The notes beneath the pieces were generated by a model. It ran no database searches. It was not told where the DNA came from and was given only the letters and a program-made list of their open reading frames with translations. A DNA stretch of 64,000 bases from Enteractinococcus fodinae (GTDB lineage Bacteria > Actinomycetota > Actinomycetes > Actinomycetales > Micrococcaceae): the NCBI RefSeq assembly GCF_031458395.1, contig NZ_JAVDYJ010000001.1, positions 2,294,001 through 2,358,000 on the forward strand. Reading direction: 5' to 3'. Both the position numbers and the translations under genes were made by a program. Shown here in pieces: positions 1 through 64,000 of this stretch (the first letter of the stretch is position 1; the number at the start of each line of letters is the position of its first letter).

Positions 1-830
1 CCGAAAAAATGGCTGGCGTCGACGCTGACTACCACCGCCGTGACCTGTTCGAAGCCATCGAACGCGGCGACAACCCATCATGGGATCTGTGGGTGCAGAT
101 CATGCCGTACGAAGAAGCCAAGACCTACCGCTTCAACCCATTCGATCTGACCAAAGTCTGGTCGAAGAAGGACTACCCACGTATCAAGGTGGGCACCATG
201 GAGTTGAACCGCAACCCGGCCAACTTCTTCGCTGAAATCGAACAGGCAGCTTTCTCGCCAGCCAACATGGTGCCAGGCATGGGCATGTCCCCAGACAAGA
301 TGCTGCTGGGACGTAACTTCGCCTACCAGGATGCCCAGCGCTACCGCATCGGTACCAACTTCCAGCAGCTGCCGGTCAACGCACCCAAGACCGAGGTCCA
401 CACCTACAACTTCGAAGGTGCCATGTGGTACCACCACACCGGCAACCGCTCCGTCTACGTCCCGAACTCCTTCGGTGACTCCTGGTCGGATGAAGAAGGC
501 ACCGTCGATGCTTCATGGGAGAACGACGGCGCATTGGTTCGTGAAGCCTACACGCTGCGTGAAGACGATGATGACTGGGGCCAGGCACATACCCTGGTTC
601 GTGAAGTCATGGACGACGACCAGCGTCTGGAACTGATCGACACCGTTGCCGGTGCCCTGGAGACCGTCATCGAGCCGGTCCTGTCCAATGCAATCCAGTA
701 CTGGAAGAACATTGACGAAGAAGTCGGCCAGCGCATCGAAGAAAAGGTCCGCGCCGGCTCACCACAGGGTGAACAGCAGCCAGGTGGCGATCCACTCGAT
801 CTGAAGAAGCGCCACACCTTCACCAGCTAA
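1..830 (+). CDS. katA: Catalase, C-terminal part (5' end outside window)
   Basis: Monofunctional haem catalase, which dismutates hydrogen peroxide in the cytoplasm. The window opens inside the gene: the frame is open to base 3 with Glu-Lys codons before the first Met. The C-terminal two thirds of the core are recognisable: [32 protein letters not shown], and the haem-tyrosine helix around [16 protein letters not shown]. The small C-terminal helical region follows, and the protein ends with a charged tail. There is no large C-terminal extension, so this is a small-subunit catalase. A strong hairpin follows the stop codon. The family call is secure; the symbol katA is by convention. Confidence 0.93.
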
Positions 831-851
831 CAGCTCCCTGAAGACACGATG

Positions 852-882
852 ATTCCGGTGCCCCATTCCGGGGCACCGGAAT
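852..882 (+). terminator. Hairpin terminator after catalase
   Basis: A perfect 13-bp inverted repeat (852-864 with 870-882, 5-nt loop) is followed by a short T-rich stretch. It lies 22 nt after the catalase stop and before the Shine-Dalgarno of the next gene, so it would separate the two transcripts. It also argues against starting the next gene at the ATG at 849. Confidence 0.75.
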
Positions 883-908
883 TCGTGTTTAACCCAAGAA
901 GGACTACC

Positions 909-1577
909 ATGCGCATGCAGCTGCCACCCGATTGGACTCCTTGGCGAGCCGAGTCCCCACTGGCGGGACGCCGCCCGACCAAAGCCGATCTCGCCGTCGC
1001 GGTCCATTCTGGCCTGGGACGCGAGGATGTGCTCCCCTACCCGACCGACGAGCAGTCTGCCGGCATGCTGCGCATGCTCATTGTTGGCATTAATCCCAGC
1101 CCGTGGACGGCATCGGTGAATGCGCCGTTCGCTCGCCCGGGCAACCGGTTCTGGCCGTCCCTGGCACAAGCGGGCATTCTCCCGCATACTGTAGACGCTT
1201 CCACCGGGCTGGCTCGTACGGATGAGCGGTTGTTAGCCGAGCTCGGGATAGGCATCACAAACTTTGTGTCGCGTCCCAGCGCCCGTGCTGATGAACTGAG
1301 CACCGAAGAATTACAGACCGGTGGCCAGCGCCTGGTAGAACGCGTGAAAGTCTTACAACCAAAAGCGGTGGCTATCGTGGGGATCACCGCTTTCCGGACC
1401 GCGTTTTCGCTGCCGAAGACGCAGCTGGGACGGCAGGAGTGGGATTTGATTCCAGGCTGGCCGGCGAGCGTGCAATTATGGGCATTGCCGAACCCGAGCG
1501 GTCTGAATGCTCATGAAACGGTTCAAAGCATCGCTGAAAAATGGCGGGCCGTGTGGGAGGCATCTGGGACGCAGTAA
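909..1577 (+). CDS. mug: Mismatch-specific uracil/thymine-DNA glycosylase (Mug family)
   Basis: DNA repair glycosylase of the Mug/TDG branch of the uracil-DNA glycosylase superfamily, which removes U or T (and ethenocytosine) mispaired with G. The active-site loop reads GINPSPW near residue 38 and the C-terminal loop NPSGLN near residue 193. I start at the ATG at 909 because AAGAAGG lies just upstream and because an earlier in-frame ATG at 849 falls inside the catalase terminator. The protein is 222 aa; E. coli Mug is about 168, so the N-terminus is longer. It is a single-gene unit between catalase and the convergent thrC. Confidence 0.85.
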   Translation: MRMQLPPDWTPWRAESPLAGRRPTKADLAVAVHSGLGREDVLPYPTDEQSAGMLRMLIVGINPSPWTASVNAPFARPGNRFWPSLAQAGILPHTVDASTGLARTDERLLAELGIGITNFVSRPSARADELSTEELQTGGQRLVERVKVLQPKAVAIVGITAFRTAFSLPKTQLGRQEWDLIPGWPASVQLWALPNPSGLNAHETVQSIAEKWRAVWEASGTQ

Positions 1578-1619
1578 CTGGCGCGAGATGTTGCGCCGAA
1601 GGATGAGATGAGAAAAACC

Positions 1620-1645
1620 AGAGCCCCCGGAAAACCGGGGGCTCT
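1620..1645 (-). terminator. GC-rich hairpin with minus-strand T run
   Basis: An 11-bp stem (1620-1630 with 1635-1645) closes an AAAA loop. On the minus strand it is followed by TTTTT, so it best fits a final terminator for the purA-thrC transcript. On the plus strand no T run follows, so it would stop mug weakly at most. Confidence 0.6.
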
Positions 1646-1895
1646 GACACTCATCACTCACACCTTGAAGAGGTAGTTACTACTCTAAGAACCCATCATT
1701 GGGAAATACTTGAGAATTCCTGTAAATTCCCTCTGAGTCTGAGCCCGTTCATGGGAATCGCGAAGGCCCCGGAGGAAACTACTGGAGTTTCGTCCGGGGC
1801 CTTCACTATCACTATCACTCACACCTTGAGGTACTTCAAGAATAAACATATCCGTCTTGAGAACCTCAGAGTGCCAGCTGACTAATCCCTGGGAG
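1646..1895. other. Convergent intergenic region with a repeated element
   Basis: No gene is supported. The 16-nt word ATCACTCACACCTTGA occurs twice (1653-1668 and 1814-1829), each time shortly after a strong GC hairpin. The second hairpin (1762-1804) has a 12-bp outer stem, a one-base internal mismatch and a further 6-bp stem. Confidence 0.6.
1762..1804. terminator. Long two-part hairpin downstream of thrC
   Basis: The outer stem 1762-1773 with 1793-1804 is a perfect 12 bp. The inner stem is GAAACT (1775-1780) with AGTTTC (1786-1791), with a 5-nt loop. There is no clear T run on either side, so it may be a processing or stability hairpin rather than an efficient intrinsic terminator. Confidence 0.5.
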
Positions 1896-3317
1896 TTAGA
1901 CGTGGTGCAGGGTGATGTACTCCCGCAGCGCGGTCGCATCCGCGCCCATCTCCACGGTGTGCTGTTCCAGTTCTAGCAACTTGGCGTATTCCGGCAACAG
2001 CTCGGGTTCGAAGCCCAGTGCCTCTCGGACAATGTCGCCAAACTTTTCTGGTTTGGCGGTTTCTAAAATCAGCATGGGCTGGTTCGGTTTTTGATACCCG
2101 CGGGCCACGGTCACGCCGTCAGCGGTATGCGGATCAATAACCAGTTGGGATTTTTCGTACACGGCCCGGATCGTTGCCACCCGGTCTTCATGCGTTGAGG
2201 TGCCAGAGACCATCCCGAACTCTTCTAAGAATCGTGGCTGATGATCTGACAGGTCTAGGGTGCCGGTGGTGTCTAGCTGCCGCCAGGCTTCCGCCAGCTG
2301 ACCCTGATCCTGGTCCAGGACCAGGTAGACAAACCGTTCGAGGTTCGACGCCTTCGAAATATCCATCGACGGGGATGACGTGGCCAGGGTGTTGGCTGCC
2401 GAGCGTGGCTCGTACTTTCCGGACCGGAAGAACTCATCGAGCACGTTGTTCTCATTGGTGGCTAGTACCAGCGTGTCAATGGGCAGTCCCATCTGGCGGG
2501 CGAGCTGACCGGAGAAGATATTGCCGAAGTTGCCCGATGGGACAGCAAACGAGACGCCGAAGCCTGCGCGTTGGTCTTCGGGGATCCCGTTGGTCACGCG
2601 TAGCCAGGCCCAGAAGTAATAGACCGACTGGGCAATCAGCCGACCTAAGTTGATCGAGTTGACCGTACCCAACGAGTGGGCCGCTTTGAACTCGAGGTCG
2701 CCGTTGAGCTCTTTGACCAGGTTTTGGGCATCATCAAAGACCCCGTCGATGACGATGTTGTGCACGTTGTCGTCGGTGAGCGTGTACATCTGCGCGCGCT
2801 GGAATTTCGACATCCGGCCTTTAGGCGAGAGCATAAACACGCCGATATTCGGCTTCGACCGGAAAGCGTACTCGGCAGCAGACCCGGTATCCCCCGAGGT
2901 CGCGCCAAGAATGTTCAGCGTCTGGTCGCGCTGTTTCAGCACATATGGCAGCGCTTCACCCAGAAACTGCATGGCCATGTCTTTGAACGCCAGGGTCGGG
3001 CCTTGCGATAGGTCCACCAAGGCGGCCATCTGATCGATCGGGGTCAGCGGCACGATGATATCGGCGTTGAACTGAGAGCCGTAAGCGGCCTGGCATAGTT
3101 CAGCCAGATCCTCGCGCGGGATATCCGTCCAGTACAGGCCGATGACTTCGGTGGCCAGTTCTGGGTACGTCAGTTCCCGCCAGGACTCAATGGTCTCAGG
3201 TGTGACGGTCGGGATGGTTTCGGGCACCACCAGTCCGCCATCCGGAGCGAGCCCTTCGAGCAGCACATCGGAGAAGTTCGACGGGGACATCCCGCCACGC
3301 GTAGATACGTATTGCAT
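1896..3317 (-). CDS. thrC: Threonine synthase
   Basis: PLP enzyme that converts O-phospho-L-homoserine to L-threonine, the last step of threonine synthesis. At 473 aa it has the long fungal/enterobacterial architecture. The N-terminus MQYVSTRGG is typical, and the PLP lysine sits in GPTLAFKDMAMQF near residue 112, followed by the glycine-rich phosphate loop GATSGDTGSAAE. The start lies 7 nt after the purA stop, so the two form an operon. No threonine-rich leader peptide was seen upstream, and expression probably follows purA. Confidence 0.95.
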   Translation of the reverse strand: MQYVSTRGGMSPSNFSDVLLEGLAPDGGLVVPETIPTVTPETIESWRELTYPELATEVIGLYWTDIPREDLAELCQAAYGSQFNADIIVPLTPIDQMAALVDLSQGPTLAFKDMAMQFLGEALPYVLKQRDQTLNILGATSGDTGSAAEYAFRSKPNIGVFMLSPKGRMSKFQRAQMYTLTDDNVHNIVIDGVFDDAQNLVKELNGDLEFKAAHSLGTVNSINLGRLIAQSVYYFWAWLRVTNGIPEDQRAGFGVSFAVPSGNFGNIFSGQLARQMGLPIDTLVLATNENNVLDEFFRSGKYEPRSAANTLATSSPSMDISKASNLERFVYLVLDQDQGQLAEAWRQLDTTGTLDLSDHQPRFLEEFGMVSGTSTHEDRVATIRAVYEKSQLVIDPHTADGVTVARGYQKPNQPMLILETAKPEKFGDIVREALGFEPELLPEYAKLLELEQHTVEMGADATALREYITLHHV

Positions 3318-3324
3318 AACGGCC

Positions 3325-4617
3325 TTAGTCTTCGTAGATCAGATCGCGGACTTGGATGACTTCGTCGCGGCCGGGGCCGACACCCACACCGGAAATGCGC
3401 ACACCGGCCAGCTCTTCGAGCTTGGCAATGTAGTTGCGGGCGTTTGCTGGCAAATCTTCGAGCGTTCGGCACCCAGAAATGTCTTCGTCCCAGCCCGGGA
3501 AGTATTCGTAGATCGGTTTGGCGTGGTGGAATTCGGTTTGGGTCATCGGCATGCTGTCGTGACGGACCCCATCAACGTCATAGGCGACACAAACCGGGAT
3601 CTCCTTGATGCCGGTCAAGACATCGAGTTTCGTCACGAAGTAGTCGGTGAACCCGTTGATCATCGCGGCCTGGCGAGCCATAACGGCGTCGTACCAACCG
3701 GTGCGGCGTGGACGTCCGGTGTTGACACCGAACTCTCCGCCGGTGGTGCGCAGTTGTTCGCCCATCTCGTCAAAGAGTTCGGTGGGGAACGGGCCGGCAC
3801 CTACGCGGGTGGTGTAGGCCTTGACGATGCCGATCGTGCGCGTGAATCGGGTGGGACCGATGCCAGCGCCAACGGATGCACCCCCGGCGGTCGGGTTTGA
3901 GGAGGTCACGAACGGGTAGGTGCCGTGGTCAACATCCAAGAAGGTGGCCTGGCCGCCTTCCATGAGCACGACTTTGTCGTCGTCGAGGGCCTCATTGAGC
4001 ATCCGCACCGAGTCCACAACCATCGGGCGCAACCGGTCGGCGTAACCCAGGAAGTATTCAACGATCTCATCGACGGTGAAGGCTCGGCGGTTATACAGTT
4101 TGACCAGCAGTTCGTTTTTCTGGCGTAGTGCACCTTCAATTTTTTGGCGCAGAATCGACTCGTCGTAGAGGTCTTGGACGCGAATGCCCAAGCGTGCGAC
4201 TTTGTCTTGGTAGGTCGGGCCAATACCGCGGCCGGTGGTGCCGATGGCGCGTTTACCTAAGAAGCGCTCGGTGACCTTATCGAGGGTCTGGTGGTACGGG
4301 GCAACCAGGTGCGCGTTGGCAGAGATCCGCAGGTGTGAGGTGTCGTGGCCACGGGATTCGAGTCCGTCGATCTCTTCGAAGAGCGCCTCGAGGTTGATCA
4401 CCACGCCGTTGCCAATCACGGAGATGGCCTGTGGGGACAGAATCCCTGCGGGTAGCAGCTTGAGTTCAAACTTTTCACCGTTAACGACCACAGTGTGCCC
4501 GGCGTTATTTCCGCCGTTTGGTTTAACGACGTAATCAACGCGTCCACCCAGTAAGTCAGTTGCTTTGCCCTTGCCCTCGTCGCCCCATTGGGCTCCAACG
4601 ATTGCGATTGCTGGCAT
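3325..4617 (-). CDS. purA: Adenylosuccinate synthetase
   Basis: Joins IMP and aspartate using GTP to give adenylosuccinate, the committed step to AMP. The protein is 430 aa, the usual family length. The GTP-binding loop GDEGKGK is at residues 12-18, and the IMP-site segment GTTGRGIGP is present. I chose the ATG at 4617 because [18 protein letters not shown] is the canonical N-terminus and GGGAGAG lies about 9 nt upstream; longer in-frame starts are not supported. First gene of purA-thrC. Confidence 0.96.
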
Positions 4618-4851
4618 AAAATTCATCTCTCCCACGGGGCGGCGCATGCCGGCCCACAACATAGAAAGGTTCTCGCACCCGCTTCCACGCACGGCTGAGG
4701 GTCGAGAACAGTTACAACCAGAGTTTAGCAAATGACCGTGGTGGTGCGGAGATTACGAATGACTCCCGTCACGTAAGCACCAGCGACGCAACCGGTCAGC
4801 TCCCAGGCCTAACGGAAGCTGGTAGGAAATATGCCTGCGTGCGACACAAAA

Positions 4852-4888
4852 AGTATGGCTGTGAACCGAATCGGTTCACAGCCATACT
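4852..4888 (-). terminator. Terminator of the aminopeptidase-permease operon
   Basis: An 18-bp nearly perfect palindrome around position 4870. On the minus strand it is followed by TTTTTGTG. It lies 25 nt beyond the stop of the APC permease, as expected for an intrinsic terminator. Confidence 0.85.
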
Positions 4889-4912
4889 GCATCGTTGGGC
4901 CATGTGGACACA

Positions 4913-6385
4913 CTAGACAGATGGTTCGACCTCCTCTTCAACCGGGGGCTGTGGGACAACTTCATGGGCGTGTTCGTCTTCCTTGAAGAAAACGGCCCCG
5001 ATGCCAAAGGCAACAAACGGTATCAACCCGAGGAACAAACTAATCGCGAAGCTGCCTCCGGTCACCAGCATGAAATTCGACAAGACCAACCAGAGGCTGA
5101 TGACGATTCCGGCCGAGGCCAACGTCGGAGCGACGAGCGACCTGAAGAACTTTCGTCCCCGGAGGATCGGGTTCTTTGCAAAGAACGTAATCACCGCGAC
5201 TGAGGTCGACAACAATAAGATCATCATGCCCACGGTGGCCACCCCGGCCATCGAGCCGAAGACTCCAACCAGCGGGTCGACCCCGAAGATCGCGAAAATG
5301 GCCAGGATCGCGATGGCGGTGATGGTCTGGACCAAGGATGATTTGTGGGGTGAGAGGTGTCGTGGATGCACATCATTGAGCATCCGTGGCAGGGTGCCGC
5401 GCGAGGCGAGCATGAATTGATACCGCGCGATCACATTATGGAAGGACAGCACGCAGGCAAACAGGCTGGTCAACAGCAACACGTTCATGATGTCGCGGCC
5501 CATGCTGCCCAGCGTGACAGCGGCCGTATCCAGCAGCATGTTGGCATTGCCGTCGAGTGTTTCCTGCGCCGTAGCCTGCACATTATCGGCCCCGTGTTGG
5601 ACCACGAAGACCCACGAGGTAATCGCGTAGAAGAGGCCGATAACTAGCACTGCAGCATAGGTTGCGCGGGGAATGGTTTTTTCGGGGTTGCGCGCTTCGT
5701 CTCGGAAGATCGCTGTGGCTTCGAAGCCAATAAAGCCGGTCAGTGAGAACAAGACGGCGATACCCAGTGAGCCTTCGGTAAAGACCGCGGGGTTGAAAGG
5801 CTCAGCGGTGAGGCCCTCGGTACCGGCAGTGAAGACCACGATGAGGTTGATGATCACTACAATGCTGATCTCAAGGGCCAATGCGACGCCGAGCACTTTG
5901 GCACTCAAATCAATGTGGCGGTACCCGAGGAAGGCCACAATGATCAGCACTAAGAGTGAATACAGTGGCCACGGTAAGCTCGGCCCACCGTAGAACCGAA
6001 TCGTATCGTCGATCGCCCAACCGATATAGCCGTAAATACCGACCTGTATTGCGGTGTAGGCCACCAGGGCAACGGCAGCCACCCCCATGCTGGGACGTCT
6101 ACCTAAGCCTTTCCTGACGTAGGAGAAAAATGCGCCAGCTTCGTCCACGTACGGTGTCATTTGTACGAAACCGACGCTAAAGATCAGCAGGACGAGCGAG
6201 GCGATAATGAAACCGACGGGTGCCCCGGCGCCATTGCCGATACCCATCGCAAGGGGCATGTTCCCGCCGATCACAGTCAGGGGTGCCGCTGCTGCGACCA
6301 CCATGAACACGATTCCGACAGTGCCCAGCTGGCCGTTCAGTCGTTTTTTCTCCGAAGGTGTGTGAAGAGTGATTTTCTGACTCAT
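4913..6385 (-). CDS. APC-family amino acid permease
   Basis: Cytoplasmic-membrane amino acid/proton symporter or exchanger of the amino acid-polyamine-organocation superfamily. The protein is 490 aa with about 12 hydrophobic segments. TM1 contains the family glycine-rich break (AAAAPLTVIGGNMPLAMGIGNG), and the EATAIFRDEARNPEKTIPRA region around residues 222-241 is a hallmark of the family. The C-terminus is an acidic tail. It lies 41 nt downstream of an S58-type aminopeptidase on the same strand, so I infer uptake of an amino acid or small peptide related to that enzyme. Substrate unknown. Confidence 0.88.
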   Translation of the reverse strand: MSQKITLHTPSEKKRLNGQLGTVGIVFMVVAAAAPLTVIGGNMPLAMGIGNGAGAPVGFIIASLVLLIFSVGFVQMTPYVDEAGAFFSYVRKGLGRRPSMGVAAVALVAYTAIQVGIYGYIGWAIDDTIRFYGGPSLPWPLYSLLVLIIVAFLGYRHIDLSAKVLGVALALEISIVVIINLIVVFTAGTEGLTAEPFNPAVFTEGSLGIAVLFSLTGFIGFEATAIFRDEARNPEKTIPRATYAAVLVIGLFYAITSWVFVVQHGADNVQATAQETLDGNANMLLDTAAVTLGSMGRDIMNVLLLTSLFACVLSFHNVIARYQFMLASRGTLPRMLNDVHPRHLSPHKSSLVQTITAIAILAIFAIFGVDPLVGVFGSMAGVATVGMMILLLSTSVAVITFFAKNPILRGRKFFRSLVAPTLASAGIVISLWLVLSNFMLVTGGSFAISLFLGLIPFVAFGIGAVFFKEDEHAHEVVPQPPVEEEVEPSV

Positions 6386-6426
6386 TGTTCCACTGCTTTC
6401 TTTCCTTTGATGCTGATAAACATCCC

Positions 6427-7563
6427 TTAGGTTTGGTGATAAATGGATCGCAAAAGTTCAGGGTCGAGCCCATAAGCAGTGGTGTCGTTGGGCCCGTGCA
6501 CGGTTTCCGCTGCCACTATCGAATTGGTGATCGCTTCTTCGGTTGCTTCAACCGTCATGTCGAAGAAGGTCGTCATCAGCTGTGGAGCCACCATGCGCAG
6601 CGGGATTTCTGCGCGTTGCACGTCAGGGTTGTTATCCCAGGCGTACGACGGCAAGCCTCTGTTGCCGGTAGAAAAGGCGAGCATGAGGTCCCCACTGTGT
6701 TGTTCGCCGGTGCCACCCATCCGGCCGATGGCAAGCGAAGCGCGTTGGGCAATCCGTTCGCATTGGTGAGGTAAAAGTGGCGCGTCTGTCGCGACGACGA
6801 CAATGATGGAGCCAGAGCCTCGTTCATACCCGTTGGGGATGTGCGGAACCGGGACAACCGTCTCGTCGATTGACTCACCAATAGGTTTTCCATTGATCCG
6901 GAGGCGCTCGCGGCGACCATAGTTGGATTGCACTAAGACCCCGAGCGTATATTTTGCCCCCGAGGCCTGGAAAACCCGTGAGGCAGTCCCGATCCCGCCT
7001 TTGAAGTCATGGCAGATCATGCCCCGGCCGCTGCCCACGCTTCCTTCTGGTACCGGCCCGGCCGCGGCGTTCGAGAGCGCGGCGAACACATGTTCTTCTG
7101 ACACATGATGCCCATTGATGTCACTCAACAGACCATCGAAGGTTTCGGCGACTACAGGCAACGACCAGAAAATCTCGGAGGTGTTGCGTTGCTGCACTTG
7201 TGCTTTCACCAAAGCATCCCGCACGGTCCCGAGGCTATGGGTGTTCGTCAGTCCAATGGCGGAGGTGAGTTCGCCGGATTCTTGTATCCAGGGAACACCG
7301 GTCATATCGCCGCTACCGTTGAGACGGTGAACTCCAGCAAAAACGGGTTCGGACCAAATATTATTGTGTGGCACGATAACGGTCACGCCGGTATTGATGA
7401 TGGGACGGGTGCGGTCTTCCGAGGTTTCAGACGTTAGGGTGGAGTGCCCTACTTTCACGCCGGGCACATCGGTGATGGCATTCTCTGGCCCCGTGGGATA
7501 CTCGCCAATGATGATGCCAAGATCGCGAGCCCGAATCGTTTTATGTAGAGTTTTTTTCACCAT
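6427..7563 (-). CDS. DmpA/BapA-type aminopeptidase (P1, family S58)
   Basis: N-terminal-nucleophile hydrolase of the L-aminopeptidase D-esterase/beta-peptidyl aminopeptidase family. The single chain should cleave itself before a serine, and GSGSIIVVVATDAPLLP places that serine at about residue 252, close to Ser250 of DmpA. The oxyanion-type Asn is in VQSNYG (about 214), KGGIGTASR is conserved, and the second conserved serine is in HSGD. At 378 aa it matches the family. Members release N-terminal D- or L-residues and, in the BapA branch, beta-amino acids such as beta-alanine. The gene is followed by a permease and is divergent from a TetR regulator. Confidence 0.88.
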   Translation of the reverse strand: MVKKTLHKTIRARDLGIIIGEYPTGPENAITDVPGVKVGHSTLTSETSEDRTRPIINTGVTVIVPHNNIWSEPVFAGVHRLNGSGDMTGVPWIQESGELTSAIGLTNTHSLGTVRDALVKAQVQQRNTSEIFWSLPVVAETFDGLLSDINGHHVSEEHVFAALSNAAAGPVPEGSVGSGRGMICHDFKGGIGTASRVFQASGAKYTLGVLVQSNYGRRERLRINGKPIGESIDETVVPVPHIPNGYERGSGSIIVVVATDAPLLPHQCERIAQRASLAIGRMGGTGEQHSGDLMLAFSTGNRGLPSYAWDNNPDVQRAEIPLRMVAPQLMTTFFDMTVEATEEAITNSIVAAETVHGPNDTTAYGLDPELLRSIYHQT

Positions 7564-7672
7564 GATAAAAGAATGACCTATATCACACTTTTAGACAAGG
7601 GTTTTCTGGAAATACTTTTACTTCAACGTTGCACTACACTGAGGTCGATATCAGCAGCCAAAGGAGGCCGTC
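7564..7672. promoter_or_regulatory. Divergent promoter region between aminopeptidase and TetR genes
   Basis: This 109-nt spacer must hold promoters for both directions and, if the TetR protein is a local regulator, its operator. I see no strong inverted repeat in it. AAGGAGG at 7661-7667 is the Shine-Dalgarno of the TetR gene. Confidence 0.45.
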
Positions 7673-8275
7673 TTGGCTCGACCTGCGCGCTGGAAAGAGC
7701 GTCGTAAAGAAATACTCGAGACCGCTATCAAGGTCATCGAGGATGTTGGGCTTCAAGATTTTGGCATACCGCAGGTGGCGGCTGAGATGCGTTTGACGCC
7801 CAACGCAATCCGGTATTACTTCGCTGACACGGAGGAACTGTTACGCGCCTTAGCCGCACTGTCGGATGATCGCTTCTTGGCGCGCCGGCGTGAACTCATC
7901 GCTAGCAAAGAGACGTATAGCCAGAAGTTGAACGCACTGATTGAGGCGGGCCTACCTTCTGGGGTTGAAGACTACGAATGGCGCGTCATTTGGCGCGCTG
8001 TGCTGGCAACGGACTTCCAGCTTGATAAGGCACCCGAAGTCGAGGGGATCTTTCATCGGCAACGCGAGCTGTATGAAGAAGTCATTTCAGCAGGTGCCGC
8101 TGCCGGAGAGTTCGACTTGCGCACTTCAGCTGCCGAGGCCGCTATGACGTTGATGTCTCTGGAAGATTATTTGGGCTACCGAATCGTGGCCCGTGATAGA
8201 AGCATTGACCGAGACACAGCACTGCAACTCATGAGATCCTACGTCCTGGTTGTCACGCAGAGGTCAATCGCATAA
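7673..8275 (+). CDS. TetR-family transcriptional regulator
   Basis: 200-aa one-component repressor with an N-terminal helix-turn-helix (about residues 9-55; the recognition-helix region reads LTPNAIRYYFADTEELLRAL) and a helical ligand domain. The start codon is TTG, fixed by the perfect AAGGAGG 5 nt upstream and by the family N-terminus ARPARWKERRKEILETA. It is divergent from the aminopeptidase-permease pair, which is therefore its likely target (inference). The ligand is unknown. Confidence 0.88.
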   Translation: MARPARWKERRKEILETAIKVIEDVGLQDFGIPQVAAEMRLTPNAIRYYFADTEELLRALAALSDDRFLARRRELIASKETYSQKLNALIEAGLPSGVEDYEWRVIWRAVLATDFQLDKAPEVEGIFHRQRELYEEVISAGAAAGEFDLRTSAAEAAMTLMSLEDYLGYRIVARDRSIDRDTALQLMRSYVLVVTQRSIA

Positions 8276-8288
8276 GAAATAGAGGGCT

Positions 8289-9893
8289 TCACCGCTCCGA
8301 TGTGGAGGCTTCCACGAGCAACGGGTAGATCTGGTCCGGGGCCTGGCGATACGCCAGCAGTGCAAGATGTATCGCAGTTCGACGTTCTGCGTGCTGTTCG
8401 AGATTGTATCCGAGCTGCACTTCAAGGTTCTTGAGCCGAGCGTAGAGCGCAGGGCGAGAAATATGCAGCATACGAGCTAACTCTGCTTTATTCGTCGATG
8501 TCACAAGGGCCTCTATAAAGTCGAGCTGCTGTTCCAACGCGCCCCGTGTGCGTGCCCCTCCTGCCAGACTGGCGAGTTCGGCTGTCACAAAAGCCGTGAA
8601 GTGCTCGTGTGTGTTCAGCGTGGCCAGCAGCCCTGGGAGGCCGAGATCCTGAGCGTAAAAATAGGCTTGGTTTCGATGGGTGACGGCAACGTATGCCTCA
8701 GCGGCGTAAGCAATTCGGGCCGCGTCTTCCAGCTGTTCGGCGGATGCCTTGGCCGATTCAGTCTCGCCTGCTATCCCAGCGACCAAAGTACTGCGGCCAC
8801 TGAGACGACTCGAAAACCGTGCGTGGGTAGTTTCGATGAGCTCGTGTAATTCGGTCGCTTCCCGAGCTGGGACGAGCATGTCCACGACCCCAATTTCACT
8901 TCGCGCAGCGAACACTGGCAACTGCTGCACCGAGCCGAGCTGCTCCAAGATATCCAACAGCACACCGGACCAGCGGTTGAGCCGCTCCTCGGTTTGTTGC
9001 GGGCCGGAAATCCGGAATACCACGGGCACCCATTTTGCGGCTGTGACTGGGGCGTACCCAAAGGTTTCGCTCAGTCGCCACTGGACTTCTTGGGCTGACA
9101 GTTCGGTCCCACCTCGCAGCTGATAGAACAGCGAGGATGCGGTGGATCGGCGCATTTCACGCTGGGAGCGTTGTGCGAGCACCGAGATGGCAACGGCCTG
9201 CCCTGCACGCTCTAACACGGTGCGCACCAGTTTGTCCTCAGCCGAGCAGGCCTCGCGAATGATGAGGCGGCCCAGTTCTTCGTCACCAGCTACGACCGAA
9301 TGTGCAGCGGCAAACTTCTGGGCACTGCGCTTATCAATCGACTCCCATTCGACCGGGCATTCCAACAGCGCCGCAGCTTCAGCGACGATGCGACTCGTGG
9401 AAGCTGAACCGACGGACAGTCGTGTAAATGCCTCATGAATGCGGCGATCAGTCTCCACTTCTTGCAGACGCGCGGCCGCGAGATTTTCGTGCACGAACTG
9501 GGTGAGCTCAACGAAACGGATGAGGTCGTAAATCAGGTAAATCGGCGTGACTCGATCCCGTGCGGCAGCTTTCAACGCCGTAATAACTTTTTGCCTGTCC
9601 GGCAGGACTTCAGCGACCACCGCGACCGCACCGGTGGCTTCGACACTATCGAGAAATTGATTAGCGGCATCAAGCCCGCCATCTGCGCTATCCACGACCG
9701 GATCGAGGAACGTGGCTGTAGTCAGAATGAATTCCCCGCCGGGAAGCAAACCTTCGGGACGTGCCGTTTCTAAGATGTGCATCCACCGAACGGGCTCGTC
9801 CCAAGCAGAAACCTCGGGTTGTGAGATCAACTGGGGCGGGGTGTTCTTGAAGATATCCAGAGCAAGCACTGAACCGACTGTGACCTGACGCAT
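8289..9893 (-). CDS. PucR-family transcriptional regulator
   Basis: 534-aa regulator with the purine-catabolism PucR N-terminal domain (about residues 1-130; TVGSVLALDIF and the EFILTTATF segment), a central region, and the C-terminal PucR helix-turn-helix (STNKAELARMLHISRPALYARLKNLE). Such proteins often activate neighbouring transaminase/dehydrogenase genes when the amino-acid substrate is present, and here a dehydrogenase and transaminase are divergent. ATG codons occur at 9899 and 9893. A TACACT box ends 6 nt before the one at 9893 and no Shine-Dalgarno is seen, so a leaderless start at 9893 is preferred. Confidence 0.88.
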   Translation of the reverse strand: MRQVTVGSVLALDIFKNTPPQLISQPEVSAWDEPVRWMHILETARPEGLLPGGEFILTTATFLDPVVDSADGGLDAANQFLDSVEATGAVAVVAEVLPDRQKVITALKAAARDRVTPIYLIYDLIRFVELTQFVHENLAAARLQEVETDRRIHEAFTRLSVGSASTSRIVAEAAALLECPVEWESIDKRSAQKFAAAHSVVAGDEELGRLIIREACSAEDKLVRTVLERAGQAVAISVLAQRSQREMRRSTASSLFYQLRGGTELSAQEVQWRLSETFGYAPVTAAKWVPVVFRISGPQQTEERLNRWSGVLLDILEQLGSVQQLPVFAARSEIGVVDMLVPAREATELHELIETTHARFSSRLSGRSTLVAGIAGETESAKASAEQLEDAARIAYAAEAYVAVTHRNQAYFYAQDLGLPGLLATLNTHEHFTAFVTAELASLAGGARTRGALEQQLDFIEALVTSTNKAELARMLHISRPALYARLKNLEVQLGYNLEQHAERRTAIHLALLAYRQAPDQIYPLLVEASTSER

Positions 9894-9899
9894 ACACAT

Positions 9900-9905
9900 A
9901 GTGTA
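9900..9905 (-). promoter_or_regulatory. Candidate -10 box of the PucR gene (leaderless)
   Basis: TACACT on the minus strand ends 6 nt before the ATG at 9893, which is where transcription would start. No clear -35 element at standard spacing. Confidence 0.4.
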
Positions 9906-9966
9906 ATGGGGCCCGGGGTAAGGCGATACACAGTGTCAATGTTATGTCGGGCGGCAAGGAGGCAAT

Positions 9967-9990
9967 ATGAGGATCACCAACATTCTGTGA
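9967..9990 (+). CDS. Possible 7-codon leader peptide upstream of mmsA
   Basis: ATG at 9967 is preceded by AAGGAGG (9956-9962) at ideal spacing and encodes MRITNIL before TGA. The mmsA Shine-Dalgarno (AAAGGA, 9993-9998) follows directly. The leader has a better ribosome site than the gene it precedes, so it could act in translational coupling or regulation. It may also be chance; no attenuator hairpin is obvious. Confidence 0.35.
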   Translation: MRITNIL

Positions 9991-10005
9991 GCAAAGGATA
10001 GCTGC

Positions 10006-11553
10006 ATGAACACGATCAACCAGCTGGATACCACCACCGCTGAGTCCGCCGACACCGTGAAGACCATTGACCACTGGATCAATAACGCCTATACCGAAGG
10101 CGTCGAATCCAGTGTCGAACGTGCCGACGTCACCAACCCAGCCACCGGGAAAACAACTGGCCAGGTGGCTATGGCCGGGCAGGCTACGGTCGATGAGGCC
10201 GTGGCTGCTGCTAAGGCTGCGTTCCCGGCCTGGCGCGATACCTCGTTGTCGAAGCGCACGCAGATTCTGTTCCGCTACCGCGAACTGCTCAATGAACGGA
10301 AAGAAGAACTCGCCGCACTGATCACCGCTGAACACGGCAAAGTGCTCGATGATGCCCTCGGTGAAGTGATGCGCGGTCTCGAGGTCGTGGAATTCGCCTG
10401 CGGGATGCCCAATCACCTCAAAGGTGGCTACACCGAAAACGCTTCGACCAACGTCGATGTTCATTCCAAGCGCCAGCCGCTGGGTCCAGTCGCCATCATC
10501 TCACCGTTCAACTTCCCCGCCATGGTGCCCATGTGGTTCTTCCCGGTAGCCATTGCCGCCGGCAACACCGTGGTGATCAAGCCGTCCGAAAAGGATCCTT
10601 CAGCGGTCAACTGGGAAGCTGAACTCTGGAAAGAAGCCGGCCTACCAGACGGCGTGTTCAATGTCGTGCACGGTGGCAAGCCTGCCGTCGATGCGCTGCT
10701 GGAACACGACGACATCAAAGCCGTTTCCTTCGTGGGATCCACCCCGATTGCAAAATATGTGTACGAAACCGCCACCGCGCATGGCAAACGCGTCCAAGCC
10801 CTGGGCGGCGCAAAGAACCACATGCTCGTCCTGCCGGATGCGGACCTCGATATGGTCGCCGACAACGCCATCAACGCGGGATTCGGCTCCGCAGGTGAGC
10901 GCTGCATGGCGATCTCCGCACTCGTCGCTGTCGGTGACATCGCCGATGAACTGGTCGACAAGATCGCCGAGCGCGCTCGGAACCTGCGCACCGGTGACGG
11001 CACCCGGGGCACCGATATGGGTCCACTGGTGACTTCCGAACACCGAGACAAAGTCGCCGCCTACATTGACGCCGGCGAGCGCGAAGGCGCAACCGTGGTG
11101 GTCGATGGTCGACAAGGTGAATTCGACGCCGACGGCAACGGCTACTTCGTCGGCCCGACCCTGTTCGATCATGTAACTCCTGAGATGACGATCTACAAAG
11201 AAGAGATCTTCGGTCCGGTGCTGTCGGTACTGCGCGTAGACACCTACGACGAAGGCCTTGAGCTGATCAACGCCAACCCATATGGCAACGGCACCGCCAT
11301 CTTCACCAATGACGGTGGGGCTGCCCGCCGGTTCGAAAATGAAGTCGAAGTTGGGATGGTCGGGATCAACGTACCTATTCCGGTGCCAATGGCCTACTAC
11401 TCATTTGGTGGCTGGAAGAACTCCCTGTTCGGTGACACTCACGCCCACGGTGCCGAAGGCGTGCATTTCTTCACCCGCGGCAAGGCTGTCACCACGCGCT
11501 GGTCTGATCCATCGCACGCCGGTATCAACCTGGGCTTCCCACAAAACCAGTAA
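10006..11553 (+). CDS. mmsA: CoA-acylating methylmalonate/malonate-semialdehyde dehydrogenase
   Basis: Oxidises (methyl)malonate semialdehyde with NAD and CoA to propionyl- or acetyl-CoA, releasing CO2. It is used in valine, inositol and beta-alanine breakdown. The protein is 515 aa. The family-specific segment ISPFNFPAMVPMWFFPVAIA is at about 166-185, and the nucleophile Cys300 lies in FGSAGERCMA. It sits 8 nt upstream of a class III transaminase, which would supply the semialdehyde. The divergent PucR-type gene is the likely regulator. Its last 17 codons recur as a fossil at 42258-42311. Confidence 0.93.
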   Translation: MNTINQLDTTTAESADTVKTIDHWINNAYTEGVESSVERADVTNPATGKTTGQVAMAGQATVDEAVAAAKAAFPAWRDTSLSKRTQILFRYRELLNERKEELAALITAEHGKVLDDALGEVMRGLEVVEFACGMPNHLKGGYTENASTNVDVHSKRQPLGPVAIISPFNFPAMVPMWFFPVAIAAGNTVVIKPSEKDPSAVNWEAELWKEAGLPDGVFNVVHGGKPAVDALLEHDDIKAVSFVGSTPIAKYVYETATAHGKRVQALGGAKNHMLVLPDADLDMVADNAINAGFGSAGERCMAISALVAVGDIADELVDKIAERARNLRTGDGTRGTDMGPLVTSEHRDKVAAYIDAGEREGATVVVDGRQGEFDADGNGYFVGPTLFDHVTPEMTIYKEEIFGPVLSVLRVDTYDEGLELINANPYGNGTAIFTNDGGAARRFENEVEVGMVGINVPIPVPMAYYSFGGWKNSLFGDTHAHGAEGVHFFTRGKAVTTRWSDPSHAGINLGFPQNQ

Positions 11554-11561
11554 GGACTGTC

Positions 11562-12932
11562 ATGACTGTTACCCATTCTTCTGAGGTCACCGATGCGCAG
11601 CGTGCCGAGGGCAAACGCGCCTATGAACTGGACCGGCAGCACGTGTTCCATTCGTGGGCGGCCCAGGAGCCCTTCAACCCGATGACCGTGGTGAAAACGC
11701 AAGACTCATTCATGTGGGATGAGACCGGCAAACGCTACATCGATTTCTCTTCGCAGATGGTCAACACCAATATTGGTCATCAGCACCCCAAAGTTGTGGC
11801 GGCCATCCAGGAACAGGCCGCCACGATCGCCACGATTGCACCGGCGCATGTTTCGGCACCGCGTTCCGAGGCCGCCCGGCTGATTGCTGGGCGGGCACCC
11901 CAAGGGATGGACTATGTGTTCTTCACCAACGGCGGTGCCGATGCCAACGAGCACGCGATCCGTATGGCGCGGTTGCACACCGGCAAAACCAAGGTGCTAT
12001 CGGCCTACCGTTCGTATCACGGTGGCACTCATCTTGCGGTCAATGTCACCGGGGATCCACGCCGTTTCGCCTCGGACACCGCGTCCACCGGGACCGTGCA
12101 CTTCCTGCCGTGCTACCCCTACCGGTCCTACTTCCACGCCGAAACCGAGGAACAAGAGGTTGCCCGCGCACTGGAAAACCTCGAAAACACGATCGTGTTG
12201 GAAGGCCCCAGTACCATCGCCGCGCTGATCCTCGAGTCCGTTCCGGGTACGGCGGGCATTTATGTCCCACCACCCGGGTACCTGGCCGGCGTGCGAGAAC
12301 TGACCAAGAAATATGGCATCGTGTTCATCGCCGATGAGGTCATGTCCGGTTTCGGTCGCACCGGCGAATGGTTCGCCGTCGACCACTGGGACGTCACCCC
12401 GGATCTGATCACCTTTGCCAAGGGTGTGAACTCCGGATACGTTCCTCTGGGTGGTGTCGTGATCAATGAGGCGATCTATGATACCTTCCGCAACCGGGTC
12501 TACCCTGGCGGGTTGACCTACTCGGGGCACCCGCTGGCCACCGCGGCCGCGGTGGCGACCATCAACGCGATGGAAGACGAAGGTATGAACGCCAACGCGA
12601 CCCGCCTGGGCAACGAGGTCATTGGGCCCGGTCTGCAACGGTTGCAAGAAGCCCACCCATCGGTCGGTGATGTCCGTGGTCTCGGATGCTTCTGGGCCAT
12701 CGAGTTGGTGACCAACCGGGAAACCAAGGAACCGCTGGCCCCCTATGGGTCAAGCTCCGAGGCGATGGGCAAGGTCATTGCCAAGTGTAAAGAGCTCGGG
12801 CTGATCGTGTTTGCAAACTTCAATCGCATCCACGTGGTGCCGCCACTGAATACCGACGACGAGGTCGTCACCGAAGGCCTGGCGATTCTGGACGAGGCCC
12901 TGTCGGTCGCAGATCAGTACTACCAGCACTAA
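11562..12932 (+). CDS. Class III omega-amino-acid aminotransferase (copy 1)
   Basis: PLP enzyme of fold type I. The PLP aspartate is in FIADEVMSGFGRTG (Asp258) and the Schiff-base lysine in ITFAKGVNSGY (Lys287). The protein is 456 aa. Coupled with MmsA, it most simply acts as a beta-alanine (or 3-aminoisobutyrate) transaminase giving malonate semialdehyde (inference). A second gene at 42322 encodes a protein of the same length with about 80% identity by eye. The pair is followed by a hairpin terminator. Confidence 0.9.
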   Translation: MTVTHSSEVTDAQRAEGKRAYELDRQHVFHSWAAQEPFNPMTVVKTQDSFMWDETGKRYIDFSSQMVNTNIGHQHPKVVAAIQEQAATIATIAPAHVSAPRSEAARLIAGRAPQGMDYVFFTNGGADANEHAIRMARLHTGKTKVLSAYRSYHGGTHLAVNVTGDPRRFASDTASTGTVHFLPCYPYRSYFHAETEEQEVARALENLENTIVLEGPSTIAALILESVPGTAGIYVPPPGYLAGVRELTKKYGIVFIADEVMSGFGRTGEWFAVDHWDVTPDLITFAKGVNSGYVPLGGVVINEAIYDTFRNRVYPGGLTYSGHPLATAAAVATINAMEDEGMNANATRLGNEVIGPGLQRLQEAHPSVGDVRGLGCFWAIELVTNRETKEPLAPYGSSSEAMGKVIAKCKELGLIVFANFNRIHVVPPLNTDDEVVTEGLAILDEALSVADQYYQH

Positions 12933-12960
12933 TCGTGCTGTTCTAACAGAGCCAACGATG

Positions 12961-12993
12961 TGGCGCGGTGAACCGTTCGGGTTCACCGCGCCA
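12961..12993 (+). terminator. Terminator of the mmsA-transaminase operon
   Basis: A perfect 14-bp stem (12961-12974 with 12980-12993) with a 5-nt loop. The following sequence is only weakly T-rich. It lies 29 nt after the transaminase stop. Confidence 0.7.
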
Positions 12994-13145
12994 CGCTGTT
13001 AAAACGCTCCTCGATTTCGGCAGCCAGCTCTGACCTGTTCAAAGCTTCAACCTCACCAGCCCCCAAGCTACACTTTCCGGTAGGTGACCCCGGGTTGACC
13101 AGGGTTTCCGGAGTCGAACCGAAGTCTGAACGCAAGGGGCTGGCA

Positions 13146-14039
13146 ATGTACGAATTTTTCCAAACCCTCGGATCCTGGGCCGTATTAGCTTTTGTCCTCA
13201 GCTCGATGCTCAATGTCGGTCTCACGCAGAAACCCACCAAGTTATGGCGGCATCTGAAGATTAACCGGTCGTTTCTGTGGCGGATGTTGCTGCTCAACTT
13301 CGTGGTGATCCCCTCGATCATGATCGCCATCGTGCAGCTGGTCGACCTCGATCCGGTGTATCAGACCGGGCTGTTGATTTTCGGGTTGTGTGCCGGCGCT
13401 ACATTTCTCATCCGGCTCGCCGATATCTCGCATGCCGATCTCGCGCTTGCGGCGGCGGTCTTGTTGGTGCTGACCGTTGGCAACATCATCGTGTTACCCG
13501 TCATGCTGCCGATCATTCTGGAAGGCGCCACGGTGGACGTGTGGCTGGTGACGCAGAACTTATTGACCCAAATGATCCTGCCGTTGGCGGTCGGTATGCT
13601 ACTCAATCAGTTCGTCGAGCGCTTCGCCGAGACCATCCAGCCCTGGGTCGGTCGGATCTCGAATATCTCGCTGTACGTGCTGATCATCGCCATTGTGATC
13701 GGCTATCTGCCGGCCCTTGCCGACTTCCAGGTGTGGAAAGCCATCATGGTCGGCACCTATGTCCTCTTACTATCCCTGTTCCTCGGCTGGGCGATGGGTG
13801 ACGGCCACGGCCACCTCAAAGACGTCGGTTCACTCGGGACTGCACAACGCGGTGTGGCACCGGCCATGATCGTAGCCCAAGGAAACTTCGATGACCCCGG
13901 GGTGCTGATGATCATCACGCTGGTCAATCTCGCCGGTGTCGTGGCCCTGATCATCGCCGCGAAAATCTTCAGTCGCGACAACGCCGTCCAGTTGATCGAA
14001 CCGGTCCCGCTCAACCCAGCAAGACGAGCCAAGGTTTAA
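13146..14039 (+). CDS. BASS-like (bile acid:sodium symporter superfamily) transporter
   Basis: About 297-aa integral membrane protein with 8-9 hydrophobic segments. The general BASS layout is seen: a conserved first half (LCAGATFLIRLADISHADLAL) and a second repeat (GTAQRGVAPAMIVAQGNF). The ATG at 13146 is preferred over the in-frame ATG at 13095 because hydrophobic sequence begins right after it and AAGGGG lies upstream. It is monocistronic, between two terminators. The substrate is unknown; the family moves organic anions, and the neighbouring transaminase gives only a weak hint. Confidence 0.7.
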   Translation: MYEFFQTLGSWAVLAFVLSSMLNVGLTQKPTKLWRHLKINRSFLWRMLLLNFVVIPSIMIAIVQLVDLDPVYQTGLLIFGLCAGATFLIRLADISHADLALAAAVLLVLTVGNIIVLPVMLPIILEGATVDVWLVTQNLLTQMILPLAVGMLLNQFVERFAETIQPWVGRISNISLYVLIIAIVIGYLPALADFQVWKAIMVGTYVLLLSLFLGWAMGDGHGHLKDVGSLGTAQRGVAPAMIVAQGNFDDPGVLMIITLVNLAGVVALIIAAKIFSRDNAVQLIEPVPLNPARRAKV

Positions 14040-14077
14040 TGTGCGGAATCTTGCTTGTCGCGGTCCGGCAAGTAGCG

Positions 14078-14083
14078 TAGCGT
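14078..14083 (+). promoter_or_regulatory. Candidate -10 box of the PspC gene (leaderless)
   Basis: TAGCGT lies 7 nt before the ATG at 14091, fitting the TANNNT pattern of actinobacterial promoters that initiate at the start codon. Confidence 0.35.
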
Positions 14084-14090
14084 CATGATC

Positions 14091-14348
14091 ATGGACGCCA
14101 TTTTCGACATGATCCGCAGCATTCGTTTCCGACGTGGACCCCAGCGCTTGCTGGGCGGTATCGCAGGTGGGATCGCTTCACGAACCGGGACGAACGTGTG
14201 GTTGATTCGGCTCGTTGTGCTGATCTTATTCTTGCTCCCGGTGCTGGGCTGGGGCATTTATGCCATCGTCTGGCTCATCACCCCGTGGCGCGACAACAGC
14301 ATTCCGCTGGAGCGCATGTTGAGCAGCAACCGCTCGTCGAGCAACTAA
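14091..14348 (+). CDS. PspC-domain small membrane protein
   Basis: 85-aa protein with a basic N-terminus (FRRGPQRLLGGIAGGIASRTG) followed by one long or two short membrane segments ending YAIVWLITPW, the PspC signature. In actinobacteria such small proteins sit in the membrane and are linked to envelope stress. ATGs occur at 14085 and 14091. TAGCGT (14078-14083) ends 7 nt before the second, and there is no Shine-Dalgarno, so a leaderless start at 14091 is preferred. Confidence 0.82.
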   Translation: MDAIFDMIRSIRFRRGPQRLLGGIAGGIASRTGTNVWLIRLVVLILFLLPVLGWGIYAIVWLITPWRDNSIPLERMLSSNRSSSN

Positions 14349-14369
14349 TCACGCGATACGTCGCGCACG

Positions 14370-14409
14370 AAAACGGTGAGTGATAGCCGAGGCCATCACC
14401 CACCGTTTT
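14370..14409. terminator. Bidirectional terminator
   Basis: AAAACGGTG pairs with CACCGTTTT, extended by AGTGAT/ATCAC with a one-base bulge. T runs flank it on both strands (14406-14410 on plus, TTTT on minus). It separates the convergent PspC and stress-protein genes. Confidence 0.8.
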
Positions 14410-14425
14410 TGGTGAAGTCTTGAGG

Positions 14426-14896
14426 TTAGTTCGGCATGCCCAGGATGGAGCGGGCTTCATCGACGCGCTGGGTCGGAACCAGCACTTCGTAGCGGGAGGC
14501 TTCCAGCCGTTGGGCGGAAGAAAAGTCGCGTTGACCGCGGGTCATGGCATGCCCGACGGCTCCGGCAATCGCACCGAACACAGCACCCAAGACCAGGGCT
14601 GTGATCATGATGGTCAGCCACCCAACGAGTGCGAAGATCCCGAGCAGCAGTCCGACAAAGAGTCCGAACCATAGGCCGCTGAGCGCACCCAGACCGGCGG
14701 CTTTACCGGTGGTCATACGCCCGGTGACGACTTCCACGGATTTGATGTCGTGGCCGATGATCTTGACGCCATCGACTGGGAAGCCAGCATCGGAGAGACG
14801 ATCCACCGCCAGCTGGCCCTCCATGTAATCGGTGACTTCCATAATGGTGGTCAGCGGCGGGTCCTGTTGTAGGGTTTGCTGAGCATATTCTGACAT
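14426..14896 (-). CDS. General-stress-protein-17M-like membrane protein
   Basis: 156 aa. The N-terminal half resembles the general stress protein 17M domain (EVTDYMEGQLAVDRLSDAGF, then VKIIGHDIKSVE). A glycine-zipper hydrophobic region (about 65-115: GKAAGLGALSGLWFGLFVG) and a short soluble C-terminus with YEVLV follow. In actinobacteria such proteins are common, abundant in stress and of unknown function. A good Shine-Dalgarno (AGGAGT) precedes the start. Confidence 0.75.
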   Translation of the reverse strand: MSEYAQQTLQQDPPLTTIMEVTDYMEGQLAVDRLSDAGFPVDGVKIIGHDIKSVEVVTGRMTTGKAAGLGALSGLWFGLFVGLLLGIFALVGWLTIMITALVLGAVFGAIAGAVGHAMTRGQRDFSSAQRLEASRYEVLVPTQRVDEARSILGMPN

Positions 14897-14994
14897 ACAA
14901 CACTCCTTTCACAGCGGGTGCTTTCCCTCGCGACTCTAACAAAGCCGGATGTGCAGCATAAGAAGAAAAGGACGTGCTGTGCAGTTACTCGGAG

Positions 14995-15276
14995 CTAAGC
15001 ATCACTGTCCGAAGAATCCTTCTTGTCACTTTTAGGACTCCTCTCCATGACCAGGCTGTGTGAGCCGGTGACGTAGATATAGATCAGGCCCGCTAGTACT
15101 GCGATTGCGGCCAGCGCGATGCCCCACATCATGATGTCACCGGCCAGCAGCGCCAGGGTCTCCCCTAAGTCTTGGCCGACGATCAGGGCGATGACGAACA
15201 GGACGGCTACCACCAGCCCGAGGGAAAAGGCGATCGCGGTGACGACCCCGTAGACCGTGGTGAGGAAGCGTTTCAT
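14995..15276 (-). CDS. Small two-TM membrane protein next to TRAP permease
   Basis: 93 aa. Two hydrophobic stretches (about 5-35 and 45-68) and a charged tail rich in Lys, Asp and Ser. The true start is the ATG at 15276 (MKRFLTTVYG) with AAAGGAT upstream; a longer frame overlapping the previous gene is only antisense-type openness. It starts 13 nt after the TRAP large-permease stop, so the two are cotranscribed. A DctQ subunit normally has four segments, so this is not a normal DctQ, but it might replace it (speculative). Confidence 0.65.
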   Translation of the reverse strand: MKRFLTTVYGVVTAIAFSLGLVVAVLFVIALIVGQDLGETLALLAGDIMMWGIALAAIAVLAGLIYIYVTGSHSLVMERSPKSDKKDSSDSDA

Positions 15277-15289
15277 AGTGTTAATCCTT

Positions 15290-16651
15290 TCATACCACGA
15301 AGATCGGCAGAAGGCCGGCGAGCAAGAGCATCGACAGGATGATGTGGGTGATGACCCAGATAAATGCGTACCGGGCGGTCTTATTAAAGTCCGACTCCGC
15401 GATACCCGTGGCCACATAGAGTCCCAGCGCTAACGGCGGGGTCATCCCTTCGAGCGCACCCGTCATAGCTGGCAATAGCATGGCTAGCAGGAGCGGATCG
15501 CCACCGAGTTCTGCGAAGACGCCAATCATCGCTGCACCCAGGATCGCGATCTGTGCCGAACCTGGCAGAATCATCCCGAGCACGGCAAAGAGCAGCGGAA
15601 TGATAATGATGAGCAACCACAGCGGCACGTTCATGGCGACGAAAATGTCCCGCACCGCGTCATCGACGCCCATGCCCGTGAAGGCTTCAGAGGTCGCGTA
15701 CGCGAAGTAAATGGTGGCCGAGATCGGCACAACGACTTTGAGCGATCTGGCGAAGACGTCGTAGAGTTCTTTGGCACCTTGGGTGCCGCGGCTAAAGTTC
15801 GACCGGCCGATCCAGATCGCGTAGGCCGCTGCCACGGCGGGGGTGAACATCAGCACAGCGCTGGAGAATGCTTCGGCGCCGTCTTCACCGAGGCGGTTGG
15901 TCAAAAACTCGGTCGCTTGTGAGTCGATAAACAGCGGGATAAAGATGACCAGCGGCAGCAGGAGCGCAGACCAGCCCTCTTTGAGGGCTGGGAGAAACTT
16001 TGGCATCTGATCTTCGGGCACCGGTTGCACCTTATTGATCTTCGCCAACACGAATAGCGTGATCAGGCGCTGCAGGAAGAACCACAGGCCGATGACGTAG
16101 GCAGCAAGCATCCAGGTGGTCAGGGAGATGTCGTCGCCGGTGACGTCATGATAGATCCCAAACGATAAGATCACGATCCCAGACGGCGGGATAATGTTGC
16201 CCAACATACTGGCTGACATCTCGGTGGTGGCCGCCAAGTGCCGCGGGAAGCCGGTGCGTTTCATCATCGGGATGGTGAATACCCCGGTTGCGGCCACGTT
16301 GCCAGGTCCCGTGCCGGACAGCGAGGACATGAACGCGCTGGCCATCAACGCCACATATCCCGCCCCACCGGGCAATTTCCCGATCACCGACAACATGATG
16401 CGAATAATGCGATTGACCGCATCGGTAGCCTCAAAGATCACCGCCACGACCAAGAAGGCGAAAATAATATAAAAGAGGTTGTTGCTGGCCGGGTACAGCA
16501 GATAGTTCCCAAACTCAGCCCATTGTCCCGAGGCGAGCACCACGAAGACGAAGGCCACTGCCATCACTTCATAGATCGGTCGCCTGGCGAAGAGGAACAG
16601 GACGGCGATTAAAACGAAAACGCCGAGGAGTATCAGAAGTTCAACGGGCAT
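15290..16651 (-). CDS. TRAP transporter large permease (DctM-like), orphan
   Basis: 453 aa with about 12 hydrophobic segments. DctM features are present: MSSLSGTGPGNVAATGVFTIPMMKR near residue 110, NIIPPSGIVILSFG, and the repeat-like GMILPGSAQIAILGA and GMTPPLALGLYVATGI. TRAP carriers import organic acids using a periplasmic DctP or TAXI receptor and a DctQ subunit. Neither is encoded beside it; only the 93-aa protein follows. It may work with a receptor encoded elsewhere or alone. Confidence 0.85.
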   Translation of the reverse strand: MPVELLILLGVFVLIAVLFLFARRPIYEVMAVAFVFVVLASGQWAEFGNYLLYPASNNLFYIIFAFLVVAVIFEATDAVNRIIRIMLSVIGKLPGGAGYVALMASAFMSSLSGTGPGNVAATGVFTIPMMKRTGFPRHLAATTEMSASMLGNIIPPSGIVILSFGIYHDVTGDDISLTTWMLAAYVIGLWFFLQRLITLFVLAKINKVQPVPEDQMPKFLPALKEGWSALLLPLVIFIPLFIDSQATEFLTNRLGEDGAEAFSSAVLMFTPAVAAAYAIWIGRSNFSRGTQGAKELYDVFARSLKVVVPISATIYFAYATSEAFTGMGVDDAVRDIFVAMNVPLWLLIIIIPLLFAVLGMILPGSAQIAILGAAMIGVFAELGGDPLLLAMLLPAMTGALEGMTPPLALGLYVATGIAESDFNKTARYAFIWVITHIILSMLLLAGLLPIFVV

Positions 16652-16889
16652 ATTTTTTCTAACGCTCAGGTACTAGGTACGGGATTTATTGGGTAATAGT
16701 GCCAACAGCTCACTTTAAGTTGTGTGAATTTGGACGTGCCTCAGGCTACATGAGTTAGGGCACGTTTGCAGGATTTCGTCGACTCCTGTGCCTCGGGGCG
16801 TGGAGCAGGGCAGCTGGTAGCTTCACAGGGCTATGCCTCCCCGCACTAGACTGTGCATGTCATTCATCTCACCGTCTGAAGGAAGTCTC
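16652..16889. other. Divergent intergenic region
   Basis: Separates the TRAP gene and the acyltransferase gene. It must contain both promoters; no convincing operator or structured RNA was seen. AAGGAAG at 16879-16885 sets the GTG start of the next gene. Confidence 0.4.
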
Positions 16890-18596
16890 GTGCGCACTTA
16901 TCCGCATCATTTGACCACCGATCTGCCACAGCTTCCCGTCCCCAGCCTTGAAGAGTCGCTGGAGCGCTACCGCATGGCGTCTGCTGCGGTCCTGGATGCG
17001 ACCCAGGAAGCGGACGTCAATCAGGCGATCGCCGATTTCGTCATCGGGCCTGCCCCAGCACTGCAAGAAACACTGGAACAGTATGCCGACTCAATGGCGG
17101 ACTTTGGTTCCAATTGGATGGCCGAACAATGGCTTGAGCAGGCTTTACAGGTTCGCGACCCCTTACAGCTGGCTTCGAATGCGACCTATCAGCTCGATGT
17201 CCCGACCGCCTCGAGTGGTGCGGAACGAGTCGTGGAGCTGTTGCAGCGCATCGGTGCGGTCCATATTCAACAGGCCACGCGCCAAACCGAACCCGAATAT
17301 GATGCCACCGGACGGCGACTATCGATGGATGCGTGGGTGAGTTTCAACGGTGGGATCCGCACCCCAGAGGTCGACCAGGACGTATGGGTGCGGGCAGGCA
17401 CCGGTGCCGCGTATCGGACCGTGGGGCTGCTCTATTTTGGGCGCATGTGGGAAGTGCCGCTCACCGGAACTAACGGCAAACTACTCACCGCCACCCAACT
17501 GCGCGCCTCGGTGGACTACGTGCTCTCCCAGACTGAACTGCCGACACAAAACTTCGTGAGCATGGCAGCCCTGGGCTCGGAGGTGCTGGCGGATGACCGG
17601 TCGTGGAAACAGGATGCCAACCGGTCGGTGTACAACCAGTTGACCAATATGCTCTTTACGCTGGCACTAGATCCTTCGGCTGACGATGAGGATGAAGCCC
17701 TCCAACGCTGGGCGTTTTTGCCAGGCTACGCCTGGGTCTATAAACCGATCAGTTACATGATGAGCCTCGAAACTAACCTGCTGGCAGCCCACGTTGAGCA
17801 TTCGGTGATGCACGCTGGCACCCTGGCAACAGCTGTGACCCGCATGCAACAGGTCAACCTCGAGGAGCTCGACACCCTGCCCGACCCGCAGCTAGGTCGC
17901 GCTCAGGAACTGGTTTGGCAGGACGTAACCTATGATCTGCGCCCGTATTTGCAACGCGCTATGAGTGTCGGCACCCGGCGTGTGACGGTGCGGCGCGACG
18001 AGCATTTACCGTATGACATCAGCGCGGATGCCCGGGCCCAGTTAGTGTTGATGATCGCCCAACAACTCACCTACGGACAGATTCGTTCCCACCAGCAGTG
18101 CTGCGATATGCGCCATTTCCGTGCCGGCCGGTCCGAGACGATCCGCCCGGTCACACTGGAGGCCGTCAACTTTGTCACCCATCTTGTACAAGACCAAGCC
18201 ACCGAAACACAACTGACCGCAGCCCTAGTCGCGCATCGCCAGTGGATTCAGGCAGCCAAAGACGGCAAAGCTTTTGACCAGCACCTGTTCATGCTGCACC
18301 ACATTGGGCAAGAACTCGGTGGGGCTAATGCAGAACTGTTCACCGAGCACACCACAGCTCGGGAAGCTTTTCTCACAACAGTTACCACCGATGATACCGA
18401 TGCCGTCAGCCGAGCGGTGATCCCTCCGAGCGTTGATCACGGTTTCGGCGTGCACTACACCACGGTGGATTCGGGCACTGAGTACGTCACCACCTGGGGT
18501 GCGGAAGCAGCGCAGGCCGAGGAGTTCGTGCAGAACCTCACTGTTGCGGCCAAGCTGCTGTACGATTTCTTGGCGAGTCTTACTCCGATTACCTAG
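16890..18596 (+). CDS. Choline/carnitine O-acyltransferase family protein
   Basis: 568 aa. The family N-terminal motif LPQLPVPSLEESLERY lies near residue 13-28. Other family blocks are VGLLYFGRMWEVPL, HVEHSVMHAGT with the presumed catalytic His at about 304, and RHFRAGRSETIRP near 416. Known members move acyl groups between CoA and carnitine or choline. The residue usually acidic (or small) after the catalytic His block is His here, so activity should be tested. The GTG start follows AAGGAAG; ATGs at 16833 and 16857 lack a ribosome site. The family is common in eukaryotes and less so in bacteria. Single-gene unit. Confidence 0.85.
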   Translation: MRTYPHHLTTDLPQLPVPSLEESLERYRMASAAVLDATQEADVNQAIADFVIGPAPALQETLEQYADSMADFGSNWMAEQWLEQALQVRDPLQLASNATYQLDVPTASSGAERVVELLQRIGAVHIQQATRQTEPEYDATGRRLSMDAWVSFNGGIRTPEVDQDVWVRAGTGAAYRTVGLLYFGRMWEVPLTGTNGKLLTATQLRASVDYVLSQTELPTQNFVSMAALGSEVLADDRSWKQDANRSVYNQLTNMLFTLALDPSADDEDEALQRWAFLPGYAWVYKPISYMMSLETNLLAAHVEHSVMHAGTLATAVTRMQQVNLEELDTLPDPQLGRAQELVWQDVTYDLRPYLQRAMSVGTRRVTVRRDEHLPYDISADARAQLVLMIAQQLTYGQIRSHQQCCDMRHFRAGRSETIRPVTLEAVNFVTHLVQDQATETQLTAALVAHRQWIQAAKDGKAFDQHLFMLHHIGQELGGANAELFTEHTTAREAFLTTVTTDDTDAVSRAVIPPSVDHGFGVHYTTVDSGTEYVTTWGAEAAQAEEFVQNLTVAAKLLYDFLASLTPIT

Positions 18597-18695
18597 GGGT
18601 CGTTGGACTATGGATTGCCACACCGCGAGATGACAGCGTCACCTCGTGGAAAACCTGGCTCGGGAAGCGCAGCTCGTTTCTTCACCATCGAGGCC

Positions 18696-18920
18696 TCACG
18701 ACTCAGAGTTATTACGAAAGCTCAGTCCTCTTGCTGCGAGCGTCTCATTCAAGATGGCAACCGCTTTGGGACCGACCCCATGCAGTGCAACCAACTCTTT
18801 CGCACTGTGCTCACTGACCTAGGCAAGCGAGTCGATCCCCGCAGCTTGAAGCGCCCGGGCAGCAGTCTTGCCGATGGCATCGGGCAGGTCCCCGACGGGT
18901 CGAACATCGGGTGTGGCCAT
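18696..18920 (-). pseudogene. Helix-hairpin-helix protein interrupted by an amber codon
   Basis: From ATG 18920 (with GAGGAG upstream) the frame reads MATPDVRPVGDLPDAIG..., then AGIDSLA, then TAG (18821-18819). It continues in the same frame with VSEHSAKELVALHGVGPKA to a TGA at 18698-18696. The whole reads as one small helix-hairpin-helix protein of about 74 residues, in which family members have Gln where TAG stands (one C-to-T change from CAG). It begins 10 nt after the DUF3151 stop. Either a fresh nonsense mutation, a sequencing error or readthrough. Confidence 0.7.
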
Positions 18921-18930
18921 TACTACTCCT

Positions 18931-19356
18931 CTACTGGGAGGCTTCGATCTGTTCGGCGGCAGTCGGATCTGAGTCGTTGAGGAACTTAGTAATGCGATCA
19001 ACTTCATCAGTTTCACCGATGGCACCGGCTGCACGACCCAGTGAGTACAGGGCGCGCAGGAAACCCCGATTAGGCTCATGGCTCCACGGAATCGGACCGG
19101 CACCTTTCCACCCGGCGCCACGAAGGGAATCCAGACCGCGGTGGTATCCGACCCGCGCATAGGCGTACGACTCTAGGGTGCGACCATCGTTCCAGGCATC
19201 TTCTGCAGCCATCGCCCAAGCCAGTGAAGAAGCCGGGAATTGCTGGGCAATCTCCTCGGGCAAATCGCCAGCTTCGTAGCGGGCCTGCACCTCTGGTTCC
19301 TCTGGTAATAACGTTGGGTCCGGTTCCATCAGGTTCTTGCCAATGAGTGACGACAC
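18931..19356 (-). CDS. DUF3151 family protein
   Basis: 141-aa soluble protein of a conserved actinobacterial family of unknown function. Diagnostic segments are GKNLMEPDPTLLPEEPE at the N-terminus, SLAWAMAAEDAW in the middle, and the GYHRGLDSLRGAGWKG block followed by HEPNRGFLRALYSLGRAA. It starts at ATG 19356 after a GGAAGGAA ribosome site. It is the upstream gene of a pair with the broken helix-hairpin-helix gene and is divergent from metNIQ. Confidence 0.9.
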   Translation of the reverse strand: MSSLIGKNLMEPDPTLLPEEPEVQARYEAGDLPEEIAQQFPASSLAWAMAAEDAWNDGRTLESYAYARVGYHRGLDSLRGAGWKGAGPIPWSHEPNRGFLRALYSLGRAAGAIGETDEVDRITKFLNDSDPTAAEQIEASQ

Positions 19357-19417
19357 GTTTGTTTCCTTCCACTAAGCCTTTAGGGCTGAGTCTACGCGGT
19401 CTGTAGCTGTCAGTGTT

Positions 19418-19423
19418 TATACT
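19418..19423 (+). promoter_or_regulatory. Candidate -10 box of metNIQ
   Basis: TATACT lies 33 nt before the metN ATG. No good -35 hexamer is present. The short leader cannot hold a SAM riboswitch, so methionine control here must act through a protein or elsewhere. Confidence 0.4.
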
Positions 19424-19456
19424 GAGTCAAGCACGTAAACCCCACACTAGGACACC

Positions 19457-20461
19457 ATGATTTCCGTTCGAGAGCTTACCAAGGTGTATCGCCAGCCCAC
19501 CCGGGACGTGGTGGCCATCGACGACATCAATTTAGATATTGACGACGGCGAAATCCACGGGATTATCGGCCGCTCGGGCGCCGGGAAATCGACCCTGGTC
19601 CGATGCCTGACCTTATTAGACCGTCCGACCAAAGGACAGGTCATTGTCGGCGGTCAGGATCTCACCGCGGTCTCCGATACTCAGCTACGCAATGCACGCC
19701 GTCGGATCGGTATGGTGTTCCAGCATGCCAACCTGCTGTCGTCACGGACCGTGGCCGAAAACGTGGCGATGCCACTAGAAATCGTCAACACCAAGAAAGC
19801 CGAGCGTCGTAGCAGGGCGCTTGAACTGCTCGAGCTCGTCGGACTCCAAGGATTGGAAGATACCTACCCGGCGCAATTATCTGGTGGGCAACGACAGCGC
19901 GTCGGCATAGCCCGAGCGCTCGCAGCCGACCCCGACGTGTTGTTATGTGATGAACCAACCTCAGCGCTGGACCCGGGTACGACCGACGAGATCCTGTCGC
20001 TCATCCGGTCGGTGGCAGACCGTTTGAACCTAACCGTGGTGGTCATTACCCACGAAATGTCCGTGGTGAAAAATCTCTGCGACTCGGTTTCATTGCTGGA
20101 AGCCGGCGCGATCATGGAGTCGGGCAAACTCTCCACGGTAGCTGCTGACGTGAACTCGCAACTGTCACGCTCACTGTTGCCCCTGCCGACACATCAGCCG
20201 GCCAGCGCAGACATGGTCATCGAGGCTATTGGTAAAGCCGATGCGGTCAATACCCCGATTGCTACGAAGATCGCCGAAGAAAACCCGGTGGAGGTTGAGA
20301 TTGCCGCAGCCAATATCGAAACGTTGGGTGATACCCGCTTTGCCCACTACCTGCTAGCCATCGACAGTCCCGAGGCCATCAACCTCACCGGCATCGAGGC
20401 CACTCTGGCACGCCATGGTTTCGCGATTCGCGTCCGCGCCAAGCAAGGAGTCAAAGCATGA
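19457..20461 (+). CDS. metN: Methionine ABC importer, ATP-binding subunit
   Basis: 334 aa. Walker A GRSGAGKST (about residue 38), signature LSGGQRQRVGIARAL, Walker B VLLCDEPTSALDP. A C-terminal NIL-type domain (about 265-334; FAHYLLAIDSPEAINLTGIEA) is the methionine-sensing regulatory domain that shuts the importer when internal methionine is high. It overlaps metI by 4 nt. With MetI and MetQ it forms a complete type I importer. Confidence 0.95.
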   Translation: MISVRELTKVYRQPTRDVVAIDDINLDIDDGEIHGIIGRSGAGKSTLVRCLTLLDRPTKGQVIVGGQDLTAVSDTQLRNARRRIGMVFQHANLLSSRTVAENVAMPLEIVNTKKAERRSRALELLELVGLQGLEDTYPAQLSGGQRQRVGIARALAADPDVLLCDEPTSALDPGTTDEILSLIRSVADRLNLTVVVITHEMSVVKNLCDSVSLLEAGAIMESGKLSTVAADVNSQLSRSLLPLPTHQPASADMVIEAIGKADAVNTPIATKIAEENPVEVEIAAANIETLGDTRFAHYLLAIDSPEAINLTGIEATLARHGFAIRVRAKQGVKA

Positions 20462-21138
20462 ACTGGTTTGAAGAACTCCTAAACAATCGCGCGCTCGAAA
20501 CCGCCTTACCCCAGGCCATCTGGGACACCATCGTCATGGTCGGGATTTCAGGGATTGCGACCGTGATCATCGGTGGGGTCATCGGCATTATCTTGCACCT
20601 GACCCGCCCCGGCGGACTGGCTCCGATGCGCACGCTGTACGCGATTCTTTCGTCGATCATCGTCAACATCACCCGTTCGATCCCGTTTGCGATTTTGATG
20701 GTCGCGCTCATTCCATTTACCCAGTGGTTGGTGGGGACCTCAATTGGCCCGATTGCTGCGACCGTGTCACTGACAATTGCCACCGCACCGTTTTTCGCTC
20801 GCCTGGTCGAAACCGCACTGCGCGAAGTCCCCACGGGCACCGTCGACGCCGCCCAGGTGATGGGGATGTCGAACGGGCAAATTGTCACCAAGGTGTTTTT
20901 ACCCGAAGCCCTCCCGGGCCTGATTGCCGCCACAACGAACACAACCGTAGTGCTGATCGGCTACTCGGCCATGGCCGGGCTCATCGGTGCCGGCGGCCTG
21001 GGTCGGTTGGCCTACAACTACGGGTACCAGCGCTTTGACTCGCAGATCATGATCGTGACCATTGTGGTCATTGTGATCGGGGTCCAGCTAATCCAATGGA
21101 TTGGCGATAAGATCGTAGCGGCTGTTGATCACCGCTGA
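20458..21138 (+). CDS. metI: Methionine ABC importer, permease subunit
   Basis: 226-aa inner-membrane subunit with five hydrophobic segments. The EAA coupling loop for MetN reads EALPGLIAATTNTTVVLIG. The ATG overlaps the metN stop (ATGA), which implies translational coupling. Length and order match the MetI family. Confidence 0.95.
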   Translation: MNWFEELLNNRALETALPQAIWDTIVMVGISGIATVIIGGVIGIILHLTRPGGLAPMRTLYAILSSIIVNITRSIPFAILMVALIPFTQWLVGTSIGPIAATVSLTIATAPFFARLVETALREVPTGTVDAAQVMGMSNGQIVTKVFLPEALPGLIAATTNTTVVLIGYSAMAGLIGAGGLGRLAYNYGYQRFDSQIMIVTIVVIVIGVQLIQWIGDKIVAAVDHR

Positions 21139-21192
21139 GCAGCACCAGCATCAGCGTCTGTTCCACACACCATAACCATGTCAGGAGTACAC

Positions 21193-22104
21193 ATGAACAC
21201 ATCTCGTTTCTCACGACGTCTATCACTAACCGGCCTCGCCGCAGCATCCGCACTCGTGCTCGCTGCGTGTGGCGGCGCCGACGATAACGCCGAAGGCCCC
21301 ACCGCCAATGAAGACGGCGTCACCACGCTGACCGTCGGTGCGACCCCGGTCCCCCACGGCCAGATCCTCGACTTCGTGTCGCAAGAACTCGGCGAAGACG
21401 CCGGACTCGAAATCGAGGTCGTCGAATTTGACGACTTCCAGCTGCCAAACCGTCAGATGGACGAAGGCAACCTGGATGCCAACTACTTCCAGCACGTACC
21501 GTTCTTAGAACAGCAAATTGAAGACCACGGCTACGAAATCAGCCACGGCGACCCGGTCCACATCGAACCCTACGCGTTGTTCTCCAGCCAGCATGATGAT
21601 GTCGACGACATCGCCGAAGGTTCGACCATCGGCATCACCTCCGATGCGGGTAACCAGCCACGCGCCCTGTTGCTACTGGAGGCAGTTGGGATGCTCGAGG
21701 ACATCGAAGATGACTCGGCTGCCCTAACCTTGACTGATGAACAGAACCCGATGAACCTGCAGTTTGAGGAGAACCCACCAGAAATCCTCGCTCAGGTCGT
21801 CGATGACGCCTCCATCGATGCGGCCATTATCAACGGTAACTACTTCTTAGAAGCCGGTCTGGATGTCAATGACGCGCTGATCGTTGAAGATGCAGAAGAC
21901 TCCCCGTACGCCAACATCCTGGCGTGGAACTCTGCAGACGACGGCAACGAAGCCATCCAGCAGCTCGAAGAGCTCTTGCACTCCCAAGAGGTCGCCGACT
22001 ACATCACCGAGAACTGGCCTGAGGGTGAAGTCATCCCGGCAACTGAAGCCAGTAGCGACGCAGATGCCGAGACCACTGACACGGAAACCAACGACGAAGA
22101 ATAA
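21193..22104 (+). CDS. metQ: Methionine-binding lipoprotein (NlpA family)
   Basis: Substrate receptor of the importer, anchored outside the membrane by a lipobox LVLAACGG with lipid Cys26. Start at ATG 21193 with AGGAG upstream; the earlier ATG at 21178 lacks one. The mature part has the NlpA layout: VGATPVPHGQILDFV, FDDFQLPNRQMDEGNLDANYFQH, and the DASIDAAIINGNY segment near 220. The C-terminus is an unusual acidic, low-complexity tail rich in Asp, Glu and Thr. 303 aa. A terminator follows. Confidence 0.94.
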   Translation: MNTSRFSRRLSLTGLAAASALVLAACGGADDNAEGPTANEDGVTTLTVGATPVPHGQILDFVSQELGEDAGLEIEVVEFDDFQLPNRQMDEGNLDANYFQHVPFLEQQIEDHGYEISHGDPVHIEPYALFSSQHDDVDDIAEGSTIGITSDAGNQPRALLLLEAVGMLEDIEDDSAALTLTDEQNPMNLQFEENPPEILAQVVDDASIDAAIINGNYFLEAGLDVNDALIVEDAEDSPYANILAWNSADDGNEAIQQLEELLHSQEVADYITENWPEGEVIPATEASSDADAETTDTETNDEE

Positions 22105-22125
22105 CCGCTCCGGTTTTTCATTCCA

Positions 22126-22171
22126 CGGCGCGGCACTTGTCCCCTATCGGGCAGGTGCCGCGCCGTTTTTT
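22126..22171 (+). terminator. Terminator of metNIQ
   Basis: Perfect 11-bp outer stem (22126-22136 with 22155-22165) with extra pairing inside, followed by six T residues (22166-22171). Strong intrinsic terminator. Confidence 0.9.
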
Positions 22172-22544
22172 GTGCCCGGATTCGACGAGGATTTTTCGAT
22201 CAAGAGGCCTTTACGCCCCTAAACCATAGTGCGTAGCCTGAAGACAGGATCATACTTTTCTAGTTGAAACACGACAGATCCAGACGCAACACCTGACACC
22301 GAAGTACACACGATCAGTACCACACGGAGGACCTCATGTTAGTCCAGGAAGTGTCAGACAACCGGCGACGGCAGTTCCGATGCACGCCGGGATCACGACA
22401 CCAGAAACAACCCGGCCAATAACAGAGCGTCCGCACCTTCTTTCCGAAGAGGTCATCACCAGCGGAGCAGAATCCTCAAGCAGCACTGGAGGAAATATCC
22501 GTTGCCCTTGACCTCTGCACTAGCAAACGAAGGGTCTGATACAA
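22172..22544. other. Intergenic region, no confident gene
   Basis: About 370 nt between the metNIQ terminator and the next membrane protein gene. One small frame at 22336-22422 (28 codons, MLVQEVSDN start, GGAGG at 22326-22330) has a good ribosome site but no recognisable sequence. The rest presumably holds the promoter of the 22545 gene. Confidence 0.4.
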
Positions 22545-22958
22545 ATGCACAAACTCATAGCCAAAATCTTAGGTATCGTCATCGCACTACTGGCGGTGGT
22601 CGGGTTCTTTATCGAAGGCGAAGGCGAGCTGCTCTTCGACCTGATGAACGTCGACTTGGCCATGGACATCACCCGCACGGTCCTTGCCATCGTCCTGTTG
22701 TACGTTGGCTTCGGCCCGCCACGCAATGAAGTCGCCAGAGGCACCGTCGGTGTCGTGGGTGGTATCTACGTGGTCATGGCGGTTGTGACCTTCATTGACC
22801 CGATGCACTTTGGGATCCTCAACAATGAATTCACCGGCTTTGATATTGGGTTCCACCTCGTTGTAGGTGCCGCAGCAATCATCCTGGCATTCTTGCCAAG
22901 CCGAACTCTGGACCCAGACCATCCCGACGCAACGGTCGATCCACGACCTCGCCGATAA
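22545..22958 (+). CDS. DUF4383-like four-TM membrane protein
   Basis: 137 aa with four hydrophobic segments. The layout resembles DUF4383: a first segment after MHKLIAKILGIV, then a pair around ITRTVLAIVLLYVGF and VGGIYVVMAVVTFI, and a last one with GFDIGFHLVVGAAAII. No enzymatic residues. Function unknown. The ribosome site (AAGGG) is about 11 nt upstream, so the start is only fairly sure. A hairpin follows. Confidence 0.65.
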   Translation: MHKLIAKILGIVIALLAVVGFFIEGEGELLFDLMNVDLAMDITRTVLAIVLLYVGFGPPRNEVARGTVGVVGGIYVVMAVVTFIDPMHFGILNNEFTGFDIGFHLVVGAAAIILAFLPSRTLDPDHPDATVDPRPRR

Positions 22959-23000
22959 GGTCTGCAACGTTCGTACAGCGGACAAAATACAGCATGATAA

Positions 23001-23040
23001 CAGTGCGGTACCTCAGCTCCTTCGAGCAGGTACCGCACTG
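23001..23040 (+). terminator. Terminator after the DUF4383-like gene
   Basis: 12-bp perfect stem (23001-23012 with 23029-23040), extra inner GCTC/GAGC pairing, followed by TTGTTGT. Confidence 0.75.
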
Positions 23041-23132
23041 TTGTTGTACGTAGGCACTCCGGTCACCTGCACGCTGACCTGACCGGGAGAATTCTTGTTC
23101 ACCGGGCTGTTTTCACCTCAGCCCCGAATCGA

Positions 23133-23138
23133 TAGAGT
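23133..23138 (+). promoter_or_regulatory. Candidate -10 box of the DUF1264 gene (leaderless)
   Basis: TAGAGT ends 6 nt before ATG 23145, and no Shine-Dalgarno precedes that ATG. Confidence 0.4.
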
Positions 23139-23144
23139 CACGAC

Positions 23145-23921
23145 ATGGGACAGAATAATTATTTGAAAAGCATCGGTGTGGGTATCGCTGCCGGCGCGGC
23201 CACCGCAGCCAGCATCATTGCCGGCCGCAAGGTGCTCAACACCGCCAAAATTTCGCAAGGCCATCCACTGAAGCATCGAGTGTTGGATATCAGCTCTAAC
23301 CTGCTCCAACCCAAGTACCCGCTCGACGCGATGAGTACGTATCTCAATGGCTTCCATTTCTATGCCGACGACATGGGCCGTCAGGTTGAAGCCTCGCATT
23401 TCTGCATCCACCTCCAACACGATCTGCATCAGTGCGTGATCTTCGACCGCAACGCCCCCGATGCCAAACTCATCGGCATCGAATACATCATCAACGAGGA
23501 ACGCTTCAAGAGCCTCGATGAAGATGAAAAACTGCTCTGGCACAGCCACCACCACGAGGTGAAATCCGGAACTCTCCAAGCGCCGGGTGTCCCCGAACTG
23601 GCAGAACACGCCTACTTCGAGGACCTGGTCACCACCTACGGCAAGACCTTCCACACCTGGCAGTATGACCGACATGATTTCCCGTACGGCATCCCGCAGC
23701 TGATGATGGGCTTCACCGCCGACGGGCAAGCACACGACCACCTCGTGGAAGCCCGCGATCGCAGACTGGGCCTGTCCACGGATAAGAAACGCGCAAGCCG
23801 GGCCGATATTCCCACACCGCTGGTCCAACCGGGCGCCAACTCGTGGGAAAGCGGCCAAACCTTACAAACTGACCTGCAGTACATGGAAATGCGAGACTCA
23901 ACCACCTCATACGAAGGCTAA
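23145..23921 (+). CDS. DUF1264 protein (oil-body-associated-protein-like)
   Basis: 258 aa. An N-terminal hydrophobic segment (about 8-26) may be a membrane anchor or uncleaved signal. The core matches DUF1264, the domain of plant oil-body-associated proteins: YLNGFHFYADDMGRQVEASH, CIHLQHDLHQCVIFD, AKLIGIEYIINEERFKSL, and the histidine-rich HSHHHEVKSG near 144. The cluster of histidines suggests metal binding (inference). It is followed 11 nt later by a short-chain dehydrogenase. Biochemical role unknown. Confidence 0.8.
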   Translation: MGQNNYLKSIGVGIAAGAATAASIIAGRKVLNTAKISQGHPLKHRVLDISSNLLQPKYPLDAMSTYLNGFHFYADDMGRQVEASHFCIHLQHDLHQCVIFDRNAPDAKLIGIEYIINEERFKSLDEDEKLLWHSHHHEVKSGTLQAPGVPELAEHAYFEDLVTTYGKTFHTWQYDRHDFPYGIPQLMMGFTADGQAHDHLVEARDRRLGLSTDKKRASRADIPTPLVQPGANSWESGQTLQTDLQYMEMRDSTTSYEG

Positions 23922-23932
23922 GGACAAAGTAG

Positions 23933-24991
23933 ATGAAGTCACCTAAGAAATTACGCGGCGCCGTTGTCGTCATTACCGGTGCCTCAAGCGGCATTGGCAG
24001 GGCCACTGCTCGACAGTTCGCCAAAGCCGGCAGCCACCTCGTGTTGGCAGCGCGCGGTAAGAAAGCCCTGGACGAGACCGCTCAGGAATGTCGAGAACTC
24101 GGCGCGAAAGCCATCGCCATCCCAACTGATACCACCGACGCAACGGCAGTCGAAGCGCTGGCCCGCCGGGCAGTCGAACAATTCGGCTCGCTAGATGTGT
24201 GGGTCAATAACGCCTCGGTCAGTCTGTTTGGTGCGGTCGAAACTGTACCGTTGGACCACTTTCAGCGGGTCTTGGAAACCAATGTCATGGGTTATGTGCA
24301 CGGCGCCCGTGCGGCACTGCACCACATGCGAGACCAGGGCCAGGGAGTGCTGATCAATGTGTCTTCGGCCATCGCGCACGTGCCCCAGCCGTTTACCGCC
24401 GCTTATTCGATGTCCAAAGCCGCGGTGAGCTCGCTGTCGGTGAGCCTGCGTTCGGAGCTGTGGCTGGAGAAGCTGAAAGACATTCACGTCGTAACGGTCA
24501 CCCCGGCAACCGTGGATACGCCGTTTTTTGGACGGACCGCCAACTACAGCGGTCGCAAAGTCCGTGCGATGCCTCCGGTGCACCCACCCGAAGATATCGC
24601 CAAGGCCATCCTCAAAGCGGCGACCAAACCCGAAAACAACGTGGTTGTCGGAGCCGGGGCGAAAGAACTCATCAAACAACACCGTGTCGCACCGGGTGCC
24701 ACCGAAAAACAAATGGCAGTCCAGGTGGACACCACCCACCTATCCCGGAGAGAATCCGCACCGGAGACCTCCGGCAACCTGTACGAGTCGAATACCGATG
24801 ACGAGTACACCATCCACGGGGATTGGGCTGGCAAACGCAAAACGCGGACCCGACAGGTCCTCGCCGCCGGGCTCGTCCTAGGCGCTGTCGGTGTCGGGGC
24901 TGCCACGGTACAGCGGATCACGATGGATAAAGCCGCAAAGAAGGCGCTCAAGATGGCAGGTAAGAAGGCCGCCAAGATCGCTGTGCCATAA
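23933..24991 (+). CDS. Short-chain dehydrogenase with C-terminal extension
   Basis: 352 aa. The Rossmann dinucleotide loop is VVVITGASSGIGRATARQF at residues 11-29. The family NNA(S) motif is WVNNASVS, the catalytic Ser is in INVSSAIAH, and Tyr/Lys are in YSMSKAAV. SDR domains end near 250; here about 100 residues follow, with a short hydrophobic stretch (LAAGLVLGAVGVGAATV) and a basic, Lys/Ala-rich end, so it may attach to the membrane. It is coupled to the DUF1264 gene, hinting at a lipid-related substrate (inference). Confidence 0.85.
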   Translation: MKSPKKLRGAVVVITGASSGIGRATARQFAKAGSHLVLAARGKKALDETAQECRELGAKAIAIPTDTTDATAVEALARRAVEQFGSLDVWVNNASVSLFGAVETVPLDHFQRVLETNVMGYVHGARAALHHMRDQGQGVLINVSSAIAHVPQPFTAAYSMSKAAVSSLSVSLRSELWLEKLKDIHVVTVTPATVDTPFFGRTANYSGRKVRAMPPVHPPEDIAKAILKAATKPENNVVVGAGAKELIKQHRVAPGATEKQMAVQVDTTHLSRRESAPETSGNLYESNTDDEYTIHGDWAGKRKTRTRQVLAAGLVLGAVGVGAATVQRITMDKAAKKALKMAGKKAAKIAVP

Positions 24992-25020
24992 CAACCCAAC
25001 CCAGCCGGAACCCACTGACC

Positions 25021-25752
25021 TCAAAGCTCTTCCAATGGGGCAGAGTCAGCTTCACGCACGCCGTCTAACATCGGACGGAACAGCAGGCCGGCGATCACGG
25101 CGCCAAGAATAGGAAACATGAGAAAGACCCACAACTGAACAAGAGACTCGCCCCCGCCATATACTGCTGCAGCAATTGAACGCGCGGGATTAACCGAGGT
25201 ATTGGAGACGGGTATCGAAATCAGGTGGATCAGCGTCAGCGACAGACCGATTGCCAGTGGCGCGAAACTCACCGTGGATCGTGAGGACGTGGTTCCGATA
25301 ATGACGAACAGGAACACCGCGGTCAGGATGACCTCCACGAGGATCACTGCCACCAGACCGTACCCATCGGGTGAAGCTTCGCCGTACCCATTGGCGGCGA
25401 AGTTTCCCAGATCGCTGCCCTGTCGACCGGTAGCAATGAGGTATAACAGGCTCGATGCCAGCAATCCCCCGATAATTTGTCCGATGATATACACCGGCAC
25501 ATCCCGCCAGGCAAAGCGGCCTGCTGTGGCCAGCCCGATGGTGACCGCTGGGTTGAAGTGTCCGCCCGATACGGGGCCAAAAGCATAGGCGCCAACGATC
25601 ACCGTCAGCCCGAAGGCCAGCGCAATGCCATGAAAGCCGACATGAGTGCCGGCGAGTACAGCTGTGCCCACGCCGCCAAACACAAGGATGAAGGTGCCCA
25701 GCACTTCCGCTGAAAAACGCGCTGCCGTGGTAGGCCCAATTTCAATAGTCAT
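25021..25752 (-). CDS. aqpZ: Aquaporin (AqpZ-like)
   Basis: 243 aa with six hydrophobic segments. Both pore motifs are intact: GGHFNPAVT (NPA 67-69) and SVNPARS (NPA 188-190). Arg after the second NPA fits the selectivity filter, and the second loop resembles water-specific members. It lies downstream of the BCCT carrier on the same strand, 175 nt away, and fits the osmotic-balance grouping. Glycerol transport cannot be excluded. Confidence 0.9.
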   Translation of the reverse strand: MTIEIGPTTAARFSAEVLGTFILVFGGVGTAVLAGTHVGFHGIALAFGLTVIVGAYAFGPVSGGHFNPAVTIGLATAGRFAWRDVPVYIIGQIIGGLLASSLLYLIATGRQGSDLGNFAANGYGEASPDGYGLVAVILVEVILTAVFLFVIIGTTSSRSTVSFAPLAIGLSLTLIHLISIPVSNTSVNPARSIAAAVYGGGESLVQLWVFLMFPILGAVIAGLLFRPMLDGVREADSAPLEEL

Positions 25753-25927
25753 ATGTCACGTCTTCCATCAAGAAGTCTGGTGGCTTCATCTTATGACACT
25801 ACACGATGTAGCGATATAGACATAGACCATCCCACAGGCGTTCTGAGCGGTACGCATATCCTTTCGCTCGCTATCTACTCGGGCAGGCATGCTGAACAGA
25901 AGGCCCCGTTCTCGCGCCCCGTGGCGT

Positions 25928-27916
25928 TTAGGAGGGGCGTTCGGGGGTGTCTTGACGCTGCTCAGTACCTGATTGGGCTGGGATCGTGCCGGTATCGGGA
26001 TCCCAGCCGTCTTCCCATTCACCAGTTTCGAAGTTATAACCGACCGGTTCGCCATTCTCATCGAAGCGCTGATACCAGGCCGTGTAGTCTTCGTGTGCTG
26101 AATCGGTGCCGCCGCTCGCGCCCTCTCCGGGTGCTGACGGCACGACCCGCAGCCGGAAATCGTCACCGTACATATCAATGCCTTCGCGAACTGCCTGCCG
26201 CACCACATTATTGGCATACCGGTAGCGCAGCGCGAAGGGGTCCGTGCGCAATTCTTGAATCCACGCCACGATGATCAGCAACATGATGATCGCAAACGGT
26301 ACCGCAGTGATGATGACCAGCGATTGGAGGCCTTCGAGCGCGGTCTCATCACCCAGGAGCAACATGACCATCGCGATCCCGCCCATGACCAGGCCCCAGA
26401 AGAGGACGACGACTTTTGGTGGGTCTTGTCGGCCACGAGTCGTGAGGATCCCCATCACCACGGATGCGGAGTCGGCTGCGGTAATGAAGAAAATCGCCAA
26501 CACCACCATGATCAGATAGGGCATCCACTCGGCAAACGGCAGGTTCCCCACCATCGTGAACAGCACCTGCGGGACGGCCATGTCATCATGGAAGCCCGGT
26601 GCGCCTTCGCGGTACATCCAGATCGCAGAAGCGCCCATCACCCCGTAGGCAACAATAAGCAGCGACGACGGGATGAGAATAACCCCGAGAATGAATTGCC
26701 GGATGGTGCGGCCCCGCGAAATGCGCGCGATGAAGATCCCGACGAAGGGCGACCACGAGATCCACCAAGCCCAGTAGTACACCGTCCAGGCTGACTGGAA
26801 GTCGACGGTTTCCTGGCCCCACGCCCCCGAGCGTGCCATGAGATCAAATAGCGAGCCGACGTATTCGATCGCGGCGGATGGGATGAGGTTGAGTAAGAAT
26901 AAGGTCGGGCCGAGCAGGAACACAAATCCCACGATCCCGAGGGTAAAGACGATATTGATGTTCGACAGGTAGCGAATACCGCGCGCAACACCAGAGACTG
27001 CGGACAATATGAAACCAATCATCAACACAGTAATCACAATGGCAAGCACGGTGTTGGTGATCTCCGAAACCCCGGTGACAATCGTGACCCCTTCGCCAAT
27101 TTGTAATGCGGCGATGCCCAGGGCGGCGGCGGTACCGAATAACGTGGCGATGATGGCAAAGATATCGACCACTCGACCGGCGAACCCGTCGGTATAGTTA
27201 CCACCAAATAACCGGCGGAAGATCGAAGACATCAGCAAGCTGCGGCCTCGTCGATAGGCCACATATGCCACTGCGCCGCCGACGAGGGCATACATCGCCC
27301 AGGCGTGGAAGCCCCAGTGAAAATATGTTTGCGCCAGCGCGAATTGCATGGCTTCGGTGGATTCAGGCGCATTCGTCAGCGGTGGTGGGTTGATGAAGTA
27401 GGTCAGCGGTTCTGCTGGTCCCCAGAACATCACACCGATACCCAACCCTGCCGCGAAGAGCATCGCAACCCACGAGAAAGTCGAGAATTCGGGTTTCTCT
27501 CCGTCTTTGCCCAACGGGATTTTGCCGTACCGGGTGGCAGCCAGCGCTAAGAGGCTGACCAGGACGATGGTTGCGACCGCACTAAAGAGCCAACTGAGGT
27601 TGTTGGTGACCCAGTTATACGCTGCTCCGGCGACTTCTCCCACGTTGGCGGGATTGACGAGTCCCCAGATCACAAATGCGACGGTCAGCACCCCAGCCAC
27701 ACTGAAGACGACCTTGTCGACACTGTAGCGCCGGCGTTGTTCATCCACGCTGATCCCCGGCACTAGTCCGGGGTGGATCGCATGCGGGTAGGTCGGCCGC
27801 ACATAGTCCCACGAGGAAAGCGAGTGAGCGGCTCGCTGGTCTGCCTTTTTGCCGTTGGCCCCTTTTGCCTGTTGTGGTGGTGTGTTTTCCTCGGCCACAG
27901 TGGCACCTTTCGTCAC
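25928..27916 (-). CDS. BCCT-family betaine/choline-type transporter
   Basis: 662 aa with about 12 hydrophobic segments. The glycine-rich TM region reads LFAAGLGIGVMFWGPAEP, and the signature is in YWAWWISWSPFVGIFIARISRG, whose tryptophans form the aromatic substrate box. The hydrophilic C-terminal domain (about 570-662) may sense osmotic stress, as in BetP. The start is GTG 27916 or GTG 27898; AAAGG before the second slightly favours it. It follows the glycosyltransferase-phosphatase pair by about 66 nt, so compatible-solute uptake and synthesis are encoded together. Confidence 0.9.
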   Translation of the reverse strand: MTKGATVAEENTPPQQAKGANGKKADQRAAHSLSSWDYVRPTYPHAIHPGLVPGISVDEQRRRYSVDKVVFSVAGVLTVAFVIWGLVNPANVGEVAGAAYNWVTNNLSWLFSAVATIVLVSLLALAATRYGKIPLGKDGEKPEFSTFSWVAMLFAAGLGIGVMFWGPAEPLTYFINPPPLTNAPESTEAMQFALAQTYFHWGFHAWAMYALVGGAVAYVAYRRGRSLLMSSIFRRLFGGNYTDGFAGRVVDIFAIIATLFGTAAALGIAALQIGEGVTIVTGVSEITNTVLAIVITVLMIGFILSAVSGVARGIRYLSNINIVFTLGIVGFVFLLGPTLFLLNLIPSAAIEYVGSLFDLMARSGAWGQETVDFQSAWTVYYWAWWISWSPFVGIFIARISRGRTIRQFILGVILIPSSLLIVAYGVMGASAIWMYREGAPGFHDDMAVPQVLFTMVGNLPFAEWMPYLIMVVLAIFFITAADSASVVMGILTTRGRQDPPKVVVLFWGLVMGGIAMVMLLLGDETALEGLQSLVIITAVPFAIIMLLIIVAWIQELRTDPFALRYRYANNVVRQAVREGIDMYGDDFRLRVVPSAPGEGASGGTDSAHEDYTAWYQRFDENGEPVGYNFETGEWEDGWDPDTGTIPAQSGTEQRQDTPERPS

Positions 27917-27982
27917 CTTGCCGACAACCCTGCGTTGCCGTTCAACATAGCAAGGGTAGCGAATTGCCTTGTGGTCCGGTAG

Positions 27983-28732
27983 CTATGTCGAGCGTGTGGC
28001 CAGCGATTGACGGGTCAGTTGGCCGTGGTGGTGTTCCCAGCCTTCTTGGATCCCGGCGGCATGGGTCCGGGTGGCTTTATACACCGTTGGCCGGTCCAGT
28101 AAGTAATCCAGTTCTGGGTGGCCGTTGCCAACAATGACCGCTGGATAGCCCAGCTCCAGCATTTCAGCGTCATTGCCGGTGTCGCCTGAGATCAGGATGT
28201 CAGCGTCAGGACGATAGAACCGGTCGAGCACAAAGTTCACGGCATTCCCCTTGCCGCTGCCGCGGGGCAGCACATCGACAAAGGTATCCGCGCTAAAGAT
28301 AAGCTTGTGCGCGATGTCATTGTGGATCAGTTCGCTTTCAAACGCGCGGACAGTTTCGGCATCGTCGGCAAAAAACGAGATGCGTTTGGTGTTCGGCAGA
28401 TCCTGCACCGTCAGCCCACCGAACTTTGCTCCGTTATCGAGGATCGCTTCGGGCTGCCAGTCTTGCTGCATGTACTGGCGCCATTCAGGATCTTCCTGCA
28501 GCGTCTGGCCCGTATAGATCGCCGTCCCGATATCGGTGATCAGCGTATCGGGCTGGGGCAACTCGTCGTGCTCAATGAGTTCTAGTGCGGAGTGTAGGTG
28601 CCGCCCGGTAACGTAGACCAACCGGGGCGGCTGCTCAAAGCCGTTCAAGAATTCTTTGAACTGGCTCAGGGCAGCCGCATCGCCAGCCAGGGTGCCGTCG
28701 AGGTCAGTGATAAACAGCTTGGTTTGTGGCAA
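27983..28732 (-). CDS. Sucrose-phosphatase-like HAD phosphatase
   Basis: 249 aa. HAD motif I is FITDLDGTLAGD (nucleophile Asp near residue 9), motif II lies in VYVTGR, and motifs III/IV are PRGSGKGNAV and ISGDTGNDAEML. This is the cap layout of sucrose-phosphate and mannosylfructose-phosphate phosphatases. The start is TTG 28732, because GGAGG lies 9 nt upstream and the HAD domain begins at once. It overlaps the glycosyltransferase gene by 29 nt, so the two products are coupled: the transferase makes the sugar phosphate and this enzyme removes the phosphate. Confidence 0.85.
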   Translation of the reverse strand: MPQTKLFITDLDGTLAGDAAALSQFKEFLNGFEQPPRLVYVTGRHLHSALELIEHDELPQPDTLITDIGTAIYTGQTLQEDPEWRQYMQQDWQPEAILDNGAKFGGLTVQDLPNTKRISFFADDAETVRAFESELIHNDIAHKLIFSADTFVDVLPRGSGKGNAVNFVLDRFYRPDADILISGDTGNDAEMLELGYPAVIVGNGHPELDYLLDRPTVYKATRTHAAGIQEGWEHHHGQLTRQSLATRST

Positions 28733-29927
28733 CCCGGCTGACCTCCATGTACAGCTCGTCAATGTCTTCGACAATGGCATCCCACCGGAACCGCTCCTCG
28801 GCCGCCCGTGCAGCATTGTGGCCCAGGGTCTCGGTGAACCGCTTGCTTCCCGCAATCAGGCCCATCATCGAGGCGAGCTGGCGGGAGCTACGAGGCTCGA
28901 CCAACAAGCCGGTCGTCCCGTGTTCGACGACGTGTTGTAACCCGCCGGTCCGCGACGCAATAACAGGTGTGCCGCAGGCCAGCGACTCGGCGGCGACCAT
29001 GCCAAAGGATTCATAATATGACGGCACGATGGTGGCTGAAGCTTGATTGAACAGCTTCGCCAGTGCCTCTGGTGACTGCGGACCGATGAATTTGACCGAG
29101 TTTTCGAGCCCGTTGACGTATTTTTTCAGTTTGCGGTCTCGGGGCAGGTGTTTCTTCAGGTCGATGCTGGATTTCTCCCCACCGGCGATGATCAGCTGTG
29201 CATTGGTGCGGCTCTGGCGTCGCTCGGTGAAGTCGCGGAACGCTGACAACAGCGTGAAGATACCTTTTTCTTCCACGAGTCGGCCGGCGTAGAGAAAGGT
29301 GACGGGCTGGTTCGGATCCTGCGCGTTCTGAATTGGTGCGAAAATCTCGTTGACCCCACAGGGCGCGACCAGGATCGGGGCGCAGTCCGGTTCGAAGCTT
29401 TGAATGAGGTCTTTTTCGTATTGCGTGGTCGCGATGACGGCTTGGGCCGAGCGGAGGATCTGCCGCTCTGCTTCGAAGCGGCGGGTATCGAGTTTGCCGG
29501 TGCCAAACTGTTTGGCTTTTGCTAGCGAATGTGACGTGTGCACAAAGGGCACACCGTAGTCGCGCTGCAACCGCTCACCAAGGAGTCCCGACAACCAATA
29601 GTGCGTGTGGACGAGCTCATAAGAATCCATCGATAGCACTGAGGTCATCTCGTTATAGAACGCGGGCAGGACATCGTACATGGCGTTCTTTGATAAGTAT
29701 TTTCTGCGACCCGCCGAGATCCGTATGACGTGGCAGTTATCTGAAAAGGATTCCCGTTGCGGTAACGACGGATTGCTCCAGTGCGTCACCACATCCACGG
29801 TGTATCCAATTTTTTCCAGTGCAAGCGACAGATGCAATACGTAGTTATTCTGTCCGCCTTCTTGTTCCCCACCCAATTCTGCGAGTGGGTCTCCGTGGTC
29901 TGATATCAGGAGTACGTTCTTCGTCAT
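28704..29927 (-). CDS. GT4 glycosyltransferase, sucrose/mannosylfructose-phosphate-synthase-like
   Basis: 407 aa. The N-terminal domain has the GGQNNYVLHLSLALEKIGY loop of the sucrose-synthase-type family and HTHYWLSGLLGE. The C-terminal domain has FLYAGRLVEEKGI and SYYESFGMVAAES for nucleotide-sugar binding. With the overlapping phosphatase it should make a non-reducing disaccharide such as sucrose or mannosylfructose, both compatible solutes. Sequence alone cannot pick the donor or product. The start has GGAAGGTG upstream. First gene of the osmolyte operon. Confidence 0.85.
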   Translation of the reverse strand: MTKNVLLISDHGDPLAELGGEQEGGQNNYVLHLSLALEKIGYTVDVVTHWSNPSLPQRESFSDNCHVIRISAGRRKYLSKNAMYDVLPAFYNEMTSVLSMDSYELVHTHYWLSGLLGERLQRDYGVPFVHTSHSLAKAKQFGTGKLDTRRFEAERQILRSAQAVIATTQYEKDLIQSFEPDCAPILVAPCGVNEIFAPIQNAQDPNQPVTFLYAGRLVEEKGIFTLLSAFRDFTERRQSRTNAQLIIAGGEKSSIDLKKHLPRDRKLKKYVNGLENSVKFIGPQSPEALAKLFNQASATIVPSYYESFGMVAAESLACGTPVIASRTGGLQHVVEHGTTGLLVEPRSSRQLASMMGLIAGSKRFTETLGHNAARAAEERFRWDAIVEDIDELYMEVSRVATNQAVYH

Positions 29928-30024
29928 GTCATTTCACCTTCCAATACAGCTCAGCTTTCGCGCCCAATTGGGCACACCACCGGAGGGTCACAGTTCAAGA
30001 CGTTATGAAGTTATTTCTAGTAAC

Positions 30025-30084
30025 TAGCTGGTCATTTGTAACCTTAGAATCTTGAATTGCGAAAATTCAACGCTTCACCAGCTA
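30025..30084. promoter_or_regulatory. Nested inverted repeats upstream of the osmolyte operon
   Basis: An 8-bp repeat (TAGCTGGT 30025-30032 with ACCAGCTA 30077-30084) encloses a 7-bp repeat (TTGAATT 30052-30058 with AATTCAA 30064-30070). The region is AT-rich and lies 100-160 nt before the glycosyltransferase start. It could be an operator or the end of the opposite transcript. Confidence 0.3.
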
Positions 30085-30211
30085 ATAGCTGATCTGCGCT
30101 TAATATGACATGCGGCAGCCAGGAAGGAAGGGGAAAACAAACGGGGCGACAAACTTGAGCCTCATTAGCGCAAAGCGCTCAGCTCATGCCGTTCCTCATA
30201 GAGATGAAAGA

Positions 30212-30400
30212 TTAAGCGCCTCGATAGAGCTGCGCTTCGAGTTGTTCAATGCGGCGTTTCAGCTGCTCGACGTCTTCGTGGTCGCACTCACCACGACGCG
30301 CCTGATGGGGTCGACCGGTGATGCTACCGACAGCGGCCACCATCCCCCACACAACGATGCCAACTATCGCGATCCACGCGAACCAAGGGATGTGCTCCAT
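30212..30400 (-). CDS. Small membrane protein with coiled-coil tail
   Basis: 62 aa. One N-terminal membrane segment (about 5-28, WFAWIAIVGIVVWGMVAAVG), a basic linker, and a heptad-like helix VEQLKRRIEQLEAQL. GGAGG 8 nt before the ATG supports expression. The layout recalls PspB-like stress proteins, but no homology is claimed. Confidence 0.7.
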   Translation of the reverse strand: MEHIPWFAWIAIVGIVVWGMVAAVGSITGRPHQARRGECDHEDVEQLKRRIEQLEAQLYRGA

Positions 30401-30531
30401 GATGCGGTCCTCCGAAAATTAGGTGTGGCACCAATATGATGCTGATCACCAGTATAGGTGGCAGGTTGCCAACCCGGGCGTGAAGTGATGAGTCCTAGGC
30501 AGTGGCTACTCGGTGACGTTTAATGGGCCCT

Positions 30532-31020
30532 ATGACATTGCATGAGCTTATCGCCCCGTATGAATTTATGATTGGCACGTGGGAAGGTCACGGTCGTGGC
30601 CGCTACGACACCATTGAGGACTTTCAGTACACCGAAACGGTGACGTTTACGGCGGTGCCGGGTAAACCGTTTTTAGTGTACGAACAGCAAACAGCCAACC
30701 CCGATCACGGCCCAATGCACACCGAGGTTGGCTATTTTCGTCCGCAAGCGAGCGGTCATATTGAGTTTGTGCTGGCCCAACCGACGGGCCAAACGGAACT
30801 ACTAGAAGGCACCGCGACCGACAACGACGATGGCAGTCTGACGATTGTGCTGGGGTATTCGGAAGTTCGGAACACCACCACGGCCAAGTGGGTGGAGAAC
30901 ACGATGCGCCACTATGTGTTTAACCCGGCGCGCACCGCGTTTTACCACGAGTTCGATATGGCGGCAGTCGGCGAAGAAATGCAGCAGCATCTCAGCGCCG
31001 AACTGCACAAGGTCAGCTAG
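30532..31020 (+). CDS. Nitrobindin-like haem protein (THAP4/DUF1794 family)
   Basis: 162-aa ten-stranded beta-barrel of the nitrobindin family, which binds ferric haem and reacts with NO or peroxynitrite. Diagnostic features are the N-terminal IGTWEGHGRG, VYEQQT, MHTEVGYFRP, and the C-terminal proximal histidine in LSAELHKV (His159). Starts are possible at 30523 and 30532; the second begins at the family N-terminus. The stop codon shares the four bases CTAG with the stop of the convergent gene. Confidence 0.88.
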   Translation: MTLHELIAPYEFMIGTWEGHGRGRYDTIEDFQYTETVTFTAVPGKPFLVYEQQTANPDHGPMHTEVGYFRPQASGHIEFVLAQPTGQTELLEGTATDNDDGSLTIVLGYSEVRNTTTAKWVENTMRHYVFNPARTAFYHEFDMAAVGEEMQQHLSAELHKVS

Positions 31021-31352
31021 AGCTCATCGGCCATGTACACATCGGTGACAAAATAGGCCGGCTCTTCATAGGGGTGCGCTGCGATAGCTGCTTCGATCAC
31101 GCTGCGGGCAATCGCACGCGGCGCGAGCACCTCAATTTTATGTTCGGGCACATCGGATGGCACTCCGATATGTCCGATTCTGGGATTGGCGCCTTCCATT
31201 GGCGTGAAGCGTCCTACCCCGGTGGTCGACCAGCTCGCTCCGGAGTAGTTACCGAGTCGTCCGGCACCGGCTTCAGCTAGCGCGGTGCGGACGGCTTCAG
31301 CATTGCCCATTGGTACATAGATGCTGATCTGTACCCATTTTGTGTTTGTCAT
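31017..31352 (-). CDS. Stand-alone YqfO/NIF3 insert-like (PII-fold) protein
   Basis: 111 aa. It matches the PII/CutA-like domain found inserted in YqfO/NIF3 proteins: VQISIYVPMGNAEAVRTAL at the N-terminus, the GNYSGASWSTTGVGRF loop, and AHPYEEPAYFV at the end. The domain probably binds a small effector or metal; the role is unknown. Its ATG directly abuts the fba stop codon, so translation is coupled to fba. Confidence 0.82.
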   Translation of the reverse strand: MTNTKWVQISIYVPMGNAEAVRTALAEAGAGRLGNYSGASWSTTGVGRFTPMEGANPRIGHIGVPSDVPEHKIEVLAPRAIARSVIEAAIAAHPYEEPAYFVTDVYMADEL

Positions 31353-32375
31353 TTACTTCAACGATTTTCCAGCAGAGCCCAGGTTCTGGCAGGCCTCAAC
31401 CACACGAGCTGCCATATTGGCTTCGGCTGCTTTGCCCCAGGAGCGTGGATCGTACTTGGACTTATCGCCCACGTTGCCGTCAATCTTCAGCACACCGTCG
31501 TAGTTTTCGAACATGTGCGAGACCACCGGACGGGTGAACGCGTATTGGGTGTCGGTGTCGACGTTCATCTTGATCACACCGTAGGACACCGCATCGGCGA
31601 TGTCCTGGGCCGATGAGCCGGAGCCACCGTGGAAGACCAGATCAAATGGACGTTCTTTACCGATCTTCTCACCAACGGCGTCCTGGAGTTCTTTGAGCAG
31701 TTCAGGGCGCAGTTTCACGCTGCCCGGCTTGTAAACACCGTGGACGTTCCCGAAGATCAGCGCGGTGATGTAGCGACCGTTTTCGCCGGTGCCCAACGCG
31801 TTGACGATGGCCATGGCATCTTCGACCGTGGTGTAGAGCTTCTCATCGATTTCGGCTGCATAGCCGTCTTCTTCGCCACCGACGACGCCGACCTCGATCT
31901 CCAGGATCTGCTTGTTGAAGGCGGTGCGCTCGAGCAGCTGTTCGGCGATGCGCATGTTATCCGGCACGGTTTCTGCCGAACCGTCCCACATGTGAGAGTG
32001 GAAGATGGGGTCGCGGCCGGCTTTGACCTCTGCTTCGGAGGCATCTAGCAGCGGGATAACCCAATCATCGAGTTTGTCGCGCATCGCATGATCGGTGTGG
32101 ATGGCGATGCGGACACCGTAGTTCTTAGCGACTTCGCGAGCGAATGCGGCAAACGCCAGCGAGCCGGTGACCATGTCATTGATATTGGAGCCAGAGAAGT
32201 ATTTTGCCCCACCGTTGGAGATCTGGATGATGCCGTCGGATTCTGCTTCGGCGAACCCGCGCAGCGCTGCGTTGAGGGTCTGTGAGCTGGTCACGTTGAT
32301 CGCAGGATACGCATACCCGCCGGTCTTGGCGGCGTCGATCATCTCGGCGTACTGGTCTGGGGTGGCAAAAGCCAT
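31353..32375 (-). CDS. fba: Class II fructose-bisphosphate aldolase
   Basis: 340-aa zinc-dependent aldolase of glycolysis and gluconeogenesis. ISNGGAKYFSG, the zinc-site IHTDHAMRDKLDDW, and the phosphate loop VFHGGSGSSAQDI are present. The ATG at 32375 has AAGGAGC upstream and gives the canonical N-terminus MAFATPDQYAEM; the frame is open further upstream but unsupported. It lies in a pyrE-hypothetical-spoU-fba-PII-like operon. Confidence 0.96.
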   Translation of the reverse strand: MAFATPDQYAEMIDAAKTGGYAYPAINVTSSQTLNAALRGFAEAESDGIIQISNGGAKYFSGSNINDMVTGSLAFAAFAREVAKNYGVRIAIHTDHAMRDKLDDWVIPLLDASEAEVKAGRDPIFHSHMWDGSAETVPDNMRIAEQLLERTAFNKQILEIEVGVVGGEEDGYAAEIDEKLYTTVEDAMAIVNALGTGENGRYITALIFGNVHGVYKPGSVKLRPELLKELQDAVGEKIGKERPFDLVFHGGSGSSAQDIADAVSYGVIKMNVDTDTQYAFTRPVVSHMFENYDGVLKIDGNVGDKSKYDPRSWGKAAEANMAARVVEACQNLGSAGKSLK

Positions 32376-32416
32376 GAAAGCTCCTTGAGTATGAAACTTG
32401 TGATTCTTTGGTAAGT

Positions 32417-33058
32417 CTAGCGAACAGCGGCGCCGTGTTGGCGGATCCAACAGTGCATCGCAATACCCGCGGCACTGCCGGCGTTAATCGACCTGGTGGA
32501 ACCGTATTGGGCAATCGATAAGGTGGCTTCAGCGGCCTCGTGGATCTCTTCGGACAGCCCGGGACCTTCTTGCCCAAAGACCATGACACAGGATTCCGGG
32601 AACTCGAAGGTTTCAATTGGCACCGAATCCGGGAACAGGTCCACGCCGAGTATCGGCAACGACTCGGCGTTCGCCCAGTTCACGAAGTCTTCGACTGTTG
32701 GGTGGTGGTGGACGTGCATGTACTTGTCGGTGACCATCGCACCGCGACGATTCCAGCGACGACGGCCGATGATGTGCACCCCGGCAACGTTGAATGCGTT
32801 GGCGGTGCGCACCACGGTGCCGATGTTGAAGTCGTGCTGCCAGTTTTCAATCGCGATATGCAGCGGGTGCCGCTTGGTGTCCAGATCAGCGACGATGGCT
32901 TCGACCGTCCAGTAGCGGTAGTGGTCTGCCACGTTGCGGCGATCGCCTTCAGCTAGCAGGGTTGGATCCCAGTGGTCGCCTTCGGGCCAGTCCCCTTGCC
33001 AGGGACCGACCCCTACTTCGCGGTCTTCCCAGCCGGATTCGCGGTGCTCAGTGGTCAT
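32417..33058 (-). CDS. SpoU/TrmH-family RNA 2'-O-methyltransferase
   Basis: 213 aa. The knotted SAM-binding motifs are clear: NIGTVVRTANAFNV (motif 1), VMVFGQEGPGLSEE (motif 2), and STRSINAGSAAGIAMHCW (motif 3). The charged N-terminal 60 residues are lineage-specific. The substrate is either a tRNA (for example Gm18) or rRNA; sequence alone does not decide. Its ATG overlaps the stop of the upstream gene (ATGA). Confidence 0.9.
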   Translation of the reverse strand: MTTEHRESGWEDREVGVGPWQGDWPEGDHWDPTLLAEGDRRNVADHYRYWTVEAIVADLDTKRHPLHIAIENWQHDFNIGTVVRTANAFNVAGVHIIGRRRWNRRGAMVTDKYMHVHHHPTVEDFVNWANAESLPILGVDLFPDSVPIETFEFPESCVMVFGQEGPGLSEEIHEAAEATLSIAQYGSTRSINAGSAAGIAMHCWIRQHGAAVR

Positions 33059-33363
33059 TTGGTGTCGTTCAGCACCCGTGCGGCCCCTGCAGCCGCGGCA
33101 GTGGACGTCAGCACGGATGGCCAGGCACCGATCTTTTTGGCCAGCGGGTGCGAGGCGCCAAAGGCGCCCAGGTAGATAGCGGTCAGCAGCGCGGTGGTTC
33201 CGGCACCGGAGTTGCGGTACCAGCGGCGTCCGGCAGCAATACCAGCCGCACCGAGCACGACGCCGGCCAGTGGGCGCTGCTTGGTGATCCGACCGGTCAC
33301 AAAACCGCCGAGCATGCCGGTCACAACGAGTCCGGCAGTTGGTTCAGGTTTCTTTTCAGCCAT
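33055..33363 (-). CDS. Actinobacterial small membrane protein
   Basis: 102 aa with a Lys/Glu/Pro-rich N-terminus, then two or three short glycine- and alanine-rich hydrophobic segments (LVVTGMLGGFVTG, AGVVLGAAGIAAG, LLTAIYLGAFGA). No family recognised. Start at ATG 33363 with AAAGGA upstream. It lies 30 nt after pyrE and overlaps spoU by 4 nt. Confidence 0.65.
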   Translation of the reverse strand: MAEKKPEPTAGLVVTGMLGGFVTGRITKQRPLAGVVLGAAGIAAGRRWYRNSGAGTTALLTAIYLGAFGASHPLAKKIGAWPSVLTSTAAAAGAARVLNDTK

Positions 33364-33393
33364 TCCAGGTCCTTTCATGTGCTGAGCTAGGAC

Positions 33394-33954
33394 TTAGTCC
33401 AGGCCCAGATCGTTTTTGGAAAACGCGTAGAGATAGGGCACGCCGGTTTGTTCGGCCACGTGTTCGGCCGCGCCGGTGTCCCGGTCGACAATCACGGCCA
33501 CGGCTTGGATGTCGCCGCCGGCTTTGCGCACGCCTTCGACCGCGGTCAGCGCAGAGCCGCCGGTCGTAGAAGTATCTTCGAGGATGACAACTTTGCGTCC
33601 GTCCACCGAGGGGCCTTCGACCTGGCGGGACATCCCGTGGCTTTTTTGTTCTTTGCGCACCACAAAGGCATCAATATTGCGGTCGCCGGCAGCGTGCATG
33701 AGCGCGGTCGCAACCGGGTCGGCACCCATGGTCAGCCCACCGGCGGCCTCAAAGGAGATACCGGCCTCATCAAGGAGTCCCAGCATCACGCGCCCGACTA
33801 AGGGGGCGGCTTCGTGGTGCAAGGTGATGCGACGAAGGTCAATGTAGTAGTCAGCTTCCTTGCCGGAGGAGAGCGTGACTTTGCCGTGGACCACGGCCAG
33901 TTCACGGATGAGCTCGGCAAGCCGCGCGCGGTCGGCGTCTAGATCATGGGTCAT
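33394..33954 (-). CDS. pyrE: Orotate phosphoribosyltransferase
   Basis: 186 aa. Transfers the ribose phosphate of PRPP to orotate in UMP synthesis. The substrate segment VTLSSGKEADYYIDLRR is at the N-terminus, and the PRPP loop KVVILEDTSTTGGSALTAVE is intact. I use ATG 33954 because GGAG lies just upstream and the helix DLDADRARLAELI is the usual N-terminus. First gene of the operon. Confidence 0.94.
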   Translation of the reverse strand: MTHDLDADRARLAELIRELAVVHGKVTLSSGKEADYYIDLRRITLHHEAAPLVGRVMLGLLDEAGISFEAAGGLTMGADPVATALMHAAGDRNIDAFVVRKEQKSHGMSRQVEGPSVDGRKVVILEDTSTTGGSALTAVEGVRKAGGDIQAVAVIVDRDTGAAEHVAEQTGVPYLYAFSKNDLGLD

Positions 33955-34076
33955 GGGCTCCATCCTACGATGCCCGGTAACCCTCTTCCTCTTAGGTTGC
34001 ATTCACCAACCGCTCACACCGGCTCGGGTACAGTACGGAATAGCAGTTTTACCGACATTCACGAAAAGGAACCTTC

Positions 34077-34526
34077 ATGTCGATCAAATCCTTGGGCAAA
34101 ATCGCAGCCATCGCCGCAGTTGCGGGTCTTGGCTTGACCGCATGTGCTGATGACGCGGCCAATGATGCACGCCAGCAGGAAGAAACCTGCGGCCTGCTGC
34201 AGGCATCATCTACCAAAGCCACCGAAGCGGTCGGCGGTATTCGCGAAGCCTCTGGCGCAGATTCCCGTGCTGCCTTCCAGATCGAATCAGCTGCCTTGGA
34301 TTTGCGCCAGCACTCCTTTGATCGCGACGGTGAACTGCGTACCGCACTCCAGGTCCAAGCTGCTCAGTTCAACGACATGGCTGAAACCCTGAATGACGAT
34401 GTCGCGGCCCTCCAGGCCAGCGACCCCAGCGGTGTGGAAGTTGACGGCATGAGCTTTGAAGAAGCCAGCAACGTCATCAACACATACTGCGGACCAGTCT
34501 TCGGCGCTCAGCAGGGCGGTCTCTAA
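34077..34526 (+). CDS. Small lipoprotein, first of a tandem pair
   Basis: 149 aa. Signal peptide with lipobox GLTACADD (lipid Cys23), then a helical, Ala/Gln/Glu-rich mature part. Two further cysteines, one early (EETCGLL) and one near the end (INTYCGPVF), could form a disulfide. The next gene encodes a shorter protein with the same pattern. AAAAGGAA precedes the start. No known family. Confidence 0.7.
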   Translation: MSIKSLGKIAAIAAVAGLGLTACADDAANDARQQEETCGLLQASSTKATEAVGGIREASGADSRAAFQIESAALDLRQHSFDRDGELRTALQVQAAQFNDMAETLNDDVAALQASDPSGVEVDGMSFEEASNVINTYCGPVFGAQQGGL

Positions 34527-34912
34527 TTCGCGCCCTGGCGCTGCCGTTACTCGGCAGTTTCCTGCTCGTTGGCTGTGGGAATGCTGCAGCCAACGACTCG
34601 TGCTCTCAACTTCAAGAATATGAACAGCGCATTATTGAAGCTGACCCCGAAGATGAGAACACGTCGAACGTGTTAGCTGCTACCTACGACGATGTCAGCG
34701 CCCTTGCTGAACACAGTGAGGGAGAACTCAAAGATGCGCTTATTCAGCTCCAACCACTGCTGAACAAGCTCGAAGCATTGACGGGTAATGACGAAGAAGC
34801 GGCACTCCAAGCGAAAGAAGAACTCGCAGCGCTGTCTGAAGAAGAGATTCAAAAGATCGACGACGCCGCAGACTTTGTGAATGAGACCTGCGAGCTCACA
34901 GTCTTGCTGTAA
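34526..34912 (+). CDS. Second tandem lipoprotein, probable ATT start
   Basis: In frame from 34526: a short signal (RALALPLLGSFLLVGCGN) with lipobox LVGC, then NDSCSQLQEYEQ, acidic helices, and a C-terminal cysteine (VNETCELTV), as in the upstream paralogue. No ATG, GTG or TTG occurs between the previous in-frame stop (34457) and the lipobox; the ATG at 34670 would delete the signal. The ATT at 34526 overlaps the upstream TAA, and AGGGCGG lies 6 nt before it. About 128 aa. Either a rare ATT start or a copy that lost its start. Confidence 0.5.
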   Translation: MRALALPLLGSFLLVGCGNAAANDSCSQLQEYEQRIIEADPEDENTSNVLAATYDDVSALAEHSEGELKDALIQLQPLLNKLEALTGNDEEAALQAKEELAALSEEEIQKIDDAADFVNETCELTVLL

Positions 34913-34927
34913 GTCGTCGCTTGTCCC

Positions 34928-35512
34928 TTAGCTCAGCTGTAAATCAGTGATGCAGGTGGCTGCTTCAGCGTCGGTGGCGAACTCGGTGCTGCCGGTCATG
35001 TCTGCGTAGTTGATCTCAATGGTGCCGCTGGTACCGGTTGGCACCCACACTCCGACGAACCCATTGTCAAAGGTCGTGCGCTGTTCATCAACCAGGACCT
35101 CGCCGGAGTCATCGGTAATGGTGACGTGGACATCTTCTTCGCTGAGTTCCCCGACGCAGGTGGTCAGGCTGTGGTAGTAGCACTCATGGGTGTAGTTCAC
35201 GAAGGGAGCGATCGACAGATAGAACGAATCTTCGGGCAGTTCCAGCGCGAATTCCTCAGTCTCGGAACTAAGTACCAGTCGATCAGGTAGCACCGCAGCC
35301 ATGAGTTCGGTGGACCGTTCTGCCAAAGGCACTCGGTCGAGATGGTCGATGACCTCGACCGCATCCATGTTCTCAAGCCCGTGAGCTGCGATGAGCTGCT
35401 GCTGGGAGGACTCCATTGCAGCAGAAGACTGGTCACCGCCATCAGCACAAGCCGTGAATACCAGCCCGGCTGCTAACAATGCACCGGCACCACGCAGTGT
35501 ACGCTTCCTCAT
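34928..35512 (-). CDS. cueP: CueP-like periplasmic/extracytoplasmic copper protein
   Basis: 194-aa lipoprotein (lipid Cys22 in VFTACADG). It matches CueP in the HGLENMDAVEVIDHLD block, SFYLSIAPFVNYTHECYYHSLTTC with Cys111 and Cys119, DVHVTITDDSGEVL, and TCITDLQL with Cys187. These three cysteines are the copper ligands in Salmonella CueP. The likely role is copper binding at the cell surface. Convergent with the lipoprotein pair; no copper ATPase nearby. Confidence 0.85.
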   Translation of the reverse strand: MRKRTLRGAGALLAAGLVFTACADGGDQSSAAMESSQQQLIAAHGLENMDAVEVIDHLDRVPLAERSTELMAAVLPDRLVLSSETEEFALELPEDSFYLSIAPFVNYTHECYYHSLTTCVGELSEEDVHVTITDDSGEVLVDEQRTTFDNGFVGVWVPTGTSGTIEINYADMTGSTEFATDAEAATCITDLQLS

Positions 35513-35688
35513 TTTGGTCCTCCACAGTGACAGGATGGCTCTGGCAACGTGCCTTATTCTACGTCTTATAGCTCCGCGCTCGAGCAGCTAATCCCTTGGT
35601 TTCGCCGTTGTCGGAAGTTCCATGGATCCGCTGTACCCTGACACCGTAGAATGAAATTCCCCTAACACCTTCTCCATAGAGAGCCCTC

Positions 35689-36867
35689 ATGAAAGTTCTC
35701 ATTTCGGGCGCCGGGATCGCGGGAACAAGCCTGGCCTACTGGTTACAACGCGCAGGTCACGAGCCCACGCTGGTCGAACGTGCCCCACAGTTGCGTCAGG
35801 GTGGTTACCTCATTGATTTCTGGGGCGCCGGGTACGAAGTGGCCGAGCGGATGGGCATCGTAGAGACGCTCCACGAAGTCGGCTATCACATGGAAGCACT
35901 GCGCGAAGTGTCCAGAGGTGGCCGACAGATAGCCCGGCTTGATCCACGCAGCTTCCTCGGTCCGATCGGTGACCGGTTCATTAGCATTGCCCGTGCGGAT
36001 CTAGCGGCAGCGATCTTTGACACTCTGAAGGATGTCGAGATTCTCTTTGGAGATTCTGTGGCAGCGCTCGATGATCATGACGAGGGTGTTCAGGTGACGT
36101 TCACTAGTGGGACCACCCGCCAGTTTGATCTTGTGGTCGGCGCGGATGGACTGCATTCGCGGGTGCGTCGTCTGGTATTTGGCCCCGAAGACCAGTTTGC
36201 CAAGGACCTCGGGTTTAGTGTCGCGGCCTTCGACGTCGAGGGGTATGACCCGCGTGAGGAGCTCGTAGCAATCACGCACACCGAAGTGGGTGCGCAAGCG
36301 CTGCGGTTCACCCTCCGTGACGGCGCGACGATGTTTTTCTTCACGTTTCGCCACGACGGCCCCATCCCCGACGATATCGAAGCCCAACAGCAATTACTGC
36401 TCGAGCAGTTGCGTGACGTGGGTTGGGAAGTGCCGCAAATCCTGACGCGGCTTCCAGAAGCGCGCACCTTTTATCTCGATAAGGCAAGCCAGATCCGGAT
36501 GCCGACCTGGTCACGCGGTCGTGTCGTGCTGGTTGGTGATGCGGCAGCGTGCCCGTCACTGCTGGCAGGTCAGGGCTCCGCACTGGCCATGATCGAGGCG
36601 TATGTCCTCGCAGCCGAACTCGCTGACAAGGACTCCGATTACGCCACTGCGTTTAGCGCCTACGAGCGCCAGCTAGCACCGATGGTCCGAGACAAACAGG
36701 ATGCGGCCCTGGGTACCGCGAGTTTCTTTGCACCTCGAAATAGACGACAACTGCTGTTCCGCAACGGCATGTTCAAGTTGATGTCGCTACCGTTTGTGAG
36801 CCGACTGGCGTCGAGTCGCGTCTTGCAGGACCCAATCGAACTGCCCACCTGGCCGCACGGCGCTTGA
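35689..36867 (+). CDS. FAD-dependent monooxygenase
   Basis: 392-aa group A flavoprotein monooxygenase. The FAD loop ISGAGIAGTSLAYWLQRAGH is at residues 4-23, the second motif is VGADGLHSRVRRLVFG near 150, and the GD motif VVLVGDAAACPSLLAGQG lies near 280. Related proteins hydroxylate aromatic or polyketide substrates, including some tetracycline-inactivating enzymes; the substrate here is unknown. It ends one base before the convergent gene. The ribosome site is weak (GAGAG). Confidence 0.85.
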   Translation: MKVLISGAGIAGTSLAYWLQRAGHEPTLVERAPQLRQGGYLIDFWGAGYEVAERMGIVETLHEVGYHMEALREVSRGGRQIARLDPRSFLGPIGDRFISIARADLAAAIFDTLKDVEILFGDSVAALDDHDEGVQVTFTSGTTRQFDLVVGADGLHSRVRRLVFGPEDQFAKDLGFSVAAFDVEGYDPREELVAITHTEVGAQALRFTLRDGATMFFFTFRHDGPIPDDIEAQQQLLLEQLRDVGWEVPQILTRLPEARTFYLDKASQIRMPTWSRGRVVLVGDAAACPSLLAGQGSALAMIEAYVLAAELADKDSDYATAFSAYERQLAPMVRDKQDAALGTASFFAPRNRRQLLFRNGMFKLMSLPFVSRLASSRVLQDPIELPTWPHGA

Positions 36868-36868
36868 T

Positions 36869-37822
36869 TCAACGTACCCCTTTAGCCGGTCTCGCTTTGC
36901 CTCCACAGTTCACGACGTTGCCATAGATATCAATGAAGACCTGCTGAACTTCTAGCAGCCCACCGTCAAACACATCCTTGTGGTCTTTCCAATGCACCTG
37001 ACCAACAGGGCCCCGCTTGAAGACTGTCAGGGTATTGTTAGCAGACCTGAGCGAAAGTTGGTCCCCAATACGAACATCTTGCATGGCCTTCGTGATGGTA
37101 CTTCGTTTGAGTGAGGAGACCTGCGGCGTCCCAGCTGCTCGAAGGTCAGTAGCGAAACCTTCATAGTAGCCAAAAACCTGGTCCCCGTTGTTATAGGGCC
37201 CGGCGATGCGCGGGTAACCACCCGTCGCCTCTGTGCCTGGCGACGGAAGGGTTATGGAGAGCAAAGCGGTAGCTTCTAACTCTGCGTAGTCCAACATCCA
37301 GTAGCGAATCTTCTGCTCGTTGATGAGGGTTCGAAGCGTAGGTATGCGTGGCAGCCCAAATCGCATGCGCGCCAAGTCTCCATCACATCGAGCAACGATG
37401 AAATCTGGCCCAACTTGATCAAGCAACGGAGCGTACTGTGCCGCCATGCCCGCGCTCATGTAACCAAACTTCCGGTCTCCGCCATAAACCGCTATCGCAT
37501 TGTCATCATGAATGTTGTCCTGTTCCCTGTGCAGGAAAAAGGCATCAATGTGATACTGCCAGATCTCATCTCTGTCCACCCAGTGGCTGGCTCCCACAAC
37601 TCGAAAAGAGCGTTCCGCACCGTCTCGAAGATCCACGAGTCTCTCCGGCAGTTCCCTATGCACTACCGTGATCTCGTCATCGGACGCGGAATCCTCTTGA
37701 GCTGCCTGTTGACCCCCTCCAAAAGAGTGCATCGAGTACTGTTCAACGGACTGTTTTCGTGCACGCGAGCGCAGCCAATAGAGCACCAGTACTAAGACCA
37801 TCACCGTTGCGAGAAACCCCAT
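36869..37822 (-). CDS. Membrane-anchored HIRAN-like domain protein
   Basis: 317 aa. One N-terminal membrane segment (FLATVMVLVLVLYWLRSRARK), an acidic linker, then a region resembling HIRAN: FRVVGASHW, FFLHREQDNIHDDNAIAVY and FGYMSAGMAAQYAPLL (about 80-140). The C-terminal 170 residues are unknown. HIRAN domains bind DNA ends in repair proteins, so a membrane-tethered version is unusual. TACCCT ends 6 nt before ATG 37822, favouring a leaderless start there over the TTG at 37846. Divergent from xthA. Confidence 0.55.
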   Translation of the reverse strand: MGFLATVMVLVLVLYWLRSRARKQSVEQYSMHSFGGGQQAAQEDSASDDEITVVHRELPERLVDLRDGAERSFRVVGASHWVDRDEIWQYHIDAFFLHREQDNIHDDNAIAVYGGDRKFGYMSAGMAAQYAPLLDQVGPDFIVARCDGDLARMRFGLPRIPTLRTLINEQKIRYWMLDYAELEATALLSITLPSPGTEATGGYPRIAGPYNNGDQVFGYYEGFATDLRAAGTPQVSSLKRSTITKAMQDVRIGDQLSLRSANNTLTVFKRGPVGQVHWKDHKDVFDGGLLEVQQVFIDIYGNVVNCGGKARPAKGVR

Positions 37823-37828
37823 ACCTTT

Positions 37829-37834
37829 AGGGTA
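37829..37834 (-). promoter_or_regulatory. Candidate -10 box of the HIRAN-like gene (leaderless)
   Basis: TACCCT on the minus strand ends 6 nt before the ATG at 37822. Confidence 0.35.
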
Positions 37835-37920
37835 CCGGCACAACACTTGGTGGGCACCCGTGCTGGGAGTTCAACAACGTAAGCTTTCCACACCGCAGCG
37901 ATCTAACGATCAGTCACCGG

Positions 37921-37926
37921 TAGGGT
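37921..37926 (+). promoter_or_regulatory. Candidate -10 box of xthA (leaderless)
   Basis: TAGGGT ends 7 nt before ATG 37934 and no Shine-Dalgarno is present. Confidence 0.4.
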
Positions 37927-37933
37927 TGAGTAC

Positions 37934-38752
37934 ATGAAATTTGCGACTTGGAATGTGAATTCACTGCGCGCCCGAGCTGATCGGGTCGAAGACTGGTTGG
38001 ATGAAACCGATGCCGATGTGCTGACGATCCAGGAAACTAAATGCCGGGATGAGAACTTCCCCTGGGGCATGTTCGAAATGATGGGCTACCAGGTGGCCCA
38101 TTTCGGGATCTCCCAGTGGAACGGGGTGGCCATTGCCTCCCGGGTTGGTCTGGATGATGTCGAATATGGCTTTGCAGGTCAGCCAGAGTTCGGGAAAAAC
38201 GGTGTCGACCCGGAGGTCGAAGCTCGCGCGATCTCAGCGACGGTCGGGACGAAGAACACCGATGTCGAACCGTTTCGGCTCTACAGTCTCTACGTTCCTA
38301 ACGGTCGCTCCCTGGAAGACGAGCACATGGAGTACAAGCTGCGCTTCCTCGATGCGCTGCACAACCATGTCACCGAAGATCTCACCGACACAACTCGTGT
38401 GGCACTGACCGGTGACTGGAACATCGCACCCTATGACGAAGACGTCTGGGACATGGAATTCTTCCTCAACAACGGACTCACCCACGTGTCAGAACCCGAA
38501 CGTGCAGCATTCCGAGCCTTCGAAGACTCCGGCCTAGTCGATGTGGTTCGTCCACGGCATCCCGGACCCGAAACCTACACGTACTGGGACTACCAGCGCC
38601 TGCGGTTCCCCAAGAACCAGGGCATGCGCATCGACTTCATTCTGGCCTCCCAGCATCTGGCCAATGATGTTACCGACGCCTGGATTGACCGCGAAGCCAG
38701 GAAGGGTCCGGGCCCATCGGACCACGTGCCAGTGGTCGCAGAACTGGGCTAA
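37934..38752 (+). CDS. xthA: Exodeoxyribonuclease III
   Basis: 272-aa AP endonuclease/3' exonuclease of base excision repair. Catalytic blocks: TWNVNS at the N-terminus, LTIQETK with Glu34, SLYVPNGR, GDWNIAP, and SDHVPVVAEL at the C-terminus. Length and order match the family. The next gene starts 3 nt after its stop. Confidence 0.95.
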   Translation: MKFATWNVNSLRARADRVEDWLDETDADVLTIQETKCRDENFPWGMFEMMGYQVAHFGISQWNGVAIASRVGLDDVEYGFAGQPEFGKNGVDPEVEARAISATVGTKNTDVEPFRLYSLYVPNGRSLEDEHMEYKLRFLDALHNHVTEDLTDTTRVALTGDWNIAPYDEDVWDMEFFLNNGLTHVSEPERAAFRAFEDSGLVDVVRPRHPGPETYTYWDYQRLRFPKNQGMRIDFILASQHLANDVTDAWIDREARKGPGPSDHVPVVAELG

Positions 38753-38755
38753 ATC

Positions 38756-39697
38756 ATGCGGCACCTGACGTTTCTGCGGGTCTATGTCCCCCTGGAGCAG
38801 CTGCCGGCCAGAATTCACGGGCTGGCACGCGCCGCGACGAAACTGTCACGTGCCGATATCGAGGCCGAAGCCGCGGAACGCCTCAACCGCAGGCTTCGGC
38901 CCGATGCATTCCGACTCGCCCCCAGCGACACCGACCCACCGATTATCCGGGTCATCGAAGCCCAAGACCCGGGCGGGACCCCGCACCAACTTTTTCACGT
39001 CGAATATCTCACGCGAGCGGCGTTCGAGTCCGTGGCGATGCGGCGGGAATACTACGATGACACGCTCTATGAGCGGCTTGTCCCACCCAACGTTGTCGAA
39101 ACACTAGAAAAGATCGCCGAACTGCAGGCAGACGCGGGGCTGATCAGTCGGCCGCTGCCAAACTTCTATATGCAACTGTGGAATGTCTCCCTAGCCTGGT
39201 TAGCGGCCTTTTGCGGGACGGTGCCATCACACCAAACCGACCTCGTCGAGGAAATGATCATCGGGGGCACGCCGGTTGTCCGGCGGGTGCGCGACCTGGA
39301 CGCTGCGGTCACGCAACTCAGCTGGGTCAACCGACTGATGGCCTTCTATGGCCCCGACGGACAAGACCACCCCTACCGGCGCTCTGTGGACCATGTGCAG
39401 AGCTGGCTCAACAGATGGCGCAGCCGCGGCCACCCCATCGAAGGACTTGTCGAACTCGATTACGGTGCGCTGAGTCGCTACGCCTGGCCCGACACCGCCG
39501 GCGAAGTTTTGGAACGCGGTCACAAGGCCCTTGAACGGGTCTGGAAACTAGACGATGAAATCCAAGACGACGATGACGCATTCTTACCCAGCGTACCCCC
39601 GGCTATGCTTAATCAGGCAGCCGAAACCATGCGCAAACACTACCAAGAAGCGGTAGCCATATGGGAGCGCATACAACGGTATGAACATGCCAACTAG
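38756..39697 (+). CDS. Actinobacterial hypothetical protein between xthA and nadE
   Basis: 313 aa, soluble, mainly helical by composition, with several Arg/Asp-rich stretches and no motif I recognise. It is translated 3 nt after xthA and its 3' end lies 14 nt before the nadE start, so it is cotranscribed with both. No signal peptide or membrane segment; the LFHVEYLTRAAFES and FYMQLWNVSLAWLAAF regions are the most hydrophobic. Function unknown. Confidence 0.75.
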   Translation: MRHLTFLRVYVPLEQLPARIHGLARAATKLSRADIEAEAAERLNRRLRPDAFRLAPSDTDPPIIRVIEAQDPGGTPHQLFHVEYLTRAAFESVAMRREYYDDTLYERLVPPNVVETLEKIAELQADAGLISRPLPNFYMQLWNVSLAWLAAFCGTVPSHQTDLVEEMIIGGTPVVRRVRDLDAAVTQLSWVNRLMAFYGPDGQDHPYRRSVDHVQSWLNRWRSRGHPIEGLVELDYGALSRYAWPDTAGEVLERGHKALERVWKLDDEIQDDDDAFLPSVPPAMLNQAAETMRKHYQEAVAIWERIQRYEHAN

Positions 39698-39710
39698 CAG
39701 GAAGGTCGAC

Positions 39711-40529
39711 ATGCAACAACACATCATTGACACCCTGGGAGTCCAAGCTGACATCGACTTAGACTCCGAAATCGTGCGCCGCGTGAACTTCATGGTGGAC
39801 TACCTGCACCACACCCGCGCCAACGGACTCGTGCTGGGGATCTCCGGCGGAGTGGACTCGACCGTTGGCGGTCGGCTCTGCCAAATGGCCGTAGAACAAT
39901 ACCGCAGGGTGAATCCTGATTGGAAGGGTAAATTCTGGGGCGTACGGCTCCCCTATCATGTCCAAGGCGACGCCGACGATGCCATGGCGGCCATCGAGTT
40001 CATCGAACCCGACGAAGACATCGAACTGCAGATCGGCTCCGCCACCGATGCGATCGGCGAAGCGTTCACCGCCGCCCTAGGTGAAGAGCCCACCGACTAC
40101 AACCTCGGCAACGTCAAAGCCCGGATGCGCATGGTCGCCCAATACGCGATCGCCGGTCAATACAATGCGCTGGTGGTCGGCAGCGATCAGGCCGCCGAAT
40201 CAGTGACTGGGTTCTTCACCAAGTTTGGTGACGGCGCAGCAGACCTCATGCCACTAGCCGGACTGACTAAAACCCAGGTTCGGAACATGGGGACCCGCCT
40301 GGGTGCCAGCGAACGGCTCATTGAGAAAGTCCCCACCGCAGATCTGTTGACCGATAATCCAGGCCAAACCGACGAAGACGAACTGGGCATGACCTATGCA
40401 AATATCGATGCATACCTGTTAGGTCAATCGATCCCGGACGAAGCCCGCGAGAAACTCGAAACCACGTATAAGCGGTCTGAACATAAACGCCGTCTGCCCG
40501 TTCGCCCATCAGATACCTGGTGGGAGTAA
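39711..40529 (+). CDS. nadE: NAD+ synthetase, ammonia-dependent
   Basis: 272 aa. The PP-loop is LGISGGVDST (residues 42-51), with the second ATP/deamido-NAD segment VVGSDQAAESVTGFFTKFGDGAAD and the C-terminal KRSEHKRRLP. There is no N-terminal glutaminase domain, so it uses ammonia. ATG 39711 with AGGAAGG upstream matches the E. coli start; the ATG at 39681 overlaps the previous gene. Confidence 0.95.
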   Translation: MQQHIIDTLGVQADIDLDSEIVRRVNFMVDYLHHTRANGLVLGISGGVDSTVGGRLCQMAVEQYRRVNPDWKGKFWGVRLPYHVQGDADDAMAAIEFIEPDEDIELQIGSATDAIGEAFTAALGEEPTDYNLGNVKARMRMVAQYAIAGQYNALVVGSDQAAESVTGFFTKFGDGAADLMPLAGLTKTQVRNMGTRLGASERLIEKVPTADLLTDNPGQTDEDELGMTYANIDAYLLGQSIPDEAREKLETTYKRSEHKRRLPVRPSDTWWE

Positions 40530-40588
40530 ACAGCACAGGGCGAAGCTATTAACACCGTAGGTCTTGCCGAGAGACAAGGAGGGTGCAT

Positions 40589-41314
40589 GTGGTTCAGCGA
40601 CTCAGCATCCAGCATGCCACCCTCGTCTTCGGTGAGGATGCCGGTCTTTTTGGTGTAGACCTCACGGTAAATGCCGGTGAGATTCACGCTCTGCTCGGGC
40701 TCAACGGGTCGGGAAAAACCACGCTCATTCAAGCAATCTTGCAGATGCTTCGGCTGCACAAGGGCACGATCAGTTTCGATGGAGTCTCACTGGCTAATCT
40801 CCCGCCCGGTGCGTGGCGGCGGGTCGGGCATCTGGTGAACCAACCGTTTGCGTATCCAGAACTGGATGCTGCAACAAACCTGGCGCTGGCGGCCCGACTC
40901 AAAGGGATCGAAACAGCACAGATCCCCAATTCGGTAGACGCCGCGATCACCGACCTAGGGCTGGAACGATACCGTCACGTGGCGGCACGACGCCTATCGC
41001 AGGGCAATCGCCAGCGCGTAGGTCTAGCAGCGGCCTTGCAGCACCACCCGGATCTCGTCGTCCTTGACGAACCCACAAATACCTTAGATCCGGCGGGCGT
41101 GCTGCGCTTACGAAAGCTCCGCTTGCACCGTGCAGACCAGGGTGCTGCGATCCTCGTCTCCAGTCACCACCTGGATGAAGTTGCGCGGATTGCAGACCGC
41201 ATCTGGGTGCTCAATTATGGCCGGATGATCGGGGAACTTGAGCCTGGCACACCAGATCTGGAGCGCGCGTTCTTCCAGATGGTCCACGCTGACGATGAGC
41301 TAAGGGCCTCATGA
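40589..41314 (+). CDS. ABC transporter ATP-binding protein
   Basis: 242 aa. Walker A GLNGSGKTTLI, signature LSQGNRQRVGLAAAL, Walker B LVVLDEPTNTLDP, and the switch His in SSHHLDE. GTG 40589 is the start, 6 nt after AAGGAGG (40576-40582). It overlaps the permease gene by 4 nt. It is of the two-gene exporter type (like bacitracin or lantibiotic immunity systems); substrate unknown. Confidence 0.9.
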   Translation: MVQRLSIQHATLVFGEDAGLFGVDLTVNAGEIHALLGLNGSGKTTLIQAILQMLRLHKGTISFDGVSLANLPPGAWRRVGHLVNQPFAYPELDAATNLALAARLKGIETAQIPNSVDAAITDLGLERYRHVAARRLSQGNRQRVGLAAALQHHPDLVVLDEPTNTLDPAGVLRLRKLRLHRADQGAAILVSSHHLDEVARIADRIWVLNYGRMIGELEPGTPDLERAFFQMVHADDELRAS

Positions 41315-42078
41315 AAGCGCTTCGCACTGCCCTATACGTTGAGCTCCGCAAAGCCCGGGCATCTCGGGTTTTGCACCTCACCGCAATCCTGCTCATGGTC
41401 GGTATTACGATACTGGCCATCGCGCTCACGATCAGCGTCAACTCTGGCGATGAGCAGGTGCTGGCAAAACTTGGTCCCCTGGCTGACACCACCGGCTGGC
41501 TGCTGCTCATTGGGATCACCGCTCAGGTCATCGCTGCCGGTGGACTGCTGGCCATCGGGATCGCGATGAGCTGGATGTTCGGGCGAGAATTTACCGACGG
41601 CACCATCAGCGGTCTCTTCGCCCTGCCCGTGCCGCGATCCATCATTGCCCTGGCGAAACTTGGGGTTCTGATGCTGTGGGTTGTGGCCGTATCGATCGGT
41701 CTGACAGCACTGATCCTCGTCAGCGGCCTCGCGTTGAATCTCGGTCCGCTGACCAGCGAGATACTCCTGCAGCTCGGACGCCTGCTAGTCCTGGTCGTAC
41801 TGACCGGTCTGCTGACTTTCCCGGCCGCCTGGGTCGCCACTCTGGGCCGTGGGCCTCTGCCTGGTATCGCAGCCACCGTTGTGGTCTTAGTGATCGCACA
41901 AGTTACCGTCATCGCTGCCCCAGACAGCGCAGCGTGGTTTCCACTGTCTGCACCAGCACTGTGGGCGATCATGCCCGAGGCCGTGCATCTCGGACAGCTT
42001 GCCACCGTCGTGATCGTCCCGGCTCTTTTTGCAGTTCTGACCGCTCTGAGTTGGCAGCGTCTTCAATTGCACCGCTAG
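41311..42078 (+). CDS. ABC-2 type permease
   Basis: 255 aa with six hydrophobic segments. MSWMFGREFTDGTISGLFALPVPR is the conserved loop of ABC-2 permeases. Start ATG 41311 overlaps the ATPase stop (ATGA). The two form a complete exporter; no sensor kinase or precursor peptide is seen nearby. Confidence 0.88.
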   Translation: MKALRTALYVELRKARASRVLHLTAILLMVGITILAIALTISVNSGDEQVLAKLGPLADTTGWLLLIGITAQVIAAGGLLAIGIAMSWMFGREFTDGTISGLFALPVPRSIIALAKLGVLMLWVVAVSIGLTALILVSGLALNLGPLTSEILLQLGRLLVLVVLTGLLTFPAAWVATLGRGPLPGIAATVVVLVIAQVTVIAAPDSAAWFPLSAPALWAIMPEAVHLGQLATVVIVPALFAVLTALSWQRLQLHR

Positions 42079-42257
42079 TGCTGAGTAGGCTCAATACCCT
42101 CCTTGCACAGCTCGATAAATATACCGCCTGTACCCCTTTACTATGAGTTGCATCATAGGCATAGTGTAAGAACTGACTAGGCATTTTCTTACGAAGTGTC
42201 AGTGTATCGAGATGTGCGTCACATGGCACGATGATGGTGAGTAGTATTCATCGCACG

Positions 42258-42311
42258 TGGGCTGCACCGTCCCATGCAGGCGTCAACCTCGGTTTCCGGC
42301 AAAACCAGCAA
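42258..42311 (+). pseudogene. Fossil of the mmsA 3' end
   Basis: Read in frame, these bases give WAAPSHAGVNLGFRQNQ, which matches the last 17 residues of MmsA at 10006-11553 at 13 of 17 positions. The stop codon position reads CAA instead of TAA. The distance to the following transaminase ATG is almost the same as at copy 1 (10 versus 8 nt). No similarity to mmsA continues upstream of 42252. Confidence 0.8.
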
Positions 42312-42321
42312 AGGAAGTTTC

Positions 42322-43692
42322 ATGAGTCTAGCGAATACATCTGAAATCACTGAGGCTATGAAAGCCGAGGGCCAGCGAGCATACGAGTTGGATCGTAAAC
42401 ATGTATTCCATTCCTGGTCAGCCCAGGACGCGTTAGATCCGCTGACAGTGGTGAAGACCGAGGGCTCTTTCGTTTGGGATGCCGATGGTAAACGCTACAT
42501 CGATTTCTCGTCGCAGATGGTCAACACCAACATCGGGCACCAACACCCCAAGGTTGTGGCGGCCATCCAAGAACAGGCCGCGACCATCGCCACGATTGCC
42601 CCGGCCCATGTCTCAGCACCTCGTTCCGAGGCCGCTCGACTAATTGCCGAACGCGCTCCCGAAGGCATGAATCACGTGTTCTTCACCAACGGTGGAGCCG
42701 ATGCCAATGAGCACGCGATTCGCATGGCGCGTCTGCACACCGGCAAGTCCAAAGTCCTTTCTGCCTACCGCTCCTATCACGGTGGTACAGATCTGGCCGT
42801 GAACGTCACCGGTGACCCGCGGCGCTTCGCCTCCGATACCGCCACGCACGGCACCGTACACTTCATGCCTTGTTATCCGTACCGCTCGTATTTTCACGCC
42901 GAAACCGAGGAAGAAGAAGTCCAGCGTGCGCTCGAGCATCTTGAGCAGACCATCGTGCTGGAAGGTCCCGAGACCATCGCGGCGTTGATCCTTGAATCGG
43001 TACCGGGCACTGCGGGCATCTACGTCCCGCCAGAAGGCTACATGGCAGGCGTCCGCGAACTGACCAAAAAATACGGCATCATCTTTATCGCCGATGAGGT
43101 CATGTCCGGCTTCGGGCGCACCGGCACCTGGTTCGCCATCGACCTGTGGAACGTCACGCCGGATCTGATTACCTTTGCCAAGGGTGTGAACTCCGGCTAC
43201 GTACCGCTTGGTGGCGTGGTCATCAATGAAGCCATTTACAACACCTTCCGCGAGCGCGTGTACCCGGGTGGACTCACCTACTCCGGCCATCCGCTGGCTA
43301 CCGCTGCAGCTGTTGCCGCTATCGAAGCGATGGAAGAAGAACAGATGCTGGAAAACGCGACTCGCCTAGCCAGTGAGGTCATTGGACCTGAACTCGAGCG
43401 ACTGAAAAACGAGCACCCATCGGTCGGAGATGTGCGTGGAGTCGGTTGCTTCTGGGCAGTCGAGCTGGTCACGAACCGCGACACCAAGGAACCACTGGCA
43501 GCATACGGTGGGAGCTCACCTGCCATGGGCGAGGTCATCGGCAAGTGTAAGGAACTGGGCCTGCTCGTCTTCGCGAACTTCAATCGCATCCACGTGGTCC
43601 CACCACTGAATACTTCAGACGACATCATGCGAGAAGGGCTCGCACTGCTGGATCAGGCGCTCGCACTCGCCGACCGGCACTATCAAGGCTGA
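42322..43692 (+). CDS. Class III omega-amino-acid aminotransferase (copy 2)
   Basis: 456 aa, the same length as the protein at 11562 and about 80% identical by eye, with PLP Asp in FIADEVMSGFGRTG and Lys in ITFAKGVNSGY. ATG 42322 with AAAGGAAG upstream; an earlier in-frame ATG at 42274 lies inside the mmsA fossil. Unlike copy 1 it has no dehydrogenase partner but is followed by a symporter module, so it may serve a different supply of the same type of substrate. Confidence 0.9.
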   Translation: MSLANTSEITEAMKAEGQRAYELDRKHVFHSWSAQDALDPLTVVKTEGSFVWDADGKRYIDFSSQMVNTNIGHQHPKVVAAIQEQAATIATIAPAHVSAPRSEAARLIAERAPEGMNHVFFTNGGADANEHAIRMARLHTGKSKVLSAYRSYHGGTDLAVNVTGDPRRFASDTATHGTVHFMPCYPYRSYFHAETEEEEVQRALEHLEQTIVLEGPETIAALILESVPGTAGIYVPPEGYMAGVRELTKKYGIIFIADEVMSGFGRTGTWFAIDLWNVTPDLITFAKGVNSGYVPLGGVVINEAIYNTFRERVYPGGLTYSGHPLATAAAVAAIEAMEEEQMLENATRLASEVIGPELERLKNEHPSVGDVRGVGCFWAVELVTNRDTKEPLAAYGGSSPAMGEVIGKCKELGLLVFANFNRIHVVPPLNTSDDIMREGLALLDQALALADRHYQG

Positions 43693-43809
43693 CAGACTTC
43701 GGCGGTGTAAGTCCGGTCCACCACGGGCTGTCACAGCCACATATACCTACTCCGGCACAAGCCGGAGAGTTTGCACAATTATTCACACCTCGAAAGTTGA
43801 GTGACAAGT

Positions 43810-43953
43810 ATGTTTGCGTTACCAACAACCACGTGGCTCGTCCTCGTAGGGGTCCTGGGCTTCTGGGTCGTTTACACGGGCGTGTTCTACGTGATCTCCC
43901 GAAACTGGGCCGTCGAAGATGCCGACTATGACAAGACGGGAGATCCACAGTGA
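43810..43953 (+). CDS. Symporter small accessory protein
   Basis: 47 aa: one membrane segment (TTTWLVLVGVLGFWVVYTGVF) followed by a polar tail ending DYDKTGDPQ. It overlaps the symporter start (GTGA), and such small one-TM proteins are known partners of sodium/solute symporters. The ribosome site is weak. It is easily missed because of its size. Confidence 0.75.
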   Translation: MFALPTTTWLVLVGVLGFWVVYTGVFYVISRNWAVEDADYDKTGDPQ

Positions 43954-45503
43954 GCATTGATCTGGTACTGCTTATCGTGTACTTTGCGGGGATGCTCGGC
44001 ATCGGTGTTTGGGCGATGCGCCGCAGCACGAAATCCCCAGAAGGCTTTCTGCTAGCAGATCGTAGTATCGGACCTGCAGTGACCGCCCTGCGCCTGCAAA
44101 GTTCGTCAATGTCAGGCTACATGTTCCTCGGCGCCGGATCGCTGGCCTACACCCAGGGCTACTACAGCATGTGGTACGCCCTGGGTGACGTCGGCGGTGG
44201 CGTACTCAACCTCTCGATTATCGGCCGCCGCATGCGCAAGTTGTCGCAAATGCTCGGCTCGATTACGTCGATTGGTTACCTTGAGAATCGTTATCCATCT
44301 CGCTGGACCCGAGCCATCGCAGCTCCGATTGCGCTGTTTTGCATGTTCTTCTACGTCCTGGCCCAGTTCCTAGCTGGTGGTCAGGGCCTTGCCATGGTGA
44401 CAGGGCTGTCCGTTAACGTGGCCCTGATTATCGCCGTCGGAGTCATCGTTGGGTACACCTTCCTCGGTGGGTACCTCGCAGTTGCCTACACGGACTTCTT
44501 CCAAGCCATCATCATGGTGGTGGGCATGCTGTGGATCTTGATCGCCAGCCTGCAATACGTCGGTGGGCTCACCGCGGCCAACGAGAATCTGGCCAACGTC
44601 AACGAGAACCTCCTGACAATGTGGGGCGCTGAAGGCCAGTACTTCGGCCAGTGGGGCATCATTATCGGCGCGCTGTTAGTCTTTTCAATTGGTTACATTG
44701 GCTGGCCACACGTCAACGTCAGCCACATGGCAATGCGGCGACCATCGGTGGCGCGCCAGGCCGGTCTCTACGCGACCATCTTTAATCTGCTGTTTATCCC
44801 AGGCGCCTACCTGGTGGGGATGACCGCGATCTTGATCGTGCCCGGGCTGGAAAACCCCGAGCTGGCGATCTTCGAAGTAGCGGACACCGTCCTGCCAACG
44901 TTTGCAGTCGGGATCGTCATGGCAGCGATTATGGGTGCGATCATGTCCACCGCGGACGCCCTGCTCTTACAAGCCGGAACAATCGCCTCGCAAGATCTGT
45001 GGGCGCGTTTCTTCCAGCGGTCGATGAGTGAACGGACTTCGGTCAACGTTTCGCGTATCACCATTATCTTGCTGGCCGTCATCGCAACGATCTTGGCGAT
45101 TACCGAACCTCCGGGAGTCTTCGACGTGGTCGTGTTCGCGACCTCGGTGCTCGGCTCAGCTTTCGTGCCAGCGTATATCTGTGCAGTCTGGTGGAAGAAG
45201 GCGAACACGGTGGGAGCGATTAGCTCCATGGTCATCGGGACTGTCGCGTCCGTTTCGGCAGAGCTGCTCGGCAGCACCGATGGCATCGGTTTTGATCCGA
45301 TGGTCATTGGCATTACCTGTTCGACGGTCGCCATGATCGTAGGTTCGCTGCTCACCCAGCACTCACATCCTGTGCCAGAAGGTGTGCGCCGGGCAGTGGC
45401 TGAGACCGCCCGAGTTGCACCTGTTCCAGCACGCATGGTCGCAGGCGAAGACAGCACGTTAGCAACTCAACGTCCAGGTGAAGGGACCCGCGGTGCTCAC
45501 TGA
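43950..45503 (+). CDS. Sodium:solute symporter (SSS family)
   Basis: 517 aa with about 13 hydrophobic segments. N-terminal LLIVYFAGMLGIGVWAMRRS, sodium-site LQSSSMSGYMFLGAGSLAY, and GAIMSTADALLLQAGTIASQDL fit the SSS family. The GTG start at 43950 overlaps the accessory gene. It lies downstream of the transaminase copy 2, so it probably imports that enzyme's amino-group donor (inference). Confidence 0.9.
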   Translation: MSIDLVLLIVYFAGMLGIGVWAMRRSTKSPEGFLLADRSIGPAVTALRLQSSSMSGYMFLGAGSLAYTQGYYSMWYALGDVGGGVLNLSIIGRRMRKLSQMLGSITSIGYLENRYPSRWTRAIAAPIALFCMFFYVLAQFLAGGQGLAMVTGLSVNVALIIAVGVIVGYTFLGGYLAVAYTDFFQAIIMVVGMLWILIASLQYVGGLTAANENLANVNENLLTMWGAEGQYFGQWGIIIGALLVFSIGYIGWPHVNVSHMAMRRPSVARQAGLYATIFNLLFIPGAYLVGMTAILIVPGLENPELAIFEVADTVLPTFAVGIVMAAIMGAIMSTADALLLQAGTIASQDLWARFFQRSMSERTSVNVSRITIILLAVIATILAITEPPGVFDVVVFATSVLGSAFVPAYICAVWWKKANTVGAISSMVIGTVASVSAELLGSTDGIGFDPMVIGITCSTVAMIVGSLLTQHSHPVPEGVRRAVAETARVAPVPARMVAGEDSTLATQRPGEGTRGAH

Positions 45504-46056
45504 CACACAGAAACTGGCCCCTGAGCTCGCGTGGCCGGTCAAGTTCTCGGCTGGAGAGGCTCGAGCTCTGGTCAATCGACGGTTGAAACAGCGGACTGAT
45601 CTGAAGGCAACGCTGTATCACCATCCGTTTCTCGGGCTGGTGTTTCAGGGTCAGCAGCATCGACCAGGCTGGCTTTCGTCGATGGTCAGGACCCAGCAGA
45701 GAGTTGAGCTCGTCCGTGCCCACGTTCTGGTGGACCTTGTCGGAGGCCGAGCGTATCTGAGCGATGCGTGGAAGACCGAAGACTTCGTGGCTCTCAACCC
45801 AGGTGACGAGCCCAACCTGATCAGCGATCCTGAACCACAGGTGGATGAGGCGACTGCCATCGGCGCGGCTCGCTCGATCTTAGCCGGGGTCGTTCTGCGT
45901 CGCCGAAAGATCACCGCCATCGGCGCTCTTGAACTCGTGGAGACACCACTGCGGTTGGGTAAGCCCAACTGGTGGGTGACAGACCAAAGCGACAACGGGT
46001 CCGTTGAAGTGATCGTTGATGGGATTACGGGTAAGCACTACGCCTTTTCGGCTTGA
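45493..46056 (+). CDS. Hypothetical protein coupled to the symporter
   Basis: 187 aa. GTG 45493 with GAAGGGA upstream; the start overlaps the symporter end by 11 nt. Soluble; no motif recognised. The middle is rich in Arg and Val (VLRRRKITAIGALELVE) and the end reads VEVIVDGITGKHYAFSA. A regulatory or assembly role for the symporter is possible but unsupported. Confidence 0.65.
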   Translation: MLTDTQKLAPELAWPVKFSAGEARALVNRRLKQRTDLKATLYHHPFLGLVFQGQQHRPGWLSSMVRTQQRVELVRAHVLVDLVGGRAYLSDAWKTEDFVALNPGDEPNLISDPEPQVDEATAIGAARSILAGVVLRRRKITAIGALELVETPLRLGKPNWWVTDQSDNGSVEVIVDGITGKHYAFSA

Positions 46057-46085
46057 TCCTTATTCAACGCACTAATTCAAGAACT

Positions 46086-46122
46086 CAAGACCGCAGTAGC
46101 TGCTCGAGCTGCTGCGGTCTTG
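46086..46122. terminator. Convergent hairpin
   Basis: 16-bp stem (46086-46101 with 46107-46122) with one G-U pair and a 5-nt loop. It separates the symporter operon from the convergent flavodoxin gene. T runs are weak. Confidence 0.6.
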
Positions 46123-46133
46123 CGGTTAACCGT

Positions 46134-46733
46134 CTAGTCGTCCACCAAGTGGGAAGCGCCAGCATTGGGGCCGATGCCTCGTATGCTGAGCTGCAGGACG
46201 TATTTCACCATCGGGCGGATTGCGTCTCGATCCACGAAGTTAGTGGTCTTGCGATAGGTATCGAGTATGGTCTGTTCTTCTGGCGTGCGCTCCGCTGGGT
46301 CCAGCCGGGCAATGGTGCGTTTCCGCATGGCCATCGCGATGGTGTGAACCCCGCTGAGCTGTTTGTAATCGATCGCGCCGCGGAGATGAAACACCTTAAT
46401 ATGGGCAAGCACCTCATCGGTGAGATTTTTGATGAGCCAGTCTTGGATGAGGCGACGATTCTTTCCCACCTCGGGATCTGAAATGCCGCAGGTGAACAGG
46501 ATCAGGTTCTTGTCCCCGAGCATTTCGATCTCTTTGCGGAGGAACTTGCAACCCAAGACTTTGCCTCCGGCGCGCAGCGGAGCACCGTAAATAATGGTGT
46601 CGTACTCTTGCATATCTTCGAGCCGTATGCTGCGGCGATCAAATACGTCACACCACAAATCGACCGCCAACCACTGAGCATACTGCTGAGTTGCCCCATA
46701 TTCTGAGCGGTACACAACCACGGCCCTGGTCAT
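46134..46733 (-). CDS. Flavodoxin-domain protein
   Basis: 199 aa. The FMN phosphate loop VVYRSEYGATQQYAQWL is at the N-terminus, then YDTIIYGAPLRAGG and LILFTCGISDPEV, as in the HemG/flavodoxin-5 type. The C-terminal 80 residues are specific. Likely a redox protein of unknown partner. GGAAGGAG precedes the ATG. Confidence 0.82.
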   Translation of the reverse strand: MTRAVVVYRSEYGATQQYAQWLAVDLWCDVFDRRSIRLEDMQEYDTIIYGAPLRAGGKVLGCKFLRKEIEMLGDKNLILFTCGISDPEVGKNRRLIQDWLIKNLTDEVLAHIKVFHLRGAIDYKQLSGVHTIAMAMRKRTIARLDPAERTPEEQTILDTYRKTTNFVDRDAIRPMVKYVLQLSIRGIGPNAGASHLVDD

Positions 46734-46922
46734 CTATCGGTCGCTCCTTCCCCGTCGAAATTCTCTAGCTCAAAGCGCTGAGACTGGTCACAGCATATTT
46801 GGCTAATGTCCCCATAAACGGGGACCGTCTTCAACGAAGATGTATGCGCCTGTCAGATGACCCAGGCTTGTTCAACTCTTGTTTTACGGCTCAAGCAATC
46901 GGCATCTAAAGCCCGAGTCCTG
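46734..46922. other. Short intergenic region
   Basis: Holds the flavodoxin promoter. Nothing else recognised. Confidence 0.3.
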
Positions 46923-47687
46923 CTACTCCTGGTCTGCAGGCAGGTGGTCATCTGCCCAATAGTGGACGGCGTCGCGAACGAACTGCGGCCCAGCGGGAGA
47001 CACGCGGTTGTAATTGGCTGCGAATCGTTCGTCGTCCACATACATTTGCGTGATCCCCTTGAGCATCGCCTTAGACATAGGTTGGCTCTGCATGGCTGAG
47101 CGCAACCAGGCGACGTGACGTGCGGCGACCTCCTGGGCTGCGGCAGCATCAGGCGCGATACCGGAAGCGATCACCTGATCCCACGCAGCGTTGAGGTCTT
47201 CGACCTCCTGACGGAACGCTGCTTGGCCTTCGTCGCCGAGTTCGGACCACCATTCGTTGGAGCGATCTGCGGCGTCATTGCCCCAGCGCTCCCGGACTTC
47301 GGCGTCGTATTGGGTGTGGTCAAAGCCTTCGAACATATCTTTAGGCATGATGGGCTGTCCTTTCTGTAGGGCCGCGATCGTCGCATCAAGTGACTGCAGC
47401 TGGCGATCTATGCGCTCTTGTTCGGCTTGAAGTCGTGCACGGTGTGTTTGGAGAGCCTCGATATCACGAGTTTCTCCGTTCAGGATCTCGGCGATATCTG
47501 CCAGGGAAAGACCCAACGGGCGCAACAGCAAGATCCGCTGTAATCGCACCAGCGCGCGTTGGTCGTAATACCGCAGACCGCCGGGGCCTCTTCGAGTTGG
47601 GTGAAGTAGGCCGATCTGGTCGTAGTGTCGCAGGGTCCGGGAGGTAATACCCGTGGCTTCAACCACCTGGTGAATCGACCACTCCAT
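46923..47687 (-). CDS. MerR-family regulator with TipAS-type domain
   Basis: 254 aa. An N-terminal MerR helix-turn-helix (SIHQVVEATGITSRTLRHYDQIGLL), a coiled-coil dimer helix (LQAEQERIDRQLQSLDATIAAL), and a C-terminal TipAS drug-recognition-like domain (FDHTQYDAEVRERWG to ANYNRVSPAGPQFVRDAVHYW). TipA proteins sense antibiotics and activate their own gene and efflux genes. An MFS carrier lies upstream on the same strand, about 250 nt away, and is a possible target (inference). Confidence 0.88.
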   Translation of the reverse strand: MEWSIHQVVEATGITSRTLRHYDQIGLLHPTRRGPGGLRYYDQRALVRLQRILLLRPLGLSLADIAEILNGETRDIEALQTHRARLQAEQERIDRQLQSLDATIAALQKGQPIMPKDMFEGFDHTQYDAEVRERWGNDAADRSNEWWSELGDEGQAAFRQEVEDLNAAWDQVIASGIAPDAAAAQEVAARHVAWLRSAMQSQPMSKAMLKGITQMYVDDERFAANYNRVSPAGPQFVRDAVHYWADDHLPADQE

Positions 47688-47934
47688 GTCGCCTCCTCGC
47701 AGCTGTCTTGTGGTTTCAACACTGTTGTACCGCTTGACGCAACGTCAACCACAAGTCCGCACTACAACCGCGCAGCTCGAAGAGCTCGATTATCATTCGG
47801 AGACGATCAGGTATGCAGAGGTGGCTCCCGCCTTTGCGAAGAACAGGGGCTAACAGGGACGCAGTGACGTACCTGGGAGGAGCCAAGATCTACCCCAGGG
47901 CTTTGGGCTCACTGTCGCCCTGCTTGTTGAACCT
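47688..47934. other. Intergenic region upstream of TipAS regulator
   Basis: About 250 nt with the promoter of the MerR-type gene and the 3' end of the MFS gene. The 19-bp-spaced operator expected for MerR proteins was not convincingly found. Confidence 0.3.
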
Positions 47935-49176
47935 TCAAGCCACCGCGCGCTCAGCGCTGCGACGCCGCAGCAAGTACGCCGGGATCCAAATGACGATGGC
48001 GATCAGTGCCAGGACCACCCCGGCCAGGGCTGGTGCGGAGTAGCTGAAGCCAGCAGCAATGACTGCACCGCCAATAGCAGCACCGGCAGCGTTGGCCATG
48101 TTCAGCGCCGCGTGGTTCAGCGCGGCCGCCAGAGTTTGAGCATCGTGAGCCACGTCCATGAGTCGCACTTGCAAGGTGGGTGCCAAACACGTTCCGAAGA
48201 ACCCACAGAAGCCGAAGGTAATGGTCCCGGCAACCGGGTGAGTCGAGGTGAAGTAGAAAATCGTCAAAATAATCGCGATCATGATGAGAGCTAAGAGCAC
48301 GCCCCACTCGAGATTGCGGTCAGCAAGACGACCACCGAACCAGTTCCCGGCGACTGAACCAACACCGTAGGTCATCAGCACTAACCACAAGAGATCGGGG
48401 TCGAGGCCGGCACCTTCGGTCATGGTCCAGGAGATATAGGTGTAGATCGCAAACATGCCGCCGGAACCAACGGTGCCAATAGCAAGGGTAAACCACACCT
48501 GGCTGCGTCCTAGTGCGCCGATCTCGGTGCGAGGCCTGGTCGGTTTCATACTGACCATATGCGGCATCAAATACCACAGCATAATGATGGTGATCAGTGC
48601 GAACACGGCGACCAGTGCATACGCGGCAGGCCATCCCATGGCGCTGCCCAAGGCCTCAGCGGCGGGCACCCCAATGACCGTGGCAACCGCCAAACCCATG
48701 GTGATAAATGCGACGGCGCGACCTCGTTCAGTCACCGGAGCCATAGAGGCCGCAGACAATGCGGCAACAGAGAAATACGCCCCGTGTGGTAACCCAGCGA
48801 TAAAGCGGGAGATAATCAGTGTCTCGTAGGTGGCAGCGAAAACGGAGATCACGTTGCCGATCAGGAACGCGCCCATCAGCAACAGCAACAAGCGTCTACG
48901 CGGCATCAGCCCCGTAAACACCGTAATCAGTGGCGCACCCACCACGACACCGAGCGCATAGGCACTGATGATCACGCCGGCTTCGTTTTCCGAGATCTGA
49001 AAGTCTTCGGCAATGGTGTTCAGCAAGCCCATGGACACGAACTCGGTCGTGCCAATCGCGAAGGAACCAAGCGACATGGCCAGCATCACGGCAAGCCGAC
49101 GACGGTCACCAATCTCAGTCTGCCGGGGACGTGGTCGACGTTCTGGGATCCAAGACGGAGAATACCGATTTGTCAC
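47935..49176 (-). CDS. MFS transporter, AraJ/drug-efflux type
   Basis: 413 aa, 12 hydrophobic segments. Typical of the DHA1-type efflux family: SFAIGTTEFVSMGLLNTIAEDF in TM1, ISAYALGVVVGAPL in TM2, and GLMPRRRLLLLLMGAFLIGN in the TM2-3 loop region. The start is GTG 49176. Substrate unknown; sugar or drug export is likely. Confidence 0.85.
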   Translation of the reverse strand: MTNRYSPSWIPERRPRPRQTEIGDRRRLAVMLAMSLGSFAIGTTEFVSMGLLNTIAEDFQISENEAGVIISAYALGVVVGAPLITVFTGLMPRRRLLLLLMGAFLIGNVISVFAATYETLIISRFIAGLPHGAYFSVAALSAASMAPVTERGRAVAFITMGLAVATVIGVPAAEALGSAMGWPAAYALVAVFALITIIMLWYLMPHMVSMKPTRPRTEIGALGRSQVWFTLAIGTVGSGGMFAIYTYISWTMTEGAGLDPDLLWLVLMTYGVGSVAGNWFGGRLADRNLEWGVLLALIMIAIILTIFYFTSTHPVAGTITFGFCGFFGTCLAPTLQVRLMDVAHDAQTLAAALNHAALNMANAAGAAIGGAVIAAGFSYSAPALAGVVLALIAIVIWIPAYLLRRRSAERAVA

Positions 49177-49388
49177 ACCACGGAGTCTACCGCTGTCAGC
49201 TTCGACCTGTAACCGCCCGATGCACCATGGCGGCGATGGTTCACTTCAGGCTATACACAAGGCGGGGCAGGACAGTTCGCACCGTTTCCAAGCTGTAGGA
49301 CTTCAACTGGGGCGCGCAAACCGGGCGGTTTCGTTAGGGTCGAATGTTGTGAACTTTCGGAACAGTCCAATGACGGAAGGAGTTCTTT

Positions 49389-50906
49389 GTGATCCGGCAA
49401 CTCAGCGGCAAGACCGGCAGTACGCCCACCACCCAGCGACGATACTCTCGGCCAGCACACGATAAACACGCCCCCGACGCCGAAGTGAAACGCGCGACAA
49501 CGGCCTCGGCCATTGGGAACGCAACAGAGTGGTTTGATTATGGGATCTATGCGGTCGCCACCGCCTACATTGCCCACCACTTCTTCGAGCCCTTCGAATA
49601 CCCGATGCTGCTGACTCTAGCGACGTTCGCTATTTCGTTCATCATTCGCCCGCTGGGTGGCTTCGTGTGGGGACCACTGGGTGACCGGATCGGACGCAAA
49701 GGTGTTCTCGCTGCAACCATTTTGATGATGTCAGCGGCCACCTTCCTCATTGGACTTCTACCGACCTATGCCACCATCGGTGTCTGGGCACCAATATTGC
49801 TCATCCTGCTACGAGTAGTCCAAGGCTTCTCCACCGGTGGTGAGTACAGTGGTGCCCACTTTCATGGCAGAGTACGCACAAAATAAACGACGCGGATTCT
49901 TCGGCTCTTTCCTCGAGTTCGGGACGATTAGCGGCTATGCAGTGGGCGCGGCCCTCATGCTCTTTTTGGAAACCATCCTCACGAGCAGATGCTTGCCTGG
50001 GGCTGGCGTCTACCGTTCTTACTGGCACTCCCCTTAGGACTCATCGGGTTCTATCTGCGCAATAAGCTGGAAGACACCCCAATCTTCCAAGACCTCCAGA
50101 AAGAGCAAGCAGCAGAAGAAGCTGCCGCAGCCAAAGAACAGAACAAGCCAGTCAGCAAGGACGAAGCGCCAGAGAAACCCGGACTGGGCGAGCTCATCAA
50201 ACAGTATTGGCGACAACTCCTGGTCATGGCAGGTATGGTCACCGCGCTGAATATCGTCAACTACACGCTGCTGACCTACATGCCGACCTATCTGGAGCAA
50301 CAGCTCGGCCTTAATGCACAGGCCGCTTTGACGGTTATTTTGATCGGTGAGCTCGCGATGGTCGCGTTCATGCCGTTTGCTGGTGCTCTGTCTGACCGCG
50401 TGGGACGCAAGACGTGCTGGAACATTTCGTTGGTCGGTATCGGTGTGCTTGCGATTCCACTGTTCTGGCTGATGGGGATGAGCTTTGGTCTCGCGTTGGT
50501 TGGCTACGCAATTTTGGGGCTGCTCTTCGTTCTGCAGCTTGGTACCATTTCTGCAACCTTTACTGCGATGTTCCCAACCCAGGTCCGGTTTGCAGGCTTT
50601 GCGAGTAGCTACAACGTCGGCACTGCCCTGTTTGGTGGGACAGCAGCACTGGTAAATGATTTCTTCGTTGAAATTACCGGAAGCCTGTTGGTCCCCGCCT
50701 TCTACATGGCAATCGCTTGTGTCATCGGGCTAATTGCGGTGTACTTCATGCCCGAAACCGCCAGCGCTTCACTGGAAGGTGAGCAGGTGCCCGGCTCGAT
50801 CGGTTCGCCGGTTGTTGCTGGTACTCCCGCCTACGTCGCGCTGGAAGAAGGAAAACAACCGGATCAACGCGGTCTGAGCGATGACGAAATGCGACAAGTC
50901 ATGTAG
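49389..50906 (+). pseudogene. MHS-family MFS transporter with two frameshifts
   Basis: GTG 49389 (GGAAGGAG upstream) opens an MHS/ProP-type carrier: [21 protein letters not shown], then [18 protein letters not shown]. At about 49857 the frame breaks (extra C in GCCC or two missing bases); homology continues one frame over with [20 protein letters not shown] to about 49979. There one base is missing, and HEQMLAWGWRLPFLLALPLG continues in the first frame to 50906. Straight reading stops at TAA 49884-49886. Proline/betaine-like substrates are typical. Confidence 0.8.
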
Positions 50907-51088
50907 GACTCGCAAAGTTTCGCAGCCTCCCAATCGACGGAGGCAAAGCAACACTCATAACGTTTAATGGAGGCATGGAGCAATGGTCGTATTAACTCAG
51001 GGTATGAAGTTTGCCATGAACGACCTTCGACAAAGCTACGCGCCTATCAGCTGTGGAAATTTGTCTAAATCTGTCAAAAGATACAGGT

Positions 51089-51721
51089 ATGTCTATTCTC
51101 TCAGCACTCCAGGAAATTCCGAATAATGACCGAATATCCTACCTTCAAGACTATTTTTCACCTGACACGCCGACCTATTCGGGTGCACATTTCAACTCGT
51201 TCCAAGTGAGCGAGAAATCGAGCAACCAAATGACGCTGGCCGATCTCTACTCAGTGAATCTTCTGGCTCTAGACATCCCCGGAAGCGCAGGACTGTCGAT
51301 CCTAGGAACAGATGCCGCATCAATCACCGGCCTCCTCAAGGAGATCCCGGACGAACCAATCGGAAAGCTAACCGACACCGAATTTGCTGCATATTTGGGG
51401 AAAGAATCCGCAGCTTGGCAACTGTGGAAACTGCTCAAGAGTTACCATGGGATGGGGATAGCGAGAGTTAGCAAACTTATGGCACGAAAACGCCCCCACT
51501 TAATCCCCATCCGCGATTCCATCGTAGCTCGTGTGGCAAAATTCAAAAGTGGGGATGACGATTGGCACCTTTGGTGGAAAACCCTTCATGACAACCCTGA
51601 AATTGAGACTCAAGTCGAGTGCCTTCGAAAAGAGGTAGATCAGCCCACTCTTTCCACATTGCGTGTGTTAGACATACTTCTCTGGTATTCCGGCAAGTCT
51701 GGCATTCATAAAAATAGCTAA
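51089..51721 (+). CDS. DUF6308 family protein
   Basis: 210 aa. It matches the DUF6308 pattern: YSGAHFNSF, then LADLYSVNLLALDIPGSAGL, LKEIPDEPIGKL, LWKLLKSYHGMGIARVSKLMARKRPHLIPI near 130-160, and a C-terminal LDILLW. The family is widespread in actinobacteria and its function is unknown. The start is uncertain (GTG 51053 or ATG 51089; no good ribosome site). A/T content and codon use already differ from the flanks, so this marks the left side of the accessory region. Confidence 0.7.
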   Translation: MSILSALQEIPNNDRISYLQDYFSPDTPTYSGAHFNSFQVSEKSSNQMTLADLYSVNLLALDIPGSAGLSILGTDAASITGLLKEIPDEPIGKLTDTEFAAYLGKESAAWQLWKLLKSYHGMGIARVSKLMARKRPHLIPIRDSIVARVAKFKSGDDDWHLWWKTLHDNPEIETQVECLRKEVDQPTLSTLRVLDILLWYSGKSGIHKNS

Positions 51722-52413
51722 CTAATTCAGTGAAACGGACATCCGACAGGCTTATAATTCATAACGGCATCACACCTCCCAGGGATCAAGTCAGTTTCTC
51801 TAAAATCTGTCTCGCTCGCCAATCTAGACTCCAGAAGAGCCCTCGAGGGTCCCAGACTAGAATGAGCTGGCCTGATACGCGCTAGACGGTCGCAGCAAAA
51901 TATGTGGACATAACAGAATAAATCATGCTCACGAGACGATCCCGATTCTTCCTCCTTCTGTAATGGGTCCTCGCCGCCCATCCTCACATTCATGTCTTTT
52001 CGATAGGCGCCAGGGATTCGAAGTTCACGCCTCGAGAGCACTCCGATATAACTATTACTTTCATCCAACAGCTCACCATCAGTGACCGTCTCCAGAACAT
52101 CTAAATGACATGTTCAACAAGATTTTAAGCCTAGTCATGTCGCGGTAAGGGGCTGGCTTTCTCCTCTTTACCTACCTCGCATCACGCGCAAAAAGCGGGA
52201 TGTCACAATAGCTAGAAACTACTAAGACCTAGGGCTTGATCGGTGTTTCAAGAGTGTCCGCTGCTGACCTGCAGGTCAGTCCCACACGAACCCGTCGTAG
52301 AACGCGAATCATGGAAATGAGTGCTTCCATTCTTTCAATCTCTTGATTCGTAGCGCGTACCCAACAACAATTATCGATGAGACATAAGTCACAATCCCTG
52401 CGAGGTGTAGGTT
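51722..52413. other. Gene-poor AT-richer stretch
   Basis: No convincing gene in 690 nt. A minus-strand frame at 51727-52068 (113 codons) has no recognisable sequence, and another at 52309-52578 is antisense to the next gene. The stretch contains a 16-bp palindrome at 52264-52279 and probably the promoter of the dimethylformamidase-like operon. Confidence 0.5.
52264..52279. promoter_or_regulatory. 16-bp perfect palindrome, candidate operator
   Basis: CTGACCTGCAGGTCAG is its own reverse complement. It lies 135 nt before the small-subunit gene. The size suits a dimeric regulator, but no regulator gene is adjacent. Confidence 0.4.
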
Positions 52414-52863
52414 ATGTTCCCCATCCCCCCACCAGGCTCCGAGGATCGAGAACGAATCATCGAAGAACATAAACGATGCATTGGTTTTATGAAAGGTATC
52501 CCCGGTAACTCGATTGTCCGAACGGAAAGTCCTGGAAGTGTCGTCGGCGTACATGGCGGTATTCATGAGGATAAACAACTTGCAAAAGTTTTAGTTCGTA
52601 TGCGAGCTCAACAACCCGGCGCACACGGAGGTAAACTAGTTGCAATTTGTTTAGAACCTGACAAGGCGTGGCGTATCGGTCAGCTGTCAGGCATTCGCGG
52701 AGTGCCGCCAAAATTCGTGGACGACCGAATCTTCGACAACGAACAAGACATCCAACATGAGATCTTTTTGATGCGTTTGGATCAGTATCCGGAGAGAGAC
52801 GGTATGCCAGAACATTTTCACGAAGGTTGGAAGCGGCGAGACGACAACTGGGCAACCACTTAG
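52414..52863 (+). CDS. N,N-dimethylformamidase small-subunit-like protein
   Basis: 149 aa. The C-terminal half follows the layout of the Paracoccus dimethylformamidase small subunit as I recall it: QLAKVLVRMRAQQP, then an aromatic/acidic KAWRIGQLSGIRGVPP, DDRIFDNEQDIQHEIFLMRL. The known subunit is about 132 aa. The N-terminal 25 residues may not belong, since ATG 52489 is a possible later start. It is followed by the matching large subunit, which strengthens the call. Confidence 0.7.
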   Translation: MFPIPPPGSEDRERIIEEHKRCIGFMKGIPGNSIVRTESPGSVVGVHGGIHEDKQLAKVLVRMRAQQPGAHGGKLVAICLEPDKAWRIGQLSGIRGVPPKFVDDRIFDNEQDIQHEIFLMRLDQYPERDGMPEHFHEGWKRRDDNWATT

Positions 52864-52872
52864 CAACTGATT

Positions 52873-52910
52873 ACGGGGTTTGAAGCATAGCTTTCAGGCC
52901 CCGTCTTTTT
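52873..52910 (+). terminator. Intrinsic terminator between the two subunit genes
   Basis: ACGGGG (52873-52878) pairs with CCCCGT (52899-52904), with additional TGAAG/CTTTCA pairing inside, followed by CTTTTT. It lies 10 nt after the small-subunit stop and 59 nt before the large-subunit ATG. It may set the ratio of the two transcripts or serve as a regulated attenuator. Confidence 0.7.
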
Positions 52911-52968
52911 GTATCTTCGACACCCCTATAACCATTTAGAGCTCTACTTTGAAGAGGCGAGGCATTCA

Positions 52969-55422
52969 ATGACTGAGAACGTTTCCCAGGTCGACTACCC
53001 TATCGCACCAGACTGGATGAGGATTACTGCTTATGCAGATAAGTGGTCAGTAAATCAGGGCGACCAAATCCGTTTCTATGTCAATTGCGACGGACCGTCA
53101 GAATATGAAGCGCAGTTAGTAAAACTCATTAACGGCAACACTGACCCGGCAGGTCCCGGAGCAAAAGAAATACCCACCCCGGCACCTTTCAACGGAAAGC
53201 ATGCTGGAAGGAAACAAATCATCAACTCAGGGTCTTATGTTTTGATAGAAGACCGTGAGCCGCTGAACCTTCAGAGCTTTACCATCCAGGCCTATATCTG
53301 GCCCACCATGCCTCACAAACCTGAGGGCTACTGGCGCCCGGGGCCCCAAGCGATCCTCTCTAAGTGGTTTGAGGGGCGTGGGTACGGGCTGTTCATTAAC
53401 GATGACGCTGAAGTAGAACTACGCATTAATAACACCGTTCTCACTTCGGGCGCTCCTGTCCGTGACCGTGCTTGGATCTTTGTGGCGGCTTCGTACGATG
53501 CCGATACTGGCCAAGCAGTTCTTTATCACGAGCCTCAAATTCGGTACGCATTAGATCCCCAAATATCCCCAGTCGAACAGTCCGGTGTGGCACCCCCTGA
53601 AAGAAGCGAGACCCCGCTTTTCATAGGGGCCTCCCCGAAACAGCGAGATGAGGGCCCCCAAGGTGCCTCCTCAGTACCTCGAGGCTTAGTACTGGGGTCT
53701 CACTTCAACGGTAAGATCGATAGTCCCCGAGTAGCTTCGCAAGCGCTATCCCGTCTTGACATAGAGAGACTCAAAGCTGGTGAAGCAACGGGACTAGACG
53801 AGCGCCGTGGAACGGGGCCTACAACTGAGATCGCCGCGAGCCTAGTGGCATCGTGGGACTTCGGGAAAGAGATCACCACAACTCGTGCTTATGACGATGG
53901 GCCTTACAAGCTACATGGCAAGCTAGTGAATTTACCGACTCGCGCAATGACAGGACATAACTGGACCGGTAGGGAGACAGACTGGAAACGAGCCCCAGAA
54001 GAATACGGTGCCATCCACTTTCATGATGATGACCTGGACGATGCTCGCTGGGAGGTCGATTTTACTTTCGATGTTCCTGACGATATGAAGTCGGCGGTAT
54101 GGGCTGTGAAACTGACGAGTTCTGAGGGAGACGAGGATTATGTACCGTTCATAGTTTGCCCTCCCGTCGGTAAAGAAACCGCAAAAATCGCAGTGATTCT
54201 GTCTACTCAGAGCTACATGGCTTACGCCAATGAGCACCTAGCCGCTAACGCGGGTGCCGCCGAGCTGCTGGTGTATCGCGTTCCCATCATGCAAGAACAA
54301 AACATGTTCCTAGCAGAGCATCGCGAATACGGGAGTTCACTATATGATACTCATACTGACGGATCAGGAGTCAGTCTCTCCTCTCGCCTAAGACCAGTCC
54401 TATCGTTCAGACCGAAATACGATCATTTCCTAGCGCAAGCGCCATGGCAATTTCCAGCTGACTTACATCTGATCGACTGGTTGACGGAGATGGGCTACGA
54501 GTTTGACGTTATTACCGATGAAGAAGTCTCCTACGATGGGTTAGAAAGAATTGAAGGATATAACGTACTTCTGACGGGCACCCATCCTGAGCATCACGAT
54601 GTACATTACCTCAACAATATTCATGCGTATAAGGAACGCGGCGGGCGATTTATGTATATGGGTGCCGATGGGTTCTATTGGATTCATACCTATCATGGCT
54701 CCTACGGCCGGGGAGAGATCACAGAGATGCGCCGCGCAGAGTCCGGGATCCGAACTTGGCGTGCAGATCCCGGGGAATATTATCATCAATCAAACGGGGC
54801 TCTAGGCGGCATGTGGCGTTTCGTCGGCCAGTACTTGCACGCGGTTGGTGGCACCGGTATGTCCTCCGAAGGCTTTGATATCGGAAGCTACTATTCGAGG
54901 ACTCCTGAGTCGAACAATCCGCGCGTAGCATGGGCGTTCGAAGGCATTGACTATGACGAGCGTCTAGGGGATTTCGGCCTAGTATCCGGCGGCGCTGCCG
55001 GGCTTGAACTGGACATCGTAGATACGACTTTAGGATCGCCACCTCATACTCTGCTCACTGCCACATCTGCAGGTAGACATACCGAGGGGTATCTCCTCGT
55101 AATGGAAGATTACGGCTTCAGTCAGGCAGGAATCGATGGAACTCAGCATCCCCGTGTGAGGTCGGATATAGCTTTCCATGAAACTCCAAACGGCGGAGCC
55201 ACATTTGCCTTCAGCTCTATCGCTTTTTGTGGGTCGCTGTCTCACAACAACTATGACAACAACATTTCTCGACTAGTCAAGAATGTTTTGGACCGATTCT
55301 CCCAGGATGGCCCTCTCCCAGAACCAGGCGAAGAGCATTTCATACATCGCGGCAGAAAAGACTATGACCCGCAACTCAACTACACACGGGTCGACAACAC
55401 ACACGGGGAGACATCGGAATGA
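52969..55422 (+). CDS. N,N-dimethylformamidase large-subunit-like protein
   Basis: 817 aa from ATG 52969 (GAAGAGGCGAGG upstream); the frame is open to a TTG at 52909, which lies in the terminator. Layout: N-terminal beta region (WMRITAYADKWSVNQGDQIRFYV), a concanavalin/LamG-like domain with NLQSFTIQAYIWPT, then the catalytic domain. Paracoccus enzyme ligands to iron (2 Tyr, 1 Glu, with a nearby His) have counterparts: Tyr419 in SYMAYANEH, Tyr459 in SLYDTHTD, and His539/Glu541 in GTHPEHHD, with matching spacing. The enzyme hydrolyses DMF to dimethylamine and formate; here the amide substrate is not known. Confidence 0.83.
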   Translation: MTENVSQVDYPIAPDWMRITAYADKWSVNQGDQIRFYVNCDGPSEYEAQLVKLINGNTDPAGPGAKEIPTPAPFNGKHAGRKQIINSGSYVLIEDREPLNLQSFTIQAYIWPTMPHKPEGYWRPGPQAILSKWFEGRGYGLFINDDAEVELRINNTVLTSGAPVRDRAWIFVAASYDADTGQAVLYHEPQIRYALDPQISPVEQSGVAPPERSETPLFIGASPKQRDEGPQGASSVPRGLVLGSHFNGKIDSPRVASQALSRLDIERLKAGEATGLDERRGTGPTTEIAASLVASWDFGKEITTTRAYDDGPYKLHGKLVNLPTRAMTGHNWTGRETDWKRAPEEYGAIHFHDDDLDDARWEVDFTFDVPDDMKSAVWAVKLTSSEGDEDYVPFIVCPPVGKETAKIAVILSTQSYMAYANEHLAANAGAAELLVYRVPIMQEQNMFLAEHREYGSSLYDTHTDGSGVSLSSRLRPVLSFRPKYDHFLAQAPWQFPADLHLIDWLTEMGYEFDVITDEEVSYDGLERIEGYNVLLTGTHPEHHDVHYLNNIHAYKERGGRFMYMGADGFYWIHTYHGSYGRGEITEMRRAESGIRTWRADPGEYYHQSNGALGGMWRFVGQYLHAVGGTGMSSEGFDIGSYYSRTPESNNPRVAWAFEGIDYDERLGDFGLVSGGAAGLELDIVDTTLGSPPHTLLTATSAGRHTEGYLLVMEDYGFSQAGIDGTQHPRVRSDIAFHETPNGGATFAFSSIAFCGSLSHNNYDNNISRLVKNVLDRFSQDGPLPEPGEEHFIHRGRKDYDPQLNYTRVDNTHGETSE

Positions 55423-56270
55423 GTGCGCAAGTAAAACTCGGAGTCCCCCACCTTAGAAATCCAAGACTTCCCGATTTCGGCGACGAAAGTACACATCTCT
55501 GGAGCCGTTGTTGGGTAGCTGTAGGAGTCGACGCCATGCTCAGCAAGCCCGGGCAAGTTCTACCAGCGACCATCGGTAACCACGGAGTGCACGTACTCCG
55601 CCACGACGATGGAGCACTGGATGCAGGATACAATGTCTTCCAACAAGGCTCGTGTTGGAATATCCCGGTGCAATGCGGAAACGGCTATAAGATCGAATGT
55701 CCGTACGTTTCATGCGGACATAGTCGCGATGGGGGTGTATTAGACCCTCGAGATGAATCCGAGCGGCGATTAGTTCGCCAACTTGTTGGAGATCGTCCCT
55801 CTCGGCGGCCTCTACTCCCATTTGAACAGATAGGCCCCATTCTCTTCGTTGCTATGCCCGGTAACCGAGTGGATCAGCTGTACGAGCAGATCTCACCAAT
55901 CTCTAGTTGGGAGCATGATCTCTTACAGGCAAGCGCGCATAACTATTCCGGTTACATTCGACGAGAGATCACTGGAAACTGGCGCGTTATTGGGGATTAC
56001 CTGCAGAGTGCTTCAGAGCTCGAATTAGAAGGGGTTATAGAAGCTAGGGTCGCTCCGCCAAATTTAGTAGCGGTAAACGGGGAAGGCTGGGTGGCGCTCG
56101 CCACTGTTAAACCGATCAGTATGACACGGTCTGAAATCACTATCGCGAAATTTGGCGAAACTCCGGAGGTGCAATGGACCGAAAGCTGGATGAGCATCAT
56201 TGCAAAAGGTGGCTTTGATTCTATAGTTTCCGGTCCCACCGCCCAATGGGCAGAAAAGTTTTTCATATAA
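55419..56270 (+). CDS. Rieske-oxygenase-alpha-like protein without metal ligands
   Basis: 283 aa, ATGA overlap with the large subunit. The N-terminal half reads like a Rieske domain: LWSRCWVAVGVDAMLSKPGQ, VLRHDDGALDAGYNV, then FQQGSCWNIPVQCG and CPYVSCGHSRDG. The normal CxH and CxxH ligands are replaced (F and Q; only the Cys of CPY remains). The C-terminal half resembles the oxygenase catalytic domain (ITGNWRVIGDYLQSASEL, PPNLVAVNGEGWVALATVKP), but the iron-binding D..H....H pattern is absent. So it is probably not an active oxygenase; a structural or regulatory subunit is possible. Family call is inference. Confidence 0.55.
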   Translation: MSAQVKLGVPHLRNPRLPDFGDESTHLWSRCWVAVGVDAMLSKPGQVLPATIGNHGVHVLRHDDGALDAGYNVFQQGSCWNIPVQCGNGYKIECPYVSCGHSRDGGVLDPRDESERRLVRQLVGDRPSRRPLLPFEQIGPILFVAMPGNRVDQLYEQISPISSWEHDLLQASAHNYSGYIRREITGNWRVIGDYLQSASELELEGVIEARVAPPNLVAVNGEGWVALATVKPISMTRSEITIAKFGETPEVQWTESWMSIIAKGGFDSIVSGPTAQWAEKFFI

Positions 56271-56286
56271 TTCCAAGGAGCGGTCC

Positions 56287-56973
56287 ATGCACGAAGACTC
56301 ATGGTTTCGTAGCGAGCCATGCCAAGCCCACCCTATCGTTAGCAATTTAATCTCTGACTACGTCCGTTATCGTGCAATCGAAATTAACCTCGTAGTAGAT
56401 CTATGGGCAAGCAGCAGCTACCTCCTACAACCCTTAGCTGAGAAGCTGAATACGCCCAGTAGCCAGCCGGTTGTGGCCGGTATCTCTCCGGCTGAGCACG
56501 AAGACAAAGTGAGAACAGAGGATATTGGATATCTCTCGCCCCATCCCGCTGGGATAACCGCTGAGTGGTTTCCGAATCCTGACCTTGTAGTAGGCATTCC
56601 ACCTCGGCGCTGGAAACCTAAACGAACCAAACGGCTAAATAACGATAGCCAGTCCGTCGCCCTGACGGATGATCCAGCAAACATCGCGCTCATCGACGCT
56701 TGCCAGATGCTGTCCCCAGAAGGATTAGGTTGCTTTGTCGTGGGACCTGGCTTGCTAATGCGCCCCGGGCCCGGAACGGTCATGGCTAACTTGGCGAAGT
56801 TCGGTCTATTCATAGACGGGATAGTCGTACTTCCTCAAGGCAGCACTCAGCCGAACATCGGAGCAGGTCAAAATCTATTAGTTATATCCCGAACTCAACG
56901 GACACCCCAGGTTCTTGGTCGTTTGTCTCCTGAATGCCCCAACTTAAAGGACATTATTAAAACTTCCGTATAA
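56287..56973 (+). CDS. Degenerate N6-methyltransferase-like protein
   Basis: 228 aa, 16 nt after the Rieske-like gene with AAGGAGCG upstream. It follows the HsdM-type methyltransferase domain order: a SAM-site region reading VVDLWASSSYLLQPLAEKL (no DPxxGSG), VVAGISPAEHEDK, a catalytic-loop region LVVGIPPRRW (no NPPY/F), and a normal-looking back half ACQMLSPEGLGCFVVGPGLL, LFIDGIVVLPQG, GQNLLVISRTQ. Both catalytic motifs are changed, so methylation is unlikely. No restriction or specificity subunit is near. Function unknown. Confidence 0.5.
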   Translation: MHEDSWFRSEPCQAHPIVSNLISDYVRYRAIEINLVVDLWASSSYLLQPLAEKLNTPSSQPVVAGISPAEHEDKVRTEDIGYLSPHPAGITAEWFPNPDLVVGIPPRRWKPKRTKRLNNDSQSVALTDDPANIALIDACQMLSPEGLGCFVVGPGLLMRPGPGTVMANLAKFGLFIDGIVVLPQGSTQPNIGAGQNLLVISRTQRTPQVLGRLSPECPNLKDIIKTSV

Positions 56974-57025
56974 GCTATACACCGCATGCAAGAGATGGCA
57001 GCTAAGTTCCGCCGCCGTTCATCAA

Positions 57026-57062
57026 AGACCTTCTCCTGCACCGCAAACGTTGCAGGAGGTCT
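57026..57062. terminator. Convergent hairpin after the accessory operon
   Basis: AGACC (57026-57030) and TCCTGCA (57034-57040) pair with TGCAGGA (57051-57057) and GGTCT (57058-57062), leaving a 3-nt bulge and a 10-nt loop. It lies between the accessory operon and the convergent oxidoreductase gene. T runs are weak. Confidence 0.5.
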
Positions 57063-57069
57063 GACATGC

Positions 57070-58530
57070 TTATGAACGCTGATCTTCGAGCACGGCGTGT
57101 GCTGCCCAAGCACCGGGCATGCCGTGGACACCAGCACCAGGTGGGGTCGCAGCCGAACAGATATACAAGCCATCGACACCCATCCGATAGGGCTCCAACG
57201 TCAGTCCCCCGCGGAGAAGTGACTGCAGACCGTCCATCGAACCACCAGCCACATCACCGCCAACCAAGTTGGGGTTCCACTCCTCTAACGCATCAGGATC
57301 CCAAACTTTCTTCGCAGTGACCTTACTGCCAAAGCCCGGTGCGTACCGCTCAATCTGCGCCTGAATTAGATCAGCAACATATTCTCGGTCTTTGGTAGCC
57401 GGCTTATAGCCGTGCGGGACGTGGGTATAAGTCCATACAATGTGTTTACTTCCAGACGCCCGCGACGGGTCGGCCGCCTGCGGTTGCACTAACAAAACGA
57501 ATGGCCGATCCGGAATCCGGCCCGCATTGACTTGAGCCTCTGCCAAGCGGATCTCCGCGGCACGGCCACCGACGTGGACAGTCGTTGCGTTGTTAACTCG
57601 ATCATCCGCCCAGGGCACCGGACCGTCTAATTGCCAATCGACTTTGTACGCCCCGGGGCCGTAGCGCCAACGTTGGAAGCGTTGGGCCGTATATTCAGGA
57701 ATCTCACGCAGCTGCTTACCGCGCATAACTAAAGCTTGCGCAGGGGTGATATCTAAGACCGTAGCTCGAGCTGGTGGCAGCGCATCTAAATCTGTCACCT
57801 CGTGGTTTGTGAAGATCTCGCCATCATACTCACGGACCACTTGAGCCAGTGCCTTCGTCAGCGCCCCTGTACCACCCTTGATCACCGGCCAGCCCCGAGT
57901 CATGCCCAGTGCTGAGAACAACACCCCAAATGTCGAGGTGAACGGATGACCGAGTGGCGTATTGGCGTGCGCAGCGGAGCCAGTAAATAATGCTCGAGCG
58001 GCCTCTTCGCGGAACGCAGTGCGGACGAACCACGACGAGGGCGCGGAGCCAAGCATGCCAAACCGTGCCATTTTTACCGGCCGGTGCGGGAAGCGCAGCA
58101 ACGGGCGCAGGATTTGTTCGAGGTAGTCGTCAATTGAGTTGACCACTCCCCTGTGGGTCAGTCGCCACGCGGTAGAGTCCACGCCCAATGATCGGGCGGT
58201 CTTGCGAATATCGCGGTGCAGAATCGCAGCAGGTGCGTCATCGAATGGGTGAGCCATCGGGTACTCGGAGTGCAACCATTCCAGCCCGTGCTCTTCGAGC
58301 CCTAGATGCCGGAACACCGGTGATGCGACACCGAACGGGTGCGCTGCAGCGCCCAGATCCACGATCGAGCCATCACCGAATACATCGGTCGAGGCGGCGG
58401 CTCCCCCGACGATCTCGTTGCGTTCGTAGATCCGCACGTGCCATCCTGCACGCGCCAGCATGGCTGCGGCGGTGAGTCCGTTCGGGCCCGAGCCCACAAT
58501 GTTGGCGTGTGGTCTCGCCGTGACTGACAT
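57070..58530 (-). CDS. Phytoene-desaturase-like FAD oxidoreductase
   Basis: 486 aa. The dinucleotide loop VGSGPNGLTAAAMLARAGWHVRI is at residues 12-34, followed by ERNEIVGGAAAS. The C-terminal FAD motif is GLYICSAATPPGAGVHGMPGAWAA. This is the NAD(P)/FAD-dependent oxidoreductase (CrtI/amine oxidase) superfamily. No carotenoid genes are nearby, so the substrate is unknown. GC and codon use return to the host pattern here. Confidence 0.85.
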   Translation of the reverse strand: MSVTARPHANIVGSGPNGLTAAAMLARAGWHVRIYERNEIVGGAAASTDVFGDGSIVDLGAAAHPFGVASPVFRHLGLEEHGLEWLHSEYPMAHPFDDAPAAILHRDIRKTARSLGVDSTAWRLTHRGVVNSIDDYLEQILRPLLRFPHRPVKMARFGMLGSAPSSWFVRTAFREEAARALFTGSAAHANTPLGHPFTSTFGVLFSALGMTRGWPVIKGGTGALTKALAQVVREYDGEIFTNHEVTDLDALPPARATVLDITPAQALVMRGKQLREIPEYTAQRFQRWRYGPGAYKVDWQLDGPVPWADDRVNNATTVHVGGRAAEIRLAEAQVNAGRIPDRPFVLLVQPQAADPSRASGSKHIVWTYTHVPHGYKPATKDREYVADLIQAQIERYAPGFGSKVTAKKVWDPDALEEWNPNLVGGDVAGGSMDGLQSLLRGGLTLEPYRMGVDGLYICSAATPPGAGVHGMPGAWAAHAVLEDQRS

Positions 58531-58779
58531 GGTGATTCCCCGCTTGATGCCGGTGTCGATGGGCTACGTTTTGCTGGTACCAATGTACCGCACTGCGTGA
58601 GCATCGACGAGGCGTAACGCCCTAGGTTGCAGGGATCGTTTAGGACTGGTTAGACAGCGGAGGCGCACCTCACGCCTACAGTTACCCGCATTACAAACTT
58701 AGGATGAGAGCCAACCGATGTGAACGCAGGGACATCCTGACGGCCCGAGCGACTAACTACCCCACCAGAAGAGGAAAGC

Positions 58780-60003
58780 ATGACCACCTCAACCCAATTC
58801 GACCTCAAACCACAGCTGATCGAATCGATGCACCAGCTGTACCGCGAGCTACATGCCTCACCCGAACTATCCATGCAAGAACACGACACCGCAGACCGGC
58901 TGGAACAACTGCTCGACGAACTCAACATTGAGCACTTCCGCTGCGGCGGCACCGGCGTGGTTGGCGTCCTGCGCAACGGTGAAGGCCCCACCGTTGCTTT
59001 CCGAGCTGACACCGATGCGCTCCCGGTCGCCGAAGCCACCGGCCTGGACTACGCATCGAAAGCCACCGGCAAACTCGACGACGGCACCGAAGTACCGATC
59101 ATGCATGCCTGTGGTCACGATACTCACATGGCCACCGCGATCACCGCCCTGCGCTATCTGGTGGCATATAGTGAATCCTGGTCAGGGACCTTGGTGATGA
59201 TCTTCCAACCCGCTGAAGAAATCGCTGCCGGAGCACAGGCGATGGTCGACGACGGCCTGTGGGATAAAGCCCCAAAACCAGAGGTGGTCTATGGCCAGCA
59301 CGTCAGACCATCACTCGCCGGAACTGTCAGCTATACCCCCGGAGATGGCATGGCGATGGCAGACTCTTGGCGTGTAACCCTCCATGGTCAGGGTTCACAC
59401 GGCTCACAGCCCCAGGATTCGATCGACCCCATTGTGTTGGGCGCCCACATCATTACCCGGCTCCAAGGCATCGTATCTCGCGAAATCGCTCCGTATGCTG
59501 CAGCCGTCGTGACAGTTGGGACTTTCCACGCCGGTCTAAAAGAAAACATCATCCCGGACTCCGCCGAATTCACCCTCAACATCCGCAGCCTGAAACCGCG
59601 CACCCGAGACACCGTACTTGCCGCCCTGCGCCGCATTATCAAAGGCGAAGCAGCAACCTCTGGCGCCCCAGAACCCACTATCGAAGAGATCTCTACCTTC
59701 CCGCGGAACTACAATGACCCCGACCAAACGGCAGCCGCCGTGGCCGCACTGCAACAAGAACTCGGGGACGATGCCGTACGCGAGGTACCACCAGCGATGG
59801 GCTCGGAAGACTTCGGCATCCTTGCCTCGTCGATTGGCGTGCCTAGCGTGTACTGGATGTTCGGTGGGCACACCCAAAAACGACTGGAATCCGGCCAGGT
59901 ACCAGTCAACCACTCACCCAACTTTGCTCCGGTACTCGAACCAACGCTGACCACCGGTGTGCGAGCTGCCCTGACGGTGCTGATGTCTAAGCTCGGTTCC
60001 TAG
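58780..60003 (+). CDS. M20-family amidohydrolase (hippurate/N-acyl amino acid hydrolase type)
   Basis: 407-aa zinc amidohydrolase. The metal site is MHACGHDTHMA (Cys111, His113), the catalytic-glutamate region is FQPAEEIAAGA, and the C-terminal metal ligand is in MGSEDFG. The N-terminus IESMHQLYRELHASPELSMQE is the family signature. GAGGAAAG precedes the ATG. It removes acyl groups from amino acids or related amides; substrate not identifiable. Monocistronic. Confidence 0.92.
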   Translation: MTTSTQFDLKPQLIESMHQLYRELHASPELSMQEHDTADRLEQLLDELNIEHFRCGGTGVVGVLRNGEGPTVAFRADTDALPVAEATGLDYASKATGKLDDGTEVPIMHACGHDTHMATAITALRYLVAYSESWSGTLVMIFQPAEEIAAGAQAMVDDGLWDKAPKPEVVYGQHVRPSLAGTVSYTPGDGMAMADSWRVTLHGQGSHGSQPQDSIDPIVLGAHIITRLQGIVSREIAPYAAAVVTVGTFHAGLKENIIPDSAEFTLNIRSLKPRTRDTVLAALRRIIKGEAATSGAPEPTIEEISTFPRNYNDPDQTAAAVAALQQELGDDAVREVPPAMGSEDFGILASSIGVPSVYWMFGGHTQKRLESGQVPVNHSPNFAPVLEPTLTTGVRAALTVLMSKLGS

Positions 60004-60099
60004 ACCATAAAGGATGCTGTTTTCTCGAGGGTCATCGCTGAGTAAAGTTAGTAACCCGGAGCCTGGCCACAAGTTGTTAGAGCAGAGGTAGGTAACGTG

Positions 60100-60330
60100 A
60101 TGAAAAAAGATCCTGAAGGTAAGTCTGTAAAAGATGATTCCGCCCAGCCGCAAGCATCAACACCAGACGAGCCGATGACAGAGCAAGAGATAGCGCTGAC
60201 AGAAACTTCGAGCCAAGTTCCAGAGACCGGCCAAAAACCGGTGCCTACAGGTGAGGATGAGGCCGCGGAGGAAAAACGTATTGCTCAGGAACGTGAACTC
60301 GACAAAAAGCTCGGCACCGAAGACGAGTAA
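60100..60330 (+). CDS. Small acidic disordered protein
   Basis: 76 aa, very hydrophilic: Lys-rich start, then Pro/Thr/Glu-rich (DEPMTEQEIALTETSSQVPE) and a charged helical end (EEKRIAQERELDKKLGTEDE). Likely disordered, no known domain. ATG 60100 preferred over GTG 60097; AGAGGTAGG upstream. Function unknown. Confidence 0.6.
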   Translation: MKKDPEGKSVKDDSAQPQASTPDEPMTEQEIALTETSSQVPETGQKPVPTGEDEAAEEKRIAQERELDKKLGTEDE

Positions 60331-60480
60331 CTCGGAGCGCACCTCGCATTTACAAGCAGCCTATGACTCGAAGTATTCAAAAACTGCGGGCGTGATCGCA
60401 CTTATCGCGACCAATCACCTGGCCATCGGCGAGCTATTCTTCGTCTCTTGCGGTGTGCACGCTGTTCGGCTCTGCCCAGG

Positions 60481-60522
60481 TCTCGCTCCTGTCTTCTCCA
60501 GAGGAGAGGCACAGGAGCGAGA
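60481..60522. repeat. Inverted repeat
   Basis: A 12-bp perfect inverted repeat (60481-60492 with 60511-60522) with further partial pairing inside. It lies between two convergent genes and has no T run. Possibly a terminator for the cupin operon or a stabilising hairpin. Confidence 0.55.
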
Positions 60523-60554
60523 GACTATGTACTGACGAGTGTAGTCATGAAACT

Positions 60555-60908
60555 CTAGAAGATTACATAGACTTTTCGTACGGTCTCTGTGATGTTCCAT
60601 CGGCCTGTCCACCCGACCGGAAGTATGACCAGATCGCCCGAACCAATGGCATGGACCTCGCCGGTTGCCTGATCGGTGATCTCTCCTTTACCTGAGAGGA
60701 TATAGGCAACTTCAGTATCCTGACGGTCGTCTACGGGCCAGCCCCCAGGCGTGCATTCCCAAAAGCCGACGTCAGCTGCGGCCCCGTGTTCTGCTTCGAG
60801 TATTCGCAACTGCGGATCCCCTTGATCCGCGCCAGGCCGTTGGCCTATTGCTTTCAGTCCTGATTCCAGGTCATAGCCTGAAATTTTTGTCATAGCAGTA
60901 CTTGTCAT
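60555..60908 (-). CDS. Cupin-domain protein (EutQ-like)
   Basis: 117 aa, single cupin barrel: GFWECTPGGWPVDDRQDTEVAYILSG holds the first half-motif, GSGDLVILPVGWTGRWNI the second. The usual His ligands of the first motif are largely replaced, so metal binding is uncertain. AGGAG 7 nt before the ATG. It lies downstream of the amidohydrolase/oxidase genes and ends that operon. Confidence 0.8.
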   Translation of the reverse strand: MTSTAMTKISGYDLESGLKAIGQRPGADQGDPQLRILEAEHGAAADVGFWECTPGGWPVDDRQDTEVAYILSGKGEITDQATGEVHAIGSGDLVILPVGWTGRWNITETVRKVYVIF

Positions 60909-60989
60909 TGGTGTGCTCCTGTCAAGGGGTCTATCGTCTAATCGATTTTTCGAAGAGATGGACTAACTGTTTCTCAAAGTCATGACGAT

Positions 60990-62753
60990 TCACGACGTCT
61001 GGCCACGGTGGGCCTTGTAAACGATTTCGCCGCATTCGATTGTCAACACGTTTTTGGTCGTGCAAATGCTAGTGGGTTGGTCTGATGTGATGTCATCAAA
61101 CGGGTTCCGGTTCGCGACTGCCAAGTTCGCTACAGCACCTGGTGTGATACGACCGTAGTCGCGATCCAGTCTGAGTTGCCATGCGGATCCACTGGTATAG
61201 GCCTTGAGCGCGGTATGCAGATCAATCGCTTCATCCAGTTCAAGGGGTTCATTCATGGCTGCCGTTTGGTCAAGAACGTGCGGGTACGTTCGATTCACAG
61301 CGACGTGAATTGCTTGCCATGGATCTGCACTTGAGACTGGCCAGTCTGAACCCATGCATAGGTTCCCGCCGCTTTGCTGAATCGACGAGAACGGATATTG
61401 CCAGGAGGTTCGTGTCTCTCCCAGCTGTGGAATCGTGTGTTCAAGCATCTGAGGATCATATGCCGCCCACAGCGCCTGAATATTAGCTGTCGCACCAACA
61501 GTTCCAAAGCGCTGCACATCGTCGGGATGCACAATTTGGATATGAGCAATATGGTGCCGTTGGGCTGCTGCTGGGTTGCGGCGCCGGGTCTCTTCAATAG
61601 CATCCAGTGACCAGCGCACGGCACGGTCGCCGATGGCATGGAAGTGTAAATCAAACCCGGCAGCATCCAGGGCCACGCTGACAGCCATCAGTACATCGCG
61701 TTCGAGATAGGTCAGACCACGATCATGCTCACCGGCAGCCGGGCTGCGACCCATGCCAAGGGAGTCGCAGCGACAATAATCCTCGAGCAGCGCCGCTGTC
61801 TTATTCTCCGGAACCCCATCCACCATGATCTTTGCGGTGTGGGTCGTGAAGCCAGCATGGGCGTTTGTCTGTCGACGTTGTACAAACTCATCCACGAGGG
61901 AAGGCACGGTCTCAATTGTGAGCTCTCGAGGAACCCAGAGCGCACCGGTAACAGTTTCAGCGACTGTTCCGGTCAGACGGGCATTTCGGTAGGTTTCCGA
62001 TACATCAGGATAGCCAGCATATTCACCGAGGATGGCGTCCTGCCACCCGGTTACTCCCACGGAATGCAAATAGTCCCGGGCTGCTATCAGCCCAGCCGCG
62101 TATTCTTCAGCACTGTGGGGTGGCAACACATGATTGAGCAAGTCCATTGCTCCCTCGTGGAGCACCCCTGTAGGTTGACCCAAGGCGTCCCGCTCTATCA
62201 CGCCGTCTTCGGGGTCGGGCGTCTGAGACCTTATGCCCGCTAGTTTCATAGCGGCGGTGTTGACCCATGCCGAATGATGGTCGGCACTGATGAGATACGT
62301 GGGCATATTGGCGGTCACCGCATCTAATTCTTTCGCGGTCGGGCCGCTCGAAGGAAAGAATCCGGTGTACCACCCACCCCCAAAGATCCAATCCGTGTTG
62401 TTTGTCTCAGCTGCTTTGCGCTGTGCCACATAGTTTTGAACGGCTTCTAAAGTCCCCGCATGACTGTCCGCCTCAGTCAGGTCGCAGGCATTTCGTTCCA
62501 TGCCGCCATAAATGGGATGAATATGTGCATCTATGAATCCCGGCGTGATGAGGCCGCCGTTCACATCAATGATTTGCGCGTCGCTGTCGATCAGGCCCAG
62601 CAGCTCCTCGTCGGTGCCGACCTTCTCGATGCGCCCGGCGATGACCAACACAGCTGTGGCGGTGGGATGGAGCTCGTCCCCGGTGAAAACACGTCCAGAG
62701 CGCAGCAGTAAGGGCACCTCATGAGTACTTTCGAGTGCATTCAGATCTGACAT
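60990..62753 (-). CDS. YtcJ-like metal-dependent amidohydrolase
   Basis: 587 aa. TIM-barrel amidohydrolase with metal motif FIDAHIHPIYGG (about residue 72), the second metal block FDLHFHAIGDRAV, and the late aspartate in GSDWPVSS. An N-terminal beta-sandwich half (LLRSGRVFTGD) precedes the barrel. Start ATG 62753 with AAGGAG; a longer frame reaches 62867 but lacks a ribosome site. Members act on N-substituted formamides and related amides; the exact substrate is not known. Cotranscribed with the PuuB-like oxidase. Confidence 0.88.
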   Translation of the reverse strand: MSDLNALESTHEVPLLLRSGRVFTGDELHPTATAVLVIAGRIEKVGTDEELLGLIDSDAQIIDVNGGLITPGFIDAHIHPIYGGMERNACDLTEADSHAGTLEAVQNYVAQRKAAETNNTDWIFGGGWYTGFFPSSGPTAKELDAVTANMPTYLISADHHSAWVNTAAMKLAGIRSQTPDPEDGVIERDALGQPTGVLHEGAMDLLNHVLPPHSAEEYAAGLIAARDYLHSVGVTGWQDAILGEYAGYPDVSETYRNARLTGTVAETVTGALWVPRELTIETVPSLVDEFVQRRQTNAHAGFTTHTAKIMVDGVPENKTAALLEDYCRCDSLGMGRSPAAGEHDRGLTYLERDVLMAVSVALDAAGFDLHFHAIGDRAVRWSLDAIEETRRRNPAAAQRHHIAHIQIVHPDDVQRFGTVGATANIQALWAAYDPQMLEHTIPQLGETRTSWQYPFSSIQQSGGNLCMGSDWPVSSADPWQAIHVAVNRTYPHVLDQTAAMNEPLELDEAIDLHTALKAYTSGSAWQLRLDRDYGRITPGAVANLAVANRNPFDDITSDQPTSICTTKNVLTIECGEIVYKAHRGQTS

Positions 62754-62808
62754 ACGACTCCTTCTTGGGCTGGCCGCATCGGTACGGCGCAGGACTGTGT
62801 TTCGGCCA

Positions 62809-64000
62809 TCAGGAGTCAAACCCGATGCCGATTTTGTCCAGCGCTCGTAAGAACAGGGAGCGCTCACCTTGGTTTCGATCGGCTCGAATCATTTGGTTCC
62901 GCATGATTTGGACGCCAGCCCACGTCGCCGGCTCCGGTGGAAATGGGATGGGTTTCTTGCGAACAAGTTGCAGTCGCGTCAGCTCCGTTTCTTGCCCCGA
63001 GAGCAAGTCCAACATCACCTGTGCCCCAAAACGGGTGGCCCCTACGCCGAGGCCGGTGTAGCCGGCCGAGTATGCGACGCGGCCGCGGTGTGAGACGTCA
63101 AAGAATGCGAAGAATCGCGAACAAGAATCTATTGCTCCGCCCCAGGCGTGACTAAATTTGATGCCTTCTAACTGCGGGAAAGTGCCATAGAAGTGGGCTA
63201 CCAATTTTTCGAAGGTTTCATCGCGGTAGTCGTATTCGGAGCGCACTTTGCGGCCAAAGTGGTAAACCGCATCGTAACCTCCCCACAGGATCCGAAATCC
63301 ACCGTCTTCATCGATGGTTGGACGGGAGTAGTGGAATCGATTATTGAGGTCGGCCAGCCCAATCATTTCATTCCAACCGATCGCTTCGCGTTGTGCGGCA
63401 GTCAGCGGTTCGGTCATCAGGGCGTAGTCATACAGTGGCAAGGTGTATAAGTGGTGGCGTTTCAGCAGCGATGGGAAGGCGTTGGTTGCGAGCGCTACGC
63501 GGTTAGCCGTGATGTGGCCTTCGGGCGTGACAACCCGCAACGTTGCCCCCTCATCGATGAGCCCTTCGGCCGGGGTATGCTCAAAGATCTGGACACCCAG
63601 GTCGCGGCACACTCTTGCCAGTTCCCAGGCAAGCTTTGCCGGATGAACCAACATCGTGCCGGTGTAGTCGCGCTCGCCAGCGAGGAAATCTGGGGAGTTA
63701 ATAAGGTCTCTGGTTTGGTCTGCATCCAGAAAATGTTCCTCTCCTTGCAGCCATTCGACCTGGTGAGGTTCGGTTGCGACGTTGAGGCTCCCGTCAGTGT
63801 GCAGTTCGATATCCATGTCATATCGCTGGGCGGTCTCGCGAATCTCCGCGAGATTCTGAATGCCCAGTTCGGTGAGTTTGGCGTTTTCTTCGGGCAAGTG
63901 GTTTTCGCCATTTGCGTCGCCGTGCACCAAGGAGTACTCACAGAAACCGCCGTTTCGACCGGACGCGGCCCACCCGATACGTTGCGCTTCGATGAGCACG
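62809..64000 (-). CDS. FAD-dependent amine oxidase, PuuB/DAO-like (5' end outside window)
   Basis: Partial, about 397 residues visible; the FAD-binding N-terminus lies beyond the right edge. GWAASGRNGGFCEY is the family segment after the FAD loop, where PuuB-like (gamma-glutamylputrescine oxidase) proteins have R-N/S-GG-F/Q. The C-terminal YSAGYTGLGVGATRFGAQVML is the second FAD motif. Likely oxidises a polyamine, glycine-betaine or N-substituted amino acid. First gene of an operon with the YtcJ-like enzyme and the cupin. Confidence 0.85.
   Translation of the reverse strand, partial: VLIEAQRIGWAASGRNGGFCEYSLVHGDANGENHLPEENAKLTELGIQNLAEIRETAQRYDMDIELHTDGSLNVATEPHQVEWLQGEEHFLDADQTRDLINSPDFLAGERDYTGTMLVHPAKLAWELARVCRDLGVQIFEHTPAEGLIDEGATLRVVTPEGHITANRVALATNAFPSLLKRHHLYTLPLYDYALMTEPLTAAQREAIGWNEMIGLADLNNRFHYSRPTIDEDGGFRILWGGYDAVYHFGRKVRSEYDYRDETFEKLVAHFYGTFPQLEGIKFSHAWGGAIDSCSRFFAFFDVSHRGRVAYSAGYTGLGVGATRFGAQVMLDLLSGQETELTRLQLVRKKPIPFPPEPATWAGVQIMRNQMIRADRNQGERSLFLRALDKIGIGFDS

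Follow-up and report, generated by a model that had tools for sequence, protein, structure and literature searches.

We describe a real and conserved partnership between a dimethylformamidase (DMFase)-type amidase, a member of a known enzyme family, and a remade Rieske protein. Both are encoded in a four-gene block of Enteractinococcus fodinae, within the 64,000-nucleotide stretch of DNA that was analysed as a whole and is called the window here. The partnership between the Rieske-derived protein (gene 3) and the large subunit of the amidase is specific and reciprocal, and, judging from the sequences, gene 3 most likely serves a distinct amidase subfamily as a metal-binding, non-catalytic component, either a subunit or an assembly factor. 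An earlier note on this DNA, made from the letters alone, had read the block as an intact amidase pair followed by two catalytically degenerate partners and knew of no described amidase that uses such partners. The open-licence literature likewise yielded no description of an amidase paired with a Rieske-derived protein, though the pairing may have been published elsewhere. The features of the locus are as follows.

51053..51721, + strand: upstream DUF6308 gene (Pfam), inside the same low-GC block (GC3)
52414..52863, + strand: gene 1, small subunit of a DMFase-type amidase, 149 aa; an open reading frame with a profile match to the 6LVB small chain (E 1.1e-16), whose relatives adjoin the large subunit on its 5' side
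52873..52904, + strand: terminator-like hairpin between the small- and large-subunit genes, 13 pairs, tail CTTTTTGTAT; from a hairpin scan, with a fold z of about -2.5 for the gap
52969..55422, + strand: gene 2, large catalytic subunit with ligands Y419, Y459 and E541, catalytic H539, and D567 in place of the known N547; from PF20254, 6LVB and residue mapping
55419..56270, + strand: gene 3, derived from a Rieske oxygenase alpha subunit, with a remade Cys4/His site and the mononuclear-iron ligands absent; from sequence, profile and predicted fold
55581..55592, + strand: gene 3 codons H55 to H58, both histidines invariant in the family alignment
55653..55715, + strand: gene 3 stretch C79 to C99, with C79, C86, C94 and C99 each present in 53/53 of the family alignment
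56287..56973, + strand: gene 4, HsdM-like fold from a low-confidence model; one relative, at the same position in L070, a Nocardioidaceae metagenome-assembled genome (MAG)

The amidase pair and its locus

The sequences support genes 1 and 2 as a DMFase-type amidase pair with its iron ligands intact, as the earlier note had claimed. The large subunit matches PF20254 in Pfam (E 2.7e-82) and, among PDB sequences, the large chain of 6LVB over residues 18-785 (E 3.6e-157). The small subunit gave no relevant match as a single sequence and matched the 6LVB small chain through a 19-row profile (E 1.1e-16), so that both chains have homologues in the DMFase of Paracoccus sp. DMF. According to the available text on that enzyme, Fe(III) is held by Y399, Y440 and E521, H519 is required, and N547 is displayed beside H519 in the pocket; the structure's authors term the iron site of two tyrosines and one glutamate unique (PMC7686228). 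These residues map to the window as Y399 to Y419, Y440 to Y459, E521 to E541 and H519 to H539, and all four are conserved in 85/85 aligned large subunits (the window, the best 80 of 522 genome-scan matches and 4 plasmid loci). The large subunit is also homologous to the N-acetyl-(R)-beta-phenylalanine acylase of PDB 8HUY (E 1.7e-118), a weaker match than that to the DMFase. From this homology, the encoded iron enzyme probably breaks small amides. One difference from 6LVB sets the partnered class apart, in addition to its linked Rieske-derived protein. At the position of N547, the window has Asp (D567), as do all 53 large subunits with a gene 3 partner, window counted, while those without a partner have Asn in 25/30 and Asp in 5/30 (set based on the best 80 of 522), so N547 is not a family-wide residue.

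All four open reading frames are present in the window sequence, and the spacing given in the earlier note was reproduced: the start of gene 3 overlaps the stop of the large subunit by 4 nt, as ATGA, and gene 4 follows gene 3 after 16 nt, with AAGGAG upstream of it. The note had also taken the products to be probably made together. For the large subunit and gene 3, the ATGA overlap may serve this; the hairpin between genes 1 and 2 means that a single transcript of all four genes is not assured. The hairpin scan as a whole found 6 such sites against 6.4 expected from shuffles, i.e., no excess, and the hairpin in question, when sought in relatives, proved not to be general.

The composition of the block differs from that of its surroundings, as had been noted from its codon use. 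GC3 is 0.45-0.52 in the four genes against a background of 0.681 in the window, where the lowest background gene stands at 0.576; codon distance is 0.39-0.52, against a background median of 0.294, a 90th percentile of 0.377 and a maximum of 0.527 (46 genes). GC3 thus separates the block cleanly and codon distance mostly does so, and this foreign composition supports the view that the four genes were transferred. The DUF6308 gene upstream has a GC3 of 0.50, so the low-GC block is larger than the four genes.

Linkage of gene 3 to one class of amidase

In a tblastn search, the best plasmid relative of gene 3 is carried by pAMI5 of Paracoccus aminophilus, where it immediately follows a DMFase-like large subunit. 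We collected 84 loci, comprising the best 80 of 522 genome-scan matches to two large-subunit queries and 4 plasmid loci. Within this best-80-of-522 set, a member of the gene 3 family stands directly behind the large subunit in 52/52 uncut loci of the 62-66% class and in 0/30 loci of the 42-50% class, which served as controls; 28 of those 30 have at least 1 kb of downstream sequence (L082 and L092 have less), and the median downstream flank is 6.98 kb in controls against 7.98 kb in partner loci. A gene 3 profile search of the same 84 loci found no further members. The 52 do not include L062 and L074, further large subunits of the clade in which a contig end interrupts the gene.

To remove the bias that comes with large-subunit queries, we used gene 3 as the sole query against 347 genomes from a single order, at a threshold of E <= 1e-30 and with at most five matches scored per genome. 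The family was present in 16/347 genomes, which overlap partly with the 52 loci. The fetched flanks held relatives of the large subunit, of a Sel1-repeat protein and of a protein of ~100 aa in 16/16, and gene 3 and the large subunit were neighbours by coordinates in 16/16. With the large subunit as query, these 347 genomes gave 16 matches at 1410-1478 bits, in the same 16 genomes; for at least 59 other DMFase-like matches, at 777 bits or less and with at most two scored per genome, no gene 3 partner was found. Half of the 16 genomes (8/16) hold, in addition, a non-partnered DMFase-like large subunit.

These counts bear on whether the four genes are neighbours merely by chance within a transferred block. 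The foreign composition of the block would fit such a reading, as would the fact that wide linkage of gene 4 and of the DUF6308 gene is not demonstrated. For gene 3, the linkage of 52/52 (best-80-of-522-based loci) and 16/16 refutes it, and as an account of the locus we give chance a negligible probability; for gene 4, a chance neighbourhood may still be the explanation.

In a tree of 84 large subunits (from the best 80 of 522 plus the plasmid loci, L074 omitted; a quick method, with the root for drawing only), a single branch with support 100 and length 0.97 separates all partner-bearing sequences from the rest, and an actinobacterial branch with support 94 includes the window. The partner-bearing large subunits span Alpha-, Beta- and Gammaproteobacteria and Actinomycetota. 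Of 394 genomes of the window's class, 15 gave a large-subunit match at E <= 1e-100, namely the genome of the window and 14 others with 34-43% identity, and a gene 3 profile search of 245 genomes of the family of L070 gave a single positive, the genome of L070 itself. The pAMI5 dmfA1-dmfA2 locus of P. aminophilus JCM 7686 belongs to the same clade, with 56%, 65% and 31% identity to the window for the small subunit, the large subunit and gene 3; unlike the window, it has the ~100-aa protein and an AmiS gene and lacks a gene 4 relative. Its gene 3 relative is annotated in the record as 'biphenyl 2,3-dioxygenase', and the available text of Dziewit 2015 (PMC4543880) discusses the dmfA pair alone and not this adjoining gene.

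Other genes also accompany the partnered class. By profile counts in the best-80-of-522-plus-plasmids set, the Sel1-repeat protein occurs in 47/52 gene 3 loci and the ~100-aa protein, which has no Pfam family, in 50/52, against 0/30 controls for each; the latter count includes one match about 10 kb off and on the other strand (L065). A profile search of the window found no relatives of either. In the flanks of the same loci we found an FmdD/AmiC-type binding protein (45/52, controls 0/30), branched-chain/urea-type permeases (44/52, controls 2/30), urease (16/52, controls 0/30) and AmiR (9/52, controls 0/30). Counting solely the loci whose flanks reach 7 kb or more on each side, we obtain 37/41 against 0/15 for the binding protein, 35/41 against 1/15 for the permeases, 15/41 against 0/15 for urease and 8/41 against 0/15 for AmiR.

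The AmiR-type regulators at 9/52 loci (best-80-of-522-based) raise the possibility that gene 3 acts with the Sel1-repeat and ~100-aa proteins in sensing or regulating the use of amides and makes no contact with the enzyme. Pfam, however, gave no match to a DNA-binding or signalling domain in gene 3 or its relatives, and gene 3 tracks one class of large subunit across phyla; a purely regulatory role appears very unlikely to us.

A Rieske-derived protein and its probable role

Sequence and predicted fold together support a Rieske oxygenase alpha subunit as the ancestor of gene 3, in which the earlier note had recognised this layout. The best sequence match to these subunits has an E of 3e-6, and the family profile reaches 2.8e-14. 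The predicted structure (pLDDT 83, pTM 0.85) contains the two-domain fold of Rieske alpha subunits, and all 50 fold matches listed for it are Rieske oxygenases, with CntA, NagG and HcaE among the top ones. The best match has an E of 1.7e-12, a TM of about 0.5 and an rmsd of 11.9, so the domains fit better than their mutual arrangement.

The metal sites of the ancestor have changed profoundly. We compared 53 gene 3 sequences (the window and the 52 loci drawn from the best 80 of 522 plus 4 plasmid loci) with 14 ordinary Rieske oxygenases, in 14/14 of which the aligned cluster ligands are Cys at columns 74 and 94 and His at columns 76 and 97. In the gene 3 family, Cys at column 74 and His at column 97 are found in 0/53, Cys at column 94 is found in 53/53, and column 76 is His in 50/53, the exceptions being three actinobacterial members with F in two and Q in the window. 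The C-x-H ... C-x-x-H cluster motif occurs in 0/53 members against 14/14 oxygenases. A loose form of the 2-His-1-carboxylate pattern for mononuclear iron occurs in 1/53 against 13/14, and the His pair expected after NWK is absent in the seven members displayed, while the NWK and PN positions of the catalytic domain are retained. N72, C94, W32 and the NWK and PN positions are mostly common to ordinary oxygenases and gene 3, which differs from them in lacking the ligands at columns 74 and 97 and for mononuclear iron and in having four cysteines and two histidines fixed.

Each of these six residues is present in 53/53 members. Among ordinary oxygenases C79 is found in 0/14, C86 in 5/14, C99 in 0/14 (where Trp stands in 14/14), H55 in 1/14 and H58 in 0/14, and C94 is the one cysteine kept from the old cluster. 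The cysteines are spaced C-x6-C-x7-C-x4-C. In the alignment from which the structure was predicted, which comprises the window and 48/52 relatives (L018 was inadmissible, and L070, L047 and L049 were also left out), just 18 columns are invariant, and the four cysteines, H55 and H58 are among them. Mean column identity in the family alignment is 39%. Since the six invariant residues lie at or beside the former cluster position, the site looks rebuilt. The earlier note had described the metal motifs as lost, and this holds for the canonical motif but is not supported as a description of the whole site.

From this conservation, gene 3 may well bind a metal at the new Cys/His site. In the model, H55 should lie beside former position 74, as the predicted strands 55-61 and 67-71 pair in a hairpin, and C86 may be too distant from the other three cysteines to share a metal with them; the model is weaker near the site, with a pLDDT of 77 for residues 71-80 and 69 for residues 81-90. 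A Cys4/His metal site would be of a kind unfamiliar to us from the Rieske fold.

Two other readings of this site were weighed. Gene 3 might still carry an iron-sulphur cluster, with Cys4 or Cys/His ligation, and move electrons, so that the amidase would be redox-regulated or oxidative. This would be in keeping with its Rieske ancestry and with the retention of C94 (53/53) and H76 (50/53), and the available text on the known enzyme reports an Fe(III) state (PMC7686228), which might need to stay oxidised. The mononuclear-iron pattern is nevertheless lost (1/53 in loose form), the three actinobacterial members have Q or F where H76 would stand, and no reductase or ferredoxin was found among ten annotated neighbour-cluster representatives. 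Judging from these patterns, an electron-transfer role is less likely, and we regard it as unlikely overall.

Alternatively, gene 3 could be a metal-free pseudoenzyme subunit whose cysteines are structural or act as a thiol switch. The canonical metal ligands are indeed gone, and gene 3 evolves faster than the large subunit. Its dN/dS values of 0.10-0.56, from 14 usable of 15 close pairs (one was dropped for saturated dS), indicate purifying selection, which is weaker on gene 3 than on the large subunit in 14/14 usable pairs. That four cysteines and two histidines are nonetheless kept in 53/53 sequences, despite a mean column identity of 39%, argues against the absence of a metal and makes this reading, in our estimation, rather unlikely.

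We consider it reasonably probable that the locus represents a distinct DMFase-type subfamily in which gene 3 was recruited as a metal-binding third subunit or assembly factor. The gene overlap in the window, the restriction to one large-subunit class, the lack of a known catalytic site and the faster evolution of gene 3 favour such a role. On this account, the small and large subunits, identified with their ligands by homology, would hold a ferric iron site of two tyrosines and one glutamate and cut an amide. Gene 3 would go back to an apparently single recruitment of a Rieske oxygenase alpha subunit, and it would have shed the ligands that serve electron transfer and oxygenation. Its former [2Fe-2S] pocket would have been rebuilt around C79, C86, C94, C99, H55 and H58, a change observed in the sequences, to bind a metal that would most likely be Zn or rubredoxin-like Fe. 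The ATGA overlap may couple production of gene 3 to that of the large subunit, and gene 3 would be needed by only its own amidase subfamily. In Proteobacteria, the Sel1-repeat and ~100-aa proteins would usually complete the set. The assembly-factor variant meets one objection: in the available text of PMC7686228, classical DMFase expressed in E. coli is active, which means that no dedicated factor is required for its iron site. The fuller proposition is that a non-oxidative metalloprotein with a new Cys4/His site arose a single time from a Rieske oxygenase and became an obligate third component, as subunit or metal-centre assembly factor, of a tyrosinate-iron amidase, making this a multi-component amide hydrolase; it seems to us evenly balanced.

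Gene 4, substrate and wider meaning

Gene 4 is far less widely shared. Its sequence matched no family in Pfam (under two settings), NCBIfam or PHROGs, and no counterpart was found among PDB sequences or plasmids. A relative was found in 1/52 gene 3 loci, that of L070, at the same position and with 34% identity over 118 aa, and in none other of all 84 loci (best 80 of 522 plus 4 plasmid loci); a Mycobacterium relative of the operon gave no gene 4 match. The earlier note had treated both last genes as partners of the amidase and had staked its reading on finding them beside amidase genes in other genomes. In the best-80-of-522-based loci, gene 3 bears this out in 52/52, whereas gene 4 does so barely, in 1/52, and little suggests that gene 4 is a partner on a par with gene 3.

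The note had also proposed structure prediction for the last two proteins, which led to Rieske oxygenases for gene 3 and, at low confidence, to HsdM for gene 4. A two-row model of gene 4 (pLDDT 61) has HsdM-type methyltransferases as its top fold matches (E 3.8e-7). SAM motif I and the NPPY/F motif IV of HsdM appear degenerate by eye in the two sequences. The HsdM-type layout claimed for gene 4 is suggested by the fold of a weak model and not by any sequence family, and, unlike the Type I restriction methyltransferase, gene 4 is only 228 aa long. An HsdM-like identity is plausible from the model and carries no tie to function. Gene 4 was also considered as a diverged Sel1-repeat or ~100-aa protein and gave no match to either. 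In the actinobacterial version in the window, where these two are absent, a putative degenerate HsdM-like protein stands in their place, perhaps as a functional replacement.

The enzyme may cut a small amide or urea-like compound, of which DMF is one possibility. An amide/urea-type transporter usually lies near the Proteobacterial loci, along with the Sel1-repeat and ~100-aa genes; in the window's genome, neither the transporter binding-protein family nor urease was found. Many host genera of the loci are, judging by their names, presumably methylotrophic; the laboratory methylotrophs Methylorubrum rhodinum and Ancylobacter aquaticus are two of the hosts. The transporter and urease context and the names of the hosts together suggest that a small amide or urea derivative is imported and hydrolysed as a source of nitrogen or C1 units.

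What is reported for DMF itself is conflicting between pAMI5 and P. sulfuroxidans. In the available text of Dziewit 2015 (PMC4543880), the pAMI5 dmfA pair of P. aminophilus JCM 7686 is reported as unlinked to DMF use. P. sulfuroxidans CGMCC 1.5364 has a single DMFase-like large subunit, of the gene 3-partnered class, and for another strain of this species the available text of PMC11381386 reports growth on DMF and chromosomal dmfA1/dmfA2, which may belong to either class. Given that lone large subunit and this report, we make no claim that the partnered class is inactive on DMF.

DMFase acts on a very stable amide, and the existence of a partnered sister subfamily means that the two-subunit enzyme known so far gives an incomplete picture. 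The transporter and urease context suggests a list of substrates to test, and the 'biphenyl 2,3-dioxygenase' label on pAMI5 would mislead pathway reconstruction. Gene 3 itself would be a natural case of one metal fold re-plumbed for another job.

The gap between the amidase subunit genes

Between the genes for the small and large subunits of the N,N-dimethylformamidase (DMFase)-type enzyme lies one further element:

52873-52904, terminator-like hairpin of 13 pairs with a T-rich tail

This hairpin may govern how much of each subunit is made or may divide the operon into separate transcripts, and among the relatives checked, such a structure in the small/large subunit gap is not a general feature. 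The small subunit (52414-52863) and the roughly 100-residue protein of the proteobacterial loci are both widely conserved, and neither has a Pfam family among the members tested (L018, L068 and the window).

Large subunits in other genomes

The genome of Paracoccus sulfuroxidans CGMCC 1.5364 (locus L041) encodes a single DMFase-like large subunit, which belongs to the class accompanied by the Rieske-derived protein. A DMF-degrading strain is reported for this species (PMC11381386). A genome of the window's own genus also contains a DMFase-like large-subunit match (L002, G001:C74:361-1764; 38% over residues 286-782).

Upstream genes and the low-GC block

Genes upstream include:

46923-47687, MerR regulator with a TipAS antibiotic-recognition domain
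51053-51721, DUF6308 gene (GC3 0.50)

The regulator gene adjoins an MFS-like transporter frame (47935-49176), identified by eye. At 49389-50906, two successive frames correspond to the N-terminal and then the C-terminal part of one MFS/sugar transporter, a gene that appears to be broken. The DUF6308 gene falls within the low-GC block of the amidase genes, and the two were possibly transferred together.
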